DNA of 64,000 nt, taken from the NCBI RefSeq assembly GCF_017310035.1, contig NZ_CP022296.1:1860001-1924000 (forward strand), given 5' to 3'. How positions within the stretch are numbered: position 1 is the first letter of the stretch; each line of letters opens with the position of its first letter. Positions 1 through 64,000 of this stretch are shown here, one piece after another. This DNA comes from Nocardioides sp. S5 (GTDB taxonomy: Bacteria; Actinomycetota; Actinomycetes; Propionibacteriales; Nocardioidaceae). Position numbers and translations under genes: made by a program. The notes beneath the pieces are model-generated. The model made no database searches. It had not been told where the DNA came from and saw nothing but the letters and a program-made list of their open reading frames with translations.

Positions 1-435
1 AAGGAGGTCGTGGACGGGCTGATGTCCTCGGGCGACGTGGGCTGGTTCGACGACGCCGGGCGCCTGCACGTGGCCGGCCGCGACGACGACATGATCGTGT
101 CCGGCGGGGAGAACGTCTTCCCGCAGGAGGTGGAGGACTGCCTGGTCACCCACGAGGCGGTCGGCGAGGTCGCTGCGATCGGCGTCGAGGACGAGGACTA
201 TGGTCAGCGCCTGCGGGCCTTCGTGGTGCGCGTCGGCGAGGTGTCCGCGGACGAGCTGCGCGAGCACGTGAAGGCCAACCTGGCGCGCTTCAAGGTGCCG
301 CGCGAGATCGTGTTCGTGGACGAGCTCCCGCGCAACGCCACCGGCAAGGTCCTCAAGCGCGAGCTGGCACGGCACGGGGCGGCACCGGACGACGCCAACG
401 ACGACGACGACGACAAGGACGGCAAGCAGGCGTGA
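1..435 (+). CDS. Acyl-CoA synthetase (AMP-binding), C-terminal part, cut by the left edge
   Basis: The frame is open from base 1 to the stop at 433-435, so only the last ~144 residues are present. They are the C-terminal lid domain of the acyl-adenylate family: GDVGWFDDAGRLHVAGR resembles the hinge motif, SGGENVFPQEVE follows it, and NATGKVLK near the end carries the lysine that contacts the acyl-adenylate. The family activates carboxylates as acyl-AMP and then acyl-CoA. The substrate cannot be told from this fragment. The last residues are a run of Asp (NDDDDDKDG). The stop overlaps the start of the peroxiredoxin gene, implying translational coupling. Confidence 0.93.
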   Translation, partial: KEVVDGLMSSGDVGWFDDAGRLHVAGRDDDMIVSGGENVFPQEVEDCLVTHEAVGEVAAIGVEDEDYGQRLRAFVVRVGEVSADELREHVKANLARFKVPREIVFVDELPRNATGKVLKRELARHGAAPDDANDDDDDKDGKQA

Positions 436-905
436 CGAGCGAGGGTCTGTGCATCGGTGACGAGGCGCCCGACTTCATCCTGCGTGACCAGTTCGGCCAG
501 GACGTGCGCCTGAGCGACTTCCGCGGACGCAAGGCGGTGGCGCTGATGTTCTTCCCGTTCGCGTTCACCGGCGTGTGCACCGGCGAGCTGTCGGGGGTCC
601 GCGACCGTCTCGACGAGTTCCTCAGCTTCGACACCGAGGTGCTGGCGCTGTCGTGCGACTCGATCTACGCGCTGCGCAGCTTCGCCGAGGCGGAGGGACT
701 CAACTTCCCGCTGCTCTCCGACTACTGGCCCCACGGCGCGGTCGCGTCGGCGTACGAGGTGTTCGACCCCGTCAAGGGGGCGCCGCGCCGCTCGTCGTAC
801 GTCGTGGACCGCGAGGGTCGGCTGAGCTGGGCGGTGCACAACGCGAACCCCGACGGGCGCGACCTCGACGAGCACATCCGCGAGCTCCAGGCAGCCGTCG
901 GCTGA
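432..905 (+). CDS. Peroxiredoxin, AhpE-like (1-Cys type)
   Basis: A 157-residue thioredoxin-fold peroxiredoxin of the AhpC/TSA superfamily that reduces hydroperoxides in the cytoplasm. The peroxidatic cysteine lies in FPFAFTGVCTGEL (about residue 45), the Thr-x-x-Cys signature with Pro upstream. The spacing and flanking residues resemble mycobacterial AhpE. No resolving cysteine is evident in the usual C-terminal position; a second Cys in LALSCDS belongs to the core. The GTG start at 432 overlaps the acyl-CoA synthetase stop (GTGA), so the two are probably co-translated. The AhpE-like assignment is by motif and length. Confidence 0.9.
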   Translation: MTSEGLCIGDEAPDFILRDQFGQDVRLSDFRGRKAVALMFFPFAFTGVCTGELSGVRDRLDEFLSFDTEVLALSCDSIYALRSFAEAEGLNFPLLSDYWPHGAVASAYEVFDPVKGAPRRSSYVVDREGRLSWAVHNANPDGRDLDEHIRELQAAVG

Positions 906-977
906 GCGTCCGAGCCCGCTGGTCTAGACAGATCCGGGGCAATCGGTCGAAACGGGGTACGCCCTTGGGGGCTGGTG

Positions 978-1028
978 TAATCTTGGACTTGTTGAGCCGC
1001 TGGTGACCCGAGACGCCAGCGGCTCAAC
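978..1028 (+). terminator. Perfect 13-bp hairpin 3' of the peroxiredoxin gene, preceded by a -10-like box
   Basis: Bases 991-1003 and 1016-1028 are perfect inverted repeats (arm GTTGAGCCGCTGG) around a 12-nt loop, followed by a weakly T-rich stretch. This is most simply the terminator of the upstream operon. A TAATCT box at 978-983 would place a transcription start at about 990, the first base of the stem, so a very short hairpin RNA is an alternative. Confidence 0.6.
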
Positions 1029-1106
1029 TCATTTCATCCCACGCCTGGCTGGCGGTCGGCGACGGGATTCGAGCGCGGCCGGTGCGTCCCGTAGTCTGTG
1101 CCGCGC

Positions 1107-1178
1107 GCGTCGGTAGCTCAGCGGTAGAGCACTCGGTTTACACCCGAGCGGTCGGCGGTTCGAAACCGTCCCGACGCA
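1107..1178 (+). tRNA. tRNA-Val (anticodon TAC)
   Basis: A complete cloverleaf can be drawn. The acceptor stem pairs 1107-1113 with 1171-1177, with discriminator A1178. The D stem is GCTC/GAGC. The anticodon stem CTCGG/CCGAG encloses loop TTTACAC, whose anticodon TAC (1139-1141) reads GTA. The T arm is GGCGG-TTCGAAA-CCGTC with one G-U pair. The 3' CCA is not encoded directly (ACCC follows). Confidence 0.96.
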
Positions 1179-1192
1179 CCCCCGCTCGTTGC

Positions 1193-1236
1193 ATGAGAGC
1201 CCTCTCATCGGCGCCTCACCGTCGGCTCACGGCGGC
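1193..1236. promoter_or_regulatory. Putative response-regulator operator upstream of the Asp-rich exported protein
   Basis: The dyad ATGAGAG-CC-CTCTCAT (1193-1208) runs into three CTCAT/CTCAC units beginning at 1204, 1215 and 1226, an 11-bp period typical of OmpR/PhoB-family sites. The same 7-2-7 dyad and 11-bp repeats lie upstream of the convergent two-component operon at 5135-5165. The regulator at 2605-3276 is the natural candidate to bind both; this is inference. Confidence 0.6.
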
Positions 1237-1288
1237 CCTGCAACCTTCTCGTACACCGGGGCCGCACCGGCCCCCGACGAGAGGAACC

Positions 1289-1684
1289 ATGATGAGGAAG
1301 CTGCTCCCCACCGCACTCCTGGGCATCGCCGGCCTGACCGCCTTCGGTCTGATCGGGATGTCGTCGCCCGTCGTCTCCTCGGCCGCCGACGAGGCCGCCA
1401 AGCGCGAGGACGACGCGCCGTCGCTGGTCCTGGTCGCCGACGACGACGATGACGACACGAACGACGATGACACGAACGACGACGACACCAACAGCCCGTC
1501 GTACACCGACCAGAGCCGCGACACGAACGACAACACCAACAGCCGCCTCACCGGGGTCAGCCGCGACCGGGACAAGAGCCGGGGCGACAAGACCCGCGAC
1601 TGGACGCGCGACGGCGGCGACCGCACCCGCGACTGGTCGGCCAACAAGACGAACGACCGCAGCCGCAACGACACGCGTCGCTGA
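1289..1684 (+). CDS. Small exported Asp/Thr/Arg-rich low-complexity protein
   Basis: About 131 residues starting at ATG 1289 (a second ATG follows at 1292), with a GAGGAA ribosome site just upstream. An N-terminal signal or anchor segment (RKLLPTALLGIAGLTAFGLIG) precedes an extracytoplasmic tail. The tail has an acidic DDDDDD stretch and two DDDTN repeats, then a basic and polar section with TRDW repeats. I recognise no domain. The acidic stretch could bind cations or the cell wall. The gene sits behind the dyad shared with the two-component operon and 23 nt before a Ser/Thr kinase gene, so a regulatory or envelope-stress role is plausible but unproven. Confidence 0.75.
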   Translation: MMRKLLPTALLGIAGLTAFGLIGMSSPVVSSAADEAAKREDDAPSLVLVADDDDDDTNDDDTNDDDTNSPSYTDQSRDTNDNTNSRLTGVSRDRDKSRGDKTRDWTRDGGDRTRDWSANKTNDRSRNDTRR

Positions 1685-1707
1685 CCGACCGCGGCGGAGG
1701 AGGCGAC

Positions 1708-2589
1708 ATGGGCAGGAACGACGACGGCTGGCACCTCGACGAGGGTGAGCTCCTCGCTCCCGGGCTGAGCGCGCTGCGCCGCCTCGGTGGCGGCGCGGCC
1801 TACGAGGCCTGGCTGTGCTTCGACGAGGTGACCTGGTCGCCGGTGGTCGTCAAGGTCCTGCGTCCCTCCCAGGTGGAGGACGAGTCCTCCCGGCGCGGCC
1901 TGCGCCGGGAGGTGCTCGCCCTCGACACCGTCAACCACCCCGTGGTGGTCCGCGGGCTGCGCGACGGGCAGGACGGGGACCGTCCCCACGTCGTGCTGGA
2001 GCACATCGACGGACCACGCCTGTCGAGCCTCATCCGCCGCTACGGCCGGCTCCAGGAGCAGCAGTACCTGCCGCTGGCCATCGACGTCGCCGCGGCGCTC
2101 CACTACTTCACCCACATCGGGTGGACCCACCTCGACATCAAGCCCAGCAACGTCATCATGGGCGCCCCCGCACGGCTCATCGACCTGTCGGTCGCCCGCC
2201 CGGAGGAGGACGCCCGACGGCTGCGCTACCCGATCGGCACCGACGCCTACATGTCGCCGGAGCAGTGCGACCCCGGCGGGCACGTCCCGTCCTTCGCCTC
2301 CGACGTCTGGGGCCTGGGCGCCACCCTCTTCCACGCCGTGGCCGGGCAGCGCCCGTTCGCGCACGGCGACCCCGACGCCGACGACGTACGCCAGCGCTTC
2401 CCACAGCTCGTCGACGCGCCCGCCGTGCTCCCCGACGGCGTACCGGGTCCGGTCGTGGAGGTGATCGCGGCCTGCCTGCGCCGCGACCCCGCCGAGCGGC
2501 CGTTGCCGCACGAGGTCGCCGAGGCGCTCGAGCCGGTGCTGGCCGGCCTGCCCCGCGGGTCGCTGGCGGGATTCAGGATCAGGGGCTGA
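1708..2589 (+). CDS. Cytoplasmic serine/threonine protein kinase
   Basis: A 293-residue Hanks-type kinase without a membrane segment or sensor domain. Visible motifs are the Gly-rich loop LGGGAAYEAW (about residues 26-35), the ATP-anchoring Lys of VVVKVL (K49), catalytic loop HLDIKPSN (D143), metal-binding D159 in LIDLSVA, and the activation segment ending GTDAYMSPEQ. The usual DFG is DLS here; because the Asp is kept, activity is likely. The catalytic loop begins HLD rather than HRD, so it is a non-RD kinase. It lies 23 nt downstream of the Asp-rich exported protein, with GGAGGAGG before ATG, and is probably co-transcribed. It converges on the two-component operon. Confidence 0.92.
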   Translation: MGRNDDGWHLDEGELLAPGLSALRRLGGGAAYEAWLCFDEVTWSPVVVKVLRPSQVEDESSRRGLRREVLALDTVNHPVVVRGLRDGQDGDRPHVVLEHIDGPRLSSLIRRYGRLQEQQYLPLAIDVAAALHYFTHIGWTHLDIKPSNVIMGAPARLIDLSVARPEEDARRLRYPIGTDAYMSPEQCDPGGHVPSFASDVWGLGATLFHAVAGQRPFAHGDPDADDVRQRFPQLVDAPAVLPDGVPGPVVEVIAACLRRDPAERPLPHEVAEALEPVLAGLPRGSLAGFRIRG

Positions 2590-2604
2590 CGGCCCGCTGG
2601 GCGG

Positions 2605-3276
2605 TCACGGGTCGAGTCGGTAGCCGACTCCCCGGACCGTCGAGATCGCGCCGGTGCCCAGCTTCTTGCGGAGGTAGCCGACGTAGACGTCGACGACGTT
2701 GGAGCCGGGGTCGAAGTCGTAGCCCCACACCAGGTCGAGCAGCTGCTCGCGGGTGAGGACCTGGCCGGGGTTGAGCAGGAAGATCTCCGCGAGCGCGAAC
2801 TCGCGGGCCGAGAGCTCGGACTCGCCCCGGGGGCCGGAGATCCGGCGCGTACGCCGGTCCAGGCGCAGGCCGCCGACCACCAGGTCGTCACCGCTCGCGG
2901 GCGCGTCGACCGGCGCGAGGGCGCGCAGCCGCAGGCGCACCCGGGCCATCAGCTCGGCGAAGCGGAACGGCTTGGCCATGTAGTCGTCGGCACCGCTGTC
3001 GAGGGCGGTGACGGTGTCGGTGACGGAGTCGCGGGCCGTGAGGATGATGACGGGCATCCGGCTGCCCTGGGAGCGCAGCTGGTCGAGGACCTCGAAGCCG
3101 TCCATCCCCGGCAGCCCGATGTCGAGCACCATGAGGTCGAAGCGGCCCGAGAGCGCCTCGTCGAGCCCTGTGGGTCCGTCGGAGGCGACGGTCGGCTGGT
3201 GGCCCTCGGCGCGCAGGCCCTTGGCCACGAACGAGGCGATGCGGTCCTCGTCCTCCACGATCAGGATCTGGGCCAT
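2605..3276 (-). CDS. OmpR-family response regulator
   Basis: 223 residues: an N-terminal receiver (acidic pair in VEDED, phospho-acceptor Asp in LMVLDIGLPG, Lys in YMAKPF) and a C-terminal winged helix ending TVRGVGYRL. The start at MAQILIVEDED is chosen over upstream in-frame codons because the receiver fold begins there and GGTCCTCTCG spacing fits. It lies 25 nt after the histidine kinase stop, so it is the last gene of the operon 4713-5105 / kinase / regulator. The MprA-like subgroup is a guess. It is the likely binder of the CTCAT direct repeats at 1204-1236 and 5135-5156. Confidence 0.93.
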   Translation of the reverse strand: MAQILIVEDEDRIASFVAKGLRAEGHQPTVASDGPTGLDEALSGRFDLMVLDIGLPGMDGFEVLDQLRSQGSRMPVIILTARDSVTDTVTALDSGADDYMAKPFRFAELMARVRLRLRALAPVDAPASGDDLVVGGLRLDRRTRRISGPRGESELSAREFALAEIFLLNPGQVLTREQLLDLVWGYDFDPGSNVVDVYVGYLRKKLGTGAISTVRGVGYRLDP

Positions 3277-3301
3277 CTGCGGTCCTCTCGCGAGCTGCTG
3301 G

Positions 3302-4789
3302 TCATCGGCCGAGCGTCCGCTCGGGCAGGACGATCTCCACGTGCGCACCCCGGGGTTCGGCGTCGCGGATGACGACGTCTCCGCCGTGGGCGTCGGCGAT
3401 GGCGCGCACGATGCTCAGGCCCAGCCCGAACCCGTCGTCGCCGGCGCGGACGCTGCTGCGGCCGAAGCGCTCCAGCACCGCCTCGCGGTCCTCCGGGCGG
3501 ATGCCGTCGCCGGTGTCGCGAACCCAGAGCCGGACCAGGCCGTCCTCCATGGCCGAGCCGACAGCGATCACGGCGCCGGGGTCGGTGTGCTTCACCGCGT
3601 TGTCGGCGAGCTGGAGCAGCGCCTGGGTGATGCGCTGCTCGTCGAGCACCGCGCGGCCGTGGGCGGCGTCGTCGAGCTGCCAGTCGCGCTCACCGAGGGC
3701 GGTGGCCTTCGCGAGCACCGACTGGGTGAGTCCGCCGAGCTCCACCTCGCCCACGACGAGGAAGTCGGGGCGTCGGCTCTTGGCCAGCAGGATCAGGTCG
3801 GTCACCAGGCGCGACATCCGGTCGACCTCGTCGAGCACGAGCTCGCGCGTCTGCACCAGGTCGTCCGGGTCGGTGGGGTCGATGAGCTCGAGGTGGCCGC
3901 GCACCACCGTGAGCGGTGTCTTGAGCTCGTGGCCGGCGTCGTCGAGGAACTGCCGCTGGGCGGCGAACCCGGAGTCGAGGCGCTCCAGCATGCCGTTGAT
4001 GGTGCGGGTCAGGGCGGTGATGTCGTCGTTGCCCTGCTCGACGATGCGGCGCGAGAGGTCGGTCGCGGTGATCTCGCGGGCGGTCTCCTCCAGGGTGCGC
4101 AGCGGGGCGAGCAGCCGCCCGGACTGGAAGGCCGCGATCGTGGTGATGAGGCCCAGCGAGAGGAGGGCGACGAGGGCGTAGGTCTGGAGGGTGCGGTTGA
4201 GCTCCTCGTGCTCGTCGCGCAGGAAGTTGGCGATGACGAGCGCCCCGTCGCCCTGGGCGTTGGTCACGGGCACGAGGGTCACCCAGGTCTCCCCGAAGGC
4301 GGGGGAGTCGATGATCCTCGTGCCGCCCACCTCCGCGAGGTCCTGGACTGCCTGCTGGTAGGCCGGCTCGTCGAGCACCTCCTGGCCGTAGCGGTTGCGG
4401 GTGGCGATCGTGCCCTCGCCGCTGGTGTAGCCCACGAGCAGCTCGTCGTCGTCGGGGACGTTGCGGGTGAGGAAGACCTCGAGGACACGGCGCACGTCGT
4501 TGAACGCCTCGCCGGTGTTGGGGTCGCGGCGCAGGTTGCGGAACTCCTCGATCTCCTGGCTGATCTGGGAGGTGACCTGTCGCTCGATGCGCGCCGACTC
4601 GAGGGCGTAGACGAGCAGTCCCGCACCGCTCATGGCCGCGGCCGTGAGGACGGCGATGACGACGGTGATGCGGGTCCGGACGGAGACTCGGGTGGGGCGT
4701 CGGCGGGCACCGTCAGTCGTCCCCGTCGGCCCGCTCGTCGTCGGTGTCGTCATCATCAGGCCCGTCGTCGTCCCAGTCGTCGTCGTCAT
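3302..4789 (-). CDS. Membrane sensor histidine kinase
   Basis: Up to 495 residues. TM1 spans about residues 40-62, an extracytoplasmic sensor of ~140 residues follows, TM2 spans ~203-222, then HAMP, a HisKA dimerisation domain with phospho-acceptor His ~287 (DAGHELKTPL), and HATPase_c (DNAVKHTDPG, DTGDGI, GFGLGLSIV). The start is uncertain: ATG 4789 has GGGGAGG directly against it and 4756/4753 are alternatives; all lie inside the preceding gene, giving a long out-of-phase overlap. The Thr-rich N-terminus is the other reading of that gene's Asp codons. It pairs with the regulator 25 nt downstream. Confidence 0.92.
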   Translation of the reverse strand: MTTTTGTTTGLMMTTPTTSGPTGTTDGARRRPTRVSVRTRITVVIAVLTAAAMSGAGLLVYALESARIERQVTSQISQEIEEFRNLRRDPNTGEAFNDVRRVLEVFLTRNVPDDDELLVGYTSGEGTIATRNRYGQEVLDEPAYQQAVQDLAEVGGTRIIDSPAFGETWVTLVPVTNAQGDGALVIANFLRDEHEELNRTLQTYALVALLSLGLITTIAAFQSGRLLAPLRTLEETAREITATDLSRRIVEQGNDDITALTRTINGMLERLDSGFAAQRQFLDDAGHELKTPLTVVRGHLELIDPTDPDDLVQTRELVLDEVDRMSRLVTDLILLAKSRRPDFLVVGEVELGGLTQSVLAKATALGERDWQLDDAAHGRAVLDEQRITQALLQLADNAVKHTDPGAVIAVGSAMEDGLVRLWVRDTGDGIRPEDREAVLERFGRSSVRAGDDGFGLGLSIVRAIADAHGGDVVIRDAEPRGAHVEIVLPERTLGR

Positions 4790-5105
4790 CCTCCCCGACC
4801 GGTGTCGGCATCGGTGTCACGACGCGGGCATCCTCGCCCCCGCCGCGGCCGGACCCGTCCCGCTGCTGCTCCTCGTCGCGCTCCGCCGGGCCTCCACGGT
4901 CGTCGTCCGGCGTCGGCCCGGGCGTCGGTGCCTCCGGCGTCTCCGACGCGGGCGTGCCCGGCGGATCGGTGGGCGCGTCGCGCAGGATGACGGGGCTGTG
5001 GTCGGCGGGCGGTGGCGCACCCTGGGACGCCAGCGACCCGGCGACGTACGCCGTGACCGGCACGACGAGCGCCAGCAGCAGCAACACCTTCGGCAGCGGA
5101 CCCAT
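4713..5105 (-). CDS. Membrane-anchored Pro- and Asp-rich protein, first gene of the two-component operon
   Basis: 130 residues from ATG 5105: one hydrophobic segment (KVLLLLALVVPVTAYVAG), then a disordered Pro/Thr/Glu-rich tail ending in a strongly acidic patch (DDDDDW, DDDTDDER). I recognise no domain. A CACGAT box at 5112-5117 lies exactly 6 nt before the start, suggesting a leaderless message, and 11-bp repeats at 5135-5156 sit where the -35 would be. The tail overlaps the kinase start. An extracytoplasmic accessory to the sensor, perhaps binding cations, is possible; that is inference from position and composition. Confidence 0.75.
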   Translation of the reverse strand: MGPLPKVLLLLALVVPVTAYVAGSLASQGAPPPADHSPVILRDAPTDPPGTPASETPEAPTPGPTPDDDRGGPAERDEEQQRDGSGRGGGEDARVVTPMPTPVGEDDDDDWDDDGPDDDDTDDERADGDD

Positions 5106-5111
5106 GCCCCC

Positions 5112-5165
5112 ATCGTGCGCGCGGATGCTGGAACGGGGATGAGAGCCGGATGAGAGAGCTCTCAT
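5112..5165 (-). promoter_or_regulatory. Putative promoter and operator of the two-component operon
   Basis: On the minus strand two CTCTCATCC units (5146-5156 and 5135-5145) repeat with an 11-bp period. A dyad ATGAGAG-AG-CTCTCAT occupies 5150-5165. The proximal unit ends 17 nt before a -10-like CACGAT (5117-5112), which is 6 nt before the start codon. That is the layout expected for an OmpR-type activator at -35. The dyad matches the one at 1193-1208. Confidence 0.6.
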
Positions 5166-5282
5166 GTCCGCTCACCGACGTCCTGGTGCCGTCCGTCGCA
5201 CCTGGTGCGCCAAGGCGTCGTACGAGGGTTGAGGCGCATGCCACAGTGGCGGTGCCACACGCCACCGGACCAGGGAGCTGCC

Positions 5283-6827
5283 GTGATCGTCCCCTTCAGC
5301 GTCACCGACTTCATCGAGCGGGCCGCCGCCGTCTACGGCGACCGACCGGGCTTCATCGACGAGCCCGACCAGCCGGCCGCCTCGCTCGGCACGCTGTCGT
5401 ACGCCGAGGCGTACGCCCTCGCGCAGCGGCAGGCCGCCCGGCTCGACGAGCTCGGCATCGACGTCGGCGAGCGGGTCGCGGTGCTGAGCCACAACTCCGC
5501 GCGTCTGCTGACGTCGTTCTTCGGCGTGTGCGGGTCCGGCCGGGTGCTGGTGCCGATCAACTTCCGGCTGCGACCCGACGAGATCGCCTACATCGTCGCC
5601 CACTCGGGCGCGCGCGTCCTCTACGTCGACCCCGAGCTGGTCGAGTCGGTGTCGGGCATCGACGTGGAGCACCGCTTCGTGCTCGGCGAGGACGAGTCGA
5701 TGTTCGCGGCCCCCGGCGCGGAGCCGCGGGCGTGGGAACCGGACGAGAACGCGACGGCGACCATCAACTACACCTCCGGCACCACCGCGCGGCCCAAGGG
5801 TGTTCAGCTGACGCACCGCAACCTGTGGACCAACGCGGTCACCTTCGGACTGCACGCCGGGGTCACCGACCGCGACGTCTACCTCCACACGCTGCCGATG
5901 TTCCACGCCAACGGCTGGGGGATGCCCTTCGCGATGACCGGCCTGGGGGTCCCGCAGGTCGTGCTGCGCAAGGTCGACGGCGCGGAGATCCTGCGCCGGG
6001 TGGAGCAGCACGGGGTCACGGTGATGTGTGCAGCGCCGGCCGTGGCGGCCGCGGTGCTCGACGCGGCCCAGGACTGGGAGGGCGCGATCCCCGGCCGCGA
6101 CCGGGTCCGGATCATCATGGCCGGCGCGCCGCCGCCGACGAAGACCGTCGTCCGGGTCGAGGAGGAGCTCGGCTGGGAGTTCGTGCAGATCTACGGCCTC
6201 ACCGAGACCTCGCCGCTGCTGACGGTCAACCGCAGCCGTGCCGAGTGGGACGACCTGTCGGCGGAGGAGCGGGCGGCCAAGCTGGTGCGGGCCGGTGCGC
6301 CCGCGATCGGCGTACGCCTGCGCACCGACGAGCACGGCGAGGTGCTGGCGCGCTCCAACGTGATCCTCGACGGCTACTGGGAGCGGCCCGACGAGACGGC
6401 CAAGGCGCTCGTGGACGGCTGGTTCCACACCGGGGACGGAGGAGTGGTCGGCGACGACGGCTACCTCACGATCAGCGACCGCAAGAAGGACGTCATCATC
6501 ACCGGCGGCGAGAACGTGTCGTCCATCGAGGTCGAGGACGTGCTGTTCTCGCACCCGGCCGTGGCCGAGGTGGCGGTCATCGGGGTGCCGAGCGAGAAGT
6601 GGGGCGAGACGATCAAGGCGCTGGTCGTGCTGGCAGACGGGGCGAGCGCGGACAGCTCCCAGATGGAGGCCGAGCTGATCGCGTGGTGCAAGGACAAGGC
6701 CGCGGGCTACAAGGCGCCCACGTCGATCGAGTTCCGCGAGGAGCTGGCCCGCACCGCCACCGGCAAGCTGCAGAAGTTCAAGCTTCGCCAGCCCTACTGG
6801 GAGGGCCAGGGGCGGCAGGTCAACTGA
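5283..6827 (+). CDS. Long- or medium-chain acyl-CoA synthetase (FadD-like)
   Basis: 514 residues from GTG 5283, chosen because AGGGAG lies at 5273-5278 and homology-like sequence (PFSVTDFIERAAAVYGD) begins there. P-loop INYTSGTTARPKGV, the adenylation motif YGLTETSP, hinge WFHTGDGGVV...DGYLTISDRKKDVI and the C-terminal catalytic Lys region (ATGKLQKFK) are all present, so the enzyme should be active. It forms acyl-adenylate then acyl-CoA in fatty acid metabolism; chain length is not readable. It is a stand-alone gene upstream of the NIF3-like gene, which has its own -10 box. Confidence 0.93.
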   Translation: MIVPFSVTDFIERAAAVYGDRPGFIDEPDQPAASLGTLSYAEAYALAQRQAARLDELGIDVGERVAVLSHNSARLLTSFFGVCGSGRVLVPINFRLRPDEIAYIVAHSGARVLYVDPELVESVSGIDVEHRFVLGEDESMFAAPGAEPRAWEPDENATATINYTSGTTARPKGVQLTHRNLWTNAVTFGLHAGVTDRDVYLHTLPMFHANGWGMPFAMTGLGVPQVVLRKVDGAEILRRVEQHGVTVMCAAPAVAAAVLDAAQDWEGAIPGRDRVRIIMAGAPPPTKTVVRVEEELGWEFVQIYGLTETSPLLTVNRSRAEWDDLSAEERAAKLVRAGAPAIGVRLRTDEHGEVLARSNVILDGYWERPDETAKALVDGWFHTGDGGVVGDDGYLTISDRKKDVIITGGENVSSIEVEDVLFSHPAVAEVAVIGVPSEKWGETIKALVVLADGASADSSQMEAELIAWCKDKAAGYKAPTSIEFREELARTATGKLQKFKLRQPYWEGQGRQVN

Positions 6828-6832
6828 CCCCC

Positions 6833-6838
6833 GATACT
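6833..6838 (+). promoter_or_regulatory. -10-like box (GATACT) for a leaderless NIF3-like mRNA
   Basis: GATACT ends 6 nt before ATG 6845, the spacing seen repeatedly in this window. Transcription would start at or next to the start codon. Confidence 0.4.
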
Positions 6839-6844
6839 GGCGCC

Positions 6845-7645
6845 ATGCCCACGCTCGCTGACGTCGTCGACCTGCTGCACGCCTGGTACCCGCCGGAGAC
6901 CGCGGACGGCTTCGACGCCGTCGGCCTGGTGGCCGGCGACCCGTCGGCGGAGGCCGTGAAGGTGATGTTCGCGGTCGACCCGACGATCGAGGTGGCGCGC
7001 GAGGCCGTCGAGTGGGGTGCCGACCTGCTGGTGGTCCACCACCCGCTCTTCCTCACGCCCGTCAGCTCGGTCGCCGCGACCACGCCCAAGGGCCGCACGC
7101 TGCACACGCTCACCTCGGGTGGCTGCGCGCTGCTGACGGCGCACACCAACGCCGACCAGGCCTCCTCGGGCGTCTCCGAGGCGCTCGCGCTCGCCCTGGG
7201 GCTGCGCGACCTGGCGCCGATCCTCCCCGCGTCCGAGGGCGCGAACACCGGCACCGGACGGGTCGGGACGGTCGCGGAGACGACGCTCGAGGCCTTCGCG
7301 ACCCGGGTGGGCGAGTCGCTCCCGGTCACCGCGCACGGCGTACGGGTGGCGGGTGCCCCGGACCGGGTGGTGCGTCGCGTCGCGGTGTGCGGCGGGTCGG
7401 GGGACTTCCTGCTCGACGAGCTGGCCGACGGCGACGTCGACGTCTACGTCACCAGCGACCTGCGCCACCACCGGGCGGCGGAGTTCCTCGAGCACGACGG
7501 TCCTGCGCTGGTCGACGTGGCGCACTGGGCCGCGGAGTGGACGTGGCTCCCGGTGGTGGAGGCTCGGCTGCGCGAGGCCATGGGCGATAGGGTCGGCACC
7601 CGGGTCAGCACGCTGTGCACCGACCCGTGGTCGTTTCGCTACTGA
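6845..7645 (+). CDS. NIF3-like dinuclear metal-centre protein
   Basis: 266 residues of the NIF3/YbgI (DUF34) family: N-terminal WYPPETADGFDAVGL, metal-ligand pair in VVHHPLFL, AHTNAD, and the C-terminal DVAHWAAEW segment supplying further ligands. Family members form hexameric toroids with a two-metal site; their role is unsettled (GTP cyclohydrolase-like and metal-chaperone roles have been proposed). It precedes the zinc-ribbon protein by 16 nt, a pairing common in actinobacteria as far as I recall. No RBS is needed if the GATACT box drives a leaderless message. Confidence 0.92.
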   Translation: MPTLADVVDLLHAWYPPETADGFDAVGLVAGDPSAEAVKVMFAVDPTIEVAREAVEWGADLLVVHHPLFLTPVSSVAATTPKGRTLHTLTSGGCALLTAHTNADQASSGVSEALALALGLRDLAPILPASEGANTGTGRVGTVAETTLEAFATRVGESLPVTAHGVRVAGAPDRVVRRVAVCGGSGDFLLDELADGDVDVYVTSDLRHHRAAEFLEHDGPALVDVAHWAAEWTWLPVVEARLREAMGDRVGTRVSTLCTDPWSFRY

Positions 7646-7661
7646 AGTCCCAGGAGAGCCG

Positions 7662-8402
7662 TTGAAGGCCGATCCCACCCACCAGGTCCAGCTGCTCGAC
7701 GTGGCAGAGCTGGACCGACGCGTCGCCCAGCTGCGCCACCAGCGCTCGTCGCTGCCGGAGCTCGCCGAGATCGCGGCGTTGACCTCCGAGCGCACTGCAC
7801 TGACCGACCAGGTGCGCGATGCCCGCATCGTCGTCGACGACCTCACCGTCGAGCAGGTGAAGGCCGACCGCGAGGTCGAGCAGGTGAAGACGCGGCGCGA
7901 GCGCGACCGCAACCGGATGGACACCGGCCAGATCACGAACCCCAAGGACCTCGAGCGGATGCAGCACGAGCTGGTCTCGCTCGAGCGCCGGATCTCCACG
8001 CTCGAGGACGCCGAGCTCGAGGTGATGGAGAAGCTCGAGGAGGCCCAGCAGGTGCTCGACGGCCTGGGCATCCGCGCCGACGACATCGATGCGCGCCTCG
8101 CCGAGCTCGTCGCCGCCCGCGACGAGAAGCAGGCCGGGATCGACGCCTCCCTCGCCGAGGTCACCGCCGCACGCGGCTCCGCTGTCGACGGCATCCCCGA
8201 CGCGCTGCTGGCGCTCTACGAGCGGCTGCGCGAGCAGAAGGGCATCGGCGCGGCCCTGCTGCGCGCCCGCCAGTGCGGTGGCTGCAACATGACCCTCGAC
8301 GCCTCCGAGCTCTCCCGGATCCGGTCGGCCCCGGTCGACGAGGTGGTCCGGTGCGAGGAGTGCCAGCGCATCCTGGTGCGCACCGACGAGTCGGGACTCT
8401 GA
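7662..8402 (+). CDS. Coiled-coil protein with C-terminal C4 zinc ribbon
   Basis: 246 residues from TTG 7662, supported by CAGGAGAG at 7651-7658. Residues ~10-180 are a long antiparallel coiled coil rich in Glu, Arg and Leu. The C-terminus has a four-cysteine zinc ribbon (CGGC ... CEEC). The arrangement matches the actinobacterial zf-RING_7 / CT398-like family, whose function is not established; RNA or protein binding is suggested. It is in an operon with the NIF3-like gene and probably with the membrane protein 13 nt downstream. Confidence 0.88.
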   Translation: MKADPTHQVQLLDVAELDRRVAQLRHQRSSLPELAEIAALTSERTALTDQVRDARIVVDDLTVEQVKADREVEQVKTRRERDRNRMDTGQITNPKDLERMQHELVSLERRISTLEDAELEVMEKLEEAQQVLDGLGIRADDIDARLAELVAARDEKQAGIDASLAEVTAARGSAVDGIPDALLALYERLREQKGIGAALLRARQCGGCNMTLDASELSRIRSAPVDEVVRCEECQRILVRTDESGL

Positions 8403-8415
8403 GAGCCGCTCGAGC

Positions 8416-9507
8416 ATGCGCCTCGACGCGGAGCTGATGGCCGCGCGGGGACGCACGTCCCTGCGGGCCCGGGTCGCACGCCTGCGGTCCAAGGGCTGGG
8501 TCATCGGCCAGTGCGCGGTCGCGGCCGGCGTCGCGTGGTGGCTCGCGGCCGACGTCCTCGGCCACCGACTGCCGTTCTTCGCCCCGATCGCGGCCGTCGT
8601 GTCGCTCGGGATGTCCTACGGCCAGCGCCAGCGCCGCGTCGCGGAGGTCACGGTCGGCGTGGCGCTCGGGGTGTTCCTGGGCGACGCGACCACCCACCTG
8701 ATCGGCTCGGGCGGACCCCAGATCGCCCTCATCGTCGCGGCGGGAATGTCGATCGCGCTGCTGCTCGACGCCGGGCAGCTGCTGCTCATCCAGGCGGCCG
8801 TCCAGGGCATCGTGGTGGCGGCGCTGGCACCGGCACCCGGAGATGCGTTCGTGCGCTGGACCGATGCGCTCATCGGTGGCGCGGTGGCGCTCGTGGCGGC
8901 CACCGTCGTCCCACGTGCGCCCTTGCGCAAGCCGCGCGACCAGGCGGCCGTCGTCGTGCGCAAGATCGCGGAGCTGCTGCGGTCGTCGTCGGACCGGCTC
9001 GGTGACGGTGACGCCGAGCGGGCGCTCGCGACGCTGCGCGAGGCCCGGTCCACCGACGTCCTGATCTCGGAGCTGCGGGCGGCGTCGGAGGAGGGCCTGT
9101 CGGTGGTGAGCTCCTCTCCCTTCCGCCGTGGCCACGGTGAGCACCAGCGCCAGCTCGCGGAGCTCGTCGAGCCGCTCGACGTGGCCCTGCGCAACACCCG
9201 CGTCGTCGTACGTCGGGTGGCCGTGGCGAGCCACCGCCGCGAGCCGGTCCCGGCGTCGTACGCCGCCCTGATGCGCGATCTGGCCGAGCTCGCCGACCGG
9301 GTGGCCGACGAGCTCGTCGCCGACCGGATGGCGACCGCGGTGATCGACGACCTGGTCGCGCTCGGCCACGCCACCGCGACCGTCGAGCACAGCCACGACC
9401 TGTCGGCCGAGGTGATCCTCGCGCAGGTGCGCTCGATCATCGCCGACCTGCTCGCGCTGTGCGGGATGGACCCGCTCGAGGCGACCGACGTGATCCCGCT
9501 GCGCTGA
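8416..9507 (+). CDS. FUSC-like membrane protein
   Basis: 363 residues. The N-terminal half holds several hydrophobic helices (VIGQCAVAAGVAWWLAADV, PFFAPIAAVVSLGMSYG, RRVAEVTVGVALGVFLGD, IALIVAAGMSIALLL, ALIGGAVALVAATVVP), and the C-terminal half is a soluble helical domain. The repeated motif around RVAEVTVGVALGVFLGD is typical of the FUSC/aromatic acid exporter family, so efflux of small organic acids is the family-level guess. No substrate can be assigned. It ends 24 nt from the convergent yaaA. Confidence 0.82.
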   Translation: MRLDAELMAARGRTSLRARVARLRSKGWVIGQCAVAAGVAWWLAADVLGHRLPFFAPIAAVVSLGMSYGQRQRRVAEVTVGVALGVFLGDATTHLIGSGGPQIALIVAAGMSIALLLDAGQLLLIQAAVQGIVVAALAPAPGDAFVRWTDALIGGAVALVAATVVPRAPLRKPRDQAAVVVRKIAELLRSSSDRLGDGDAERALATLREARSTDVLISELRAASEEGLSVVSSSPFRRGHGEHQRQLAELVEPLDVALRNTRVVVRRVAVASHRREPVPASYAALMRDLAELADRVADELVADRMATAVIDDLVALGHATATVEHSHDLSAEVILAQVRSIIADLLALCGMDPLEATDVIPLR

Positions 9508-9530
9508 CCGGGCCGCGCTGACCGGACTGG

Positions 9531-10310
9531 TCAGACCTGGCTGACGACCACGTCGAGCTGGGTGCCCTTCGGCGTCGGCTCGCCGACCTCGACGGTCCAG
9601 CCGAGGCGGGTCAGCGCCTCGGCCAGGGCTGCCGGCGTGCGCGGGTCGGCCCCGTCCTCCAGCAGCGCGCGGACGATGCGGCCCTTGGTGGCCTTGTTGA
9701 AGTGGCTCACCACGGTGCGCCGTCCGTCGGACTCGTGGAGCACACGCACGGTCGCGACGCGGCGGGCCAGGTCCTTGCCGGGCCGCCAGAAGGCGGCGTA
9801 CGTGCTGGAGCGGAGGTCGACCAGCAGGCCACCGCGCATCGCGTCCGTGACCGCCTCGCCGAGGACCTCGCGCCAGGCGGCGGCCACCGGGCCCACACCG
9901 GGCAGGACGGCGTCGCCCGAGAGCCGGTAGGCCGGGATCCGGTCGCCGGGGCGGACGATGCCGAACAGCGAGCTCGTCACGGCCAGGCGCGAGGTCGCGC
10001 GACGACGGGCCGCGGGGGAGAGCGTCGCGACGTCGAGGGCGTCGAAGAGGACCCCGGTGTAGATCGCGTCGGCGCGGGCTGTCGGCGCGGTGCGGAGGTG
10101 CGCGTTGCGCTCGACGAGGTCGCGCTGCGTGGCGCCGAGGCCGAGCGCGTCGGCCGCCCGGTCGGGGTCCTCCTCGCACAGGCGGGTCAGGGCCTCGAGC
10201 AGCTCGCGGCGGGTCGCGGTCAACCGGGGAGCGGAGAGGGAGTCCAGGTCGAGGGGCCTGCCGCGACGCGGCGCGGACTTGCCCTCGCTGGGCGGCAGCA
10301 GGATCAGCAC
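9531..10310 (-). CDS. yaaA: Peroxide stress protein YaaA (DUF328)
   Basis: 259 residues from GTG 10310. The family signature LILLPPSEGKS is at the N-terminus, which fixes the start. YTGVLFDALD and the C-terminal SHFNKATKGRIVRALLE segment are also characteristic. Escherichia coli YaaA limits intracellular free iron and oxidative damage to DNA under H2O2 stress and adopts a DNA-binding fold. A TACGCT-like box lies 7 nt upstream of the start. The gene is divergent from the RNB ribonuclease. Confidence 0.9.
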   Translation of the reverse strand: MLILLPPSEGKSAPRRGRPLDLDSLSAPRLTATRRELLEALTRLCEEDPDRAADALGLGATQRDLVERNAHLRTAPTARADAIYTGVLFDALDVATLSPAARRRATSRLAVTSSLFGIVRPGDRIPAYRLSGDAVLPGVGPVAAAWREVLGEAVTDAMRGGLLVDLRSSTYAAFWRPGKDLARRVATVRVLHESDGRRTVVSHFNKATKGRIVRALLEDGADPRTPAALAEALTRLGWTVEVGEPTPKGTQLDVVVSQV

Positions 10311-10349
10311 GCGCGCAAGCGTAGGCAGCGGTGCTGGGTCGTCTGTGGT

Positions 10350-10355
10350 TAGGCT
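10350..10355 (+). promoter_or_regulatory. -10 box (TAGGCT) of a leaderless ribonuclease mRNA
   Basis: TAGGCT ends 6 nt before ATG 10362 and no Shine-Dalgarno sequence is visible. Confidence 0.45.
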
Positions 10356-10361
10356 CCCCAC

Positions 10362-11819
10362 ATGCCCAGCAACCGCGTGGTGAAGGTCCGTTCGAGCGGC
10401 GACAGCGTCACCGCGCAGGAGATGCGCGACGGCATCGCCGCGATCCAGGCGGAGATGAAGGTCTCCGCGGCGTTCCCCGAGGCGGTCGAGCGAGCGGCCA
10501 CCGAGGCTGCCGCCGACCCCCGGCTCCCGGACCTCGACCGCACCGACATCGAGCTCATCACCATCGACCCCGAGTCGGCGCGCGACCTCGACCAGGCGCT
10601 GCACATCGAGCGGGACCCCGACACGGGCGGCTACGTCGTCCACTACGCCATCGCCGACGTCGCTGCCTTCGTCGCCCCCGGCGACCCCGTCGACGTCGAG
10701 GCCAACCGGCGGGGCGAGACGCTCTACGGCGCGGACTCCAAGATCCCGTTGCACCCGCCCGTCCTCAGCGAGGACGCGGCCTCCCTGCTGCCGGACCAGG
10801 TGCGTCCGGCGCTGCTGTGGACCATCAAGGTCGACGACACCGGCGAGGGCACCGACGTCCAGGTCGAGCGTGCCCTGGTCCGCTCACGCGCCAAGCTGTC
10901 CTACGAGGCGGTGCAAGCCGACGTCGACGCCGGTCGCGAGAGCGACCTCATCGGCCTGCTGAGTGAGGTCGGTGAGCTCCGGCTCGCACGCGAGGCCGCC
11001 CGCGGCGGCGTCTCGCTGCCGTTGCCCGAGCAGGAGCTGGCCGAGACCGGCGAGGGCCACTGGGAGCTGGAGTTCCGCCGCCTGACTCCCGTCGAGACCT
11101 GGAACGCCCAGATCTCCCTGCTCACCGGGATGGCCGCCGCGTCGCTGATGGTCTACGCCCGGGTGGGCATCCTGCGGACCCTCCCGCCGGCCGACCCGCG
11201 CGACGTGCAGCGGCTGCACCGTACGGCCCGGGCCCTGGGCATCGCCTGGCCGGCCGAGCAGCTCTACCCCGACTTCGTCCGCACCCTCGACCCGTCGCGG
11301 CCCACGCACGCGGCGATGATCGTCGCGTGCACGCGCCTGCTGCGCGGGGCGGGCTACGTCACCTTCAACGGGGGGCTGCCCGAGCAGGCGCAGCACTCGG
11401 CGCTCGCCTCGGAGTACGCCCACGTCACCGCACCTCTGCGGCGCCTGGTCGACCGCTACGCCGGCGAGGTGTGCGTGGCGCTGTGCGCGGGCACGGAGGT
11501 GCCGGAGTGGGTGGTCGCGGCGATGGGCGAGCTGCCCGACTCGATGCGCGAGTCCGGTCGGCGCGCCAACCAGTACGAGAACGCGATCGTGAACCTCTGC
11601 GAGGCCGAGCTGCTGCACGACCGGGTGGGCGACAGCTTCGCGGCCGTGGTCGTCGAGGTGGACGAGAAGGACGGCACGCGGGGCGACATCACCATCGAGG
11701 ACCCCGCCATCGAGGCGTCGGTCCGGGCCGAGCGCGACCTGCCGCTGGGCGAGGAGGTCACCGTCGAGCTGGTCCAGGCCGACCCGGCGTCGCGGTCGGT
11801 GGAGTTCCGGCTCGCCTGA
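10362..11819 (+). CDS. RNB-domain (RNase II/R family) ribonuclease
   Basis: 485 residues, shorter than RNase R and lacking recognisable N-terminal cold-shock domains. The catalytic acidic cluster is seen in TIDPESARDLDQALHIE and the downstream YAIADVAAFV. The C-terminal part includes HVTAPLRRLVDRYAGEV, the conserved RNB-end segment, followed by a short OB-like region. The family degrades single-stranded RNA 3' to 5'. The compact form is the common actinobacterial version. A strong terminator follows 20 nt after the stop. Confidence 0.92.
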   Translation: MPSNRVVKVRSSGDSVTAQEMRDGIAAIQAEMKVSAAFPEAVERAATEAAADPRLPDLDRTDIELITIDPESARDLDQALHIERDPDTGGYVVHYAIADVAAFVAPGDPVDVEANRRGETLYGADSKIPLHPPVLSEDAASLLPDQVRPALLWTIKVDDTGEGTDVQVERALVRSRAKLSYEAVQADVDAGRESDLIGLLSEVGELRLAREAARGGVSLPLPEQELAETGEGHWELEFRRLTPVETWNAQISLLTGMAAASLMVYARVGILRTLPPADPRDVQRLHRTARALGIAWPAEQLYPDFVRTLDPSRPTHAAMIVACTRLLRGAGYVTFNGGLPEQAQHSALASEYAHVTAPLRRLVDRYAGEVCVALCAGTEVPEWVVAAMGELPDSMRESGRRANQYENAIVNLCEAELLHDRVGDSFAAVVVEVDEKDGTRGDITIEDPAIEASVRAERDLPLGEEVTVELVQADPASRSVEFRLA

Positions 11820-11839
11820 GGCCAGCGGAGACAGCAACA

Positions 11840-11876
11840 GGAGCACCCCCGGCAGAAGCGGCGTCGGGGGTGCTCC
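11840..11876 (+). terminator. Strong hairpin terminator after the RNB ribonuclease
   Basis: A perfect 12-bp stem, 11840-11851 with 11865-11876 (arm GGAGCACCCCCG), around a 13-nt loop. There is no long T-tract, as is usual in GC-rich actinobacteria. Confidence 0.8.
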
Positions 11877-12080
11877 CTCCCGAGCCTGAGTCTATCCCGC
11901 GGACGGGGGACGCCCCCGCGACCCGCTTCTTGAATCGCGGGAGCGCCCATGCCTCCGTTCCCCGACATGCGGGGGTCCTATTCCTGCTACAAACCTTGGA
12001 CGCGTCAGAAACCGAGAACCACCTGTGGCCGGGCTCCTCCACGGCGGTGCGGACTGGCGGGGCCATCTGATGCCTGCGAC

Positions 12081-12124
12081 GCAGGTCAGAGGCTTGTGGG
12101 GAGTGGGTCGGCCTGTAGGCCGGG
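12081..12124. repeat. Distal att-like direct repeat (copy of the rnpB 3' end)
   Basis: Matches 13408-13451 at 42 of 44 positions; the differences are T12094/C13421 and T12108/C13435. Positions 12101-12124 correspond to the rnpB 3' terminus. Confidence 0.85.
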
Positions 12125-12173
12125 GCCGATTCTCGCGTAAGTTGATGTGGTTGGAAAACAGCGGAAATGCCTT

Positions 12174-12193
12174 CTGACCTGCGAAAACGCGAT
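12174..12193 (+). repeat. Inverted copy of the island's right end
   Basis: These 20 nt match the reverse complement of 13397-13416 at 18 positions (core CTGACCTGCG). The right-hand partner overlaps the proximal att repeat, so the pair looks like inverted arm or end sites of the element. Confidence 0.6.
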
Positions 12194-12323
12194 TTGGAGT
12201 GACTGTCTGGAACGGTCGTCCCTGAAGTTCTTGCGAACCGTGTGCGGACTGAATTGGCCTACAGCGGCCTCGATTGAAGGGTTTGCGCGACCTGCGTGGA
12301 CTGCTCAACGGTCCCTTGGAATG

Positions 12324-12344
12324 TGGTACTGCTGGTAGTACCAT
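12324..12344 (+). promoter_or_regulatory. Putative HicAB operator overlapping the hicA -10 box
   Basis: A dyad TGGTACT-N6-AGTACCA spans 12324-12343. The TACCAT box at 12339-12344 overlaps the right arm and ends 6 nt before ATG 12351, fitting a leaderless message. HicB-type antitoxins commonly repress their own operon through such dyads. Confidence 0.6.
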
Positions 12345-12350
12345 GTGAAT

Positions 12351-12596
12351 ATGGCGTCCTTGGCCGATGTCGTCGCTGCGATGCGCCGGAACCAGCAGAA
12401 CGTCGCCTTCAACGATCTCCTCAAGGTGTGCGAGCACTACTTCGGTACACCGCGGCAGTCCGGCACCTCCCACGCGGTCTTCAAGACCCCCTGGCCGGGT
12501 GACCCTCGAGTCAACATCCAGAACGACAAAGGCAAGGCCAAGGCGTACCAGGTGCGCCAGGTCCTCAAGGCAATCGACAAGAAGGAGGCCATGTGA
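12351..12596 (+). CDS. hicA: HicA-type toxin (mRNA interferase)
   Basis: 81 residues, the usual HicA length. The dsRBD-like fold signature is visible: catalytic His in RQSGTSHAVFKTP, then VNIQND and KAKAYQVRQVLKAI. HicA toxins cleave mRNA in a ribosome-independent way. ATG 12351 is preferred to GTG 12345 because the TACCAT box then sits 6 nt upstream and the dyad stays clear of the coding region. The stop overlaps the hicB start, which has AAGGAGG before it. It lies inside the rnpB-linked island, where it may act as an addiction module. Confidence 0.88.
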   Translation: MASLADVVAAMRRNQQNVAFNDLLKVCEHYFGTPRQSGTSHAVFKTPWPGDPRVNIQNDKGKAKAYQVRQVLKAIDKKEAM

Positions 12597-12943
12597 TGCA
12601 GACCGATACCCGCCCCGACGTCTCGCACTACACCTACCGCGTCTCGTGGTCCACTGACGACGCGGAGTACGTCGCGACCTGCGCCGAGTTCCCGTCGCTG
12701 TCCTGGCTGGCAGGTTCTCAGGTCGAGGCATTGCAAGGGCTCGAGCAGTTGCTCGTGGACGTCGTGGCTGACATGGCCGCCGCAGGTGAGCAGGTGCCCC
12801 AACCGTTCGCTGAGCGCACCTACTCCGGCAAGTTCAACCTGCGAGTGGGAGAGAACTTGCACCGCGAGCTTGCGATCCATGCCGCAGAGGATGGTCTGAG
12901 TCTCAACCAGTACGTTGTCCGGAAGCTGACCTCGGCCGGCTGA
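12596..12943 (+). CDS. hicB: HicB-type antitoxin
   Basis: 115 residues from ATG 12596, overlapping the hicA stop by one base (TGATG); GTG 12593 is an alternative. The N-terminal HicB domain (YVATCAEFPSLSWLAGSQVEALQGLEQLL) binds and inhibits the toxin. The C-terminus is a ribbon-helix-helix motif (GKFNLRVGENLHRELAIHAAEDGLSLNQYVVRKL) for DNA binding and autoregulation. The likely site is the dyad at 12324-12343. GAAGGAGG lies 5-12 nt upstream. Confidence 0.9.
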   Translation: MQTDTRPDVSHYTYRVSWSTDDAEYVATCAEFPSLSWLAGSQVEALQGLEQLLVDVVADMAAAGEQVPQPFAERTYSGKFNLRVGENLHRELAIHAAEDGLSLNQYVVRKLTSAG

Positions 12944-13042
12944 GGTAGGAGGCGGCGACAGCGAGTCACCGTGTCGTCAGGTGGGGCTGCTGCACGAGTA
13001 GGTGACATCTGATCTGTGGTGCCAAGAGGTGCCGCTGGAAGA

Positions 13043-13152
13043 ATGTGCACTGTGCCGAAGCCGTATCCCAAGGAGTTCCGTGAGGACGTTGTTCGGGTTG
13101 CCAGAAATCGTGGGCCGGGCGTCCATCTCAAGCAGATCGCTGCCGACTTCGG
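13043..13152 (+). pseudogene. Truncated IS3-family transposase (OrfA) start
   Basis: The first ~36 codons from ATG 13043 read like the N-terminus of an IS3-type OrfA (KPYPKEFREDVVRVARNR, LKQIAADFG). Similarity stops abruptly after ADFG, where sequence antisense to another gene fragment begins. There is no helix-turn-helix remainder, no OrfB and no visible terminal repeat, so this is a scar rather than an insertion sequence. Confidence 0.65.
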
Positions 13153-13277
13153 TACCGGACGGACTTGGTGGATCGCTCGTAGATCACCTCGACCCAAGCC
13201 GCCAGCTCGGCATCGCAGACCCGGCAGACGCCGGCGTACCGGAGCTTCATCTGCTTCTCGTCGGCACCTTCGGACAC
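13153..13277 (-). pseudogene. Truncated zinc-ribbon (NERD-nuclease-like) gene start
   Basis: Read on the minus strand from GTG 13277, about 40 codons give DEKQMKLRYAGVCRVC followed by CDAELAAWVEVIYERSTKSVR. This resembles the zinc-ribbon N-terminus of actinobacterial NERD-domain nucleases as I recall them. The normal second CxxC is missing because the reading runs into the OrfA scar at about 13153. The family assignment rests on recall of that short motif. Confidence 0.45.
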
Positions 13278-13346
13278 CCCGCGACCCTAGGTCGGGACGC
13301 GCCGGTTCGGTGGCGATTCGGGCCGATCGGCGACGGTAGTTGAAGT

Positions 13347-13367
13347 CGCAAGAGTTTTTCTCTTGCG
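13347..13367. terminator. Hairpin inside the island's right arm
   Basis: A perfect 8-bp stem CGCAAGAG/CTCTTGCG closes a TTTTT loop. It lies between the gene scars and the right att repeat and could end transcription from either side. Confidence 0.45.
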
Positions 13368-13396
13368 GACTATCTGCGGACTACAGCGGTGTCGTG

Positions 13397-13416
13397 ATCA
13401 CGTTTCCGCAGGTCAG
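13397..13416 (-). repeat. Right-end partner of the inverted repeat at 12174-12193
   Basis: 18 of 20 positions match in inverted orientation. It overlaps the first nine bases of the proximal att repeat. Confidence 0.6.
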
Positions 13417-13451
13417 AGGCCTGTGGGGAGTGGGCCGGCCTGTAGGCCGGG
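13408..13451. repeat. Proximal att-like direct repeat spanning the rnpB 3' end
   Basis: Bases 13428-13451 are the 3' terminus of rnpB and 13408-13427 its downstream flank. It is the copy that keeps rnpB intact; its partner is 12081-12124. Confidence 0.85.
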
Positions 13452-13808
13452 TTCTGTCCTGCCGAAGCAGGGGCGACCATCCATCTGCGACGACCGTTGC
13501 CGGCCGCCTGGTGCGATCTACCCGGATGCTCGGGCGGGCCGCCCTCGAACACATCCTGTCTGATCTTGCTCCGGGTGGGGTTTGCCTAGCTGCGCCGGTC
13601 GCCCGGCGCACTGGTGGTCTCTTGCACCACCGTTTCACCCTTACCGCCCGGCAAGCCGGGAGGCGGTCTGTTCTCTGTGGCACTGATCCCGCGGGTTTCC
13701 CCGGGTGGCTGTTGGCCACCACCCTGCCCTGTGGAGCCCGGACCTTCCTCGACCCGCATCCCCGACGCATCGGAGGTGACGGACCGCGGCCGCCCGGCCG
13801 ACCCACTC
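13428..13808 (-). ncRNA. rnpB: RNase P RNA (bacterial type A)
   Basis: On the minus strand the conserved P4-flanking motif GAGGAAGGTCCGGGCTCC follows the 5' region, with AGGGTGAAACGGTGGTGCAA in the middle and GACAGAACCCGGCCTACAGG near the 3' end. The first bases (GAGTGGGTCGGCC) pair with the last (GGCCGGCCCACTC) to form helix P1, which sets the ends to within a few nucleotides. Length ~381 nt is normal. The RNA removes 5' leaders from pre-tRNA. Its 5' end lies about 10 nt after the map stop, so its promoter must lie in the end of map or it is processed from the map transcript. Confidence 0.95.
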
Positions 13809-13818
13809 AGGAGCGAGT

Positions 13819-14667
13819 CTAGGGGTGCGTGAGCACCTCGGCGCCATCAGCGGTGACGAGCAGCGTGTGCTCGAACTGCGCGGATCGGCGGCGGTCCTTG
13901 GTCACCACGGTCCAGCCGTCGTCCCACATGTCGTAGTCGGGGGTGCCGAGGTTGAGCATCGGCTCGATGGTGAAGGTCATCCCGACACGGATCTCGTCGT
14001 CGAAGCGCTCGTCGTCGTAGTGGGGGATGATCAGCCCGGAGTGGAACGCCGTGCCGATCCCGTGGCCGGTGAAGTCGCGGACCACGCCGTAGCCGAAGCG
14101 CTTGGCGTACGCCTCGATGACCCGACCGATGATGTTGACCCGGCGCCCCGGCTTGACCGCCTTGATCGCCCGGTCGAGCGACTCCTTGGTGCGCTCGACG
14201 AGCAGCCGGGACTCCTCGTCGACGTCGCCGGCGAGGAAGGTCGCGTTGGTGTCCCCGTGCACGCCGCCGATGAAGGCGGTGATGTCGATGTTGACGATGT
14301 CGCCGTCCTCGACGACGCGGGAGTCGGGGATGCCGTGGCACACGACCTCGTTGACGCTCGAGCACAGCGACTTGGGGAAGCCGCGGTAGCCGAGCGTGGA
14401 GGGGTAGGCGCCGTGGTCGCAGAGGAACTCGTGGCCGATGCGGTCCAGCTCGTCGGTGGTCACGCCCGGCACGACGTGGGAGCCGACCAGCTCACGGGCC
14501 TGCGCAGCCAGGCGGCCCGCGACCCGCATCCGCTCGATCGTCTCGGCGTCCTTGGCCTCCTCGCCGGTGAACCGCTGCGGTGCCGGGCGGTCGACGTACT
14601 CCGGGCGGGGGATGTGGGCGGGCACGGAACGACGCGCAGACACCTCTGCGGGGGACACGGCAGGCAC
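13819..14667 (-). CDS. map: Methionine aminopeptidase, type I
   Basis: 282 residues, including an ~40-residue N-terminal extension of the type 1c kind. The metal ligands are seen in [19 protein letters not shown] (two Asp), [11 protein letters not shown] (His), FTIEPML (Glu) and QFEHTLLVT (Glu). The enzyme removes initiator Met from nascent chains. Start codon choice upstream is uncertain because of the extension. It is divergent from the small conserved gene at 14691 and directly upstream of rnpB. Confidence 0.95.
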
Positions 14668-14678
14668 GTGCGTGAGTG

Positions 14679-14684
14679 TAGTTT
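14679..14684 (+). promoter_or_regulatory. -10-like box (TAGTTT) of a leaderless mRNA
   Basis: Ends 6 nt before ATG 14691; no ribosome site is visible. Confidence 0.4.
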
Positions 14685-14690
14685 CGCCCC

Positions 14691-14915
14691 ATGACCGAGA
14701 ACGAATACTGGTTCTGCCTGAAGCACCACACGGTCGAGGGCCGCGACGGCTGCAAGAACGCCGACCGCCTCGGTCCCTACGCCTCCTCCGAGGAGGCGTC
14801 GCGCGCCTTGGAGAAGGTCCAGGAGCGCAACGAGGCGTGGGACAACGACCCGGACTGGAACGAGGACGGTCCGGCCTCGGGCGACGGCCTCACCGACGGC
14901 ACGCCGGACAGCTGA
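14691..14915 (+). CDS. Small conserved actinobacterial protein
   Basis: 74 residues beginning [15 protein letters not shown], then [24 protein letters not shown], then an acidic tail. The [15 protein letters not shown] segment recalls the short SPOR-like proteins often found next to map in actinobacteria. CLKHH and DGC supply Cys and His residues that could bind metal. I do not know a function. It is divergent from map, and its stop abuts the stop of the H1-like gene. Confidence 0.75.
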
Positions 14916-15566
14916 TCACTTCTTCTTCTTGTCCTTCTTCCCCTTGACGGGGTTGGCGGACTGAGCGAGGTCGGCCGCTGCCCGCACGCTCTTGAGTGCC
15001 CGCTTGGTGTTCTTGTCCAGCGTGCGGGTGAGCTCCGAGATGGCCGCTTCGTACTGGCTGCTGACGCGCGCCGCGGTCTCGGCCGCGACCCGCTCGGCGG
15101 TCTCCTGGGCGACCCGCTGGACCAGCGCTGCCGTGCCGATCGCCTGGGCGCCGACGTCGACCGCGCGCTCGGTCGCGGACTTCCGGATGGCCGTCGGGGC
15201 GGGGCCGGGCGGCGCGGTGCGGGTCGGAGTCGTGCGCTTGGCCCGCGCGCTCCTCGCGGGTGCCTTCTCGGCGGGTGCCTTCTTGGCCGGGGACTTCTTG
15301 GCCGGTGCCTTCTTGGCCGGTGCCTTCTTGGCCGGTGCCTTCTTGGCCGGTGCCTTCTTGGTCGGCGCCTTCCTCGCGGTGGACGTCTTCGTCGCAGGCG
15401 TCTTGCTGGCAGAAGCCTTCTTCGCGGGCGCCTTCTTGGCAGCCGTCTTCTTCGCGGGCGCCTTCTTCGCGGCCGTCTTCTTCGCGGGCGCCTTCGTGGC
15501 GGCGGCGGCCTTCTTCGCCGGCGCCTTCGTGGCGGGGGCGTTCTTCTCGTTCGGGCTCTCGCTCAT
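14916..15566 (-). CDS. Histone H1-like / AlgP-like Lys-Ala-Pro repeat protein
   Basis: 216 residues from ATG 15566 (GAGGAG-containing leader). The N-terminal two thirds are KAPAKK and KKTAAKK repeats, resembling the basic tail of eukaryotic H1, AlgP and phasin-type PhaF. The C-terminal part ([36 protein letters not shown]) is amphipathic helix or coiled coil, ending GKKDKKKK. Non-specific DNA binding and nucleoid organisation are likely from composition; attachment to storage granules (PhaF-like) is the alternative. The DNA shows near-perfect 15-bp tandem repeats, so length polymorphism is expected. Confidence 0.85.
15254..15369. repeat. 15-bp tandem repeats in the H1-like gene
   Basis: About seven consecutive 15-bp units of the type GCCTTCTTGGCCGGT, several identical, encode the KAPAK motif on the minus strand. 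Confidence 0.85.
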
Positions 15567-15630
15567 GGAAGGCTCCTCGCGTCGTCGGTGGAACCCGATC
15601 CTGCCGTGCCACGCGGTCGTTGTCACCGAC

Positions 15631-15636
15631 TAACGT
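15631..15636 (+). promoter_or_regulatory. -10-like box (TAACGT) of a leaderless mRNA
   Basis: Ends 6 nt before GTG 15643. Confidence 0.4.
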
Positions 15637-15642
15637 GACGCC

Positions 15643-15927
15643 GTGCCCACGCCCACCGTCCGCGAGCCGATCTCGCCGTGGCCCGTCGCCGGTCTGGTGG
15701 GGATGGCGTGCGTCGCCTTCCTGGTGGCCGTGACGGTGGGCCCGCTGGGCGTCCCGTGGTGGGCGGTCCTCGGCCTCGCCGTCGTGTGGCTGGTCGCCCT
15801 CGTGCAGTCGCTGCGGTGGTTCACCCGGCGACCGCGGACCGTGGTGCTGCTGCCGGTGCTGGTCGCGCTGGTGTGGTTCGTGACGATCGTGGCCGGCTCG
15901 CGCTACCTCGACTGGCTCAACGCCTGA
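15643..15927 (+). CDS. DUF2530-like small membrane protein
   Basis: 94 residues with three hydrophobic helices (VAGLVGMACVAFLVAVTVG, WWAVLGLAVVWLVALVQSL, VVLLPVLVALVWFVTIVAG) separated by the basic RWFTRRPRT. Length and pattern match the actinobacterial DUF2530 family, whose function is unknown. GTG 15643 is set by the TAACGT box 6 nt upstream. It is convergent with panB, 8 nt away. Confidence 0.75.
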   Translation: MPTPTVREPISPWPVAGLVGMACVAFLVAVTVGPLGVPWWAVLGLAVVWLVALVQSLRWFTRRPRTVVLLPVLVALVWFVTIVAGSRYLDWLNA

Positions 15928-15935
15928 GCCACCCG

Positions 15936-16793
15936 TCAGAAGGTGTGCTCGGGGCCCGGGAACGTGCCGCCACGGACGTCGTCGGCGTACGCCCTGGCTG
16001 CTTCGAGCAGCACCCCGTGCACGTCGGCGTACTGCTTGACGAAGCGCGCCATCCGGCCCGTGCGCAGGCCGAAGGCGTCCTGCCACACCAGGACCTGTCC
16101 GTCGCAGCCGGCGCCGGCCCCGATGCCGATGGTGGGAATGGTCAGCTCCTTGCTGATCCGCTCGGCCACGTCGCCGGGCACCATCTCCATCACGACGGCG
16201 AAGGCGCCGGCCTCCTGCACGGCACGGGCGTCGGCGACGATCCGGTCGCTGGCGTCGCCGCGGCCCTGGACGCGGTAGCCGCCGAGGGTGTGCTCGCTCT
16301 GTGGGGTGAAGCCGATGTGCGCCATGACAGGGATCCCGCCGCGCGTGCACTTCTCGATGACCGGCGCCATCTCGGCGCCACCCTCGAGCTTGACGCAGTG
16401 GGCGCCCGCCTCCTTCATGAAGCGGACCGCGGTGAGGTAGCCCTGCTCGGGGGAGGCCTGGTAGCTGCCGAACGGCAGGTCGCCGACGACCATCGCGCGC
16501 TTCGTCGAGCGGGCCACGGCGCGGGTGAGCGGAAGCAGCTCGTCGACGGTGACGGGCAGCGACGTCTCGTTGCCGAAGACGTTGTTGGAGGCCGAGTCGC
16601 CCACGAGGAGCAGGTCGACGCCGGCCTCGTCGAAGGTCGCCGCGGTGTACATGTCGTACGCCGTCAGCATGGTGATCCTCTCGCCGCGCTCCTTCATCTC
16701 CCGCAGGTGGTGGGTGCGCACGCGCTTCACCGGGGCGGTCGGGGCGGCGGGGCCGGAGCCGTAGGGGGCGGTCTCCTCGGACGGTGTCGTCAT
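15936..16793 (-). CDS. panB: 3-methyl-2-oxobutanoate hydroxymethyltransferase
   Basis: 285 residues from ATG 16793 with GAGGAG upstream. The family motifs are clear: [36 protein letters not shown] (Mg-binding Asp), [25 protein letters not shown], and catalytic Glu in MEMVPGDVA. It transfers a hydroxymethyl group from methylene-THF to 2-ketoisovalerate, the first step of pantothenate and CoA synthesis. No panC or panD is adjacent. Confidence 0.96.
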
Positions 16794-16885
16794 CGTTCGC
16801 TCCTCGTCATCTCGCAGCTCCCTGGTGGAGTCCACGGACACGATCAGGCTAGTCCGGACCCACGGCTGCGGCGCTGTGGCGGCGA

Positions 16886-17428
16886 TCACACGCCGTCGAG
16901 CGGGCCGCCGTCGTCGTCCTCCACGCGGTCGAGGTCGTCACCGTCGTAGTCGGCGCACCCCGACCTCACCGTCACCGTCCAGGTGCCCTCACCGCGGGCG
17001 GAAGCTGGCTGGACGTCGACCGTCGTCTGGTCGCGGGTGACGGTGACGTGGTCGTCGACCTGGGTCGCGTCGTCGTAGCCCGCGCCCGTGAGCGCCGAGC
17101 GGACGTCGTCGAGCTGTGTCGTGGTGTCCCCGGCCGGTGCGGAGAGCGTCGCGAAGGCCTCGTGGCGCCAGCTGATCGCCATGCAGCTCTGCCATTGCTG
17201 GCTGCCGCGCACGACGTCGGCGCCGAGCGCCTCCGCAACGAGGGGGATGGCCTCCTGGGCCCGCTCGGTGGTTGTCGACTCGACCGAGTCGACCGACGAA
17301 CCGTCCGCGTCCGTCCCGCCGGAGCTCGCACCGCCGCACGCGGCGAGCAGGCCGATCAGGGCGAGGAGGAGCAGGGTGGTGCGCCTGTGACCCACCGTGG
17401 TGCTCACGGCCACCCGGGGTCCACTCAT
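16886..17428 (-). CDS. Lipoprotein with a YxxD-type C-terminal domain, unknown function
   Basis: 180 residues. The signal peptide ends in a lipobox (LIGLLAAC), so the mature protein is lipid-anchored outside the membrane. A Ser/Thr/Asp-rich linker follows, then a ~110-residue domain with two cysteines ([16 protein letters not shown]). It resembles the lipoprotein at 21447-21962 (same WxV/T-I/V...C ending), so the two look paralogous. The start overlaps the sugar-dehydrogenase stop by 4 nt, suggesting co-transcription. I do not recognise the domain. Confidence 0.8.
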
Positions 17429-18612
17429 CGTGGCGAGACCCTCAGCACCCGGTCATCCGCGCCGCTGTCGGTGGTGAGCAGCAGGTCGCCGTCGCGGGCG
17501 GAGCTGATCGAGCGCAGCCGACCGAATCGGGCCAGCGCCGGAGGGCGCGCGACCGACACCAGGGCGCCACGGGCGTCGAACCGGAGGAACAGCACCTCGG
17601 ACCCCTTGAGCGCGGCGACCGCGAGGGTGCCCTCCAGGCGGCCCCACTGCGTGCCGCGGACCCAGGCTGCCCCCGACGTGGCGATGGTCGGGGTGCCCGA
17701 GGACCAGGCGGCGTCCTGCTGCTCGCCGGGAAGGGACTGATCGGTCATCGGCACCGACTCGTCGTAGCCGGGGACGGGGTTCCAGCCGTAGTCGCCCCCG
17801 GGCACGAGGCGGTTGACCTCGTCGTCGCGGAAGCTGCCGTGCTCGACCGACCACAGCGAGCCGTCGGCGCGCTCCGCGAGCCCCTGCACGTTGCGGTGGC
17901 CGTAGGTCCAGACGTGGCGCCGGTTGCCGGTGGCTCCGGCGAACGGGTTGTCGGCCATGGGTGTCCCGGTGCGCCGGTCGACCCGCAGCACCTTGCCGCC
18001 GAGGGAGTCGAGGTCGCGCGGATTGCTGCCCACGGCAGCGTCGCCGGTGCCGATCACGAGCCCGGGACCCTGGCGCTCGAGCAGCAGGCGGCACCCTCCG
18101 TGGCGACCGCTCGTGGCGGGGAGGCCCGAGAGCACCGTGCGCCGCCCGGACAAGGAGCGCCAGCGCCTGTCGACGCGCCAGCGCGTGACGCGCACCTCGG
18201 GTCCGGAGCGGGTCCTGGCGCCGTGGCACGCCCACACCTGCCGGCGGTCGCGATCGACCGCGAGGGAGAGCAGGCCGGTCTCCCCGGAGACCCAGACCAG
18301 CTGGGAGAGATCTGCGAGCGTGCGGCGCCTGCCGTTGCGTACGACGCTGATGCGGGCCCGGTCACGCTCGGAGACCACCAGTCGCCCACCCGGCGCCTGC
18401 TGCACGTCCCACGGATGCTCGAGGCCACGGACGACCGTGCGCACCCGGAGGGCCGGGGCCTCGGCACGCGCCGCCGGTGTCGCCGCGAGGCCCGTGTCGG
18501 CGATCGACGGCGGGCCGGCGGTCAGCAGGCCGGCAGCGAGCGCGCAGAGGGAGAGAGCCAGCGAGGTGGTGCGGAGGTGGCGGTGCACCCTCGTCACGCT
18601 ACGCATCGACAC
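17425..18612 (-). CDS. Exported PQQ-dependent sugar dehydrogenase-like beta-propeller protein
   Basis: 395 residues. An N-terminal signal segment is followed by a six-bladed GDH/HHIP-like propeller: RGLEHPWDVQQAPGGRLVVSERD, ETGLLSLAVD, GTGDAAVGSNPRDLDSLGGKVLRVD, GHRNVQGLA, and EVNRLVPGGDYGWNPV. These blocks match soluble glucose/sorbosone dehydrogenases that oxidise aldoses with PQQ outside the membrane. Whether this member binds PQQ is uncertain; the catalytic His could be in CHGART. GTG 18612 and ATG 18606 are both possible. It follows the DUF1023 gene by 4 nt. Confidence 0.85.
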   Translation of the reverse strand: MSMRSVTRVHRHLRTTSLALSLCALAAGLLTAGPPSIADTGLAATPAARAEAPALRVRTVVRGLEHPWDVQQAPGGRLVVSERDRARISVVRNGRRRTLADLSQLVWVSGETGLLSLAVDRDRRQVWACHGARTRSGPEVRVTRWRVDRRWRSLSGRRTVLSGLPATSGRHGGCRLLLERQGPGLVIGTGDAAVGSNPRDLDSLGGKVLRVDRRTGTPMADNPFAGATGNRRHVWTYGHRNVQGLAERADGSLWSVEHGSFRDDEVNRLVPGGDYGWNPVPGYDESVPMTDQSLPGEQQDAAWSSGTPTIATSGAAWVRGTQWGRLEGTLAVAALKGSEVLFLRFDARGALVSVARPPALARFGRLRSISSARDGDLLLTTDSGADDRVLRVSPR

Positions 18613-18616
18613 GCGG

Positions 18617-20578
18617 TCACGGCCAGTGGTCCGGCCAGGCGTCGCTGAACCGGCGTCCGAGGTCCTCCGCGCCGGAGCGCACCCCGTCCACCACCTGGCC
18701 CGCTCCGTCGACGACCCGTCCGGCGCCGTCGACGACGGTGTCGCGCACGTCCTCCAACGGCTCGACGACGTAGTCGTCGACGACCTGCTGCGCCTGGTGG
18801 GCGGCCTCGCTCTGGGCGAAGTCGTAGAGACGGTCGTGGGCGGGGGTGTCGCGCCCGGGCACGAGGTCCACCTGGTCGTCGCGGTCGATCACGACGTTGG
18901 TGATGTTGTCCAGCGACGCCGTGCCGCTGTCGAGGTAGCTGGTGTGCCGGTCGAGGATCGCCTCGCCGTCCTGCAGGTGCCACGGCGTGTCGGTGCCGTC
19001 GGAGGAGACGTCGAACCGGTCGGCCCCGAAGGCCTCCTGGCTCGGGTCGTCGCCCAGCCCGAGGTTGCCGAGGTGGACCGTGTCGCCGCCGAGGTTGACC
19101 GGCACGTCGATGGAGATCTCGCCCCCCAGCCAGGTGACGAAGTCGTTCTCGCGGGAGCCGACGTAGACCTCGCCCGCTGGGGCGTTCAGGCCGGAGACGT
19201 CGTGCACCCCGCCGCCTGCTCCCGGGCTGCCGATGAGCACCAGGGAGTCCTCGTCGAGCCCGTCGGCGGCGGCGTGCGCCGCGGTTGTCGAGCCGTAGCT
19301 GTGCCCGATGACGGTGAGGTGGGACTGCCCGGTGGGGCTGTCGCCGGTGTAGGTGGCCCGCAGGCCGTCGACGAAGTCGCTCAGCAGGTGCCCGCCGTTC
19401 TCGGCGAGGCCCTCGCCCGTGACGCCGGCGATGTCGGTCGGCTCATCGGTGATGCCCTCCGAGGCGCTGGGCGCGTCGTACCCCATCCACGCGATGGCGG
19501 CGATGTCCTCGCCCTTGCTCTGCGCGTCGAGGAAGAGGTTGAGCGCGTCCTGGCCCTGCGACTCCATCTTGGTCATGTCGTTGGTGAGGCCGGGGACGAT
19601 CACGGCCGTGTCATCGGCGGTGTCGGGGTCGCCGTAGCTCACCGCGGCGGCCCCGTCGCCGTCGAAGGCGTGGGGGAGGTAGAGCAGCAGGTTGGTGTCG
19701 ATGGGGGCGCCGGCGTGGGCAGGTGGTTCGCCGAGGGCGAGCGCGTCGCGGGTGGCTGTGACGCGCGCGAGCCAGGCCTGCTCCTCGTCGGTGAGGGTGC
19801 CGTCCGCCTGGCGCTGGCGGAGGTAGTCCTCGTCGCGGTCGAGCATCCCGCGGTTGGCCTCGTCGCGGTCGCCGGTGGGGATGCCGTTGGTGTTGCCGAC
19901 CAGCTCGGGAAAGGCGATCGAGAGAGCCGCGCGCTGGGCGGCGCTGAGGGAGAGCCACCAGTCGTTGACCGACTGCGGGTCGCCCTGGGACGCGAGCTGA
20001 CGCCGCAGGCCGTCGACGTCCACCCGGCCGGGGGCGTCGCGAGCATCGCGCCCCTCGCCGCGGGTGTCGACCGACGCCAGGACGGCGATCACCCGGTCCT
20101 CGTCGGCGCGCACCCGCTCGAGCCAGGCCTCGCGATCGGCCACGATGCGGTCGTGGCGACGGGTGAGGGCCGCGGCCTCGTGCTGGAGCTCGTCGGCCTC
20201 GTCGGCCGGGGCGCCGTCGGCACGCGACCACAGCGACGCGCGATCGCGGTTGTAGTCGGCGCGATCGCCGTCGAGCCGGTCGTGCTCGGTGCGGCGGGTG
20301 GTCATCTGGTCGAGGTAGACCTCGACCGCGGTGAGGGCCTTCTCCAGGGCCGCGACCGCGGCGTCAGCCCGGTTGCCGAGGGAGGTCATGGCGTGACCCG
20401 CCGCATCGGCGGCGTTGCCGGTCCAGCCGGCGGGAGCGCCGTGGGCCGACATCCAGGAGGTCACGTCGGAGGTGGCGATCGCGGCGGCGCGCAGGTCGGT
20501 GGCGACGGCGGAGGCAGAGTGGCGTACGTCGGGCTCGGGCCACTCCGCGATCGGTGCGGGAACCTGGATGGTGGTCAT
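18617..20578 (-). CDS. DUF1023 alpha/beta hydrolase with WXG100-like N-terminal helical domain
   Basis: 653 residues. Residues ~1-100 are helical with a Trp-x-Gly turn (AGWTGNAADAAG), as in type VII secretion substrates. Residues ~100-200 form a charged coiled coil. The remainder is a DUF1023 hydrolase with nucleophile elbow VIGHSYGST (Ser near 427) and SPGAGGGV. The C-terminus has VVDGAGRVVDGAGQVVDGV repeats. The start ATG 20578 overlaps the previous stop (ATGA). A secreted esterase or lipase, or an effector delivered with the small helical partner, is the inference; no secretion machinery is in the window. Confidence 0.85.
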   Translation of the reverse strand: MTTIQVPAPIAEWPEPDVRHSASAVATDLRAAAIATSDVTSWMSAHGAPAGWTGNAADAAGHAMTSLGNRADAAVAALEKALTAVEVYLDQMTTRRTEHDRLDGDRADYNRDRASLWSRADGAPADEADELQHEAAALTRRHDRIVADREAWLERVRADEDRVIAVLASVDTRGEGRDARDAPGRVDVDGLRRQLASQGDPQSVNDWWLSLSAAQRAALSIAFPELVGNTNGIPTGDRDEANRGMLDRDEDYLRQRQADGTLTDEEQAWLARVTATRDALALGEPPAHAGAPIDTNLLLYLPHAFDGDGAAAVSYGDPDTADDTAVIVPGLTNDMTKMESQGQDALNLFLDAQSKGEDIAAIAWMGYDAPSASEGITDEPTDIAGVTGEGLAENGGHLLSDFVDGLRATYTGDSPTGQSHLTVIGHSYGSTTAAHAAADGLDEDSLVLIGSPGAGGGVHDVSGLNAPAGEVYVGSRENDFVTWLGGEISIDVPVNLGGDTVHLGNLGLGDDPSQEAFGADRFDVSSDGTDTPWHLQDGEAILDRHTSYLDSGTASLDNITNVVIDRDDQVDLVPGRDTPAHDRLYDFAQSEAAHQAQQVVDDYVVEPLEDVRDTVVDGAGRVVDGAGQVVDGVRSGAEDLGRRFSDAWPDHWP

Positions 20579-20871
20579 CGGTCGGCCCACGGCACGAGGT
20601 CGCGCAGGTCGGTGGACGCCTGCTGGTCGGTGACGAGGAAGTCGAGCCGGACCGCCGACAGTGCCTGCGCGTGGCTGATGGCGGCCTGCTCCATCGCATC
20701 GATCTCGGTGCGCCAGGTCTCCACGAAGCGGCTGGCCGCCGCGGCGACGCGCGGGCCCAGCTCGGCGACCTCGGCCTGGGTGAGGTTGCGGCTCGCGGAG
20801 TGGAGGACGTCGGCCTGCTCGTCCCAGTCGCGGGCGGCCTTGACGATCACGGAGTAGGGGACCTCGGTCAT
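20575..20871 (-). CDS. WXG100-like small helical protein
   Basis: 98 residues from ATG 20871, predicted as two long helices (KAARDWDEQADVLHSASRNL ... VAAAASRFVETWRTEIDAMEQAAISHAQAL). The size and helix-turn-helix layout match the ESX/WXG100 superfamily, although a canonical WxG is not obvious at the turn. Overlaps of 4 nt on both sides (ATGA) place it in a tightly coupled operon with the 164-residue gene and the DUF1023 hydrolase. A chaperone or co-secreted partner is the likely role by context. Confidence 0.75.
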   Translation of the reverse strand: MTEVPYSVIVKAARDWDEQADVLHSASRNLTQAEVAELGPRVAAAASRFVETWRTEIDAMEQAAISHAQALSAVRLDFLVTDQQASTDLRDLVPWADR

Positions 20872-21362
20872 GGCCGCGCCTCCTCCGACCATGCGGAGTC
20901 CTTCACGGGTCGCGAGGTGAGGACCAGGTCGACCCCGCCCTCGACGACGTGGGCGACGAGGCGGTGGCCGTCACGGTGCGCCTCGAGCGTGGGCCGGTCC
21001 TCGCGCTCCAGCGGCACCGCCCGCCAGCCCAGGTCGAGGAGTGCCTGGCCCACACGCCGCAGCTCAGGGACCTCCCGTCCGGGCGCGGCGAAGGAGGTCA
21101 CCACGACGAGGTGCTGCTGCGCGGCCTCCTCGTGGTGCTTCCAGAACCGGACGCCGGCCGGGAGGTCGGTGCCCAGGGAGACGCCGAGCACGCGCAGTGC
21201 CTCGCGAGCGTCGTCGGCCACCGCGTCCGGGTCGCCGCTCCACGCGTCAGGATCGGCCGGGCGCGGCTGGGTGGGCGGGAGCAGGACGACGTCGACGTCG
21301 GGGTGACGCTCGCGCAGGACCCGGAAGAACGGGTCGGTGACGGTGGGATCAGGGCGGGCCAT
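20868..21362 (-). CDS. Hypothetical protein, first gene of the WXG100/DUF1023 operon
   Basis: 164 residues, no signal peptide or membrane helix. Features are an early DVDVVLLPP strand, a central HLVVVTSFA strand and a C-terminal HRLVAHVVEGGVDLVLTS; the alternating strands and helices suggest a small alpha/beta fold. I do not recognise the family. Its stop overlaps the start of the WXG100-like gene, so it probably works with that protein and the hydrolase, perhaps as a dedicated chaperone. Confidence 0.7.
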   Translation of the reverse strand: MARPDPTVTDPFFRVLRERHPDVDVVLLPPTQPRPADPDAWSGDPDAVADDAREALRVLGVSLGTDLPAGVRFWKHHEEAAQQHLVVVTSFAAPGREVPELRRVGQALLDLGWRAVPLEREDRPTLEAHRDGHRLVAHVVEGGVDLVLTSRPVKDSAWSEEARP

Positions 21363-21446
21363 GAACCGAGGATGCCCTCTCAGCGGCGGCGGAAACCTCT
21401 GTTGAACGGGCGATGGAGGACGCGTCCCGACGTGCGCCGGTGTGCG

Positions 21447-21962
21447 TCAGAAGTCGCCGGTGAGGTCGTCGGTCCCGCTGCCGCCGCGGACCGTGTCGGC
21501 GTCCTCCTCGGAGTAGGAGACGCACGGGGTCGTGATCTGGACGCGCCACTCCACGCCGTCCTCGGAGCGCCGCTGGCGCTGGACGTAGAGGCTGACGCCG
21601 TCCCTCTCCGCCTGGACGCCGACCTCGTTGGCAGAGGTGCCGAGCGTCCAGCCCGAGCGGGCGAGCTCGTCGGAGACGGCGTCGACACCGGCCGCCCACG
21701 TGTCGGCTCCGGCGATGACCCCGCCGTTGATCGTGTACTCGAAGCTGTTGCGCCCCAGTCGACAGCTCATGTGCGACCCACCGAAGCTGTGATCCGTGGG
21801 GGCGAGGGCCGCGGTGATACCGGGGCGGGCCGCCTCCAGCGCCTCCTTGCCGAGTCGCGCCTGGGACGCCGGGTCGGACGTGTCCCCGCCGGCTCCGCCA
21901 CCGGAGGAGGCGCTGCACGCGCTGAGGACGAGGAGTGCGACGACGCAGCCGAGAATCCGCAT
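21447..21962 (-). CDS. Lipoprotein, paralogue of the one at 16886-17428
   Basis: 171 residues with a lipobox VLSAC after a short hydrophobic leader, then a Ser/Gly linker and a ~120-residue domain carrying two cysteines (MSCRLG, TPCVSYSEED). The end, an acidic strand after VQITTPCVSY, parallels the [15 protein letters not shown] of the other lipoprotein. A TAGGCT box 6 nt upstream suggests its own leaderless transcript even though the GNAT gene lies directly upstream. Confidence 0.78.
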   Translation of the reverse strand: MRILGCVVALLVLSACSASSGGGAGGDTSDPASQARLGKEALEAARPGITAALAPTDHSFGGSHMSCRLGRNSFEYTINGGVIAGADTWAAGVDAVSDELARSGWTLGTSANEVGVQAERDGVSLYVQRQRRSEDGVEWRVQITTPCVSYSEEDADTVRGGSGTDDLTGDF

Positions 21963-21968
21963 GCCCAG

Positions 21969-21974
21969 AGCCTA
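21969..21974 (-). promoter_or_regulatory. -10 box (TAGGCT) of the lipoprotein gene
   Basis: On the minus strand TAGGCT ends 6 nt before the start at 21962; its first bases are the stop codon of the GNAT gene. Confidence 0.45.
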
Positions 21975-22853
21975 GGCCCATCGCGTCTCGCGGGAGAGCT
22001 GGACGCCGACGCGCGTGGTGGCGTACCCCAGGCGGGTGTTGAGCGTCCGCATCGCTGCGTTGCCGTCCTGGGTCCAGGTGTAGACCTCGGTGACGCCGTG
22101 GTCCGCCGCCCACGAGAGGGTGCGCTGCTTCAGGTGCATCGCGAGGCCGCGACCGCGCCAGTCGCCGCGGACCGCGGTGAGCGAGTTCTCCGCCCGCGAC
22201 GGGTTGTCGGAGTCAAGGCCGAGGCCCGCGCAGCCGACGACCTCGCCGTCGTGGACGGCGAGGAACATCGGGTCGCCCAGCCAGTCGCGCTTCCACCGTT
22301 CGAGGCTGACGTCGAGGGGCGTGTCCACGGCGAAGCCGGCGAGCGCCTCGCGGCCGAACCGCTCGAAGCAGGCACTCCACAGCTCGGGGCGCTCCCGGGC
22401 GGTGACCACCTCGACCCCCTCGGGCAGCGGCGCGACGTCGGGCGGTGCGGTGACGACGTACGTCTGCTCGACCTCGCGGTTGACCTCGACGAAGCCGAAG
22501 CGGTGTGCGAAGGCCAGCGCGCCGTCGTCGTCCGCCGTGCCGCGGACCGTGCCCAGGCCCAACCCCTCGACGTGTGCGACCAGACGCTCGAGCAGGGCTG
22601 TGCCGATGCCGCGGCGCCGGTGCTCCGGCAGGACCCGGGGGATCACCGACCCGGCACCGGCGCTGTCCCCGCGCTGGGCGAGCCCGTGCCCGACGACCTC
22701 GCTGCCGTCGCGCGCGAGGAGCAGCAGCCGCTCGGGGGTGTCCCCGGCCCGCAGCTCGGCGACCGACTGGGTCCGCTCGTAGGGGATCACCGCGATCCGC
22801 ACCCGCCGCCAGTGCTCGTAGTCCACGTCGGAGGTGCAGGGGGTGATCTCCAT
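21972..22853 (-). CDS. Double-domain GNAT N-acetyltransferase
   Basis: 293 residues from ATG 22853. Two GNAT folds are visible: the first has the acetyl-CoA loop VLPEHRRRGIGTALLERL (~residues 88-105), the second VRGDWRGRGLAMHLKQR near 240. This two-domain arrangement is common in actinobacteria and resembles mycothiol synthase MshD in layout, but nothing else supports MshD. Substrate unknown. It is divergent from the ECF sigma gene, with which it shares an ~85-nt promoter region. Confidence 0.88.
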   Translation of the reverse strand: MEITPCTSDVDYEHWRRVRIAVIPYERTQSVAELRAGDTPERLLLLARDGSEVVGHGLAQRGDSAGAGSVIPRVLPEHRRRGIGTALLERLVAHVEGLGLGTVRGTADDDGALAFAHRFGFVEVNREVEQTYVVTAPPDVAPLPEGVEVVTARERPELWSACFERFGREALAGFAVDTPLDVSLERWKRDWLGDPMFLAVHDGEVVGCAGLGLDSDNPSRAENSLTAVRGDWRGRGLAMHLKQRTLSWAADHGVTEVYTWTQDGNAAMRTLNTRLGYATTRVGVQLSRETRWA

Positions 22854-22938
22854 GGAGCCCACGGTGACGCACGTTGGGCAGGTCGTGCCAACCATTTCGG
22901 CGTCTCGTGCAGTTGAGTGTGCAGACGAGGGGGAACGG

Positions 22939-23424
22939 GTGGACGAGCAGGGCTTCACGGAATGGGCGGTCGGGCGGCAGCGCCAGCTGCTGCGCTCGGC
23001 CTACCTGCTCACCGGCGACCTGCACCGCGCCGAGGACCTCGTTCAGGAGGCGCTCACCAAGGTGGCGCTGCGCTGGCCGCGGCTCGCCGACGGCAACCCC
23101 ACGGCGTACGCCCTGCGGATCATCGCCCGCGACAACATCTCGTGGTGGCGCCGTCGTCGCGACGTGCCGACGGAGTCGGTGCTCGACGCGGGGACGAGCG
23201 ACGAGCCGGAGGTCGCGCTGGTCGTACGCCGCGCGCTGGCGCGCCTGACACCGTCGCAGCGGGCCGTCCTGGTGCTGCGGCACCTCGAGGACCTGACCGA
23301 GCGCGAGACCGCCGACGTCCTCGGCATCTCGATCGGCACCGTCAAGAGCCAGAACGCCGCAGCGCTGGCGCGGCTGCGCACCGGCGCACCCGAGCTGCTC
23401 AGCCTGATCGGGAGGACGCCGTGA
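22939..23424 (+). CDS. ECF sigma factor (SigE-family, actinobacterial)
   Basis: 161 residues from GTG 22939 (GAGGGGGAA upstream). Region 2 shows LLRSAYLLTGDLHRAEDLVQEALTKVALRW, and region 4 shows LTPSQRAVLVLRHLEDLTERETADVLGISIGTVKSQNAAALARL. The GTG is preferred because upstream in-frame codons run into the divergent GNAT leader. The partner membrane protein starts in a 4-nt overlap (GTGA), the usual sigma/anti-sigma arrangement. Confidence 0.92.
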   Translation: MDEQGFTEWAVGRQRQLLRSAYLLTGDLHRAEDLVQEALTKVALRWPRLADGNPTAYALRIIARDNISWWRRRRDVPTESVLDAGTSDEPEVALVVRRALARLTPSQRAVLVLRHLEDLTERETADVLGISIGTVKSQNAAALARLRTGAPELLSLIGRTP

Positions 23425-24665
23425 ACGACCTGGACCAGCTGTTCCGCGAGGCGACCGACCACGTGCACGCGCCCGACCTCGTCGGTGGCGCGCTCGCGTC
23501 GGCCCACCGGCGCCGCGTCCGGCGTACGGCTGCCGGGGCGCTCGCCGCCGTCGTGCTGCTGGGCGGGGGCGTGGCGTGGGCGGTGCAGGACCCGACGCCG
23601 AGAGCCGGGGTGGTGGACACGCCGGTGCCGACGCCGAGCCCGACGGCCACGCCGTCCACTCCGTCCACGCTCGACGCGGATCCTGCGACGCAGCCGGTCT
23701 GGGACCCGTTCACCGTCGTGGACGCGCCGCGCCGTTCCAGCTCGTTGCCCGAGCAGGTCGCTCCTCCGGCCGCCGCGCCGAGCATCGCCGAGGCGCCGTT
23801 GCCGGACATCGTGCTGGCCTGGCCGGAGGAGGGCGCCGACCTGCGTGTGCTCGCGACCAACGGTGAGTGGCGCTCGGTGCCGGGCACCGCGAACGCGATC
23901 CAGGGGACCTTCCGCGACGTCGTCAGCCCGGCGATCAGCCCGGACGGCGACCGGGTGGCGATGGCGGTCGACGCGGGCGTCCTGGTGGTCGAGGCGACCA
24001 CCGGCGAGCAGAGCGTCGTGCCGTGGCCGCAGGAGCTGGCGGGTCCGGTCGACTCCCGCCCCGGACTGCGCTGGCTGCCGGGGGACCAGGGCTTCGTCGT
24101 CCTGCACTGGAAGCGCCCGTGGCTGGTGGGTCTCGACGGGACGGGGCAGCCGGCACCGTTCGGTGGGCCGTACGGCAGCGGCGTGATGGTGGACCCCGAC
24201 GACGGCACGATCCGCGAACGCACGCGAGCATACGGTCGGCTCCGGACGTGGAACTCCGCCGACGATGCGTCGTCGGTGTCGCTCGGCGGCTACGGAGAGC
24301 GCTACGTGACCCGTTTCGGGCTGGTGGCCTACACAGGCAACCCGGGACCGAACGGCGTGGAGCTGATGAGCGGTCCCGTCGTCGTCGATCCCGGCACTGG
24401 CGAGATCCTCGCGTACGCCCCGATCAAGGACCGCGACTCGGTCTACAGCGACAATGCCCACCTGACGGCGCTCGGCTTCGTCGACCCCGACACCGTGCTG
24501 CTGATGGTGACGCCGATGGACTTCCGCACGACGAGTCCCGAGGACGGCGTCACGCACCTGGTGTCGTGGAGCTTCCGCACCGGCGACTTCACGAGGCTGG
24601 GCAGCGGCGGGCCGGGAATGCGATGGATCGCGGTTGCTCCGGACCTGCTGGACGGGGTCTCGTGA
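23421..24665 (+). CDS. Membrane-anchored beta-propeller-like partner of the ECF sigma factor
   Basis: 414 residues. A short cytoplasmic N-terminus (~45 residues, NDLDQLFREATDHVHAPDLVGGALASAHRRRVRR) could bind sigma, then one TM helix (AAGALAAVVLLGGGVAWAV), a Pro/Thr linker and a ~300-residue extracytoplasmic domain with repeated strands (SPAISPDGDRVAMAVD, PGLRWLPGDQGFVVLH) like a WD40/TolB propeller. By position and topology it is a candidate anti-sigma factor; no zinc-binding HxxxCxxC motif is present, so this is inference. Confidence 0.8.
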   Translation: MNDLDQLFREATDHVHAPDLVGGALASAHRRRVRRTAAGALAAVVLLGGGVAWAVQDPTPRAGVVDTPVPTPSPTATPSTPSTLDADPATQPVWDPFTVVDAPRRSSSLPEQVAPPAAAPSIAEAPLPDIVLAWPEEGADLRVLATNGEWRSVPGTANAIQGTFRDVVSPAISPDGDRVAMAVDAGVLVVEATTGEQSVVPWPQELAGPVDSRPGLRWLPGDQGFVVLHWKRPWLVGLDGTGQPAPFGGPYGSGVMVDPDDGTIRERTRAYGRLRTWNSADDASSVSLGGYGERYVTRFGLVAYTGNPGPNGVELMSGPVVVDPGTGEILAYAPIKDRDSVYSDNAHLTALGFVDPDTVLLMVTPMDFRTTSPEDGVTHLVSWSFRTGDFTRLGSGGPGMRWIAVAPDLLDGVS

Positions 24666-24709
24666 CAGGACTTCGCCCTTCCTCGACCAGCGGTGCGGTG
24701 CCGGTTCCC

Positions 24710-24715
24710 TAGAGT
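24710..24715 (+). promoter_or_regulatory. -10 box (TAGAGT) of leaderless nadE
   Basis: Ends 6 nt before GTG 24722. Confidence 0.45.
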
Positions 24716-24721
24716 GAGCGC

Positions 24722-26764
24722 GTGGACTTCTACTCCGCCTACGCCCAGGGCTTCGCGCGCGTCGCGGCGGTCACGCTGCCGGTGCACCTCGCCGACCCCG
24801 CCGCCAACGCCGCGGCCGTCGTCGAGCAGGCGCGCGCGTGCCACGACGACCACGTCGCGGTCGCCGTCTTCCCCGAGCTGGGCCTGACCGGCTACAGCGT
24901 CGACGACCTGTTCCTCCAGGACACCCTGCTCGAGGGCGTCCAGGAAGCGGTCGCGGAGATCGTGGCGGCGAGCGCCGACCTGATGACGATGCTGGTGGTC
25001 GGGGCGCCGGTCGTGCAGGGCAACCGGGTCTACAACTGTGCGATCGTGGTCCATCGCGGCTCCGTCCTCGGGGTGGCGCCGAAGTCCTACCTGCCCAACT
25101 ACCGCGAGTTCTACGAGCGCCGGTGGTTCGCGCCCGGCGACGACCGCGAGCTGGAGTGGGTGACGGTCGCCGGCCAGGACGTGCGGTTCGGGCCCGACCT
25201 GATCTTCCGGTGCCTCGACGTCCCCGGCCTCGACCTGCACGTCGAGGTCTGCGAGGACATGTGGGTGCCGGTGCCGCCGAGTGCGGAGGCCGCGCTGGCC
25301 GGGGCGACGGTGCTCGCCAACCTCAGCGGTTCACCGATCACGGTCGCCCGCGCCGAGGACCGCCGGCTGCTGGTGCGCAGCGCGAGCGCGCGGTGCTCGG
25401 CGGCGTACGTCTTCGCCGCGGCCGGCCAGGGCGAGTCGACCACCGACCTGAGCTGGGACGGCCAGACGATGGTCTACGAGTGCGGGGACCTGCTCGGCGA
25501 GGGCGAGCGCTTCCCCGACGGCCCGCGCCGCACGGTCGTCGACGTCGACCTCGACCGGCTGCGCCAGGAGCGGCTGCGGCAGGGCTCCTTCGACGACAAC
25601 CGGCGCACCCACCGCGAGCGGACCGACCGGTTCCGCACGGTCGAGTGGGAGCTCGAGCCGCCGGCCGGCGACATCGGCCTGCTGCGCAAGGTCGACCGCT
25701 ACCCCTTCGTGCCGGACGACGCCGAGCGGCTCGCGCTCGACTGCTACGAGGCCTACAACATCCAGGTCTCCGGCCTCGAGCAGCGCCTCTCCGCGATCGG
25801 CACGCCCAAGGCCGTGATCGGCGTCAGCGGCGGGCTCGACTCCACGCACGCGCTGATCGTGGCGTGCAAGGCGATGGACCGGCTCGGCCGTCCGCGCAGC
25901 GACGTGCTCGCCTTCACCATGCCCGGCTTCGCGACCGGCGCGACCACCAAGGCGTACGCCACCCGCCTGTCCGAGGCGCTCGGCGTCACCTTCGAGGAGC
26001 TCGACATCCGCCCCGCGGCCGAGCAGATGCTCGAGGACCTGGGCCACCCCTACGCCCAGGGCGAGAAGGTCTACGACATCACCTTCGAGAACGTGCAGGC
26101 CGGGCTGCGCTACGACTACCTGTTCCGCCTCGCCAACCAGCGCGGCGGCATCGTCGTCGGCACCGGCGACCTGTCCGAGCTGGCGCTCGGCTGGTGCACG
26201 TACGGCGTCGGCGACCAGATGTCGCACTACACCGTCAACGCCGGCGTGCCGAAGACGCTCGTGCAGCACCTCATCCGCTGGGTGATCAGCCACGGCGAGT
26301 TCGAGGAGGCCGCCAACGACGTGCTCGCCGAGATCCTCCAGCAGGAGATCACCCCCGAGCTGATCCCGATCGAGGAGGGCAGGAAGCCGCAGGCCACCGA
26401 GGACTCGGTCGGGCCCTACAACCTCCAGGACTTCACGCTGGCGCACGTGGTGCGCCTGGGCTACCGCCCGCGCAAGATCGCCTTCCTCGCCTGGCACGCG
26501 TGGAAGGACATCGACGCCGGCGAGTGGCCGCCCGGGTTCCCCGACGACGCGCGGGTGGCGTACTCGCTCACCGACGTGCGGGCATGGCTCGAGGTCTTCG
26601 TCCGTCGGTTCTTCGCCAACCAGTTCAAGCGCTCGGCGCTGCCCAACGGACCCAAGGTCAGCGGGATCGGGACGATGAGCCCGCGCGGGGACTGGCGGAT
26701 GCCGAGCGACGCGAAGGGGACGGCCTGGCTGGCCGAGATCGAGCGGGACGTGCCTGCCTCCTGA
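24722..26764 (+). CDS. nadE: Glutamine-dependent NAD+ synthetase
   Basis: 680 residues, matching the long actinobacterial NadE. The N-terminal nitrilase-type glutaminase has its Glu-Lys-Cys triad in FPELGL (E52), [18 protein letters not shown] and VEVCEDMW. The C-terminal synthetase has the ATP-pyrophosphatase loop [12 protein letters not shown] and [16 protein letters not shown]. It amidates nicotinic acid adenine dinucleotide with ATP and glutamine-derived ammonia, channelled between the domains. GTG 24722 is fixed by the TAGAGT box. Confidence 0.96.
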
Positions 26765-26807
26765 GGTCCGAGCGGGCTCACCACGGCCCCCCGACACCTT
26801 TGCCTGC

Positions 26808-26858
26808 CCTTAGCCATCGGCTGGAGCGGGGTTAGGCCCGCTGCCGCGAACCTTCTGG
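26808..26858. promoter_or_regulatory. Putative response-regulator site and shared leader motif
   Basis: CCTTAGCC (26808) and GGTTAGG (26830) carry TTAG cores 22 bp (two 11-bp units) apart. CCTTA repeats with 11-bp period also lie upstream of the gene at 29819, on the other side of the two-component operon. GAACCTTCTGGT (26848-26859) matches CAACCTTCTCGT at 1241-1252, at a nearly equal distance from the start. Confidence 0.4.
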
Positions 26859-26897
26859 TCATGGCGCCACACCGGCGCTGGACGACGAGGAGGAACC

Positions 26898-27284
26898 GTG
26901 AACAAGAAGGCAGTCATCGGCAGCGGCATCGCCGCGGCAGTGGTCGTGGGCGGGCTCGGAGCCTGGTGGGCGGTCGAGGCGTCGGTCGAGGCCCAGACCA
27001 GCGAGCGCGGCACCTGCGGTGGCGCCACCTGGGAGCTCAGCGCCGAGGCCGAGGACGGCGGCACCGAGGTCAGCGCCGAGCTGCAGTCGTCGGGTCCCGC
27101 CGAGGCCTGGCAGGTCGAGCTCATGCGCGGTGACACCTCGCTCCTCACCGGCGAGCGCACGACCGACGAGGACGGCGAGATCGACGTCGACGCCTTCAGC
27201 GACGGCAACCCCGGCGACGCGACGTACGCCGTGACGTTCACGCCCGCCGACGGCGAGCCCTGCACCGCCACCCTCGGTTTCTGA
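26898..27284 (+). CDS. Small membrane-anchored or exported protein with RGTCxGATxEL domain
   Basis: 128 residues from GTG 26898 (GAGGAGGAA upstream). An N-terminal hydrophobic segment (AVIGSGIAAAVVVGGLGAWWAV) is followed by a ~90-residue beta-rich domain with two cysteines, in RGTCGGATWELSAE and GEPCTATLGF, likely one disulfide. The next gene encodes a paralogue. The position between nadE and the convergent histidine kinase suggests a cell-surface partner or target of that system. Function unknown. Confidence 0.75.
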   Translation: MNKKAVIGSGIAAAVVVGGLGAWWAVEASVEAQTSERGTCGGATWELSAEAEDGGTEVSAELQSSGPAEAWQVELMRGDTSLLTGERTTDEDGEIDVDAFSDGNPGDATYAVTFTPADGEPCTATLGF

Positions 27285-27317
27285 TCCACATCCACCCACA
27301 CCACCTGGAGACAACCC

Positions 27318-27692
27318 ATGAAGAAGGCGCTCATCGCCACCGCCGCCCTGCTCGCCACCGCGGGCACCACCGCGCTGGTCGCTGCCCCGGCCCACGCCGA
27401 CGTCGAGCGGCGCGGGACCTGCGCCGGAGCGACGTACGAGCTCAACGTCGACCGTGAGCGCGGCGGCTTCGAGGTCGACGCCGACATCGACGACGCCCGC
27501 GTGGGCAGCGAGTGGCGCGTGACGATCCGCCACGACGGCAAGGTCGCCACCTCGCGGGTCCTGCGCGCCGACAACGAGGGCGAGCTCGACCTCGACACCT
27601 TCCAGCGCAACACCGCGGGCAAGGACGTCTTCAAGCTGACGGTGACCCCGGCCGGTGGCGCGTCCTGCTCCACGAAGGTCACCCTGCGCTGA
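27318..27692 (+). CDS. Secreted paralogue of the preceding protein (RGTCxGATxEL)
   Basis: 124 residues with a Sec signal peptide cleaved after APAHA, then RRGTCAGATYELNVDRE and a final GGASCSTKVTLR. Cysteine positions and strand pattern match the upstream protein, so the two arose by duplication; here the protein is released rather than anchored. GGAGACAACC lies before ATG 27318. The gene converges on the kinase gene 29 nt away. Function unknown. Confidence 0.78.
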   Translation: MKKALIATAALLATAGTTALVAAPAHADVERRGTCAGATYELNVDRERGGFEVDADIDDARVGSEWRVTIRHDGKVATSRVLRADNEGELDLDTFQRNTAGKDVFKLTVTPAGGASCSTKVTLR

Positions 27693-27721
27693 GCAATCCC
27701 CTCGACCGGCGAGAGCCCGGG

Positions 27722-29023
27722 TCAGGCCGTCCGCAACGTGACGGCGACCCGGGCTCCTCCCATGTCCGAGGTGCCCGTGACCAGTGCGCCGCCGGCGTCC
27801 TCCGCGGTGCGTGCGGCGATCGACAGCCCGAGACCGGTCGAGCCGGCGCCGCTGGCACCGCGACCGGTGGCGTCGAGCCCGGCTGGGAGGCCCGGGCCGG
27901 CGTCCTCGACCACGAGGTCGACGCGGTCGGTCGACGCGGAGAGCGTGATGCGTACGGCGTCGGCGTCGGCGGTGTGGGAGAAGACGTTGTCCAGCAGGAC
28001 GTCGACGAGCGCCTCGAGGTCGGCGCGGCTGGCCCGCAGGAGCGGCCCGGTCCCGGCGAGGTCGACCTCCCACGGACGACCGAGGTCCTCGGCCAGCGGC
28101 GCCCAGTGGCGTACGCGCTCGGCGATCACCGCGACGGCGTCGGTGCGGGGGTCGAGGCCCTCGCGCTCGGAGCGCCGCGCCTCGCGCACGATCTCGTCGA
28201 CCGTGGCCTCGAGGGAGTCGAGGTCGCCGGCCAGCCGGTCGCGCAGCTCGGGGTCGGCGACCGTCTCCACCCGCAGCCGCAGCGCGGTGACCGGCGTGCG
28301 GAGGCGGTGGGAGAGGTCGGCGACGTTCTCGCGCTCGCGTGCCAGGAGCAGCTGGATGCGGCCGACCAGGCGGTCCACCGCACCGGCCAGCTCCTGGACC
28401 TCGGGCGGCCCCTCGGCGACGGCCGTCGGCACGGTCGCGCCCGGCTGCCCCAGCGTCTGGGTGTGCTCGGCGAGGCGCCGGATCGGCTGCACGAAGGAGC
28501 GCCCGAGCCGGTCCACCACGACGAGCGAGCCGGCCAGCAGCGCGAGCGCCAGCCCGGCGAGCAGGCCCCACGCGACCCCGACGACCGAGTCGAGGCCCGG
28601 CTCGTCGACCACGACCCGGATCACGGGGGTCTGTGACGGCAGGGCGGAGTTGCCGCCCCGCGAGACCGGGACGAGGATCTGCGAGCCGCCGGCGACGTCG
28701 TCCACCCGCGCCCGACCGGTGTTGCGCGCATCGAGGACCAGCGCGTCCTCGCCGGGGTCGGGACCGACGCCCTGCCCGTCGGGGTAGAGCACGGTGACCT
28801 GGGTGTGCTGCTCGTCGTCGTTGAGCTGGTCGAGGTAGACCGCCACCGAACCCTTGTCGTCGTAGCGCGACACCACGGTCTCCACGACCTGCACCTCGAG
28901 CGCGGCCCGTGCGAGCCGGTCCTCCAGCGCATAGCTGCGCACCAGGATCGCCATCGGCACGAGCATGGCCAGCAGCACCATCGAGATCGCCGCCGCGGCG
29001 GTGAGCAGGAGGCTGCGCCGCAC
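27722..29023 (-). CDS. Membrane sensor histidine kinase (second two-component system)
   Basis: 433 residues: TM1 ~7-28, a short extracytoplasmic domain (~115 residues), TM2 ~148-170, HAMP, HisKA with His ~239 (DLSHRLRTPVTAL) and HATPase_c (DNVFSHTADAD, DAGPGLP, GAGSTGLGLSIAARTA). The HisKA motif is SHRLRTP, typical of a subgroup of actinobacterial kinases. GTG 29023 is one base after the regulator stop (TGAGGTG), so translation is coupled. The operon order is regulator then kinase, the reverse of the system at 2605-5105. Confidence 0.92.
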   Translation of the reverse strand: MRRSLLLTAAAAISMVLLAMLVPMAILVRSYALEDRLARAALEVQVVETVVSRYDDKGSVAVYLDQLNDDEQHTQVTVLYPDGQGVGPDPGEDALVLDARNTGRARVDDVAGGSQILVPVSRGGNSALPSQTPVIRVVVDEPGLDSVVGVAWGLLAGLALALLAGSLVVVDRLGRSFVQPIRRLAEHTQTLGQPGATVPTAVAEGPPEVQELAGAVDRLVGRIQLLLARERENVADLSHRLRTPVTALRLRVETVADPELRDRLAGDLDSLEATVDEIVREARRSEREGLDPRTDAVAVIAERVRHWAPLAEDLGRPWEVDLAGTGPLLRASRADLEALVDVLLDNVFSHTADADAVRITLSASTDRVDLVVEDAGPGLPAGLDATGRGASGAGSTGLGLSIAARTAEDAGGALVTGTSDMGGARVAVTLRTA

Positions 29024-29024
29024 C

Positions 29025-29717
29025 TCAGGCGCCTTCGCCGGGCGCGGTGAGGCGTACGCCGACGCCGCGCACGGTGGTCAGGTAGCGCGGCTCGGCCGCG
29101 GTCTCCCCGAGCTTGCGGCGCAGCCACGACAGGTGCACGTCGACGGTCTTGTCCGACCCACCCCAGGGCTGGCGCCAGACCTCGACCAGCAGGTCGCGCT
29201 TGGTGACCACCTCGCCGGGACGCTCGGCGAGGTGTGCGAGCAGGTCGAACTCACGCGGGGTCAGCTCGACCTCGGTGCCGTCGAGGTGGACGCGGCGCCC
29301 GGCCAGGTCGAGCACCAGCCCGCCCACGGTGAGGGTCGAGGGGCGCTGCCGCCCCGACTGCACGCGGCGCAGCACCGCGCGCACGCGGGCGTCGAGCTGG
29401 GCGCTGGTGAAGGGCTTCACGACGTAGTCGTCCGCGCCTGAGTCGAGCGCGCCGACCAGTGACGGGTCGTCGGCACGGGCGCTGGCGATGATGACCGGCA
29501 CCGCGCTGACCGCGCGCAGCATCGACAGGACCTGGGTGCCGTCGACGTCCGGCAGGCCGAGGTCGAGCACGACGAGGTCGGGGGAGGAGTCGACCGCGAG
29601 CTGGAGACCGGCCATGCCGGTGGGCGCCGAGGTCACGGTGTGGCCGCACTCGCGCAGGCCGCGCACCAGCAACGGCCGGATCCGGTCGTCGTCCTCGATG
29701 ATCAGCACCTCGGCCAC
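29025..29717 (-). CDS. OmpR-family response regulator (second two-component system)
   Basis: 230 residues from GTG 29717: a receiver (IIEDDDRIRP, phospho-acceptor in LVVLDLGLPDVDG, Lys in YVVKPFT) and a winged helix ending LTTVRGVGVRL. It lies upstream of its kinase by one base. Divergent from the small membrane protein at 29819; CCTTA direct repeats between them (29756-29777) are candidate binding sites. Confidence 0.93.
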   Translation of the reverse strand: MAEVLIIEDDDRIRPLLVRGLRECGHTVTSAPTGMAGLQLAVDSSPDLVVLDLGLPDVDGTQVLSMLRAVSAVPVIIASARADDPSLVGALDSGADDYVVKPFTSAQLDARVRAVLRRVQSGRQRPSTLTVGGLVLDLAGRRVHLDGTEVELTPREFDLLAHLAERPGEVVTKRDLLVEVWRQPWGGSDKTVDVHLSWLRRKLGETAAEPRYLTTVRGVGVRLTAPGEGA

Positions 29718-29755
29718 GCGGTGACCGTACCGCCCGTTCCGGCGCCTGCCGCCGT

Positions 29756-29812
29756 CCTTATCCCCGCCTTAACCCTCACCTCACCTCGCGCTGACGTCGC
29801 GCAGTGCACGAT
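29756..29812. promoter_or_regulatory. 11-bp direct repeats and -10 box in the divergent promoter region
   Basis: CCTTATCCCCG (29756-29766) and CCTTAACCCTC (29767-29777) are adjacent 11-bp units, as expected for an OmpR-family regulator. A CACGAT box at 29807-29812 ends 6 nt before GTG 29819. Confidence 0.5.
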
Positions 29813-29818
29813 GGGGGA

Positions 29819-30247
29819 GTGAGACGTCGGTTCCTGCTCGTCGGCCTGTGGGTCGCCACGACGGCCGTGGCCGTCGTGGTCGGCGTGCTGGCCGTGTCCA
29901 CGGTCGGCGCGACCATCCGCGACCGCGGTCCGGTCGGAGACGAGGTGGTGCAGGACCTGTCCGCGCCCACCGCCGTCCCGTCACCGCAGGGGCCCGCGAT
30001 CGGCGACGAGGTCTCGGGCGAGTGGGGCACCTTCGCGGTGGAGTGCCGCGACACCTACGCGTACGGCGTCGCCGCCCGCCCCGACAGCGAGGCCGGGTGG
30101 CGCGTGGTGAGCTGGGAGAAGGGCCCCGACGACGACGTCGACGCGATCTTCAGCGACGGTCGCAACTCCGTCGACCTCGAGGTCTTCTGCAACCGCGGGC
30201 GACCCGCGCTCGCCGAGATCGAGCGCAACACCCTGGGCGACGACTGA
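29819..30247 (+). CDS. Small membrane-anchored protein, unknown function
   Basis: 142 residues from GTG 29819, chosen because CACGAT lies 6 nt upstream (leaderless); GTG 29804 is the alternative. One N-terminal TM helix (FLLVGLWVATTAVAVVVGVLAV) then an extracytoplasmic part with two cysteines (VECRDT, EVFCNRG). It is divergent from the response regulator and probably part of its regulon. No domain recognised. Confidence 0.72.
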   Translation: MRRRFLLVGLWVATTAVAVVVGVLAVSTVGATIRDRGPVGDEVVQDLSAPTAVPSPQGPAIGDEVSGEWGTFAVECRDTYAYGVAARPDSEAGWRVVSWEKGPDDDVDAIFSDGRNSVDLEVFCNRGRPALAEIERNTLGDD

Positions 30248-30315
30248 CCGCAGGTGCAACCTTCCCCGCGGACCAGGCGTCCTCACTGCGACCGACCATC
30301 CACGGGGAGACCGAC

Positions 30316-30936
30316 ATGTCCGCCAGCACCAGCACGACCATGAGCCGTACGACCCTCGCCGCCGCCGTCGCGGGGTTCGCCGCGCTCGGCGCCCTCGCGG
30401 TCCCGGCAGCGTCGTCGGGCGCGGAGGTCGCCGCAGCCGACGCCCGCACCCGGCTGACCTTCACCGTCGACGACTGCGAGGGCTGCGAGGTCCGGCTCGT
30501 CAACGCCCGCGGCACCCTCGACGCCGACGTCGTCCACGTCTGGCAGTCGCGCACCCGCACCGTCGAGGACGGGCGCGTCACCTTCCGCGTCGCGACCAAG
30601 CGCACCTGGGGCCTCTCCGTCACCGTCCGGGCGCCGTGGGAGGGCCACACGGGCTACGCCACCACCGTCGCGTGGCGCTACGCAGGCAAGCAGGTCGGTG
30701 ACACCGTCACCCTCGCCGAGGCGGTCACGAAGCGGAAGGCGTCCGCCTGCTGGGAGGGCGTACGCCGCCGGGCGGTGACCGTGCCCCTCGTGGTCGAGGA
30801 GGTCGAGGTGGACGGCGTGCACGAGCGGGTGCCGGGCAGCATCGCGTTCGTGCCGGTGACCGAGGGGTGGCTCCCGCCGATGCGCGAGGTGTGGGACGGC
30901 GTGCTCGGGTCGCAGGACGTGAACATCTGTCGCTGA
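30316..30936 (+). CDS. Secreted protein with four cysteines, unknown function
   Basis: 206 residues from ATG 30316 (GGGGAGA upstream). The signal peptide has a long Ser/Thr-rich n-region then TLAAAVAGFAALGALAVPAASSG. The mature part is beta-rich with cysteines in DDCEGCEVRL, SACWEG and the final VNICR. CAACCTTC at 30258 in its leader resembles motifs upstream of the exported proteins at 1289 and 26898. Function unknown. Confidence 0.75.
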   Translation: MSASTSTTMSRTTLAAAVAGFAALGALAVPAASSGAEVAAADARTRLTFTVDDCEGCEVRLVNARGTLDADVVHVWQSRTRTVEDGRVTFRVATKRTWGLSVTVRAPWEGHTGYATTVAWRYAGKQVGDTVTLAEAVTKRKASACWEGVRRRAVTVPLVVEEVEVDGVHERVPGSIAFVPVTEGWLPPMREVWDGVLGSQDVNICR

Positions 30937-31001
30937 GCCGCACGCGGCGCCTGACCTGACCGCTCCGCGACCTCCTCCGGCCGGTGGGGCGTACGTCCCC
31001 C

Positions 31002-31007
31002 TAGGCT
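31002..31007 (+). promoter_or_regulatory. -10 box (TAGGCT) of leaderless glnA2
   Basis: Ends 6 nt before ATG 31014. Confidence 0.45.
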
Positions 31008-31013
31008 GGCGCC

Positions 31014-32357
31014 ATGGGCAAGCAAGAGGACTTCGTACTCCGGGCGCTCGAGGAGCGCGACGTCCGCTTCGTGCGGCTGTGGTTCACCGACGTGCTCGGC
31101 TACCTCAAGAGCGTGAGCGTCGCGCCGGCCGAGCTCGAGAACGCCTTCGAGGAGGGCATCGGCTTCGACGGCTCGGCGATCGAGGGCTTCGCCCGCGTCT
31201 ACGAGGCCGACATGCTCGCGCACCCGGACGCCTCGACCTTCCAGATCCTGCCGTGGCGCGGCGGGATGGAGGGTCCGCAGACCGCCCGCATGTTCTGCGA
31301 CATCCGGATGCCCGACGGCAGCCCGTCCTACGCCGACCCGCGCCACGTGCTCAAGCGGACGCTGAGCGCGGCGGCCGACAAGGGCTTCACCTTCTACACC
31401 CACCCCGAGATCGAGTTCTACCTCTTCAAGGACATGCCGGGGAAGGGCGACGAGCCCGAGCCGGTGGACCGCAGCGGCTTCTTCGACCACACCGCCCAGT
31501 CCCGCGGCGCGGACTTCCGTCGCGAGGCGATCACCATGCTCGAGGCGATGGGCATCTCGGTGGAGTTCAGCCACCACGAGGGTGGCCCGGGCCAGCAGGA
31601 GATCGACCTGCGCTACGCCGACGCGCTCACCACCGCCGACAACATCATGACCTTCCGTACCGTGGTCCGTGAGGTCGCGCTCGGCCAGGACATCTGGGCC
31701 TCCTTCATGCCCAAGCCGTTCACCACGCACCCCGGGTCGGGCATGCACACTCACGTGTCGCTCTTCGAGGGCGACCGCAACGCGTTCTTCGAGGCCGGCG
31801 CCGAGTACCAGCTCTCCCGGACCGGGCGGCAGTTCATCGCCGGCATCCTGCGCCACGCCAGCGAGATCAGCGTGGTGACCAACCAGTGGGTCAACTCCTA
31901 CAAGCGCCTGCTCGGCGGGGGCGAGGCGCCCTCGTCGATCTGCTGGGGCCACAACAACCGTTCCGCGATGATCCGCGTGCCGATGTACAAGCCCAACAAG
32001 GGCCAGTCCACCCGCATCGAGCTGCGCACCGTCGACCCGGCCTGCAACCCCTACCTCGCCTTCGCGGTCGTGCTGGCCGCCGGAATGAAGGGCATCGAGG
32101 AGGGCTACGAGCTCCCGCGCGAGGCCGAGGACGACGTCTGGAGCCTCACCGAGCGCGAGCGCAAGGCACTCGGGATCGCCCCGCTGCCCAAGAGCCTGTC
32201 GGAGGCGATCGACGTGGCCGAGACCTCCGAGCTCCTCGCCGAGACCCTCGGCGAGCACGTCTTCGACTTCTTCCTGCGCAACAAGCGCGCCGAGTGGGAG
32301 GAGTACCGCACCCAGGTCTCCGCCTTCGAGCGCGACCGGATGCTGCCGGTCCTGTGA
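31014..32357 (+). CDS. glnA2: Glutamine synthetase type I, GlnA2-like
   Basis: 447 residues, the length of mycobacterial GlnA2 (446). The beta-Grasp N-terminus carries FDGSAIEGFARVYEADM; the catalytic domain shows EIEFYLF, EFSHHEGGPGQQEIDLRY, KPF..HPGSGMHTH, NRSAMIRVP and ELRTVDPACNPYLAFA. It makes glutamine from glutamate, ammonia and ATP. The region around YELPREAEDDVW differs from the NLYxLP adenylylation loop of GlnA1. First gene of an operon with the amidotransferase and glnE, each overlapping by 4 nt. Confidence 0.94.
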   Translation: MGKQEDFVLRALEERDVRFVRLWFTDVLGYLKSVSVAPAELENAFEEGIGFDGSAIEGFARVYEADMLAHPDASTFQILPWRGGMEGPQTARMFCDIRMPDGSPSYADPRHVLKRTLSAAADKGFTFYTHPEIEFYLFKDMPGKGDEPEPVDRSGFFDHTAQSRGADFRREAITMLEAMGISVEFSHHEGGPGQQEIDLRYADALTTADNIMTFRTVVREVALGQDIWASFMPKPFTTHPGSGMHTHVSLFEGDRNAFFEAGAEYQLSRTGRQFIAGILRHASEISVVTNQWVNSYKRLLGGGEAPSSICWGHNNRSAMIRVPMYKPNKGQSTRIELRTVDPACNPYLAFAVVLAAGMKGIEEGYELPREAEDDVWSLTERERKALGIAPLPKSLSEAIDVAETSELLAETLGEHVFDFFLRNKRAEWEEYRTQVSAFERDRMLPVL

Positions 32358-33073
32358 GCACCAGCCGGGTCCTGGTCGTCGAGCACCAGGAGTCCTGTCC
32401 GCCGCACCTCGTCGGGACGTGGCTGGCCGAGGCCGGCTGCGCGCTCGAGGTGTGCCGCCCCTACGACGGGGATGCGCTGCCGGCGCTGACGGCGTACGAC
32501 GCCGTGGTGGTGCTGGGCGGGGAGATGAGTGCCAACGACGACGACACCGTCGCGTGGCTGGGGCCGCTCAAGGCGGGCATCCGCGACGCGGTCGCCGCAG
32601 GGACCCCGCTGCTCGGCATCTGCCTGGGCCACCAGCTGATCGCCGCGGCCCTCGGCGGGACGGTCGAGCGCAACCCGCGCGGACAGATCGTCGGCCTCCA
32701 GCCGGTCGGCTGGTCCGAGGACGCCGCAGCGGACGACTGGGTCGGCGCGCGCACCGGGGCCGAGGTGGCGATCCACTGGAACAACGACGTCGTGGTCGCC
32801 CTGCCCGACGGTGCGGTGGTGCTCGCGCGCACCCCCGGCGGCGAGGTGCAGGCGGCCCGCTTCGGGCCGCGCGCGTGGGGAGTCCAGGCCCACCCGGAGG
32901 CCGACACCGGCGTCGTGACGCGGTGGGCGGAGTCCGACCGGGCCGACCACGTCGCCCTCGGCCTCGACCAAGGCGCCGTGCTGGCCTCCATCGAGGAGGC
33001 CCGCCCGGCCCTCGAGGCCCACTGGCAACCTCTCGTCGCGCTGTTCGCCGCTATCGCGGAGGCGCGCCGATGA
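32354..33073 (+). CDS. Class I glutamine amidotransferase
   Basis: 239 residues from GTG 32354, overlapping the glnA2 stop (GTGA). The nucleophile Cys is in LLGICLGHQLIAAAL, and the catalytic His and Glu are in GVQAHPEAD. The resemblance is to stand-alone GMP-synthase-type (GATase1) amidotransferases used on small amines. Its position between glnA2 and glnE and the overlap with glnE (ATGA) suggest a role in glutamine or polyamine nitrogen handling; substrate unknown. Confidence 0.9.
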   Translation: MSTSRVLVVEHQESCPPHLVGTWLAEAGCALEVCRPYDGDALPALTAYDAVVVLGGEMSANDDDTVAWLGPLKAGIRDAVAAGTPLLGICLGHQLIAAALGGTVERNPRGQIVGLQPVGWSEDAAADDWVGARTGAEVAIHWNNDVVVALPDGAVVLARTPGGEVQAARFGPRAWGVQAHPEADTGVVTRWAESDRADHVALGLDQGAVLASIEEARPALEAHWQPLVALFAAIAEARR

Positions 33074-36063
33074 CCTCCTCGGGTCACTTCGTGCGGCTCG
33101 GCTTCGTGGACGGGGCCGCGGCCGCCCGGGGCATCGAGCGCCTCGGTGACGCCGGGCGGCCGCTGACCGACAAGCTCGCCGCCACCGCCGACCCCGACGC
33201 CGCGCTCGAGGGACTGCTGCGGCTCGCCGAGGCCCTCGACGAGGAGTCGACGGGCTCGGGTGCCGAGATGCTGGCCGAGGTCGCCGACGACGAGGGCACC
33301 GCGATGCGGCTGTGCAGCGTGCTGGGCGCGAGCACCGCGCTGACCCACCACCTGGTGCGCCATCCCGACCACTGGCGCGAGCTCGCCGACCCCACGCTCG
33401 GCAGCACCCGCCCGGCGGCGTACGCCGTCCGCGAGGCGATGCTGACCGCGGTCGGGGCCGAGCCCGGGGACGCCGTGCCCGTTGCCGGCCGTCCCGACGC
33501 GGAGGCCGTGGACGCGCTGCGCGTGGAGTACCGCCGGATCCTGCTGCGGCTCGCGTCCCGCGACCTGGCCCACCACGTCGGCATCGACGACGCCGCGGCC
33601 GAGATCTCCGACCTCGCGGCCGCCACGCTGGAGGCGGCGCTGGCGATCGCGCGGGCCCGTGTGGGGGAGGCCGCTGCGTCCGCGCGGCTGGCGGTGATCG
33701 CCATGGGCAAGTGCGGCGGGCACGAGCTCAACTACATCTCCGACGTCGACGTGGTCTTCGTCTACGAGCCGGCCGCGCTGGAGTCGGGGGAGACGGCCGA
33801 CGACGGCGTTGCGCTGAGGTCGGCGACGCAGCTCGCCTCTCACCTGATGCGGATCTGCTCCGACCACACCCGCGAGGGCACGATCTGGCCGGTCGACGCC
33901 AACCTCCGCCCCGAGGGCAGTCAGGGACCGCTCGTCCGCACGATCGCCAGCCACCGGGGCTACTACGAGAAGTGGGCCAAGACCTGGGAGTTCCAGGCGC
34001 TGCTCAAGGCACGTCCCGTCGCCGGCGACCCCGACCTGGGACGGGCGTACGAGGAGGTGATCGAGCCGCTGGTGTGGAGCGCGGCCGAGCGCGACGGCTT
34101 CGTGTCCGACGTGCAGGCCATGCGCCGGCGCGTCATCGACCACATCCCCGCCCGGGAGGCCGAGCGCCAGCTCAAGCTCGGTTCCGGGGGCCTGCGCGAC
34201 GTGGAGTTCGCCGTGCAGCTGCTCCAGCTCGTGCACGGTCGCGCCGACCCGTCGCTGCGCGAGGGCGCCACCCTCAGCGCGCTCGCGCGGCTCACCGACG
34301 GCGGCTACGTCGGGCGCGAGGACGGCGAGAAGCTCCATGAGGCCTACGCCTTCCTCCGCACCCTCGAGCACCGCATCCAGCTGCACCAGCTGCGGCGTAC
34401 GCACGTGCTGCCCGACGACGAGGCGTCCCTGCGCCGCCTGGGCCGCTCGCTCGGCCACTTCTCCGAGCCGGCCGCGCAGCTGGACAAGCAGTGGCGCTAC
34501 CACCGTCGCGAGGTGCGTCGGCTGCACGAGAAGCTCTTCTACCGCCCGCTCCTCGGCGCGGTCGCCAAGCTGCCCGGGACCGAGGCCAGGCTGTCGCTGC
34601 AGGCGGCCGAGGCCCGGCTCGCCGCACTCGGCTACGCCGACCCGAAGGCGGCGCTGCGCCACCTCGAGGCGCTCACCAGCGGCGTCTCGCGCACCTCCGA
34701 CATCCAGCGCACCCTGCTGCCGGTCCTGCTGGAGTGGTTCGCCGACTCGCCCGACCCCGACGCCGGGCTCTTCGGCTTCCGCCGCATCAGCGAGAGCCTG
34801 GGGCGTACGCCGTGGTACCTCACGATGCTGCGCGACGAGGGTGAGGTCGCCCAGCGGCTCGCCTTCCTCCTCGGCACGTCCCGCTACGCCACCGACCTCC
34901 TCGAGCGGGAGCCGCGCGGGGTGAAGATGCTGGGGGAGTCCCTGGTCCCGCTGAGCGCCGAGGCGGCGCACGTCGAGATGCAGGCGGTGCTCGAGCGCGC
35001 CGACTCCCCGGAGGCCGCGGTCGGCGCCGTGCGCGCCGTACGCCGTCGCGAGCTGCTGCGGATCGCGTGCGGGGAGCTGGTGGCCGGGACCGACGTGGCG
35101 CTGGTCGGTCAGGGGCTGAGCCGGCTCACCGACGCCACCCTCCAGGCCACCCTCGACATCGCGACGGAGTCGGTGCGCCGCCAGCGGGGTCTCGACGCCG
35201 TCCCGACGCGCATCGCCGTGGTCGCCATGGGCCGCTACGGCGGGTTCGAGCTGTCCTACGGCAGCGACGCCGACGTGATGTTCGTGCACGACCCGGTCGA
35301 CGGCGCGGAGGCGCAGGTGGCGGCGTCGTTCGCGCAGGCAGTCGTCTCGGAGCTGCGGCGCCTGCTGTCGCTGCCGGCCAGCGACCCGCCGCTCGAGGTC
35401 GACCCCGACCTGCGCCCGGAGGGCAAGAACGGCCCGATGGTGCGCACGGTGGAGTCCTACGCCTCCTACTACGCCAAGTGGTCGCACGTGTGGGAGTTCC
35501 AGGCGCTGCTGCGCGCCGACGCCGTCGTCGGCGACGAGGACCTGCGCCGACGCTTCACCGAGCTCATCGACCCCATCCGTTTCCCGACCGAGGGCCTCTC
35601 GGAGTCCGACGTCATCGAGGTCCGCCGGATCAAGGCGCGCGTCGACGACGAGCGGCTGCCGCGCGGCGCGGACCGCCACACCCACCTCAAGCTCGGCCGT
35701 GGCGGGCTCGCCGACGTCGAGTGGACCGTCCAGCTGCTGCAGATGCGCCACGCCGGACGGGTGGAGGGCCTGCGCACGCCGCAGACGTTGACCGCGCTCG
35801 AGGCCGCGACGGAGGCCGAGCTCATCTCGGCCGCCGACGCGGAGACGCTGGCCGAGGCCTGGCGCCTGGTGAGCCGGGTGCGCAACGCCGTGACGCTGGT
35901 GCGTGGCCGTCCCTCGGACCAGCTGCCGCGCGACGCCCGGGAGCGGGCCGCCGTGGCGCGGGTGCTCGGCTATCCCCCGGACTCGTCCGACCAGATGGTC
36001 AACGACTACCTCCGCACCACCCGTCGGGCCCACGCCGTGGTGGAGCGGGTCTTCTGGGAGTGA
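33070..36063 (+). CDS. glnE: Bifunctional glutamine synthetase adenylyltransferase/deadenylase
   Basis: 997 residues, full length. Two nucleotidyltransferase domains are visible: MGKCGGHELNYISDVDVVFVYE near residue 215 (deadenylylase half) and MGRYGGFELSYGSDADVMFVHD near 720 (adenylylase half), each followed by a PIIGlnB-type helical domain (KLGSGGLRDVEFAVQLLQ; KLGRGGLADVEWTVQLLQ). It switches glutamine synthetase activity by AMP on a tyrosine, in response to PII and glutamine. ATG 33070 overlaps the amidotransferase stop. Its own stop sits inside the first inverted repeat of the satD operator array. Confidence 0.96.
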   Translation: MTSSGHFVRLGFVDGAAAARGIERLGDAGRPLTDKLAATADPDAALEGLLRLAEALDEESTGSGAEMLAEVADDEGTAMRLCSVLGASTALTHHLVRHPDHWRELADPTLGSTRPAAYAVREAMLTAVGAEPGDAVPVAGRPDAEAVDALRVEYRRILLRLASRDLAHHVGIDDAAAEISDLAAATLEAALAIARARVGEAAASARLAVIAMGKCGGHELNYISDVDVVFVYEPAALESGETADDGVALRSATQLASHLMRICSDHTREGTIWPVDANLRPEGSQGPLVRTIASHRGYYEKWAKTWEFQALLKARPVAGDPDLGRAYEEVIEPLVWSAAERDGFVSDVQAMRRRVIDHIPAREAERQLKLGSGGLRDVEFAVQLLQLVHGRADPSLREGATLSALARLTDGGYVGREDGEKLHEAYAFLRTLEHRIQLHQLRRTHVLPDDEASLRRLGRSLGHFSEPAAQLDKQWRYHRREVRRLHEKLFYRPLLGAVAKLPGTEARLSLQAAEARLAALGYADPKAALRHLEALTSGVSRTSDIQRTLLPVLLEWFADSPDPDAGLFGFRRISESLGRTPWYLTMLRDEGEVAQRLAFLLGTSRYATDLLEREPRGVKMLGESLVPLSAEAAHVEMQAVLERADSPEAAVGAVRAVRRRELLRIACGELVAGTDVALVGQGLSRLTDATLQATLDIATESVRRQRGLDAVPTRIAVVAMGRYGGFELSYGSDADVMFVHDPVDGAEAQVAASFAQAVVSELRRLLSLPASDPPLEVDPDLRPEGKNGPMVRTVESYASYYAKWSHVWEFQALLRADAVVGDEDLRRRFTELIDPIRFPTEGLSESDVIEVRRIKARVDDERLPRGADRHTHLKLGRGGLADVEWTVQLLQMRHAGRVEGLRTPQTLTALEAATEAELISAADAETLAEAWRLVSRVRNAVTLVRGRPSDQLPRDARERAAVARVLGYPPDSSDQMVNDYLRTTRRAHAVVERVFWE

Positions 36064-36135
36064 AGCCTCGGGCTTCATTCGCTTTCGAATGAAGCAATAG
36101 TCTTCATAATGGACAAATGAAGCGATGACCTTCAC
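36061..36135 (+). promoter_or_regulatory. Triple inverted-repeat operator array upstream of satD
   Basis: Three copies of TGAAG-N7-CTTCA, centred at 36069, 36098 and 36126 (29 and 28 bp apart), fill the gap between glnE and satD. A CATAAT box at 36105-36110 lies between the second and third. The third copy ends 10 nt before the satD start. Bases 36072-36081 and 36086-36095 also pair as a perfect 10-bp stem with a 4-nt loop, possibly the glnE terminator. SatD itself, which has a C-terminal helix-turn-helix, is a candidate ligand. Confidence 0.65.
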
Positions 36136-36144
36136 CATGGAGTC

Positions 36145-36786
36145 ATGACTTCCGTCGCCACCGTCATCGGTGACCTCGTCGGCTCGCGTTCCTCGCAGGA
36201 CCGGGCCGACCTCCACCAGCGCCTGGGCCGCGCGCTCGCGGAGGTCAACGACGAGCTCCGGCCCGTGCGTGGCCTCTGGGTCACCGCCGGCGACGAGTAC
36301 CAGGGCACCTTCGCCACGGTCGCAGAGGCGGTCCGCGCCACCCTGCTCGTGCGGGTCCGGCTGTGGCCGGCGCACGACGTACGCCACGGCATCGGCTGGG
36401 GCGCGACGAGCGTGCTCGACGAGGCGGGCATCGAGGACGGGCCGGGCTGGTGGGCCGCGCGCGCCGCGGTCGACGCCGCCGAGCGCGCTGCCGAGACGCC
36501 CGCCCAACGCTGGCTGCGCACGGCGTACGTCGTCGCCGAGGGTGCCGAGGACGGCGCCGACCCGGGATTCGTGAACGCCGGCCTGGTGCTGCGCGACGAG
36601 CGGGTCAGCGGCCTGTCGGAGCGGTCGGTGTCGGTGCTGCGTGGTCTGCTGTTGCACGAGACCCAGCGCGACCTCGCGGAAGCCCTGGGGATCAGCGCGT
36701 CCGCCGTGTCGCAGCGGGTGCGCGCCGACGGGCTCGCGGCGATCGTCGCGGCCCACGACCTGCTCGCCCCGGGAGGAGACCGATGA
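36145..36786 (+). CDS. SatD-family protein with C-terminal helix-turn-helix
   Basis: 213 residues. The N-terminal ~150 residues match the SatD family (VATVIGDLVGSRSSQDRADLHQRL, VTAGDEYQGTF, VRHGIGWG). The C-terminus (SVSVLRGLLLHETQRDLAEALGISASAVSQRVRADGLAAI) is a sigma-region-4-like helix-turn-helix. SatD was first described in a streptococcal acid-tolerance operon; its biochemical role is unclear. ATG 36145 has GGAG upstream. It overlaps the following membrane-protein gene by 4 nt. The upstream operator array suggests autoregulation. Confidence 0.85.
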   Translation: MTSVATVIGDLVGSRSSQDRADLHQRLGRALAEVNDELRPVRGLWVTAGDEYQGTFATVAEAVRATLLVRVRLWPAHDVRHGIGWGATSVLDEAGIEDGPGWWAARAAVDAAERAAETPAQRWLRTAYVVAEGAEDGADPGFVNAGLVLRDERVSGLSERSVSVLRGLLLHETQRDLAEALGISASAVSQRVRADGLAAIVAAHDLLAPGGDR

Positions 36787-37514
36787 GCTGGCTCGGGATC
36801 CTGCTGGTCGGGTTCGCCGTCACCGACCTCACCCACTCGGTGCGCCGCACCCGCTACCTGCCCGAGTGCGTCGGCGCGCTCACGGTCCTCGTCGTCGGTG
36901 CGCTCGCCGGGCTCACCTCCGGGCGCGACGTCGTGGCGCTGCTGGTGGTCGCGGTCGTCGTCCTGCTCTGGGGCCTCACCGTCACCTGGGGTTTCGGTCA
37001 CCCGGGGCCGAAGCCGGCGCGCGTGCCGCTCGCGGTCTTCGTCGTCGCGCTCGTCACCGCGATCGCGTGCTCCGGGCTCGCCCCGGAGGCGTCCGGCCTG
37101 CTCGGGCGCTGGCTCGACTCGGTGTCGCTGCCCGCGCTGGAGGACATGGAGGCCGACCGGTTCCTGCTGCTGCTCGGCGCCTTCGCCGTCCAGCTCGCCA
37201 CCGGCAACGTGCTCGTCCGGCTCGTCCTCAAGTCCACGGGCACCATCAATCCGCGCTCCGACGGCCAGATGCCCCCGACGCAGCTCAAGGGCGGGCGTCT
37301 GCTCGGTCCGCTCGAGCGCGTCTTCATCCTCGCGCTCGCGCTCGGCGGCCAGGTCACCGCGGCCAGCGTGGTCGTGGCGGCCAAGGGGTTGCTGCGCTTC
37401 CCCGAGCTGTCCTCGCGCGACGAGCAGCAGACGGTCCACGAGATGACCGAGTACTTCCTGCTCGGGTCGTTCGCGTCCTGGCTCGTGGCGCTGGGGGCGT
37501 TCGTCCTGCTGTGA
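36783..37514 (+). CDS. SatD-associated integral membrane protein (DUF3307-like)
   Basis: 243 residues with about seven hydrophobic helices, starting WLGILLVGFAVTDLTHSV and ending EYFLLGSFASWLVALGAFVLL. The cytoplasmic segment PRSDGQMPPTQLKGGRLLGPLERVFIL is the most distinctive block and is typical of the actinobacterial partner of SatD as I recall it. ATG 36783 overlaps the satD stop (ATGA), so the two form one translational unit. Function unknown. Confidence 0.78.
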   Translation: MSWLGILLVGFAVTDLTHSVRRTRYLPECVGALTVLVVGALAGLTSGRDVVALLVVAVVVLLWGLTVTWGFGHPGPKPARVPLAVFVVALVTAIACSGLAPEASGLLGRWLDSVSLPALEDMEADRFLLLLGAFAVQLATGNVLVRLVLKSTGTINPRSDGQMPPTQLKGGRLLGPLERVFILALALGGQVTAASVVVAAKGLLRFPELSSRDEQQTVHEMTEYFLLGSFASWLVALGAFVLL

Positions 37515-37522
37515 GGGACGGC

Positions 37523-38050
37523 TCAGAGCCGCAGCACGCGTCCGGCGACCACCAGGTGCACCTCGTCGCAGGCTGCGGCGACGCGCTGGTTGACCGTGCC
37601 GAGCAGGTCGCGGAACAGTCGGCCGGAGCGGTGCTCGGGCACGACGCCGAGGCCGACCTCGTTGGTGACCAGCACGACGTCCTGCTCGCACCCGCGCAGC
37701 GCCGCGGTGAGCTCGTCGGTGCGCGCCAGCACGAGGTCGTGCACGCCATCGGAGTCGTCCTCCCACGCCTCTGCTGAGTCGATGACCGCCGTCAACCAGG
37801 TGCCGAGGCAGTCGATCAGGACCGGGTGACCGGCCTGTGCCAGCGCGTCCGCCAGGTCCTGCGTCTCCACGGTGTCCCACGCGGCGGGGCGGCGCGCCCG
37901 GTGGGCGGCCACGCGGGCGGTCCAGTCGGGGTCGGCCTCCGCGTCCGGCGTCGGCCCGGCGGCGACGTACGTCGCGGGCTCGTCGCCGATGAGGCCCTCG
38001 GCGTGGGTCGACTTGCCCGACCGGACTCCGCCGGTGACCAGGATCCGCAT
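37523..38050 (-). CDS. cobU: Adenosylcobinamide kinase / adenosylcobinamide-phosphate guanylyltransferase
   Basis: 175 residues from ATG 38050. The P-loop GGVRSGKS, the HRARRP segment that carries the guanylylated His, the central DCLGTWLTAV and the C-terminal TNEVGLGVVPEHRSGRLFRDLLGTVNQRVA are all diagnostic. It phosphorylates and guanylylates adenosylcobinamide in the nucleotide-loop assembly of vitamin B12. The partner genes cobS and cobT are 4 kb away, separated by a sigma factor and HNH gene. No cobalamin riboswitch is visible upstream. Confidence 0.95.
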   Translation of the reverse strand: MRILVTGGVRSGKSTHAEGLIGDEPATYVAAGPTPDAEADPDWTARVAAHRARRPAAWDTVETQDLADALAQAGHPVLIDCLGTWLTAVIDSAEAWEDDSDGVHDLVLARTDELTAALRGCEQDVVLVTNEVGLGVVPEHRSGRLFRDLLGTVNQRVAAACDEVHLVVAGRVLRL

Positions 38051-38152
38051 GGCGCGCATCCTCCCAGAGCCGGTGATGAGTTCCGGGGCCCGCACCCGTC
38101 ATACCTGCGACAGGACACGCCAGGTCGAGGAAGAGGCTGGAGGATGGGTGCG

Positions 38153-39148
38153 ATGACTGCGGTGACGCGGCTGGAGGAGTACGACGTGAACGAGCTCGAC
38201 GCGATGGACGAGGCGGAGTTCTCGGGGGTTGCCGAGCGACACCGGCGCGAGCTGCACGTGCACTGCTACCGGATGCTCGGGTCCTTCGAGGACGCCGAGG
38301 ACGCGGTGCAGGAGACGTACCTGCGTGCGTGGCGGCGGCGTGAGACCTTCGAGGGGCGCTCGACCGTCCGCGCCTGGCTCTACCGGATCGCCACCAACGC
38401 CTGCCTCGACCTGCTCGAGAAGCGCCGCCCCGGGCCGGCCACCGGGGGAGAGGCGCACTGGTTGCAGCCCTACCCCGACCACCTGCTCGACGAGCTGCCT
38501 GCCATCGGGGCCGACGAGCCCGAGGCGCTCGCCGTCGCGCGGGAGACCATCGAGCTGGCGTACGTCGTCGCGGTCCAGCACCTCGCGCCGCGACCGCGCG
38601 CCGTGCTGATCCTGCGCGACGTGCTCGGCTGGCCGGCGAAGGACGTGGCCGACCTGCTCGGCGACTCGGTCAACTCCGTCAACAGCGCGCTCCAGCGGGC
38701 GCGCGCCGGCATGCGGGAGCACCTGCCCGCCGAGCGCGTAGAGTGGACCGGGGCGGAGGACGACGCCGCCAACCGCGAGCTCGTACGCCGCTTCACCGAG
38801 GCCAGCGTCGCCGCCGACATCGACACGATCGCCACCATGCTCCGCGACGTCGTCCGCTTCGCGATGCCGCCCACGCAAGGGCTCATCGTGGGGCGGGACG
38901 CGGTGATCGCGGACTGGGTGGCGGACGGCTATCCGGGGATGGCCGGGCTGCGTGCGGTCCCCACGTCGGTCAACCGCCAGCCCGCCGTGGGCTACTACAT
39001 CTGGGACGCGGAGGCCGGCGCCCACGTCCCGATCACGGTCGACGTGCTGCGGGTGAGCGGCGGGCGCGTCACCGAGGTCACGATCTTCGGCCGGGACCAC
39101 TTCCCGCGCCTCGGGCTGCCGGAGCGACTGGAGGGGGAGTCGGCGTGA
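38153..39148 (+). CDS. ECF sigma factor with C-terminal SnoaL-like domain
   Basis: 331 residues from ATG 38153, preferred over 38144 because GGAGG lies 9 nt upstream of it. Region 2: HRRELHVHCYRMLGSFEDAEDAVQETYLRAWRR; region 4: RPRAVLILRDVLGWPAKDVADLLGDSVNSVNSALQRARAGM. The remaining ~125 residues (RFTEASVAADIDTIATMLRDVVRFAMPP ...) form a SnoaL/NTF2-like domain, as in mycobacterial SigG/SigJ-type factors that act without a classical anti-sigma. The next gene (a DUF6069-like membrane protein) starts in a 4-nt overlap. Confidence 0.92.
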   Translation: MTAVTRLEEYDVNELDAMDEAEFSGVAERHRRELHVHCYRMLGSFEDAEDAVQETYLRAWRRRETFEGRSTVRAWLYRIATNACLDLLEKRRPGPATGGEAHWLQPYPDHLLDELPAIGADEPEALAVARETIELAYVVAVQHLAPRPRAVLILRDVLGWPAKDVADLLGDSVNSVNSALQRARAGMREHLPAERVEWTGAEDDAANRELVRRFTEASVAADIDTIATMLRDVVRFAMPPTQGLIVGRDAVIADWVADGYPGMAGLRAVPTSVNRQPAVGYYIWDAEAGAHVPITVDVLRVSGGRVTEVTIFGRDHFPRLGLPERLEGESA

Positions 39149-39549
39149 GGCGCCGACTGCTCGACGTCGCGCGCACCGGTCTGCTCGCATCACTCGTGGC
39201 GGTCGTCGCGACGACCGCATCGGCGGCGCTCGCCACGGCCCTCGGCGTCGAGCTGGAGGTGCCGGCCGACGGCGAGACGATCCCGCTGTCGGGGATCGCC
39301 TTCGTGACGGGAGTCCTCTCGCTCGTCGGCGTGGTCCTCGCCGCTGCCCTGCGGCGGTGGAGCGCCCGACCCCGTCGACACTTCGTGCGTACGACCCTGG
39401 TGCTGACCGTGCTGTCGCTGGTCCCGCCCTGGGCCGTCGGGGCGGCGCCGTCGACGAGCGTCACGCTCGTGGTGCTGCACCTCGTTGCTGCGGGGGTGGT
39501 GATCTCGAGCCTGGCTCGGTCTCTTGACGGTGTGTCAATCAGATCTTGA
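39145..39549 (+). CDS. Four-helix membrane protein (DUF6069-like)
   Basis: 134 residues from GTG 39145, overlapping the sigma-factor stop. Four hydrophobic helices: GLLASLVAVVATTASAALAT, LSGIAFVTGVLSLVGVVLAAAL, TLVLTVLSLVPPWAVG and VTLVVLHLVAAGVVISSLA. The pattern matches the DUF6069 family often linked to such sigma factors. A role as membrane target or modulator of the sigma factor is possible. The LexA-like box of the next gene begins one base after the stop. Confidence 0.75.
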   Translation: MRRRLLDVARTGLLASLVAVVATTASAALATALGVELEVPADGETIPLSGIAFVTGVLSLVGVVLAAALRRWSARPRRHFVRTTLVLTVLSLVPPWAVGAAPSTSVTLVVLHLVAAGVVISSLARSLDGVSIRS

Positions 39550-39589
39550 TCGAACATGTGTTCTAAATATGGTCGAGCCGGGGTAGAGT
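39550..39589 (+). promoter_or_regulatory. LexA (SOS) box overlapping the -35 of the DUF222/HNH gene
   Basis: TCGAACATGTGTTCTA (39550-39565) matches the actinobacterial SOS box TCGAAC-N4-GTTCGA at 11 of 12 defined positions. It covers the -35 position of a promoter with -10 TAGAGT at 39584-39589. The message then has a ~155-nt leader containing a perfect 14-bp palindrome at 39705-39718. Confidence 0.75.
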
Positions 39590-39748
39590 CGGGTTCACGT
39601 TCCACAGTCACCGGGTAGTCGTGATGCCGAGCTGGTGGGGCGAGTTGCGAGGGTCAGTAATAGTCCGGTGATCCGGGCCTCCAGGAGCGACGACCGTAGA
39701 GCCACACGCACGTGCGTGAGCCAAGTCGTCGTCGAGAGGAGGCCAGCC

Positions 39749-41011
39749 GTGAACCACCCGATCCTTGTTGCTGCCTCCGACATCCGGAGCGTGTTGAAGG
39801 GCGTGGCGGGTGCGAACCCGACGTTCATGTCGACCTCGGAGAAGGCGGTCGCTCTGCGTGAGCTGGTCGCTGCCGAGGCGCAGCTGGTCGAGCTGCGGTT
39901 GCGGGTCCTGGCCGACGCAGGCGACCTCGCCGACTCCGCCGGCGCGAAGGACGCGGCGGGGTGGCTGGCTCATCAGACCCGTACGCGGTTCGCCGACGCA
40001 CGCGCCGACCTCGCCCTTGCCGGGGTGCTGGACCGGGAGCGCCCGGCGCTGGCGGCGGGAATGCGCGACGGTGCCGTGACCCTGGCTCAGGCGCACGTGA
40101 TCCGCCGGGCCCTCGACGCCCTTCCCGTTGCGGTGGACGCGGACACGGTCGACCGTGCCGAAGCGCACCTCGTGGGCTGTGCGACGGAGTTCGGGCCGAA
40201 GGAGCTGGGCCGGATCGGGCGCCGGGTCCTCGACGTGGTCGCCCCCGAGATCGCCGAGGCCGCGGAAGCCGCCCGACTCGCCGACCTCGAAACCACCGCC
40301 GCGGAGCGGACCCGGATGACGATGCGCCGCCAGGGCGACGGCACCACCCGCATCAGCGCCCTCGTCCCGGACGCGGTCGCGACCCGGCTCGCGACGTACC
40401 TCGAAGCGTTCGCCAACCCCCGCGCACCCCACGACAAGACGGGCGGGGACGGCGATCCGTTCACCCGGCTGCCCTACCCCCGCCGGATGGGCGAGGCGTT
40501 CGCCCAGTTCCTCGAGACCGTCGACCCGACCCGGCTGCCCGTCCACGGCGGCGACGCGACCACGGTCATCGTGACCATCCCCTTGGCGTCGTTGCGGGCC
40601 GAGCTCGCCACCGCCGACCTCATCGGCGCCGGCCTCGTCCCGGGCGATGACCTCACCGGCGACCGCATCACCGCCAGCCAGGCACGCCGGCTCGCGTGCA
40701 CCGCGAAGATCCTCCCCACCGTCCTCGACGGCACCAGCCTCCCCGTCGACCTCGGCCGAGCGAAGCGACTGTTCACACCCGCACAGCGCAAGGCGCTGCT
40801 GATCCGCGACCGCACCTGTCGCGCCGAGGGATGCGACACCCCCGGCACCTGGTGCGACGCCCACCACCTCGACCCCTGGCACACCGGCGGACCCACCGAC
40901 CTCGACAACGCGATCCTGCTCTGCCCGCACCACCACCACCGCGCCCACGACACCGGCTACCGCACCGACCGCCTCCCCAACGGCGACCTCAGGTTCCACC
41001 GGCGGACGTAG
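39749..41011 (+). CDS. DUF222 / HNH endonuclease (13E12 family)
   Basis: 420 residues from GTG 39749 (GAGAGGAGG upstream). The N-terminal ~290 residues are the helical DUF222 region (AAGWLAHQTRTRFADARADL, GAVTLAQAHVIRRALDALP, FLETVDPTRLPVHGGDATTVIVTI). The C-terminus is an HNH nuclease with RDRTCRAEGCDTPGTWCDAHHL, HTGGPTDLDNAILLCPHHH. The family is multicopy in actinobacteria, and several mycobacterial members are DNA-damage induced, consistent with the SOS box here. Role unknown; possibly selfish or repair-linked. A second member lies at 55027. Confidence 0.92.
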   Translation: MNHPILVAASDIRSVLKGVAGANPTFMSTSEKAVALRELVAAEAQLVELRLRVLADAGDLADSAGAKDAAGWLAHQTRTRFADARADLALAGVLDRERPALAAGMRDGAVTLAQAHVIRRALDALPVAVDADTVDRAEAHLVGCATEFGPKELGRIGRRVLDVVAPEIAEAAEAARLADLETTAAERTRMTMRRQGDGTTRISALVPDAVATRLATYLEAFANPRAPHDKTGGDGDPFTRLPYPRRMGEAFAQFLETVDPTRLPVHGGDATTVIVTIPLASLRAELATADLIGAGLVPGDDLTGDRITASQARRLACTAKILPTVLDGTSLPVDLGRAKRLFTPAQRKALLIRDRTCRAEGCDTPGTWCDAHHLDPWHTGGPTDLDNAILLCPHHHHRAHDTGYRTDRLPNGDLRFHRRT

Positions 41012-41105
41012 GCCAGCCGGAAGAGGTGTCCACGAGAGCGGCTGACCCGCCCCGGCATCCGATCATGCCGAGACGCAGGGACCTGGTGAGATCCGGAAGT
41101 GTCGG

Positions 41106-41438
41106 CTAGGGACCGCCTACCAAGGCACAGGACCACACGAGCCCTTCCGGGTCTTCGAGATAGACCACGGTAGGAGACGACGTGGTGGCGCTGTCCGAGG
41201 CCAGCACCGTGCCGTGCTCGGTGCTGTCGACGGATCGGAGCCCTGGCAGGGCCGTGGTGACCGGCTTGAGCCTGCTGCGGTCATAGTCGCGACCGAACGT
41301 CGAGATACGAAGTGGGGGCGACGCGGGGCTGATCCCCCACTCGCCGTACGCGTCGTGCACCCACACGATGCGAGAGCCCAGGAAGGCAGTCGCGACAAGT
41401 ACGACGATGGCGGCGCTCGCAGCAGGTCGCTTCTTCAC
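41106..41438 (-). CDS. Small membrane-anchored or secreted hypothetical protein
   Basis: 110 residues with an N-terminal hydrophobic helix (AASAAIVVLVATAFLGSRIVWV) after MKKR, then ~85 residues with one cysteine near the end (GLVWSCALVG). No domain recognised. Codon bias is less strongly GC3 than in neighbours, and the surrounding intergenic sequence is also weakly coding, so this could be a recently acquired or decaying gene. Confidence 0.55.
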   Translation of the reverse strand: MKKRPAASAAIVVLVATAFLGSRIVWVHDAYGEWGISPASPPLRISTFGRDYDRSRLKPVTTALPGLRSVDSTEHGTVLASDSATTSSPTVVYLEDPEGLVWSCALVGGP

Positions 41439-41919
41439 GTCGAGAGTATGGCCGCAGCTCAGGACGCGTGCTCGGACGCAGACGTCCGGGTCGGCCGCAA
41501 TCCGAGCGTGCGCTCATCCGATGGCCGGATGTTCTCCCGTGCAGGGAGCGCACGGGGTTCACCATGCGTCTCATGAGCATGACGGCCTCCGTGCGGCGAA
41601 CATCCGGCAACAAGGTGCGTGGGGCGGTTGCCTGCGGGGAGTCCCGCACATCTCTGCCGAGCCGTGGCTCCCTGCAGCTTGAACAGGGCGAGGCAGCAGA
41701 GGTCGAGGGCAGAGCAGAAGTCGCCTGCCTACGACGCGCGCTCGACTCGGGACGGGGTGCAGAACTGACCGTCCGCCATCCCACGACCGAAGGTGACCCC
41801 GTGACGAACTACTACCGGGTGTTGCCTGACGGCTCGACCGAGGTCTACACCGACTCGACCCAGGTTCGGACTGGAGCGCAGTCGCATCAGGGAACCTCGG
41901 GGTTCGCTGTCGCCGACAG
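41439..41919. other. Gene-free stretch downstream of cobS
   Basis: I see no convincing gene. Reading frames here lack ribosome sites and domain-like sequence. CTGTCG-C-CGACAG (41907-41919) abuts the cobS stop and may serve as its terminator. Confidence 0.5.
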
Positions 41920-42687
41920 TCAGCCCGTCGCCGCAGCCAGCACCAGCACCGCGAACGACACCTCGACCACGGCGCCGAGCACGTCGCCGGTGATCCCGCC
42001 GAGGCGGCGTACGCACCGCATCAGCAGGGCGACGACCGCGGCCACGAGGACGACGAGCCCGACGAGCAGTGGCCACGGCGACCCCACCCCGACGCCGGCC
42101 AGCGCCACGGCAACCGCAGTCACGACGAGCGACCCGACAGCAGCGACCACGGGCACGGCGCCGATGTGGACCGCACCGAGTCCGTCGGTGCGGGCGGCCG
42201 GGACGCCGCGCACGCACGCGAGCGCGAGGCTGGACCGCGACGCGCAGACCAGGATGGCGACCACCCACCACGCCTGGTCGTGCCGTACGACCGCGCTGAG
42301 TCCGGCGGCCTGCAGTCCGGTGACCAGCACGACCGCGACGACGCCGGCCGGTCCGACCGGGCCGGTGCGCATCACCTCGAGCGAGCGGGCGGGGGAGTAG
42401 GACGCGGTGAGCCCGTCGGCGGTGTCGGCGAGCCCGTCCCAGTGGAGGGCACGGGTGCCGAGCGCGAGCACCAGCACCACGACGTACGCCGTGGCGAGGG
42501 GTGGCAGGTCGATCCAGCCGGCGGCGAGCACGACGAGCGCGGCCGCAGCAGCGAGGGGGAGCACGGCCAGGGGCGCGAGCACCATCGCGACGCCCGCCAC
42601 GGACCGGTCGACGCGCGACGGGGGCGGAACGCGTACGGCGGTGAGGGTGCCGGCGGCCAGCAGCGAGGCGTCGCGCAGCACGCTCAC
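41920..42687 (-). CDS. cobS: Adenosylcobinamide-GDP ribazoletransferase
   Basis: 255 residues, polytopic, with the Mg-binding signature LHWDGLADTADGL and RTGPVGPAG near residue 90-115. It joins adenosylcobinamide-GDP to alpha-ribazole (phosphate) in the membrane, finishing the B12 nucleotide loop. The start overlaps the cobT stop by 4 nt, so cobT-cobS are co-translated. Confidence 0.94.
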   Translation of the reverse strand: MSVLRDASLLAAGTLTAVRVPPPSRVDRSVAGVAMVLAPLAVLPLAAAAALVVLAAGWIDLPPLATAYVVVLVLALGTRALHWDGLADTADGLTASYSPARSLEVMRTGPVGPAGVVAVVLVTGLQAAGLSAVVRHDQAWWVVAILVCASRSSLALACVRGVPAARTDGLGAVHIGAVPVVAAVGSLVVTAVAVALAGVGVGSPWPLLVGLVVLVAAVVALLMRCVRRLGGITGDVLGAVVEVSFAVLVLAAATG

Positions 42688-43721
42688 GAAGGCAGGATCT
42701 CCGAGAGCAGCGCCACGTCGCGCAGCACCGCGATCCCAGAGCGCAACATGGGCAGGGCCGCCACCGCGCCGGAGCCCTCACCGAGGCGCATGCCGACGTC
42801 GAGGAGCGGCTCGAGGCCGAGCGACTTCAGCGCGTGGGCCTGGGCGGGCTCGGTGGAGCGGTGCCCGGCGATCCACCAGGCGGCGGCGCCCGGTGCCATC
42901 GCCTCGGCGACGACGGCGCACGCGACGGACATGAGGCCGTCGAGCACCACGGGCACGCCCAGCGTGGAGGACTCGACGAGGAAGCCGACCGTCGCGGCGA
43001 GGTCGGCGCTGCCGAGGGCGGTGAGCAGGTCGACGGGGTCCGCGGTGCGTCCAGCCGCACGCGCGAGCGCGGCCGCGACGACGTCGCGCTTGCGGGTCCA
43101 GCCGTCGTCGTCGATGCCGGTGCCGCGGCCGGTGACCTCGTCCGCGGGCAGGCCGAGGACCGCTGCCACGAGCGCGGCGGCCGGCGTGGTGTTGCCGATC
43201 CCCAGGTCCCCGGTCATCAGCAGCTGCGCGCCGTCGGTGGTCAGCTCGCGCGCCAGGTCGGCGCCGAGGGCGAGCGAGCGCTCGGTCTCGGCGCGGGTGA
43301 GCGCGTCGGTGAGGTGGATGGCCCCCGAGCCGCGGCGCACCTTGCAGGCCCCGACCTCGGCAGGCAGGTCGGAGAGGTCGGCGTCGACGGCGACGTCCAG
43401 CACGGTCACCGCGACCCCGTGCTCGCGGGCCAGCGCGGAGACGCCGGCGCGGCCGGCGACGATCGTGCGCACCATCGCCTCGGTGACCGCGGCCGGGTAG
43501 GCCGAGACGCCGTGCGCCGCGACGCCGTGGTCGCCGGCCAGCACCACCAGGCGTACGTCGATGAGCGGGCGCGGCGGCACCTCGCCCTGCACGGCCGCCA
43601 GCCAGGCGCCCAGCTCGCCGATCCGGCCGAGCGCTCCCGCAGGGGTGGCGAGACCGGCAAGCCGCTCCTGCGCGAGGGCGGCGACGTCGGGGGAGGGCGG
43701 GGCGATGCGTGTCTGGTCCAT
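42684..43721 (-). CDS. cobT: Nicotinate-nucleotide-dimethylbenzimidazole phosphoribosyltransferase
   Basis: 345 residues, normal length. Diagnostic blocks: RLVVLAGDHGVAAHGVSAYP, GDLGIGNTTPAAAL, and the C-terminal DVGMRLGEGSGAVAALP carrying the catalytic Glu. It makes alpha-ribazole phosphate from the lower ligand base and nicotinate mononucleotide. First gene of cobTS; a TAGGCT box lies 9 nt upstream of the start, close to the leaderless pattern. Divergent from the 2H phosphoesterase. Confidence 0.95.
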   Translation of the reverse strand: MDQTRIAPPSPDVAALAQERLAGLATPAGALGRIGELGAWLAAVQGEVPPRPLIDVRLVVLAGDHGVAAHGVSAYPAAVTEAMVRTIVAGRAGVSALAREHGVAVTVLDVAVDADLSDLPAEVGACKVRRGSGAIHLTDALTRAETERSLALGADLARELTTDGAQLLMTGDLGIGNTTPAAALVAAVLGLPADEVTGRGTGIDDDGWTRKRDVVAAALARAAGRTADPVDLLTALGSADLAATVGFLVESSTLGVPVVLDGLMSVACAVVAEAMAPGAAAWWIAGHRSTEPAQAHALKSLGLEPLLDVGMRLGEGSGAVAALPMLRSGIAVLRDVALLSEILPS

Positions 43722-43753
43722 GGCGGCGCCAGCCTAGATGCCACTCTGGGTCC

Positions 43754-44278
43754 GTGCCCGGCCACTCCGTCCTCCAGCTCCCGGTCGACGCGCTGGAGGA
43801 GTGGGTGCGGGCGCGGACGGCCCACTACGACGCGGGCTTCGTCTCGACGGACCCGCGCTTCGGGCACGCCCACATCACCGCGCTCGGCCCCTTCGACCCC
43901 GATCCGTCGGAGGCCGCCCTCGCCACGATCGCCGACCTGGCCTCGCTGACCGCGCCGATCGCAGTGGAGCTGGCGGAGCTCGCGCGGTTCCCCAACGGGA
44001 TCATCCACCTGCTCCCCGAGCCCGACGACCGGCTCCGGGACCTCACTGCCACGCTCGTCGCGGCCTTCCCCGCGTGGCCGCCGTACGCCGGTGAGTTCGG
44101 CGCCGACGTGCAGCCGCACCTCACCGTGGATGCGGCCTCGGGCAAGGTCGACCTCGCCTCCACGGCCGCGCTGCTCGGCGACGCGGTCCCGGTGCGGGTC
44201 GTGCTCGACCGGCTGCAGCTCGCGTGGTGGGAGACCGACCGTTGCCGCGTTCTCCGTGAGTGGCGCCTCGGCGGGTGA
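43754..44278 (+). CDS. 2'-5' RNA ligase-like 2H phosphoesterase
   Basis: 174 residues from GTG 43754. The two catalytic His-x-Thr motifs of the 2H superfamily are HAHITALGP (about residue 41) and VQPHLTVDA (about residue 120). Members hydrolyse or join 2',5'- and cyclic phosphodiesters; the substrate here is unknown. A CACTCT -10-like box lies 6 nt upstream of the start. The secreted nuclease starts 13 nt downstream with its own box. Confidence 0.85.
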   Translation: MPGHSVLQLPVDALEEWVRARTAHYDAGFVSTDPRFGHAHITALGPFDPDPSEAALATIADLASLTAPIAVELAELARFPNGIIHLLPEPDDRLRDLTATLVAAFPAWPPYAGEFGADVQPHLTVDAASGKVDLASTAALLGDAVPVRVVLDRLQLAWWETDRCRVLREWRLGG

Positions 44279-44290
44279 CAGTCTTGCGCC

Positions 44291-44821
44291 ATGCGCCGCC
44301 TCGCCCTGCTCCTCCTCGCCGCGGCGCTGCTCCTCGCGCTGCCGAAGGTGGTGGGAACCGATGTGTTGCCCGCGCAGGTGACCGACCTGCTCGGTGCGGA
44401 CGAGGCCAGACGTGACCGAGCGGTCGTGGTGCGGGTCACCGACGGCGACACCCTGAAGGTGCGGCTTGCCAACGGGAGCGAGAAGGACGTCCGCATCCTC
44501 GGCATCGACACCCCGGAGGTCTACCCGCAGCTCGAGTGCGGTGGCCAGGAGGCCACTGCGGCGATGGCTGGGCTCGCGCCCGTGGGGTCGAAGGTCGTCC
44601 TCGTGTCGGACCCGACCCAGGGCAATCGCGACCGCTACGGCCGGTTGTTGCGCTACGTGCACCGCTCCGGCGACGACGTCGGGCTCGCGCAGCTGAGGTC
44701 CGGTCGCGCGCAGGTCTTCATCTTCCGCGACGACCCGCTGCAGCGCGCGGAGGACTACCGGGCGGCCGAGCGGCGCGCCCGGAAGGACGACCGCGGCTCC
44801 TGGGCAGCCTGTTGGCGCTGA
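44291..44821 (+). CDS. Secreted thermonuclease-like (SNase) protein
   Basis: 176 residues. A signal peptide (RRLALLLLAAALLLALPKVVG) precedes a staphylococcal-nuclease domain: VVRVTDGDTLKVRL, VRILGIDTPE, then YGRLLRYVH with the second catalytic Arg. Asp and Arg positions of the active site appear intact, so Ca-dependent cleavage of nucleic acids outside the cell is likely. A CAGTCT box is 6 nt upstream of ATG 44291. The ARKDDRGSWAACW ending is typical of such proteins. Confidence 0.88.
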   Translation: MRRLALLLLAAALLLALPKVVGTDVLPAQVTDLLGADEARRDRAVVVRVTDGDTLKVRLANGSEKDVRILGIDTPEVYPQLECGGQEATAAMAGLAPVGSKVVLVSDPTQGNRDRYGRLLRYVHRSGDDVGLAQLRSGRAQVFIFRDDPLQRAEDYRAAERRARKDDRGSWAACWR

Positions 44822-44864
44822 GTGCGGATGACCGGACCGTGCCGCGACGTGGCAGGATCGGGAC

Positions 44865-45068
44865 ATGGCTTCATGGGCGCACCTCGAGATCACTGTCGAC
44901 GACCAGGGCAACGTGGAGGTCGGTGGCTACAACGCCGACCCCGAGGCCCTCGTGGCGGACACCGAGTCGTGGGAGGACCTGCTGACCTCCCTCGGCGTCA
45001 ACGGCTGGGAGCTGGTGCAGGTGATCCCCGGCGTCGAGACGACGTACTGGTTCAAGCGCCAGTCCTGA
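44865..45068 (+). CDS. Small DUF4177-like protein
   Basis: 67 residues: HLEITVDDQGNVEVGGYN, then WEDLLTSLGVNGWELVQVIPG and TTYWFKRQ. The GWELVQVIP...YWFKR ending is the signature of the DUF4177 family, short alpha/beta proteins of unknown role. CAGGAT at 44853-44858 lies 6 nt before ATG 44865. The aldolase gene starts 10 nt downstream. Confidence 0.78.
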   Translation: MASWAHLEITVDDQGNVEVGGYNADPEALVADTESWEDLLTSLGVNGWELVQVIPGVETTYWFKRQS

Positions 45069-45078
45069 ACGGCCGGTC

Positions 45079-46176
45079 GTGAGCGACCTCGCGACCCGGT
45101 TCCGCGCCGCCTCGGCGTCCGCGGAGGCGATCTTCTGGCGCCCGCCCTCCACGCCGGCGGCGATGTTCGCCGACCTGGCGGCGTACGCCGACGCGCACGA
45201 GGTCGAGTGGGACCGCTACGGCGAGCGTGGCGCGGTCGCGCAGCTCGAGGCGGAGGTCGCCGGGCTGCTCGGCAAGCCTGCCGCGGTGATGTTCCCCAGC
45301 GGCGTGATGGCCCAGCAGGCCACGTTGCGCGCCTGGTGCGACCGGTCCGGCTCGCGCCGCGTCGCGTTGCCCGACCTGTCCCACCTCGTCCACCACGAGC
45401 AGGACGGCCCGCGCCGTGTGCTCGGCCTCGAGCTGGAGTGGCTCACCACCGGACGCGAGACCCCCACCGCGGAGGCGCTCGCGCGGGTCGGCGGCCGGCT
45501 CGGCGCGGCGCTGGTCGAGCTGCCGCTGCGCGACGCCGGGTGCCTGCTGCCGACGTGGGACGAGCTCGTCGCCCTCTCGACGGCGGCCCGCGAGCGCGGC
45601 GTCCCGCTGCACGCCGACGGCGCCCGCATCTGGGAGTCCGTGCCCCACTGGGACCGCACCCTGGCCGAGGTGGGCGAGCTCTTCGACTCGGTCTACGTCT
45701 CGCTCTACAAGGGCCTCGGCGCCTCGAGCGGAGCGCTCGTCGTGTGCCCCGACGACCTCGCGGGCGAGCTGCGCTCGTGGCGCCAGCGGATGGGTGGCAC
45801 CCTCTTCTCGATGACCACTGCGGCGGTCGGCGGGCTGATGGGCCTGCGGGACCTGTCGAGGTTCGATGACTACCGCGCCTGGGCGATCGCCCTCGCCGCA
45901 GCACTGCGCGACCACGGCTTCGCCACCTTCCCCGAGGAGCCGCACATCGCGACGTTCCTCGCCTACGCCGCCGGCGCCGCCGACGAGGTCAACGAGCGCG
46001 TCGTGGCCTTCGCCGAGGAGCGCGGTGTCGTGCCGAGCGGGCTGTGGCGGGCCGCAGACGTGCCGGGCTGGGTGGAGACCGAGCTGACCTGCTACGAATC
46101 CGCGATCGCCCGCGACCCGGTCGAGGTGGCTGGTTTGATGGCCGCGGCAGTCGGGGAACCTCGCCCCGGCACGTAG
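45079..46176 (+). CDS. Threonine aldolase-family PLP enzyme
   Basis: 365 residues from GTG 45079. It belongs to the beta-eliminating lyase / low-specificity threonine aldolase family: MFPSGVMAQQATLRAWCD, LSHLVHHEQ, the cofactor-ring region HADGARIWES and the PLP Lys in VYVSLYKGLGASSGALV. It would split L-threonine or related beta-hydroxy amino acids into glycine and an aldehyde. Some divergence (for example PLPDLSH instead of a canonical HI-x-x-DE) leaves the exact substrate open. Confidence 0.88.
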   Translation: MSDLATRFRAASASAEAIFWRPPSTPAAMFADLAAYADAHEVEWDRYGERGAVAQLEAEVAGLLGKPAAVMFPSGVMAQQATLRAWCDRSGSRRVALPDLSHLVHHEQDGPRRVLGLELEWLTTGRETPTAEALARVGGRLGAALVELPLRDAGCLLPTWDELVALSTAARERGVPLHADGARIWESVPHWDRTLAEVGELFDSVYVSLYKGLGASSGALVVCPDDLAGELRSWRQRMGGTLFSMTTAAVGGLMGLRDLSRFDDYRAWAIALAAALRDHGFATFPEEPHIATFLAYAAGAADEVNERVVAFAEERGVVPSGLWRAADVPGWVETELTCYESAIARDPVEVAGLMAAAVGEPRPGT

Positions 46177-46196
46177 CCGAGCGCGGGAGGATCGCC

Positions 46197-48530
46197 ATGC
46201 GGGCAGAGGCAGGGACGACCCTGGGCAGTCGCGTACGACGGGGCACCGCGCTGGCGCTGCTGGCGTGTGGGACGGCCCTCTCCACGACGTCGCCCGCGCA
46301 GGCCGCCGGCGACCTGTGCGACAGCAGCGTCGTGTTCGACGAGGCCGACGTGCTGGACGACCGCGCCGTCTCCCGAGCGGCCAGGTCCTCCTACGACGAC
46401 CGGGTGACGGTCAAGGTGATTGCCTGGGAGCAGACCCCCGGCGGCGGCAGCCTCTACGACGCACTGGTCGACGCCCGCGCGCAGTGCGCGGGCCGGGGCT
46501 TCACCGGCGGAGGGCGGCGTTCGCTGCTCGTGCTGGGCGTCTCGACCGGGGGCCGCGAGCTGGGCACGCACTACGACGGCTGGGCCTTCGATCGCTTCGA
46601 CTCCTCGCGCGACGACGTCGAGCTGGGCGCCATGGGGCCGGCCTTCGGCAACGGTCAGTGGACCGACGGGATGGTCGAGGGGCTGCGCGGCTACGCAGAG
46701 GCGTACGCCGCCTCCAGCCCGACGCGCGGCCCGGAGCCGTACTTCCCGGATACCGACGGCTTCTCCGACGACTTCTCGTCCGATGGTGCCGGGTCCGCCC
46801 CGTCCCCGTGGCTCCTCGGCGTGCCGGTCGGCCTGGCGGCGGTCGGCGGCGGTGGCTACGGCGCGGTCCGGCTGCGACGACGGCTCAAGGCGCGGGCCGC
46901 GGCCCGCGCCTCGCTCTCGCACGCGGTGTCGGGGATGGCACAGGCGTGGTTCGAGCTCGACGAGAGCAACGAGCTGATCGACGCGCGGGTCAGCGCGCTG
47001 CCGCCGGTCAGCGACTCGGTCGCCGACCGGATCCGGACCACCCACGCCGAGGCCGTGGCCACCCGGGACGGGGCCACCGCGACCTACCTGCGCCTCTCCG
47101 AGGTGCACACCGAGGCGGCCGTGGCGGGGATGGACACCGAGGAGGCCACGCGGGCCGGCCACGAGGTGGAGGCGGCCACCCGCGAGCTGCGCTCGGCGCA
47201 GGCCGCCATGGCTGGGGTCGAGGCGCAGCTCTCGGCCTACGACACGCTCCGCGAGGAGCTCCCGGCGCGGATGGAGGCGCTGCGGGCGGGCGCCGCCGAG
47301 GTCACCGCGCTCCTCGCCTCGCGGCAGGTCGAGGGCTATCGCACGACCGACAACGACGCCGCCCCCGCTGCCGCCGAGCGGGCCGCGACCGACACCGCCG
47401 CGCTCGCCGCGCAGCAGCGCCACGGTGACGCCGCCGCGCTCCTCGAGCGGGCGCAGACCGACCTCGCCGCCCACCGCACCTGGCTCAGCGAGCTCGCGGA
47501 CTTCCGGGCGGCACTGGAGCGCGACACCGCAGCGCTCCGCACCCGCACGACGGAGCTCGACGCCGCGATCGCCGACGCGTACGTCACCACCGAGTCGCTC
47601 GAGCGCGACCAGGACCCCAGCTGCGTCGAGGGCGTGCGCGCCACGGTCGACGAGGCATCGGCTGCGCGCAAGGCGCTCGACGGGGCCCTGCGGACCATCG
47701 AGCAGCACACCTCGATGGCCGACCAGCAGTTCGCCCGGGCGCGGGATGAGCTCACCGCGGCGCAGCAGTCCGCGGACGCCGTCGCGGCCGGGGCCGCACA
47801 CCCGGCGCTGCGGGTGGAGCAGCTGCGGGCGCTCGCGGTCGACGTTCCGCAGCGCGTGGAGAGGGCCGTCGTGGAGGCCGACGCGATCCAGGCACAGGTC
47901 AGCACCCACCCCGCGGCCATGACCTTCCTGGCAGAGGTCCCCGACGTGTCGGGGTTCCGCTCGGCGGCGGTCGGGGTCGGCGATGCGGCCGGTCTGGCAA
48001 GACCGCCGTGGCTGCGCCTCGACGCACAGCTGGAGGAGGCCGAGGCGGGCCTGACCCGCGCCCGCGCCGTGGTGGACAGGGCCATCGCCGACCACGAGGC
48101 CTCCCAGCGCGCACTGGACGCAGCGGCGTCCGCGATCGCCGCAGCTCGCGACCAGGTCGTCCACGGGGACGTCTCGGGCGCCGCCCGCGAGCTGCTCGAC
48201 GATGCTCGGGAGCAGCTCGCGCTCGCCGAGTCCGAGACCGGCTCGCTGGCAGCGATCGCGGCCGGCGCCGAGAGCGCCAAGGACACCGCGAACGCGGCCG
48301 CCGCGCGCGCCCGTCAGGACCGCCGCGACGCCGAGCAGCGGCGCGAGGCGGCCCGCCGCGCGGAGGCATCGCGGCGCCGCAGCTCGAGCGGCGGCGGTGG
48401 CGGCTTCGGCGGTGGCGGCGGCTTCGGTGGGGGAGGCGGGTCGCGCAGCGGCGGCGGCGGGGGCTCGCGCAGCTTCGGCGGTGGCGGCGGCTCCCGTGGC
48501 GGCGGCGGTGGCGGGTCTCGCGGGTTCTGA
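46197..48530 (+). CDS. TPM-domain exported membrane protein with coiled coil and Gly-Ser tail
   Basis: 777 residues from ATG 46197 (GGGAGG upstream). Order: signal peptide; TPM/YgcG domain (~residues 35-175; VVFDEADVLDD, RSLLVLGVSTGGRELGTHYDGWA); TM helix near 205 (WLLGVPVGLAAVGGGGYGAV); ~450 residues of Ala/Glu-rich coiled coil; and a low-complexity tail of GGGG, SRS and FGGGGG units. The tail matches YgcG-type proteins. TPM domains have been linked to photosystem repair phosphatases and to unknown roles in bacteria. An envelope role is likely; substrate unknown. Confidence 0.85.
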   Translation: MRAEAGTTLGSRVRRGTALALLACGTALSTTSPAQAAGDLCDSSVVFDEADVLDDRAVSRAARSSYDDRVTVKVIAWEQTPGGGSLYDALVDARAQCAGRGFTGGGRRSLLVLGVSTGGRELGTHYDGWAFDRFDSSRDDVELGAMGPAFGNGQWTDGMVEGLRGYAEAYAASSPTRGPEPYFPDTDGFSDDFSSDGAGSAPSPWLLGVPVGLAAVGGGGYGAVRLRRRLKARAAARASLSHAVSGMAQAWFELDESNELIDARVSALPPVSDSVADRIRTTHAEAVATRDGATATYLRLSEVHTEAAVAGMDTEEATRAGHEVEAATRELRSAQAAMAGVEAQLSAYDTLREELPARMEALRAGAAEVTALLASRQVEGYRTTDNDAAPAAAERAATDTAALAAQQRHGDAAALLERAQTDLAAHRTWLSELADFRAALERDTAALRTRTTELDAAIADAYVTTESLERDQDPSCVEGVRATVDEASAARKALDGALRTIEQHTSMADQQFARARDELTAAQQSADAVAAGAAHPALRVEQLRALAVDVPQRVERAVVEADAIQAQVSTHPAAMTFLAEVPDVSGFRSAAVGVGDAAGLARPPWLRLDAQLEEAEAGLTRARAVVDRAIADHEASQRALDAAASAIAAARDQVVHGDVSGAARELLDDAREQLALAESETGSLAAIAAGAESAKDTANAAAARARQDRRDAEQRREAARRAEASRRRSSSGGGGGFGGGGGFGGGGGSRSGGGGGSRSFGGGGGSRGGGGGGSRGF
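48385..48527 (+). repeat. Low-complexity GGC/GGT tract encoding the Gly-Ser tail
   Basis: Runs of GGCGGC and GGTGGC triplets with TCGCGCAGC spacers encode the final ~48 residues. It is coding, not regulatory. Confidence 0.8.
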
Positions 48531-48549
48531 CGCGAGGCGCCGCGTGCCC

Positions 48550-48555
48550 TAGATT
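48550..48555 (+). promoter_or_regulatory. -10 box (TAGATT) of a leaderless mRNA
   Basis: Ends 6 nt before GTG 48562. Confidence 0.45.
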
Positions 48556-48561
48556 CCTCCC

Positions 48562-49593
48562 GTGAGTGCCCAGGCCCCTTCCGCTGTCATCCTGATCCGC
48601 GCGACCAGGTTCGTCCCCAACCCGGCGACCGCTGCGGACAACGCCTTCCAGGCCGACGCCCCGGCCGGCCAGACCGAGGAAGCGACCGCCGCCGGGGCGC
48701 TCGCCGAGATGGACGCCCTCGCCGAGGCCCTGCGCGCGGTCGGCGTACGGGTCCACGTCTTCGACGACGACGACCACACCCGCCCCGACAGCGTCTTCCC
48801 GAACAACTGGCTGTCCACGCACGCCGGCGGCACCGTCGCGGTCTACCCGATGTACGCCTCGAACCGCCGCCACGAGCGTCGCAGCGACGTGCTGGAGATG
48901 CTGAAGTCGGAGTACCGCGTCCAGGCGATCGTCGACTACTCCGGCCTCGAGCCGGACGGCATCTTCCTGGAGGGCACCGGCGCGATGGTGCTGGACCACG
49001 TCTCGCGGGTCGCCTACGCCGCCCGCAGCTACCGCGCCGACGTGGCGGTGCTGGAGCGCTTCTGCACCGACTTCAACTACGAGCCGATGGCGTTCGACGC
49101 GGTCGACTCCGACGGCGTGCCGGTCTACCACACCAACGTCATCGCCTGCGTCGGCACGCACGTCGCTCTCTTCGCGCTCGACATGATCCCCGACGAGCAC
49201 CGTCGACAGCAGGTGCGCGAGCGGCTCGCCGTCACCGGGCGCACGATCGTCGAGCTGACCGAGGAGCAGATCCGCGAGTTCGCCGGCAACGCGGTCGAGC
49301 TCTGCGGGCGCACGTCCGACGGCAAGCGCCGCTACGTCATGGCGATGTCGGCGCGGGCGAAGCGGTCGCTGCGTCCCGACCAGGTCGCCGCGATCGAGGA
49401 GTCGTGCGAGATCGTGGCGGTCGACATCCCCACCGTCGAGCTCGCCGGCGGCTCGGTGCGCTGCATGATCGCCGGGGTGCACCTCGACCACCGCCGCCCG
49501 CTGGCCGAGGCCGAGCTCAGCGCGGCGGTCGCCGCGATCAACGAGGACAACCCCGTGACGCCGGACGGACGGTTCGTCGACGGCAACGCCTGA
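48562..49593 (+). CDS. ctlX: Arginine-deiminase-fold hydrolase, CtlX-like
   Basis: 343 residues of the guanidino-group-modifying superfamily. Blocks include RATRFVPNPATAADN, DSVFPNNWLSTH, GTGAMVLDHVSRVAYAARS, PVYHTNVIACVGT (catalytic His) and SVRCMIAGVHL (nucleophile Cys). These match the citrulline-utilization hydrolase CtlX more than classic arginine deiminase or DDAH. It is probably an amidinohydrolase acting on citrulline-like substrates; the specific reaction is inferred from family resemblance. GTG 48562 is fixed by the TAGATT box. Confidence 0.85.
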   Translation: MSAQAPSAVILIRATRFVPNPATAADNAFQADAPAGQTEEATAAGALAEMDALAEALRAVGVRVHVFDDDDHTRPDSVFPNNWLSTHAGGTVAVYPMYASNRRHERRSDVLEMLKSEYRVQAIVDYSGLEPDGIFLEGTGAMVLDHVSRVAYAARSYRADVAVLERFCTDFNYEPMAFDAVDSDGVPVYHTNVIACVGTHVALFALDMIPDEHRRQQVRERLAVTGRTIVELTEEQIREFAGNAVELCGRTSDGKRRYVMAMSARAKRSLRPDQVAAIEESCEIVAVDIPTVELAGGSVRCMIAGVHLDHRRPLAEAELSAAVAAINEDNPVTPDGRFVDGNA

Positions 49594-49617
49594 GCCGACC
49601 CTCGTGCGTCAGCCGAG

Positions 49618-50400
49618 TCAGGTGGCGCGCACCTCGGAGGCGTGGAGCCGGTAGAGCCAGTACGCCGCGACCGCGCAGAGCACGTGCCACGCGGCGTGAC
49701 CCTGCAGCAGCGAGTCGGGGTCGCACCAGCCGGCGTTGCTGAGCAGCCAGATGCTGAACGCGACGAGCATCGAGGCCACCGCCACGACGCCGTGGCGGAA
49801 GACGCGGCTGGTCTCGCCGCGACGCCACAGCGCGGTCTCCAGCCCGACGGCGCCGAGGAGCAGCACGCCGAAGGCGAGGTTGCCGGAGTAGTTGACGACG
49901 GGGACCGGATCGGGCCAGAGCCCGACCGCCTCGCACGCGGCCACGGAGACGACGTACGCCGTCACGAAGCCGGCGGTCCCGCGACGGGCCCATCGGGCCC
50001 AGGCCCAGGCGGCCGCGAATCCCGCGACGAGGTACATGCTCAGCATGTCGAGGTGGCCACCCCACTCGCTCTGGGTGGCGTGCATCGCGGCGGACCCCGG
50101 CCCCAGCAGCACCACGACGCACGCGAAGAGCGTCGCGACGCCGGTCGACATCACGGGCCCGGCGCAGGCCCGGTGGTGTCGACGGTGCTGCGCGTGGTGG
50201 GCGACGAGGAGCCCGGCCACGACGAAGCCGATGTTGGACAGCGTGTTGGCCGGCTGCGCGATCGCGCCGGGTCGGGCCCGTTCGCAGAAGTTCGCACCGC
50301 GCCCGACGTCCGTCCCCAGCCAACCCTGGGCGACCGCCAGGGCGAGGAGCGCCGTCGACCCGGCCGCGACCGCGACGCTGGTGGGGACGGGTCGCGGCAC
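49618..50400 (-). CDS. Ceramidase-family (CREST) integral membrane protein
   Basis: 260 residues with about seven TM helices. Ceramidase-like landmarks: NFCER near the N-terminus, QPANTLSNIGFVVAGLL, GPGSAAMHATQSEWGGHLDMLSMY (Ser, His and Asp of the zinc site) and GHAAWHVLCAVAAYWLY (final His ligands). Alkaline ceramidases hydrolyse ceramide in membranes. Actinobacteria generally lack ceramide, so another amide or lipid is likely. GTG 50400 has TACGAT 6 nt upstream. Confidence 0.82.
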   Translation of the reverse strand: MPRPVPTSVAVAAGSTALLALAVAQGWLGTDVGRGANFCERARPGAIAQPANTLSNIGFVVAGLLVAHHAQHRRHHRACAGPVMSTGVATLFACVVVLLGPGSAAMHATQSEWGGHLDMLSMYLVAGFAAAWAWARWARRGTAGFVTAYVVSVAACEAVGLWPDPVPVVNYSGNLAFGVLLLGAVGLETALWRRGETSRVFRHGVVAVASMLVAFSIWLLSNAGWCDPDSLLQGHAAWHVLCAVAAYWLYRLHASEVRAT

Positions 50401-50406
50401 GGGTCG

Positions 50407-50412
50407 ATCGTA
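50407..50412 (-). promoter_or_regulatory. -10 box (TACGAT) of the leaderless ceramidase-like gene
   Basis: On the minus strand TACGAT ends 6 nt before GTG 50400. Confidence 0.45.
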
Positions 50413-50419
50413 GGGCTCC

Positions 50420-52432
50420 TCAGGCGCGCGTCACCTGGACCACGCTCGGGCGCGGGCCGGCGAACGACCCCGCACCGGCGGCCGAGCCAGTCGGCACGTA
50501 GTCGGGGAAGCGCGACTGCGGCGCGGCCCACGTGCCGTCCTCGCCCGGGTGCTGGACGGCGACGAAGACCGTGTCCTCGCGGTCCCGGATGACCGGTCCG
50601 CAGGTCTCTGCGCCGGCGGGCACGGCCAGGAACTGCTGCACGTGGCCGCGATCCGGACCCTCGACCGGCACCTTGAACAAGCCGTCGTCGAGCTTGATCG
50701 CGCTGGGCTGGCCGTCGGTCGAGACCCACAGGTTGCCCTCGCTGTCGAAGGCGACGTTGTCGGGGCACGAGATCGGGGACACGGGCCCGGTCCAGCCGCC
50801 GAAGTAGGTGCCGGCGGAGGCGGCGTCACCGCAGATGAGGAACAGGTTCCAGGCGAAGGTCGCCGCCGTGTGGTCACCGCCGGTCGGGACCATCTCCACC
50901 ACGTGCCCGTCCTTGTTGGCCGGGCGCGGGTTGGGTTCGTCGACCTGTGCCGCGGTGCGGGCGGTGTTGTTGGTGCAGGCGACGTAGATGCGCCCGTTGC
51001 GCAGGTTGGGCTCGACGTCCTCGGGGCGGTCCATCTTGGTCGGCTGGACCACGTCGGCGGCCAGGCGGGTGTAGACCAGCACCTCCTCGGTCGTGTACCC
51101 GGGGACGACGGACCGACCGTCGCGGGTGAGTGGGAGCCACTCGCCGGTGCCGTCGCTGACGCCGTCTCCGAGGCCGTCGCCGTCGAACCGGGCCACGGAC
51201 AGGTCACCCTCGCTCAGCAGGCGGAGGTTGTGGCGGCGCGCCTTCGCGCTGCTGCCGGGTCGCATCTTCTCGCGGGAGACGAAGCGGTAGACGTAGTCGA
51301 AGCGCTCGTCGTCGCCCATGTAGGCCACGACGTGGCCGTCGCGACTCACCACGACGGTGGCACCCTCGTGCTTGAAGCGGCCCATCGCCGTGTGCTTGAC
51401 AGGGGTGGAGGTCGGGTCGCTCGGGTCGAGCTCGACGATCCAGCCGAACCGGTTCGGCTCGTTGCGGTAGTCGTCGGTGGTGGTGTCCCAACGCGGGTCG
51501 AGCGAGCGCCAGTTGCGCGAGTCCTGGGTGGCGGACAGGCCGTAGCGCTTCTCCTTCGGGTCCGCCCCGGTGGCACGGAAGTACTGGTTGAAGTTCTCCT
51601 CGCCCGACAGGATCGTGCCCCACGGCGTGGTGCCGCCGGCGCAGTTGTTCAGCGTGCCGAGGACCGTGCGGCCGGTCGGGTCCGCCTTGGTCTTGAGCAG
51701 GTCTGAGCCGGCGGCGGGGCCGTCGACGACGAACGTGGTGTCGACGGTGACGCGCCGGTTGAGGCGCGCGCCCGGGACGTACGACCACACGTCGCCGCGC
51801 CGGCTCCGCTCGAGCTCCACGACCGACATGCCGTGCGCGGCCCAGGCCGTGCGGATCACGGTCTCGGGGTCCGTGCCGGGCGGGAACATGATCCCCTCGT
51901 TGGTGTACTCGTGGTTGCACACGAGCAGGGCGCGGGTGCCAGCGCGGTTGGTCTCGATGATGTCGAGGTAGTCGTTGTTGTAGCCGAACTGGCCGGCCTG
52001 CGCCTCGGGGGTCTGCCGGTCCGGGTCGAACTCGGGTGCGCCGGCCAGGATCGGGTCGCCCCATCGGAGGACCGGGTCCCACCGGTAGCCGGCGGGGACG
52101 CTCACGGCGTCGACGGTGTCGGCGACCGGTGCGATGGGCGAGAAGGCGAGGCGCTGCGGCCCGCCGCGGTCGGGCTTCGGCTTCGCGGCGCTCGGGGCGG
52201 CGGCGACCGGGCCGCTCACCGCGGTCAGCGCGGCGACGGTGAGGCCGGTGCCCACGACGGAGCGACGGCTGAGCGCCTTGGCAGCGATGTCGCGGAAGTA
52301 GGAGGTCTCGGTGGTGTTGGGGACCTCTTGGAAGCAGGCGTCGCCGCAGCGGAGGTGGCAGGTCACGGCGCTGCGGTTGCCGTGCGTGCGGTTGACCATC
52401 GGGAGCAGGGTGCGGCTCTGGGGAGGAGTCAT
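50420..52432 (-). CDS. phoX: Tat-exported PhoX-family alkaline phosphatase (DUF839)
   Basis: 670 residues from ATG 52432. The twin-arginine signal ALSRRSVVGTGLTVAALTAVSG starts about 55 residues in, preceded by a Cys-containing leader (CHLRCGDACF) typical of actinobacterial PhoX. The mature propeller shows YNNDYLDII, CNHEYTNEGIMFPP, NNCAGGTTPWGTILSGEENFN, KHEGATVVVSRDGHVVAYMGDDERFDYVYRF and VACTNNT, which provide Ca/Fe ligands. PhoX releases phosphate from organic esters outside the cell. A PHO-box-like repeat lies 73-94 nt upstream. Confidence 0.93.
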   Translation of the reverse strand: MTPPQSRTLLPMVNRTHGNRSAVTCHLRCGDACFQEVPNTTETSYFRDIAAKALSRRSVVGTGLTVAALTAVSGPVAAAPSAAKPKPDRGGPQRLAFSPIAPVADTVDAVSVPAGYRWDPVLRWGDPILAGAPEFDPDRQTPEAQAGQFGYNNDYLDIIETNRAGTRALLVCNHEYTNEGIMFPPGTDPETVIRTAWAAHGMSVVELERSRRGDVWSYVPGARLNRRVTVDTTFVVDGPAAGSDLLKTKADPTGRTVLGTLNNCAGGTTPWGTILSGEENFNQYFRATGADPKEKRYGLSATQDSRNWRSLDPRWDTTTDDYRNEPNRFGWIVELDPSDPTSTPVKHTAMGRFKHEGATVVVSRDGHVVAYMGDDERFDYVYRFVSREKMRPGSSAKARRHNLRLLSEGDLSVARFDGDGLGDGVSDGTGEWLPLTRDGRSVVPGYTTEEVLVYTRLAADVVQPTKMDRPEDVEPNLRNGRIYVACTNNTARTAAQVDEPNPRPANKDGHVVEMVPTGGDHTAATFAWNLFLICGDAASAGTYFGGWTGPVSPISCPDNVAFDSEGNLWVSTDGQPSAIKLDDGLFKVPVEGPDRGHVQQFLAVPAGAETCGPVIRDREDTVFVAVQHPGEDGTWAAPQSRFPDYVPTGSAAGAGSFAGPRPSVVQVTRA

Positions 52433-52504
52433 GGGGAGACTTTCCGAGAGGAGGAGTTGGCGGACGCCCCGACTCTCACCGCCCGTGTCGCCGTACGGAG
52501 GGCC

Positions 52505-52526
52505 GGCGGGTGGACATCGGGTGAAC
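52505..52526 (-). promoter_or_regulatory. PHO-box-like direct repeat upstream of phoX
   Basis: On the minus strand GTTCACCCGAT (52526-52516) and GTCCACCCGCC (52515-52505) are adjacent 11-bp units resembling the GTTCACC direct repeats bound by actinobacterial PhoP. Position and target (phoX) support phosphate control. Confidence 0.65.
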
Positions 52527-52573
52527 GTCACCCGACCCCTCCGCGAAGCCGCCCGCTGCTCGGGGGCGGTGGC

Positions 52574-53863
52574 TCAGCGCCCGCGAGCTCCGGTGGGTCG
52601 CACGTCCACCCAGACCAGTCGGTGGTCGCTGGCCGGGAAGGGGAAGGTGCCGACGAGGCGGAACAGCGGGTCGTCGGACTCGGGCCAGAACACGCCTGCG
52701 CCGCGCACCTTCGTCGACCGGTCGGGCAGGACGTAGTCCGCGCGGAGGTTGCCGGGGCCGTTGGGCAGCGCGTCGGCGAAGTCCGCGGTGTCGTGTGCGG
52801 GCGGGCCCGAGTGGGTGAGGTTGGCGGCTGCGTCGCGTGCGGCCGCCTCGACGGCGCCGGCCGACGCCGGGTGCGGGTCACGGACGCGCGGGTGGTCGAG
52901 CAGCTGGAGGATCGCGTCGTCGAAGGAGTCGCCGTCGAGGGGGTCGGCGTTCTGGTCCCCGGCGATGACGAACCGGCTGCCGGGCGGCAGGCCGCCGTAG
53001 GTGCCCCCGTCGTCGTAGAGGTAGTCGGCACGGTCGCGGACGTAGTCGGCCCACAGCCGGATCTCGTCGTGGTTGCGGGTGCCGTTGCGGTCCTCGGCGC
53101 CGTCGAAGGTGGGCGGCGTCGGGTGCGAGACGAGGAAGTGCACGGTGCGCCCGCCGATGCGGATCGGCACGTCCCAGTGCGACTTCGACGACAGGCGTAC
53201 GGCGTCGAGCTCGGCGGGGGAGTACCAGTCCGCGGGCTCGGGCGTGGCCGGGTCGTCGGGAAGGACGGCGCCCGGCATGTCCTTCCAGAGGAAGTCCTGG
53301 AAGGTGCGGACGTCATCGGTGGCGATCGGGTGCTTGGAGTAGACCACCATGCCGTACTGGCCGGGGAAGGTGCCGAAGCCGAAGGCGTCGTTGCCGCCGC
53401 CGATCGTGCCGCTGTTGTCGAGGTCGAGCCCGCTCGGGACGCCGGTGTTGACGGGGGCGACGTAGTAGTAGGGGTAGTCGACCGGAGCCGCGCCGTTGTG
53501 CCCGACCTCGAGGTAGTTGTCTCGGAACAGCTCCGCGGCGCGGCCGCCCTCGACGTAGTCGAACTCGTTGAGCAGCAGCACGTCGGGGTCGGTGCGCTGG
53601 ATCGTCTCCGCGACGGCCGCCGCCTGGGCGTTGTCGGGCGTGGAGAGGTCGCGCACCAGGTCGCCCTCGGCGAGCCGGTTGAGCGAGGCGTTGAAGGTCG
53701 CGAAGCGCACGTCGGCCGGCTTCGCGCTCCGGCGTGCGTCGGTGCCTGTGCCGCCTGCGCTGGCCGGGGTGGTCAGCAGCGGCGCTGCGAGGCCGGCGAC
53801 GGCGAGGACTGTCGCGCCGGCGAGGGCGACGCGGGTGCGGGGGGACGTGGACCGAGAGAACAT
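52574..53863 (-). CDS. Exported endonuclease/exonuclease/phosphatase-family protein
   Basis: 429 residues. The signal peptide is cleaved near TTPASAGG. The EEP fold is seen in VRFATFNASLNRL, PDVLLLNEFDY (metal Glu), FLVSHPTPPTFDG, FVIAGDQNADPLDG (catalytic Asp/Asn) and SDHRLVWVDV (general-base His). Such secreted proteins cleave extracellular DNA or phosphoesters. It sits upstream of phoX on the same strand, with which it could share a phosphate-scavenging role. Confidence 0.88.
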   Translation of the reverse strand: MFSRSTSPRTRVALAGATVLAVAGLAAPLLTTPASAGGTGTDARRSAKPADVRFATFNASLNRLAEGDLVRDLSTPDNAQAAAVAETIQRTDPDVLLLNEFDYVEGGRAAELFRDNYLEVGHNGAAPVDYPYYYVAPVNTGVPSGLDLDNSGTIGGGNDAFGFGTFPGQYGMVVYSKHPIATDDVRTFQDFLWKDMPGAVLPDDPATPEPADWYSPAELDAVRLSSKSHWDVPIRIGGRTVHFLVSHPTPPTFDGAEDRNGTRNHDEIRLWADYVRDRADYLYDDGGTYGGLPPGSRFVIAGDQNADPLDGDSFDDAILQLLDHPRVRDPHPASAGAVEAAARDAAANLTHSGPPAHDTADFADALPNGPGNLRADYVLPDRSTKVRGAGVFWPESDDPLFRLVGTFPFPASDHRLVWVDVRPTGARGR

Positions 53864-53948
53864 GGGGAACCTTCCGAGGGGGTCGTCGCCAACCTACGAC
53901 GGACCTCCGACACCGCGGAAGGTGGCCCGGGTGCTGTTGGCTGAGGCC

Positions 53949-54404
53949 TCACCCGGTGTTCACCTCGGACGCCCGATCGACCACGCGCTGGATCACCTCG
54001 GTGGTGGACAGCCCGCCGGTCCGGGTGACCAGGACGAGCGCATCGTGCTCCACTGCCGCCCCGTAGATGGTGGCCGCTCCCTCCGGCGAGAGGTCGTCGC
54101 CGTGCACGACGGTCGTGATCGCGTGCTTCTCGAGGAAGTCCTCGTCGACCAGGAAGGGCGCGTCCGCGACCACCTCGTCGACGTACCGGCACGACTCGAT
54201 GACGGCGACCCGCTCGGCCAGGGTCATGATCGGCCGGCGCTTGTAGGCCGCGGTGGTCTCGTCGCCGAGGACACCGACGATGAGGTGGTCGCCGTGGCGG
54301 CGTGCCTCTCGCAGCAGCGCGACGTGGCCCGCGTGGAACAGGTCGCCGACCATGTCGACGTAGACGCGTCGTGGGGGCGGGGGCCCGGCTGGCTGGGTGA
54401 CCAT
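53949..54404 (-). CDS. Cytidylyltransferase-like nucleotidyltransferase
   Basis: 151 residues from ATG 54404, chosen for AGGAG 6 nt upstream. The HxGH motif is in VYVDMVGDLFHAGHVALLREAR; VGDDxx-type GVLGDETTAAYKRRPIMTLAER follows, and STTEVIQRV near the end matches the ISTT block. It resembles the halves of ethanolamine- or choline-phosphate cytidylyltransferases, which make CDP-alcohols for phospholipids or wall polymers; glycerol-3-phosphate is another possible substrate. Confidence 0.87.
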   Translation of the reverse strand: MVTQPAGPPPPRRVYVDMVGDLFHAGHVALLREARRHGDHLIVGVLGDETTAAYKRRPIMTLAERVAVIESCRYVDEVVADAPFLVDEDFLEKHAITTVVHGDDLSPEGAATIYGAAVEHDALVLVTRTGGLSTTEVIQRVVDRASEVNTG

Positions 54405-54470
54405 GCTGCTCCTGACGTCCGACTCGGTGCTGACCACTCTGTTCTACGCCTCTCGGTCGTCGGGTCGACC

Positions 54471-54476
54471 TAGGCT
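54471..54476 (+). promoter_or_regulatory. -10 box (TAGGCT) of a leaderless mRNA
   Basis: Ends 6 nt before ATG 54483. Confidence 0.45.
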
Positions 54477-54482
54477 TGCACC

Positions 54483-54944
54483 ATGAGCCGCGTGATCTTC
54501 ATGTGCGGCCCGTCGGGCTCGGGGAAGTCGACGTACGCCCGCCGTCTGGAGAGTGCCGGGATGGTGCGGCTGTCCTTCGACGTCGAGATGTGGCGGCGTG
54601 GGATCTCCACGGTGCCGTTGCCACCGGATGTCCGGCGCGAGATCGAGGGTGAGCTGCAGCGTCGGTTGCTCGAGCTGGTCGCGGCAGGTGCTGACGTCGT
54701 CCTCGACTTCTCGTTCTGGTCGCGGCGGATGCGCGATGACTACCGCGCGCTGCTCGGGCCGACAGGTGTCGTCCCCGAGACGGTCTACCTCGCCACCGAT
54801 CGCGAGACCGTGCTGCGCCGCATGCGGGCAAGGCGCGGCGAGCACTCCGACGACTTCGTGCTCACCGAGGACCTGGCTATCAAGTACTTCGACCACTTCG
54901 AGCCGCCTACTCCGGACGAGGGCCCGCTCCTGGTGGTGGAGTAG
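54483..54944 (+). CDS. Small P-loop kinase (AAA/zeta-like ATP-binding protein)
   Basis: 153 residues: Walker A CGPSGSGKST at residues 8-17, a SFDVEMW block, DVVLDFSFWSRRMRDDYR, and VYLATDRETVLRRMRARRG (Lid arginines). It resembles the ATP-binding proteins related to chloramphenicol phosphotransferase and zeta toxin, which phosphorylate small molecules or nucleotides. Substrate unknown. No antitoxin-like gene is beside it. Confidence 0.82.
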   Translation: MSRVIFMCGPSGSGKSTYARRLESAGMVRLSFDVEMWRRGISTVPLPPDVRREIEGELQRRLLELVAAGADVVLDFSFWSRRMRDDYRALLGPTGVVPETVYLATDRETVLRRMRARRGEHSDDFVLTEDLAIKYFDHFEPPTPDEGPLLVVE

Positions 54945-55013
54945 CCGGAGTGAGACATGTCGAGACCCTCCACAAGCGCTTGCCGGTTCGAGGTGACTGT
55001 CGGACGCATCCTC

Positions 55014-55034
55014 TAGAATCGAATGCATGATCGA
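55014..55034 (+). promoter_or_regulatory. -10 box and LexA-like dyad at the start of the second DUF222/HNH gene
   Basis: TAGAAT (55014-55019) lies 7 nt before ATG 55027. TCGAATGCATGATCGA (55019-55034) matches TCGAAC-N4-GTTCGA at 10 of 12 defined positions and straddles the start codon. Confidence 0.45.
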
Positions 55035-56481
55035 GGAGCTGGAGATGGGACCGGAGGCCGGGGCAGACGCCCTCGGCCCCGCGGCCCTGCTCGCCTCGAT
55101 CCGCTCCCGCAAGACCGCCGAGGACCGGGCCGCAGCCGACGTCCTGGACCTCGCAGCCCGGTGGGCCGACCTGCACCCACCGGAGTCCATCCACTCGGCC
55201 GCTTCCTTCACCGTCGCGGGGTGCCAGCACGAGGAGCCCATCGCCGGACCGGGTACGCCGCTGGTCGCGGAGTTCTGCGTCGCCGAGCTCGGCACCGTCC
55301 TGGGCATCACATCGGTGTCGGCGAAGAAGCTCATCGGCCATGCGCTCGAGCTGCGCCACCGGCTCCCGCGCCTGTGGGCGCAGGTCCACTCCGGATCGGT
55401 TCCTGCCTGGCGGGCCCGTGCGGTCGCGGAGGTGACGATCCACTCGACGCCGGAGCTGACGGTCGAGGCGGCGCGGTTCGTCGATGCGCAGGTCGCCGCG
55501 GTGGCGGGGAAGATCGGACCGGCGCAGCTGGACCGGCTGGTCGCGGAGACGATCAAGCGGTTCGACCTCGCAGGCGTGGACCCTTCGGCGGATCCGGAGG
55601 ACGGGTATCTCCACGTCGACCCGCGCCACGTCACCATTCACGACGAGGACGTCCACTTCGCCGGCACCGTGCGGCTCGAGGCCGAGATCGACCTCGCCGA
55701 CGGACTCGACCTCCACCGGGCCCTGGCGCACGGCGCCGCCCTTCAGAAGGCACTCGGCTCGCAGGAGTCCCTCGACGCCCGCCGGGCGAAGGCGCTCGGC
55801 GACCTTGCCCGGACGCAGACCGCGCTCGACCTCCTCCAGCAGAACAACTCTGCCGATAGTGGTTTCGAGGCTCGCTCCGCTCGCACCTCAACCACCGATG
55901 ACGACGGGCAGGACCTCCCGGTCGCTCGGGAGGTCGTCCTCCACGCCCACTTCGACGCCACCATGTCCGGCGACACCACGGTCTTCGCTCCCACGGGCCG
56001 GCTGGAGGAGGGCCAGCGACTGCTCCTGCTGGACCAGCTCAGGTCCTGGTGCGGTGACTCGCGCACCACCATCACGGTCAGGCCCGTCATCGACCTCAAC
56101 CAGGAGAAGGCCGCACCGGGCTACGCGATCCCGGACCGGATCCGGGAGGACGTGATTCTCCGCGACCGCACGTGTGTGTTCCCGTGGTGCGGTCGCCCAG
56201 CCAGGGGTTGCGACGTCGACCACATCACCGAGTACGACCACGACGCCGACGCGGAAGGCAGACCGCAACCCGGGCCGACCCACACCGACAATCTTGGTGC
56301 GTTGTGCCGGTTCCACCACAGGCTCAAGACCCACAGCGCCTGGCGCTACCGGATGACTGCGCCCGGAGTCTTCGAGTGGACCAGCCCTCATGGCCACCGC
56401 TACCGCCGGGACCGCACCGGCACCACCGCACTCGACCCACCCGACCCCGGCCCGCCCCGGATCCCGTCGCCTCGAAGATGA
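55027..56481 (+). CDS. DUF222 / HNH endonuclease (13E12 family), second copy
   Basis: 484 residues. DUF222 region: FCVAELGTVLGITSVSAKKLIGHALELRHRLP, GSVPAWRARAVAEVTI, VLHAHFDATMSGDTTVFAPTG. HNH region: RDRTCVFPWCGRPARGCDVDHITEYDHDADAEGRPQPGPTHTDNLGALCRFHHRLKTHSAW. It is only distantly similar to the copy at 39749. About 13 residues (SGFEARSARTSTT) are encoded by a 39-nt palindromic repeat inserted in frame between the two halves. A LexA-like dyad overlaps the start. Confidence 0.92.
   Translation: MIEELEMGPEAGADALGPAALLASIRSRKTAEDRAAADVLDLAARWADLHPPESIHSAASFTVAGCQHEEPIAGPGTPLVAEFCVAELGTVLGITSVSAKKLIGHALELRHRLPRLWAQVHSGSVPAWRARAVAEVTIHSTPELTVEAARFVDAQVAAVAGKIGPAQLDRLVAETIKRFDLAGVDPSADPEDGYLHVDPRHVTIHDEDVHFAGTVRLEAEIDLADGLDLHRALAHGAALQKALGSQESLDARRAKALGDLARTQTALDLLQQNNSADSGFEARSARTSTTDDDGQDLPVAREVVLHAHFDATMSGDTTVFAPTGRLEEGQRLLLLDQLRSWCGDSRTTITVRPVIDLNQEKAAPGYAIPDRIREDVILRDRTCVFPWCGRPARGCDVDHITEYDHDADAEGRPQPGPTHTDNLGALCRFHHRLKTHSAWRYRMTAPGVFEWTSPHGHRYRRDRTGTTALDPPDPGPPRIPSPRR
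55859..55897. repeat. REP-like palindromic element inserted in frame in a coding region
   Basis: GTGGTT-TC-GAGG at the left pairs with CCTCAACCAC at the right around a Ser/Arg-coding TCGCTCCGCTCGC centre. The whole is 39 nt, a multiple of three. It resembles small palindromes I recall as abundant between genes in Nocardioides-type genomes. Confidence 0.55.
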
Positions 56482-56560
56482 CCCCGCCCCACGCCCCGCC
56501 ACCCAGCGACGGCGGGGCCACAGGCATGTCCGTATGTCCCCATCCTTCGTCGAGACCTGG

Positions 56561-56962
56561 TCAGCCAGCGAGGCGTGGGCCGGCATGGCCGGCGAGGCAC
56601 GACCAGCCATCGCCGTCCCGTACCCAGACCTGGGTCACCGGCATCCGGAAGGTCTCGGGTCGGCCGTCAGCAGCCAGCACCACGTCAGCCACCTCTGCAT
56701 GTAGCACGGCGGTGTCGCCGATGACCGCGACGTCGGGGTCGACGAGTGCCTGCGACTTCCAGACGGTCGTGCCCCCGGTGTTGCGCGCCACGTACTCAGC
56801 GCGGTCGAACACCTGGCCGGTGTGGGTCGTCCAGCGGAAGTCGGGGTGGAGGAGGGCGAGCAGCTCGTCGGCATCGCCCCGGGCGAGGGCCTCGGCCCGT
56901 GCCTCGGCGGCGCGGATGACGGCGTTCGTGACGGCGTTCATGACGACGGTCGGGTCGGGCAT
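56561..56962 (-). CDS. SnoaL/NTF2-like protein
   Basis: 133 residues from ATG 56962. The NTF2 fold is seen in AEARAEALARGDADELLALLHPDFRWTTHTGQVFDRAEYVARNTGG and the strands VAVIGDTAVLHAEVADVV, FRMPVTQVWVRDGDGWSCLAGHAG. This matches DUF4440/SnoaL-like proteins, which bind or isomerise small hydrophobic molecules; the ligand is unknown. A CACCAT box is 6 nt upstream of the start. Confidence 0.85.
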   Translation of the reverse strand: MPDPTVVMNAVTNAVIRAAEARAEALARGDADELLALLHPDFRWTTHTGQVFDRAEYVARNTGGTTVWKSQALVDPDVAVIGDTAVLHAEVADVVLAADGRPETFRMPVTQVWVRDGDGWSCLAGHAGPRLAG

Positions 56963-57067
56963 GGCGACATGGTGCCACCGCCGGGGGCGTGCGGGTCTCG
57001 ATGGACGCTCGCTCTCGCGATCTGTCCGGGGAGCTGCCGGGACGTTGGTGGGTGCGCAGCGCCTGAC

Positions 57068-57694
57068 ATGCTGGCGCGCGTGATCCCCAGCCCGCGCCGT
57101 ACGGCGATGCTCCTGGTCGGCTGCGTCGTGCTCGGGACGGGAGTGGCGATGCTGCTGGCCGCGGACCTCGGCTCCGACGGCTACTCCACCCTGGTCAACG
57201 GACTCGCGCTCACGACGGGTGCCGCCTTCTGGATCGTCAACCTCGTCGTGGGCGCGGTCTTCGTGACGATGGCGATGCTGCGCAAGGTCATCCCGGGCAT
57301 CGGCACGGTCGTGCAGGTGGTGCTGGTCGGGGTGGTGGTCGACGTCGCCCTCGGGCTGATGGCGACTCCGGACGACGTGCTCTGGCGGATCGTGCTGCTC
57401 GTGGCGGCGTTCCCGGTGCTCGCGATCGGCATCGCGCTCTACCTCGGCAGCCACAGCGGTGCCGGACCTGCCGAGGCCGCGGCCCTGGCCTGGGACCCGC
57501 CGGTGGCGTTCAGGTGGACCTACAGCGTCGTCCAGGGCGGCGGAGCGCTCGGCGGCTGGCTGCTGGGCGCCACCGTCGGCGCGGGCACCCTCGCGGTGAT
57601 CCTCCTCCTCGGCCCTGCGGTGGACCTGACCGCCCGGATGATGAGGGTGGATCTCCACCAGACGACGGATCCGGAGCACGAGGAAGCCGCCTAG
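57068..57694 (+). CDS. YczE/YitT-type membrane protein
   Basis: 208 residues with about five TM helices: AMLLVGCVVLGTGVAMLLAADLG, GAAFWIVNLVVGAVFVTMAML, GTVVQVVLVGVVVDVALGLM, IVLLVAAFPVLAIGIALYLG and a final LGGWLLGATVGAGTLAVILLLGPAVDL. The ADLGSDGYSTLVNGLAL and LGSHSGAGPAEA blocks are typical of the YczE/YyaS/YitT family, whose function is not established. Convergent with the exonuclease gene, 9 nt away. Confidence 0.82.
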   Translation: MLARVIPSPRRTAMLLVGCVVLGTGVAMLLAADLGSDGYSTLVNGLALTTGAAFWIVNLVVGAVFVTMAMLRKVIPGIGTVVQVVLVGVVVDVALGLMATPDDVLWRIVLLVAAFPVLAIGIALYLGSHSGAGPAEAAALAWDPPVAFRWTYSVVQGGGALGGWLLGATVGAGTLAVILLLGPAVDLTARMMRVDLHQTTDPEHEEAA

Positions 57695-57702
57695 CGTCGG
57701 CC

Positions 57703-58704
57703 TCAGCCCGACGCGGGCCGACCGGTCAGCACCCGCACCGCGAAGTCGGTGGTGAAATCGTTGTCGAGGAAGCCGACCACCCGGGTCACGCGGTCGAGGT
57801 CGAGCGGGAGCAGCCCCCGCGAGCCGGGCACGTCCGGGGTCAGCCCGAGATCGAGGTCGTCGCGCCCCGACATCATCCGCACGTTGAAGTCGTAGCGCTC
57901 GCGAGCGCCCTCGGCCCGCAGGCGGCGCACGACGGTGGCGCCGACGCGGCGCCCGCCCGTCTCGGCGGCCCAGTCGTCGAGGGCCTCGAGCAGCGCACGG
58001 CCGTCGTTGTGGTCGATGTCGGCCCACGCGGCGTCCATCGACCCGGCCACGTCGAGCAGGATGGCCGCCGTCTTCTCCCCGATGCCCTGCACGCCGGGCA
58101 GGTTGTCGCTGGAGTCGCCGCGCAGCGCCGCGAAGGCGAGGTAGTTGGCCGGACGGACGGCGTACATGTCGAAGAGCCGCGCGGGGTTGAGCATCGGGGA
58201 CCCGTGGATGCCGCCGTCGATGAGCCGCAGCACCCGCGTGTGCGCACTGATGTGGGCGAAGGCGTCGCGGTCGGAGGTGATGATGACGCAGTTCCACCCG
58301 TTGCGCTCCGCCCACGTGGCGCCGGACGCGTTGACGTCGTCGGCCTCCAGCCCGGGCGGGGTCACGGTGGCCAGCCCGAGGGCGTCGAGGAGCGCCCCGG
58401 CGCGGTCGAGCTGCTCGACGAGCTCGGGGTCCTTCTGCGCCCGCCCGGCCTTGTAGTCGGGGTAGGCGTCGCGCCGCAGCGACCCGGTCCGGTCGTCGAG
58501 GCCGAAGACGATCGCGTCGGGCGCCATCGTGTCGATCGACTCCAGGATCTGGCGCAGCATCCCATGGAGCGCCCAGATCGGGCGACCCTGCCGGTCGCGG
58601 AGCCCGGTGTGGGCGCGCGCGTGGTGGTTGCGGTGCAGCAGCGACGGCGCGTCGACGACCAGCAGCAGGCGGCGGGCGCGAGGGTCGGGGGTGCTGGGAG
58701 CCAT
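57703..58704 (-). CDS. 5'-3' exonuclease (DNA polymerase I N-domain type)
   Basis: 333 residues from ATG 58704. PIN-like/FEN domain: LLLVVDAPSLLHRNHHA, YPDYKAGR, GLEADDVNASGATWAERN, CVIITSDRDAF, and the helix-hairpin-helix RGDSSDNLPGVQGIGEKTAAILL. It is a stand-alone form of the Pol I 5' nuclease acting on flaps and RNA primers. The acidic ligands are present. A TAGGCT box lies 13 nt upstream of the start. Confidence 0.92.
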   Translation of the reverse strand: MAPSTPDPRARRLLLVVDAPSLLHRNHHARAHTGLRDRQGRPIWALHGMLRQILESIDTMAPDAIVFGLDDRTGSLRRDAYPDYKAGRAQKDPELVEQLDRAGALLDALGLATVTPPGLEADDVNASGATWAERNGWNCVIITSDRDAFAHISAHTRVLRLIDGGIHGSPMLNPARLFDMYAVRPANYLAFAALRGDSSDNLPGVQGIGEKTAAILLDVAGSMDAAWADIDHNDGRALLEALDDWAAETGGRRVGATVVRRLRAEGARERYDFNVRMMSGRDDLDLGLTPDVPGSRGLLPLDLDRVTRVVGFLDNDFTTDFAVRVLTGRPASG

Positions 58705-58745
58705 GGTGATCGGCGCCAGCCTAGACGGCCGGGGCGCAGCCGCGA

Positions 58746-59435
58746 TCAGGCGCCGAGGCCCTCGAGGTAGGAGGCGAAGCCGAGCGGCGCCCGGGCCGTA
58801 CGCCGTCCTGACGTCGACACGTCGATGGCACCCGTGGCCACCCAGTCGAGCGAGGCGCGACGCATCGCCTCGACGAGCTCGACGTCCTCGTGGACCGGCA
58901 GCGGTGCGAACCCGCCGACGTCGAGGTAGGCGTCGAGCGAGAACCCGAGGTTCGCGCCGTGGACGTGCTCGTGCCCGTCGGAGAGCGTGTGGCGGGCGTG
59001 CCAGGCGGCCAGCACGTCGGGGGACAGGTCGGCCGGGCGCGGGCTGACCGTCCCCACCACGAGGTCGTGCCCCTCCGCGGCCAGCCGCACCTGGGTCAGC
59101 AGCCAGTGGGGCGGCACCACGCTGTCGGCGTCGGTGCTCGCGATCCACAGGTCACCGCGGTCCCCGGCCCACTCGGCGGCCGTCTCCACACCGAGCGCTC
59201 GGGCGGCGCCGACGTAGCCGGCGCGGCTCGTGACCCCCCTCGCCCCGTGGCGGGCCACCACGCCGGCGGTGTCGTCGCGGCACACGTCGAGCACGACGAA
59301 CACCTCGCTGCGCATCGTCGGGTGCTCGGCCCGCAGCGCGTCGCGGGCGACGCGGACCGACTCCAGGCAGGCGGGGAGCAGCACCTCCTCGTCGCGCGCC
59401 GGGACCACCACGGCCACCGCCGACGGCGTGCTCAC
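58746..59435 (-). CDS. Family 2 glycosyltransferase
   Basis: 229 residues from GTG 59435: VVVPARDEEVLLPACLESV, nucleotide-binding FVVLDVCRDDTAGV, metal-binding WIASTDADSVVPPHWL and acceptor region HEHVHGANLGFSLDAYLDVGGFAP (GANLGF block), then EDVELVEAM with the catalytic base candidate. No membrane helices. Substrate unknown. Its start overlaps the PIG-L/methyltransferase stop by 4 nt, making it the last gene of the catalase-led operon. Confidence 0.9.
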   Translation of the reverse strand: MSTPSAVAVVVPARDEEVLLPACLESVRVARDALRAEHPTMRSEVFVVLDVCRDDTAGVVARHGARGVTSRAGYVGAARALGVETAAEWAGDRGDLWIASTDADSVVPPHWLLTQVRLAAEGHDLVVGTVSPRPADLSPDVLAAWHARHTLSDGHEHVHGANLGFSLDAYLDVGGFAPLPVHEDVELVEAMRRASLDWVATGAIDVSTSGRRTARAPLGFASYLEGLGA

Positions 59436-60745
59436 GCGGGCCGCCCCAGCACCAGGAGGTCGAAGTCGGGCTCGTGGTGCTCGACCAGCACGGGCGCGCC
59501 CGTGGCGAGGAACGCGTCGTGGACCGCAGGTCCGGCCAGTGGCCACCCGACGGGCTGGTGGCGCCAGTGGCACAGCACCAGGTGCCCGTCGTCCGTCAGG
59601 GTCGAGAGGGCGAGCCCGACCACCTCGTCGAGCTGTCGCGGGCTGAGGAAGTAGCCGACCTCGGAGACGGAGATGAGGTCGTGTCGCCCCTCGGGCCACT
59701 GGTCGGGCACCCGTGCCCGGTGCACCTCGAGGTGGCCGATCCGGGCCGTACGCCGACGCGCGAGCTCGATCGCGGCTTCGCTGTCGTCGACGGCCAGCAT
59801 CCGGTCGCAGCGGCCAGCCAGGTCGACGGCCAGCGCTCCGACCGAGCATCCGACCTCGAGGGCGCTGCGGTAGCGCTCGCGCGGCAGGCTCGCCAGCGTG
59901 AGTGCCCGCTTGCGCCGCTCGTAGGCCGACTCGACCTGCCACGGATCCGGGCGCTCGCGGTGGACCTGGTCGAGCGCGTCGTCCTCCACCGGCTCGTCGA
60001 GGAGGAGGAACACCTCGCCGTCGCGGTCGAAGTGTGCCAGCAGGTCCGGTCCCAGCAGCACCTCGTCGCCCGGAGCCGGCGACAGCGGACGCACCTGGCT
60101 GGCGTGGGCGGCGACGGCCGTGCGCTTGGCGACGCGACCGGCCTCGTCGAGCTCCAACCGGAGGGCTCGGTCCCACGGGAGGTCCTCGGGCGAGCCCCAG
60201 TGCCAGAGCCAGACGGGGTACTCGACCAGCAGGGCGTCGGTGCGTACGGCGGCGACCGCGGCCGCGCGACCGACCGCCTCGTGGTCGGGGTGGCCGTCCC
60301 CGCGCCACGGGGCGCAGAGCACGACCTCGTCGCCCCGAGCCCCGACCTCTTCGACGAGCACGGCCACCAGCGCGTCGGCGTGCGCCGCGACGTCGCCGTC
60401 GGGGAGGTCGAGGCACGCCACCGTCGCGTCGGGAGCGAGGACGGCGATCGCCTCCTGCAGCTCGAGTCGGCGTACGTCAGCGAGTCGGGCGCGCGGGTGC
60501 GTGGGGGAGTCGGGGTGCGACCCCTCGCCGGCGGTGGCCGTCACCACGGTGATTTCCCACCCGGAGCGGGCGGCCGCGCGGACCAGCCCGGCCGCCCCGA
60601 GGGTCTCGTCGTCGGGGTGGGCCCCGACGACGACCAGCCGGGTGCGCGAGTCCGGCAGGTGCAGTGCCGGGAGGGCGTCGATCGACGGTGTCCACGCGGC
60701 AGCGGGCGTGCCGGCCCGGTCGTGGCGGAAGGCGGGCTCGCTCAC
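59432..60745 (-). CDS. PIG-L deacetylase / SAM-dependent methyltransferase fusion
   Basis: 437 residues from GTG 60745 (GTGA overlap with the upstream stop). The N-terminal PIG-L/LmbE domain has the zinc motif VVGAHPDDETLGAAGL and APWRGDGHPDHEAVG; it removes acetyl groups from GlcNAc-type sugars. The C-terminal class I methyltransferase has SALEVGCSVGALAVDLAGRCDRMLAVDDSEAAIELAR. A fusion joins deacetylation and methylation of one substrate, followed by GT2 glycosyl transfer. Final product unknown. Confidence 0.9.
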   Translation of the reverse strand: MSEPAFRHDRAGTPAAAWTPSIDALPALHLPDSRTRLVVVGAHPDDETLGAAGLVRAAARSGWEITVVTATAGEGSHPDSPTHPRARLADVRRLELQEAIAVLAPDATVACLDLPDGDVAAHADALVAVLVEEVGARGDEVVLCAPWRGDGHPDHEAVGRAAAVAAVRTDALLVEYPVWLWHWGSPEDLPWDRALRLELDEAGRVAKRTAVAAHASQVRPLSPAPGDEVLLGPDLLAHFDRDGEVFLLLDEPVEDDALDQVHRERPDPWQVESAYERRKRALTLASLPRERYRSALEVGCSVGALAVDLAGRCDRMLAVDDSEAAIELARRRTARIGHLEVHRARVPDQWPEGRHDLISVSEVGYFLSPRQLDEVVGLALSTLTDDGHLVLCHWRHQPVGWPLAGPAVHDAFLATGAPVLVEHHEPDFDLLVLGRPA

Positions 60746-61768
60746 CACCCGGCCGGCCCCGATCGCAGCAGCGCCTCGCCGAGCGCTGCCTGGTCGCGCT
60801 CGGCGTGCCACTGGCGCAGGTAGAGCTCGAGATCGGCCACGCGCCGGGCGTGCTCGTCGTCGGTGGCGAGCGGTCCCGGCCCGAGCCCGTGGGCGGCGCG
60901 GCGGAGCACGTCCTCGACGGCGAGCGCCACGACCTCGCGCACCCGCAGGGCTGCCTGCCAGCCGTCCGCGCCACCGAGCGTCCCCGCGTCGACGGCCTGC
61001 GCCGCCTGCTCGAGCACGCACCGCGCGGCGTGCAGCTGCGCGTCGACGGCCCCGAGGTGCATCATCGCCACCTGGTCGGGCGCTCGGGTGCCCGACGCCG
61101 CGAGCATCCTGCGGGCGATCCCGACGGCGCCGCCGAACCACACGGCGGCCACACCGATGCCGCCCCACGCGAAGCCCGGCCGCTCGAGGTACCACCCCGG
61201 GGCGCCGACGGCGCGAGCCGTGGCGCCGGCCAGGTCGAGCGGACCCGAGTCGACCGCAACGAGGCCGCGCGCGACCCACGTGCCAGGCACGGCGCTCACC
61301 GCGTCCTGCGCCAGGTCGACGGTGAAGAGCTGTCGCTCCCCACCCACCCACGCACTGATCAGTGCGTGGTCCAGCACGCCCCCGAGCGAGCACCAGTGCT
61401 TGCGCCCGGTGAGGACGTACGCCGACCCGTCGGGCTCGGCGCGCAGCGGCTCGCCCGGCCCCTCGGCGGCGAAGACGCCCCAGGTGCCGGACGGCGCGGG
61501 CTCGCCGGCCTGGTCGAGGATCGCGAGTGCGTCGAGGTGCGGCTCGAGGGTGCGCGCGACGGTGAGGTCGGCCGCTGCGACGCTCGCCAACGCCGACCAC
61601 GCGTGCGCGGTGCGACCGGTCCCGGGTGCGGGCACCCGACCGCCCAGCGCCCCGGCCAGGGCGAGTGCGGCGGCCACGTCTCCCGCAGCCTCCGCTGCCC
61701 GGGCGGCAGCGTCGGTGAGCTCGTCCCGCTCGGCCCGGCTCGGGGAGCCGAGCAGCACCGGGCCCGGC

Positions 61769-61776
<8 letters not shown>
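60742..61776 (-). CDS. Acyl-CoA dehydrogenase-like protein
   Basis: 344 residues from GTG 61776. The middle beta-domain ([40 protein letters not shown]) and C-terminal helical part ([21 protein letters not shown]) match the acyl-CoA dehydrogenase superfamily, shortened at both ends relative to a ~380-residue enzyme. The catalytic Glu is not identifiable with confidence, so it could be a divergent flavoenzyme. It overlaps katE by 8 nt and the deacetylase fusion by 4 nt. Confidence 0.82.
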
Positions 61777-63847
<2,071 letters not shown>

Positions 63848-63987
63848 GGGTGCTCCCGTGGTCTGGCCGGACGCAGGAATGCGCCCGTCCCTCGACGCTA
63901 GGTGCGGCCTGCCGGACGGGGTCACCTCCGTTGGGGCGTGAGTACGTTGGGACCCGTCCGAGTCGTGCCGTTACGCCAGGAGCAGTC

Positions 63988-64000
63988 TTGATCTTCATCA
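63988..64000 (+). CDS. Possible start of a further gene, cut by the right edge
   Basis: TTG 63988 follows AGGAG at 63978-63982 with 5-nt spacing and opens Leu/Met-Ile-Phe-Ile. Only four codons are visible, so no product can be named; some monooxygenase-like proteins begin this way. Confidence 0.3.

Follow-up and report, generated by a model that had tools for sequence, protein, structure and literature searches.

A probable tyrosine-integrase element relic at the 3' end of rnpB, the gene for RNase P RNA, in Nocardioides sp. S5

The stretch of DNA analysed here, called the window, comprises 64,000 nucleotides from Nocardioides sp. S5. Its minus strand carries an intact class A RNase P RNA gene, rnpB (13427..13805), which matches the covariance model RF00010 from end to end (281.9 bits, model positions 1-367 of 367), in agreement with an earlier statement that the gene-side copy of the repeat described below restores rnpB. 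The last 25 nt of the gene and the 20 nt downstream of it (13407..13451, minus strand; the near, attL-like copy) recur as a direct repeat at 12080..12124 (minus strand; the far copy), with 43 of 45 positions identical, the same orientation, and a start-to-start distance of 1,327 bp. The first-pass annotation, which had reported a 44-bp repeat of the rnpB end 1.33 kb apart, is confirmed on this point. A chance repeat was considered and rejected. With the far copy excluded, the next-best matches to the near-copy 45-mer in the window reach 26 of 45 identities for its own strand and 27 of 45 for the opposite one. G+C content between the copies, said earlier to be low, is 0.61, as against 0.73 for the whole window. 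The far copy begins inside rnpB, and no rnpB sequence is found there upstream of the core, as a plain duplication would leave. On one side the locus is flanked by a gene for an RNB-domain ribonuclease (PF00773; 10362..11819, plus strand), convergent with rnpB, and upstream of rnpB by a gene for an M24 peptidase (PF00557; 13819..14667, minus strand), which occupies the same place in G226, G095, G181, G117, G012, G138 and G096 (relatives are given by G numbers, individual loci by L numbers). At one base of helix P1 the near copy has G and the far copy A; the A would pair fully with the 5' strand of rnpB, where the G forms a wobble. This difference was tried as proof of which copy is the newcomer and then dropped, since clade members without an element can have G as well, so that this base cannot settle the matter.

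Two overlapping plus-strand genes lie between the copies. The first, hicA (12351..12596), encodes an 81-residue HicA-type toxin candidate and overlaps by one base the second, hicB (12596..12943), whose 115-residue product is a candidate antitoxin. HicB is assigned by PF05534 (E 2e-16, 60 bits against a cut-off of 21). HicA falls below threshold with PF07927 (E 0.068, 13.7 bits, cut-off 27) and has no match when the window's proteins are run against NCBIfam and PADLOC, and it takes its name from its 5,744 homologues, several of which, among the 120 matches listed, are named toxin HicA by NCBI. A PDB sequence search with HicA and HicB returned no match. The pair, already recognized in the first-pass annotation, resembles type II HicAB toxin-antitoxin systems in its HicB domain, its small HicA-type partner, and its overlapping genes with hicA first; it differs in that HicA stays under the Pfam cut-off. 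The hicA product is 95% identical in amino acids to its G095 copy, and the hicB product is 92% and 91% identical to its copies in G095 and G226. Once site numbers are allowed for, the differences from the G095 copies are mostly silent, with dN/dS of 0.19 for hicA (a small sample of 12 changes) and 0.10 for hicB (49 changes; 0.13 against the G226 copy). The pair thus looks maintained by selection, the excess of silent changes fitting a retained toxin-antitoxin system, with the small size of the hicA sample to be borne in mind. Pfam searches with the seven longest candidate frames of the segment gave HicB, a weak HicA, and weak antitoxin-fold matches, with no relaxase, and, in line with the first-pass annotation, no integrase match was obtained between the copies.

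The remainder of the segment consists of gene scars and of what appear to be the arms of an integrated element, here element A. Both scars noted earlier are real. One holds the first 40 or so codons of a NERD-domain gene (13156..13277, minus strand; 89-92% identical to G181, G226, G096, G138 and G117); the part aligning to the relatives' NERD gene covers positions 2-305 of the segment query (2-295 in G226), and the intact G226 gene belongs to PF08378. The other is one end of an insertion sequence (IS), which we take to be of the IS3 family, with the first 36 or so codons of its transposase OrfA (12983..13152, plus strand; PF01527 in an intact OrfA copy, L121); it corresponds to query positions 309-478 and recurs in many genomes, often with identical ends. 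The NERD gene ends where the IS end starts, and the IS end adjoins the hicB flank. Next to rnpB lies the P' arm (13290..13406, minus strand), with two AGTCCGCA repeats (plus-strand TGCGGACT at 13364 and 13375). The P arm, at the far side (12125..12258, minus strand), contains at 12173-12193 an inverted copy of the TCTGACCTGCG-AAACG motif, inverted repeat I6.

When 196 congeneric genomes were scanned with a pattern representing the rnpB 3' end, 147 had a match and 20 of these had two; a reversed control pattern matched in none of the 196. Sixteen of the 20 have both matches in the same orientation, and four have them on different contigs, in opposite orientation. Fourteen of the sixteen, with G217, G226 and G234 added as later finds, form a set of 17 whole two-copy loci spanning 0.86-34 kb; G060 and G107, the latter with its copies on two contigs, lie outside this set. 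A tyrosine-integrase gene or a piece of one is present between the copies in 12 of the 17 (pieces or split genes in G023, G096 and G234). The other five, G025, G093, G118, G204 and the window, show no integrase trace, so that small inserts lacking an integrase are not uncommon, and some of them may be something other than relics. Among the 16 two-copy loci besides the window, none was seen that keeps both copies at the window's spacing without hicAB. Two checks proposed in the first-pass annotation gave positive results. Empty sites with a single core copy exist in G199 (L091) and G162 (L099), where the RNB-domain ribonuclease gene directly adjoins rnpB, ending about 40 nt after it, and larger elements with the same att core and an integrase occur as well. 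Its proposal of site-specific integration at an RNA gene is thereby upheld, and insertion at rnpB is, by these genome comparisons, well supported. In G060 (L081, L082), an integrase lies within 1 kb of rnpB and a stray rnpB-end copy with a similar motif lies 207 kb away; possible explanations are one element of very large size, two separate elements, or a rearrangement.

In several genomes rnpB is followed directly by the motif CTCTGACCTGCG(G/A)AAACG and then by AGTCCGCA repeats. The form TGACCTGC[GA] occurs no more than 45 nt from the rnpB end in 9 of 34 genomes (the relatives with a readable rnpB end, plus the window) versus 4 of 8,214 same-strand background windows. That count excludes G031, where no rnpB was found, and G004 and G020, with short contigs, both of which carry the motif as well. 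The window, G023, G138 and G117 also have the motif in inverted form, about 45-70 bp inward from the far end. We infer that the motif, the repeats and the inverted copy are integrase-binding sites, the AGTCCGCA repeats of the P' arm being putative arm sites. Elsewhere, CTGACCTGCG has 86 occurrences in the window's genome (G000), compared with 26 for a reversed control pattern, and some pairs less than 100 bp apart in opposite orientation (for example C1:1971074 / 1971140; 3628073 / 3628160) resemble the att arms described here.

The 1.39-kb segment was searched in 215 genomes and the matches aligned. A full-length match was found in the window's own genome alone, and hicAB-only matches exist, for example in G205, G076 and G215. 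In G226, rnpB 3'-end cores 22,681 bp apart enclose an element that shares both ends and hicB with the window. Positions 13500-13166 (335 nt, including the NERD start) are 92% identical to the rnpB-side end of that element, the hicB region (374 nt) is 91% identical to its far part, and the 160 nt at the far end (12258-12099) are 86% identical to G226, 90% to G181, and 86% to the distal ends of G138. Between its copies G226 encodes a NERD protein, a helicase, a ThiF/JAB protein, an integrase (PF00589), an HTH_17 protein, a TrwC relaxase, and HsdM/HsdS/HsdR, with HsdS scoring just below cut-off; HicB adjoins the far end of the element, and hicA is absent beside it. One or both ends are common to the window's segment and to G138, G117, G181, G096 and G203, all with an integrase present. 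In G095 a window-type P' arm adjoins rnpB, and another contig begins with a complete hicBA; no P-arm match was found on that contig, and a contig break leaves the far and near ends unjoined. Since G226 has no hicA and the ends in G095 are unjoined, no single relative holds the whole ancestor. Because the NERD gene stops at the IS end, and the IS end abuts the hicB flank, about 20 kb were probably lost between NERD and IS, and the match of both ends and hicB to the 22.7-kb element means that the segment is best read as such an element after an internal deletion of that size. The window's ends and hicB match an integrative mobilizable element with a TrwC-type relaxase, as seen in G226 and G138, whereas the segment itself has neither relaxase nor integrase.

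Outward from the far copy, the window appears to hold the edge of a second, outer element, B. The 78 nt from 12124 to 12047 are 92% identical to the rnpB-side end of an element in G188, with an alignment score reached by none of 2000 shuffles; the corresponding score with G012, reached by 680 of 2000, is no better than shuffles. On this similarity, 12047..12079 (minus strand) is annotated as a G188-like P'-type arm. The overlapping plus-strand interval 11990..12067 may be a decayed C-terminal stub of the integrase of B, a weak match (HLWPGS...AVRTGGAI against HLWPDS...SVRTGGAV in G188) with E 0.003 in a one-sequence search. The 160 bp from this stub to the RNB gene (11830-11989) had no match in 290 loci besides the window's own copy. 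For 14 of the 17 two-copy loci, similarity between the copies ceases after about 25-36 nt and the far flank lacks the motif; the far copy continues into CTCTGACCTGCG again in the window and G234, and G096 is ambiguous. Stray rnpB-end copies running into CTCTGACCTGCG are found in G169 and in a Nocardioides terrigena contig (L231). Because the far copy runs straight into a G188-like arm, the inner element probably entered beside an older one, now nearly lost, and tandem accretion, with A placed between rnpB and the older resident B, is the probable arrangement. The far copy had been described as orphaned. It is indeed a copy of the rnpB end at the far side, but it is not simply orphaned host sequence, as it leads into the arm of B.

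We read 12080-13451 as the relic of a tyrosine-integrase element that inserted at the rnpB 3' end and whose central part, about 20 kb, was subsequently deleted, and we put the probability of this reading at roughly 0.88. In such a history, an integrase would have recombined an element-borne copy of the last 26 or so nt of rnpB with the chromosomal copy, rebuilding rnpB with the incoming 3' end and displacing the old end to the far side; the swap of these nucleotides would leave the ribozyme with a working 3' end. The element would have entered next to the older G188-like rnpB element, as tandem accretion. An IS would have inserted beside hicB, and a deletion reaching from inside the IS into the NERD gene would have removed the integrase, relaxase and restriction genes. 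Retaining both att ends and lacking an integrase of its own, the relic would be mobile only if a matching integrase entered the cell, and hicAB would act as an ordinary toxin-antitoxin stabiliser.

Alternatively, the segment might be an active, selected mini-element, an att-HicAB-att cassette moved in trans by related rnpB integrases and kept by addiction. In its favour, the two cores, the two arms and the inverted motif are all still present, the changes in hicA and hicB are mostly silent, and small two-copy inserts without an integrase recur (0.86 kb in G025, 2.4 kb in G204). We nevertheless consider this unlikely, since two truncated genes meet inside the segment, as a deletion predicts, and the full-length match is confined to a single genome, one that has no close integrase: the nearest relative found elsewhere in it lies about 110 kb from rnpB and shares 40% identity. 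The hicA ratio, moreover, rests on its 12 changes. The minimal att-TA-att cassette of the first-pass annotation is likewise not supported. With ends and hicB aligning to a 22.7-kb element and truncated genes meeting inside, the segment reads as a deletion relic, and is better called a decayed cis-mobilizable element in tandem. A cassette designed for protection was rejected, a deletion junction having been found instead.

A much less probable account makes the far copy a product of slippage or of homologous-recombination duplication of the rnpB end, with the intervening genes marking a host insertion hot spot. It would suit the variability of the rnpB-RNB interval in the clade, where one-core genomes carry different genes, but it sits poorly with a repeat whose starting point in rnpB is about the same in independent genomes, which has the same arm motifs alongside it, and which in 12 of 17 loci flanks an integrase gene or a piece of one. 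The reversed control pattern, in addition, had no match in any of the 196 genomes. Least credible is delivery of hicAB by two IS copies or a composite transposon, with the rnpB repeat coincidental, for the one IS end beside hicB that suggests it is single and truncated, no second IS end appears at the far side among the matches listed, and the outer boundaries are rnpB-end repeats.

The relic would be of a known kind. Cis-mobilizable elements (CIMEs) are defined, in the available part of one review, by loss of integration and transfer genes and retention of attL and attR, in accretion tandem at one target gene, and decay to a CIME together with accretion is described there at other target genes (PMC5704250). 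The segment likewise keeps attL and attR as direct repeats of the target end (43 of 45), with arms preserved on both sides, lacks the integrase and relaxase present in its G226 relative, and would stand in a tandem formed by site-specific accretion at one target gene. It differs in its target, rnpB, and in a unit length of only 1.3 kb; the term RNase P is absent from the portion of the review available (PMC5704250). On these likenesses the segment would be a CIME-like relic.

The association of integrases with rnpB extends well beyond the window. The G226 integrase was searched in 215 genomes of the genus, 56 of which gave a match at E 1e-60 or better. At 61% identity or more to the G226 integrase there are 15 genomes, G226 included, and in all of them an rnpB 3'-end copy lies within 11 kb of the integrase: in twelve, rnpB is on the integrase contig (G226, G138, G117, G203, G026, G107, G176, G018, G012, G188, G087 and G096), and in three the integrase is near a stray rnpB-end copy (G181, G127 and G169). 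G096 and G169 have the integrase gene in split form, and in G087 it contains one stop. Next in identity come the integrases of G197, G211 and G118 (52-56%), which have no rnpB core within the 6.5-7 kb examined; those of G197 and G211 adjoin another sequence, common to both. At 38-48% identity, integrases are placed at rnpB in G172, G084, G060, G081 and G217 and elsewhere in G103 and G157, placement covering the named genomes only out of the 56. A tRNA was sought beside integrases away from rnpB and found in none of 19 loci. For an integrase tree, 53 rows were gathered and 52 used, L201 being dropped for too short a match. The rnpB label needs 8 changes on this tree, at least 5 of them forced by well-supported branches; since the label "other" cannot be trusted for virus contigs that end at the att site, and one such row is identical to an rnpB row, the tree is used solely for the statement that more than one lineage is involved. 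At L281, L282 and L285, integrases 46-56% identical to the rnpB type lie beside other sequences with the same CTGACCTGC motif, as if one integrase family had switched targets and kept its arm motif.

Across named genomes, 60 stretches combine an rnpB-type core with CTGACCTGCG; by motif, rnpB lies upstream in 50, and 19 have an integrase match (1-8 kb examined), 3 of the 19 being pieces of 40-93 aa. The motif may be a conserved flank in several Streptosporangium-type loci, which are therefore not counted as occupied. An rnpB confirmed by covariance model lies near an integrase match in Kineococcus siccus, Planomonospora venezuelensis, Aeromicrobium sp. Root495 and Actinomadura rupiterrae, and also in Nocardioides terrigena, a Nocardioidaceae MAG, and a Jatrophihabitans MAG (cut by a contig end), the integrases having 39-73% identity to the query set. 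Kineococcus, Actinomadura and Aeromicrobium represent three orders, and a second core copy is found 5.9-16 kb away in each of these and 7.5 kb away in Planotetraspora silvatica. Four contigs from a virus collection have a core with an adjacent integrase, and one of them includes a whole rnpB; among 50,697 phage records, none has an integrase at least 60% identical to that of G226. Integrases of more than one lineage target rnpB, and they do so across at least three orders of actinobacteria. The cargo at rnpB loci is varied. Phage genes include a tape measure gene in G012, G176 and G018 and a head protease with a major head protein in G188; the two-copy insert of G118 (L071), with no integrase match, is largely Druantia type II (DruE2, DruF2, DruM2); and the rnpB insert of G093 has, judged by eye, apparent metabolic genes.

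The RNA genes generally regarded as integrase targets are those for tRNA and tmRNA. Islands at such genes, the subject of the Islander and TIGER publications (PMC4383910, PMC12424338), share with the elements studied here a tyrosine integrase, the 3' end of an essential RNA gene, restoration of that gene, and a displaced fragment at the far end; the difference is the target, here RNase P RNA. An integrase tied to the core, as in RNA-gene islands, is seen for 15 of 15 close integrases in relatives and is absent from the window itself. The TIGER announcement, in the portion available, lists tRNA/tmRNA, protein-coding and intergenic site classes and leaves rnpB and RNase P unmentioned (PMC12424338). 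Our literature search found no paper naming rnpB as an attachment site, and an earlier mention is possible; as far as these searches show, what is new is the use of rnpB as an integrase target. If rnpB regularly serves as a third such gene, the 3' end of an essential ribozyme, one strand of helix P1, would be repeatedly swapped by mobile DNA, and such swapping would amount to a natural test of what the RNase P RNA 3' end must keep. The gene would be a new anchor for island finders, at a site that in this genus holds phage-gene elements, TrwC-relaxase elements and defence systems (Druantia, type I restriction-modification), and an rnpB-specific integrase could serve as a genetic tool for actinobacteria. 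The mini-island in the window matters less, as an informative fossil of probable deletion and tandem accretion.

Several further RNA matches were observed in these surveys. At L050 (G010:C24:86293-86647) a second near-full-length rnpB-like gene (245 bits, model positions 12-350) occurs alongside the normal rnpB of that genome. An integrase match of 25-33% identity starts 47 nt past its end, and the rnpB-like gene could be carried by a mobile element. At L069 (G002:C1:2230282-2230498) there is a partial second RNase P RNA match, below cut-off at 68 bits (model positions 20-222). In Planomonospora venezuelensis (L189, 7609-7881), a HEARO RNA (RF02033), just over cut-off at 83.6 bits, lies about 3 kb from rnpB.
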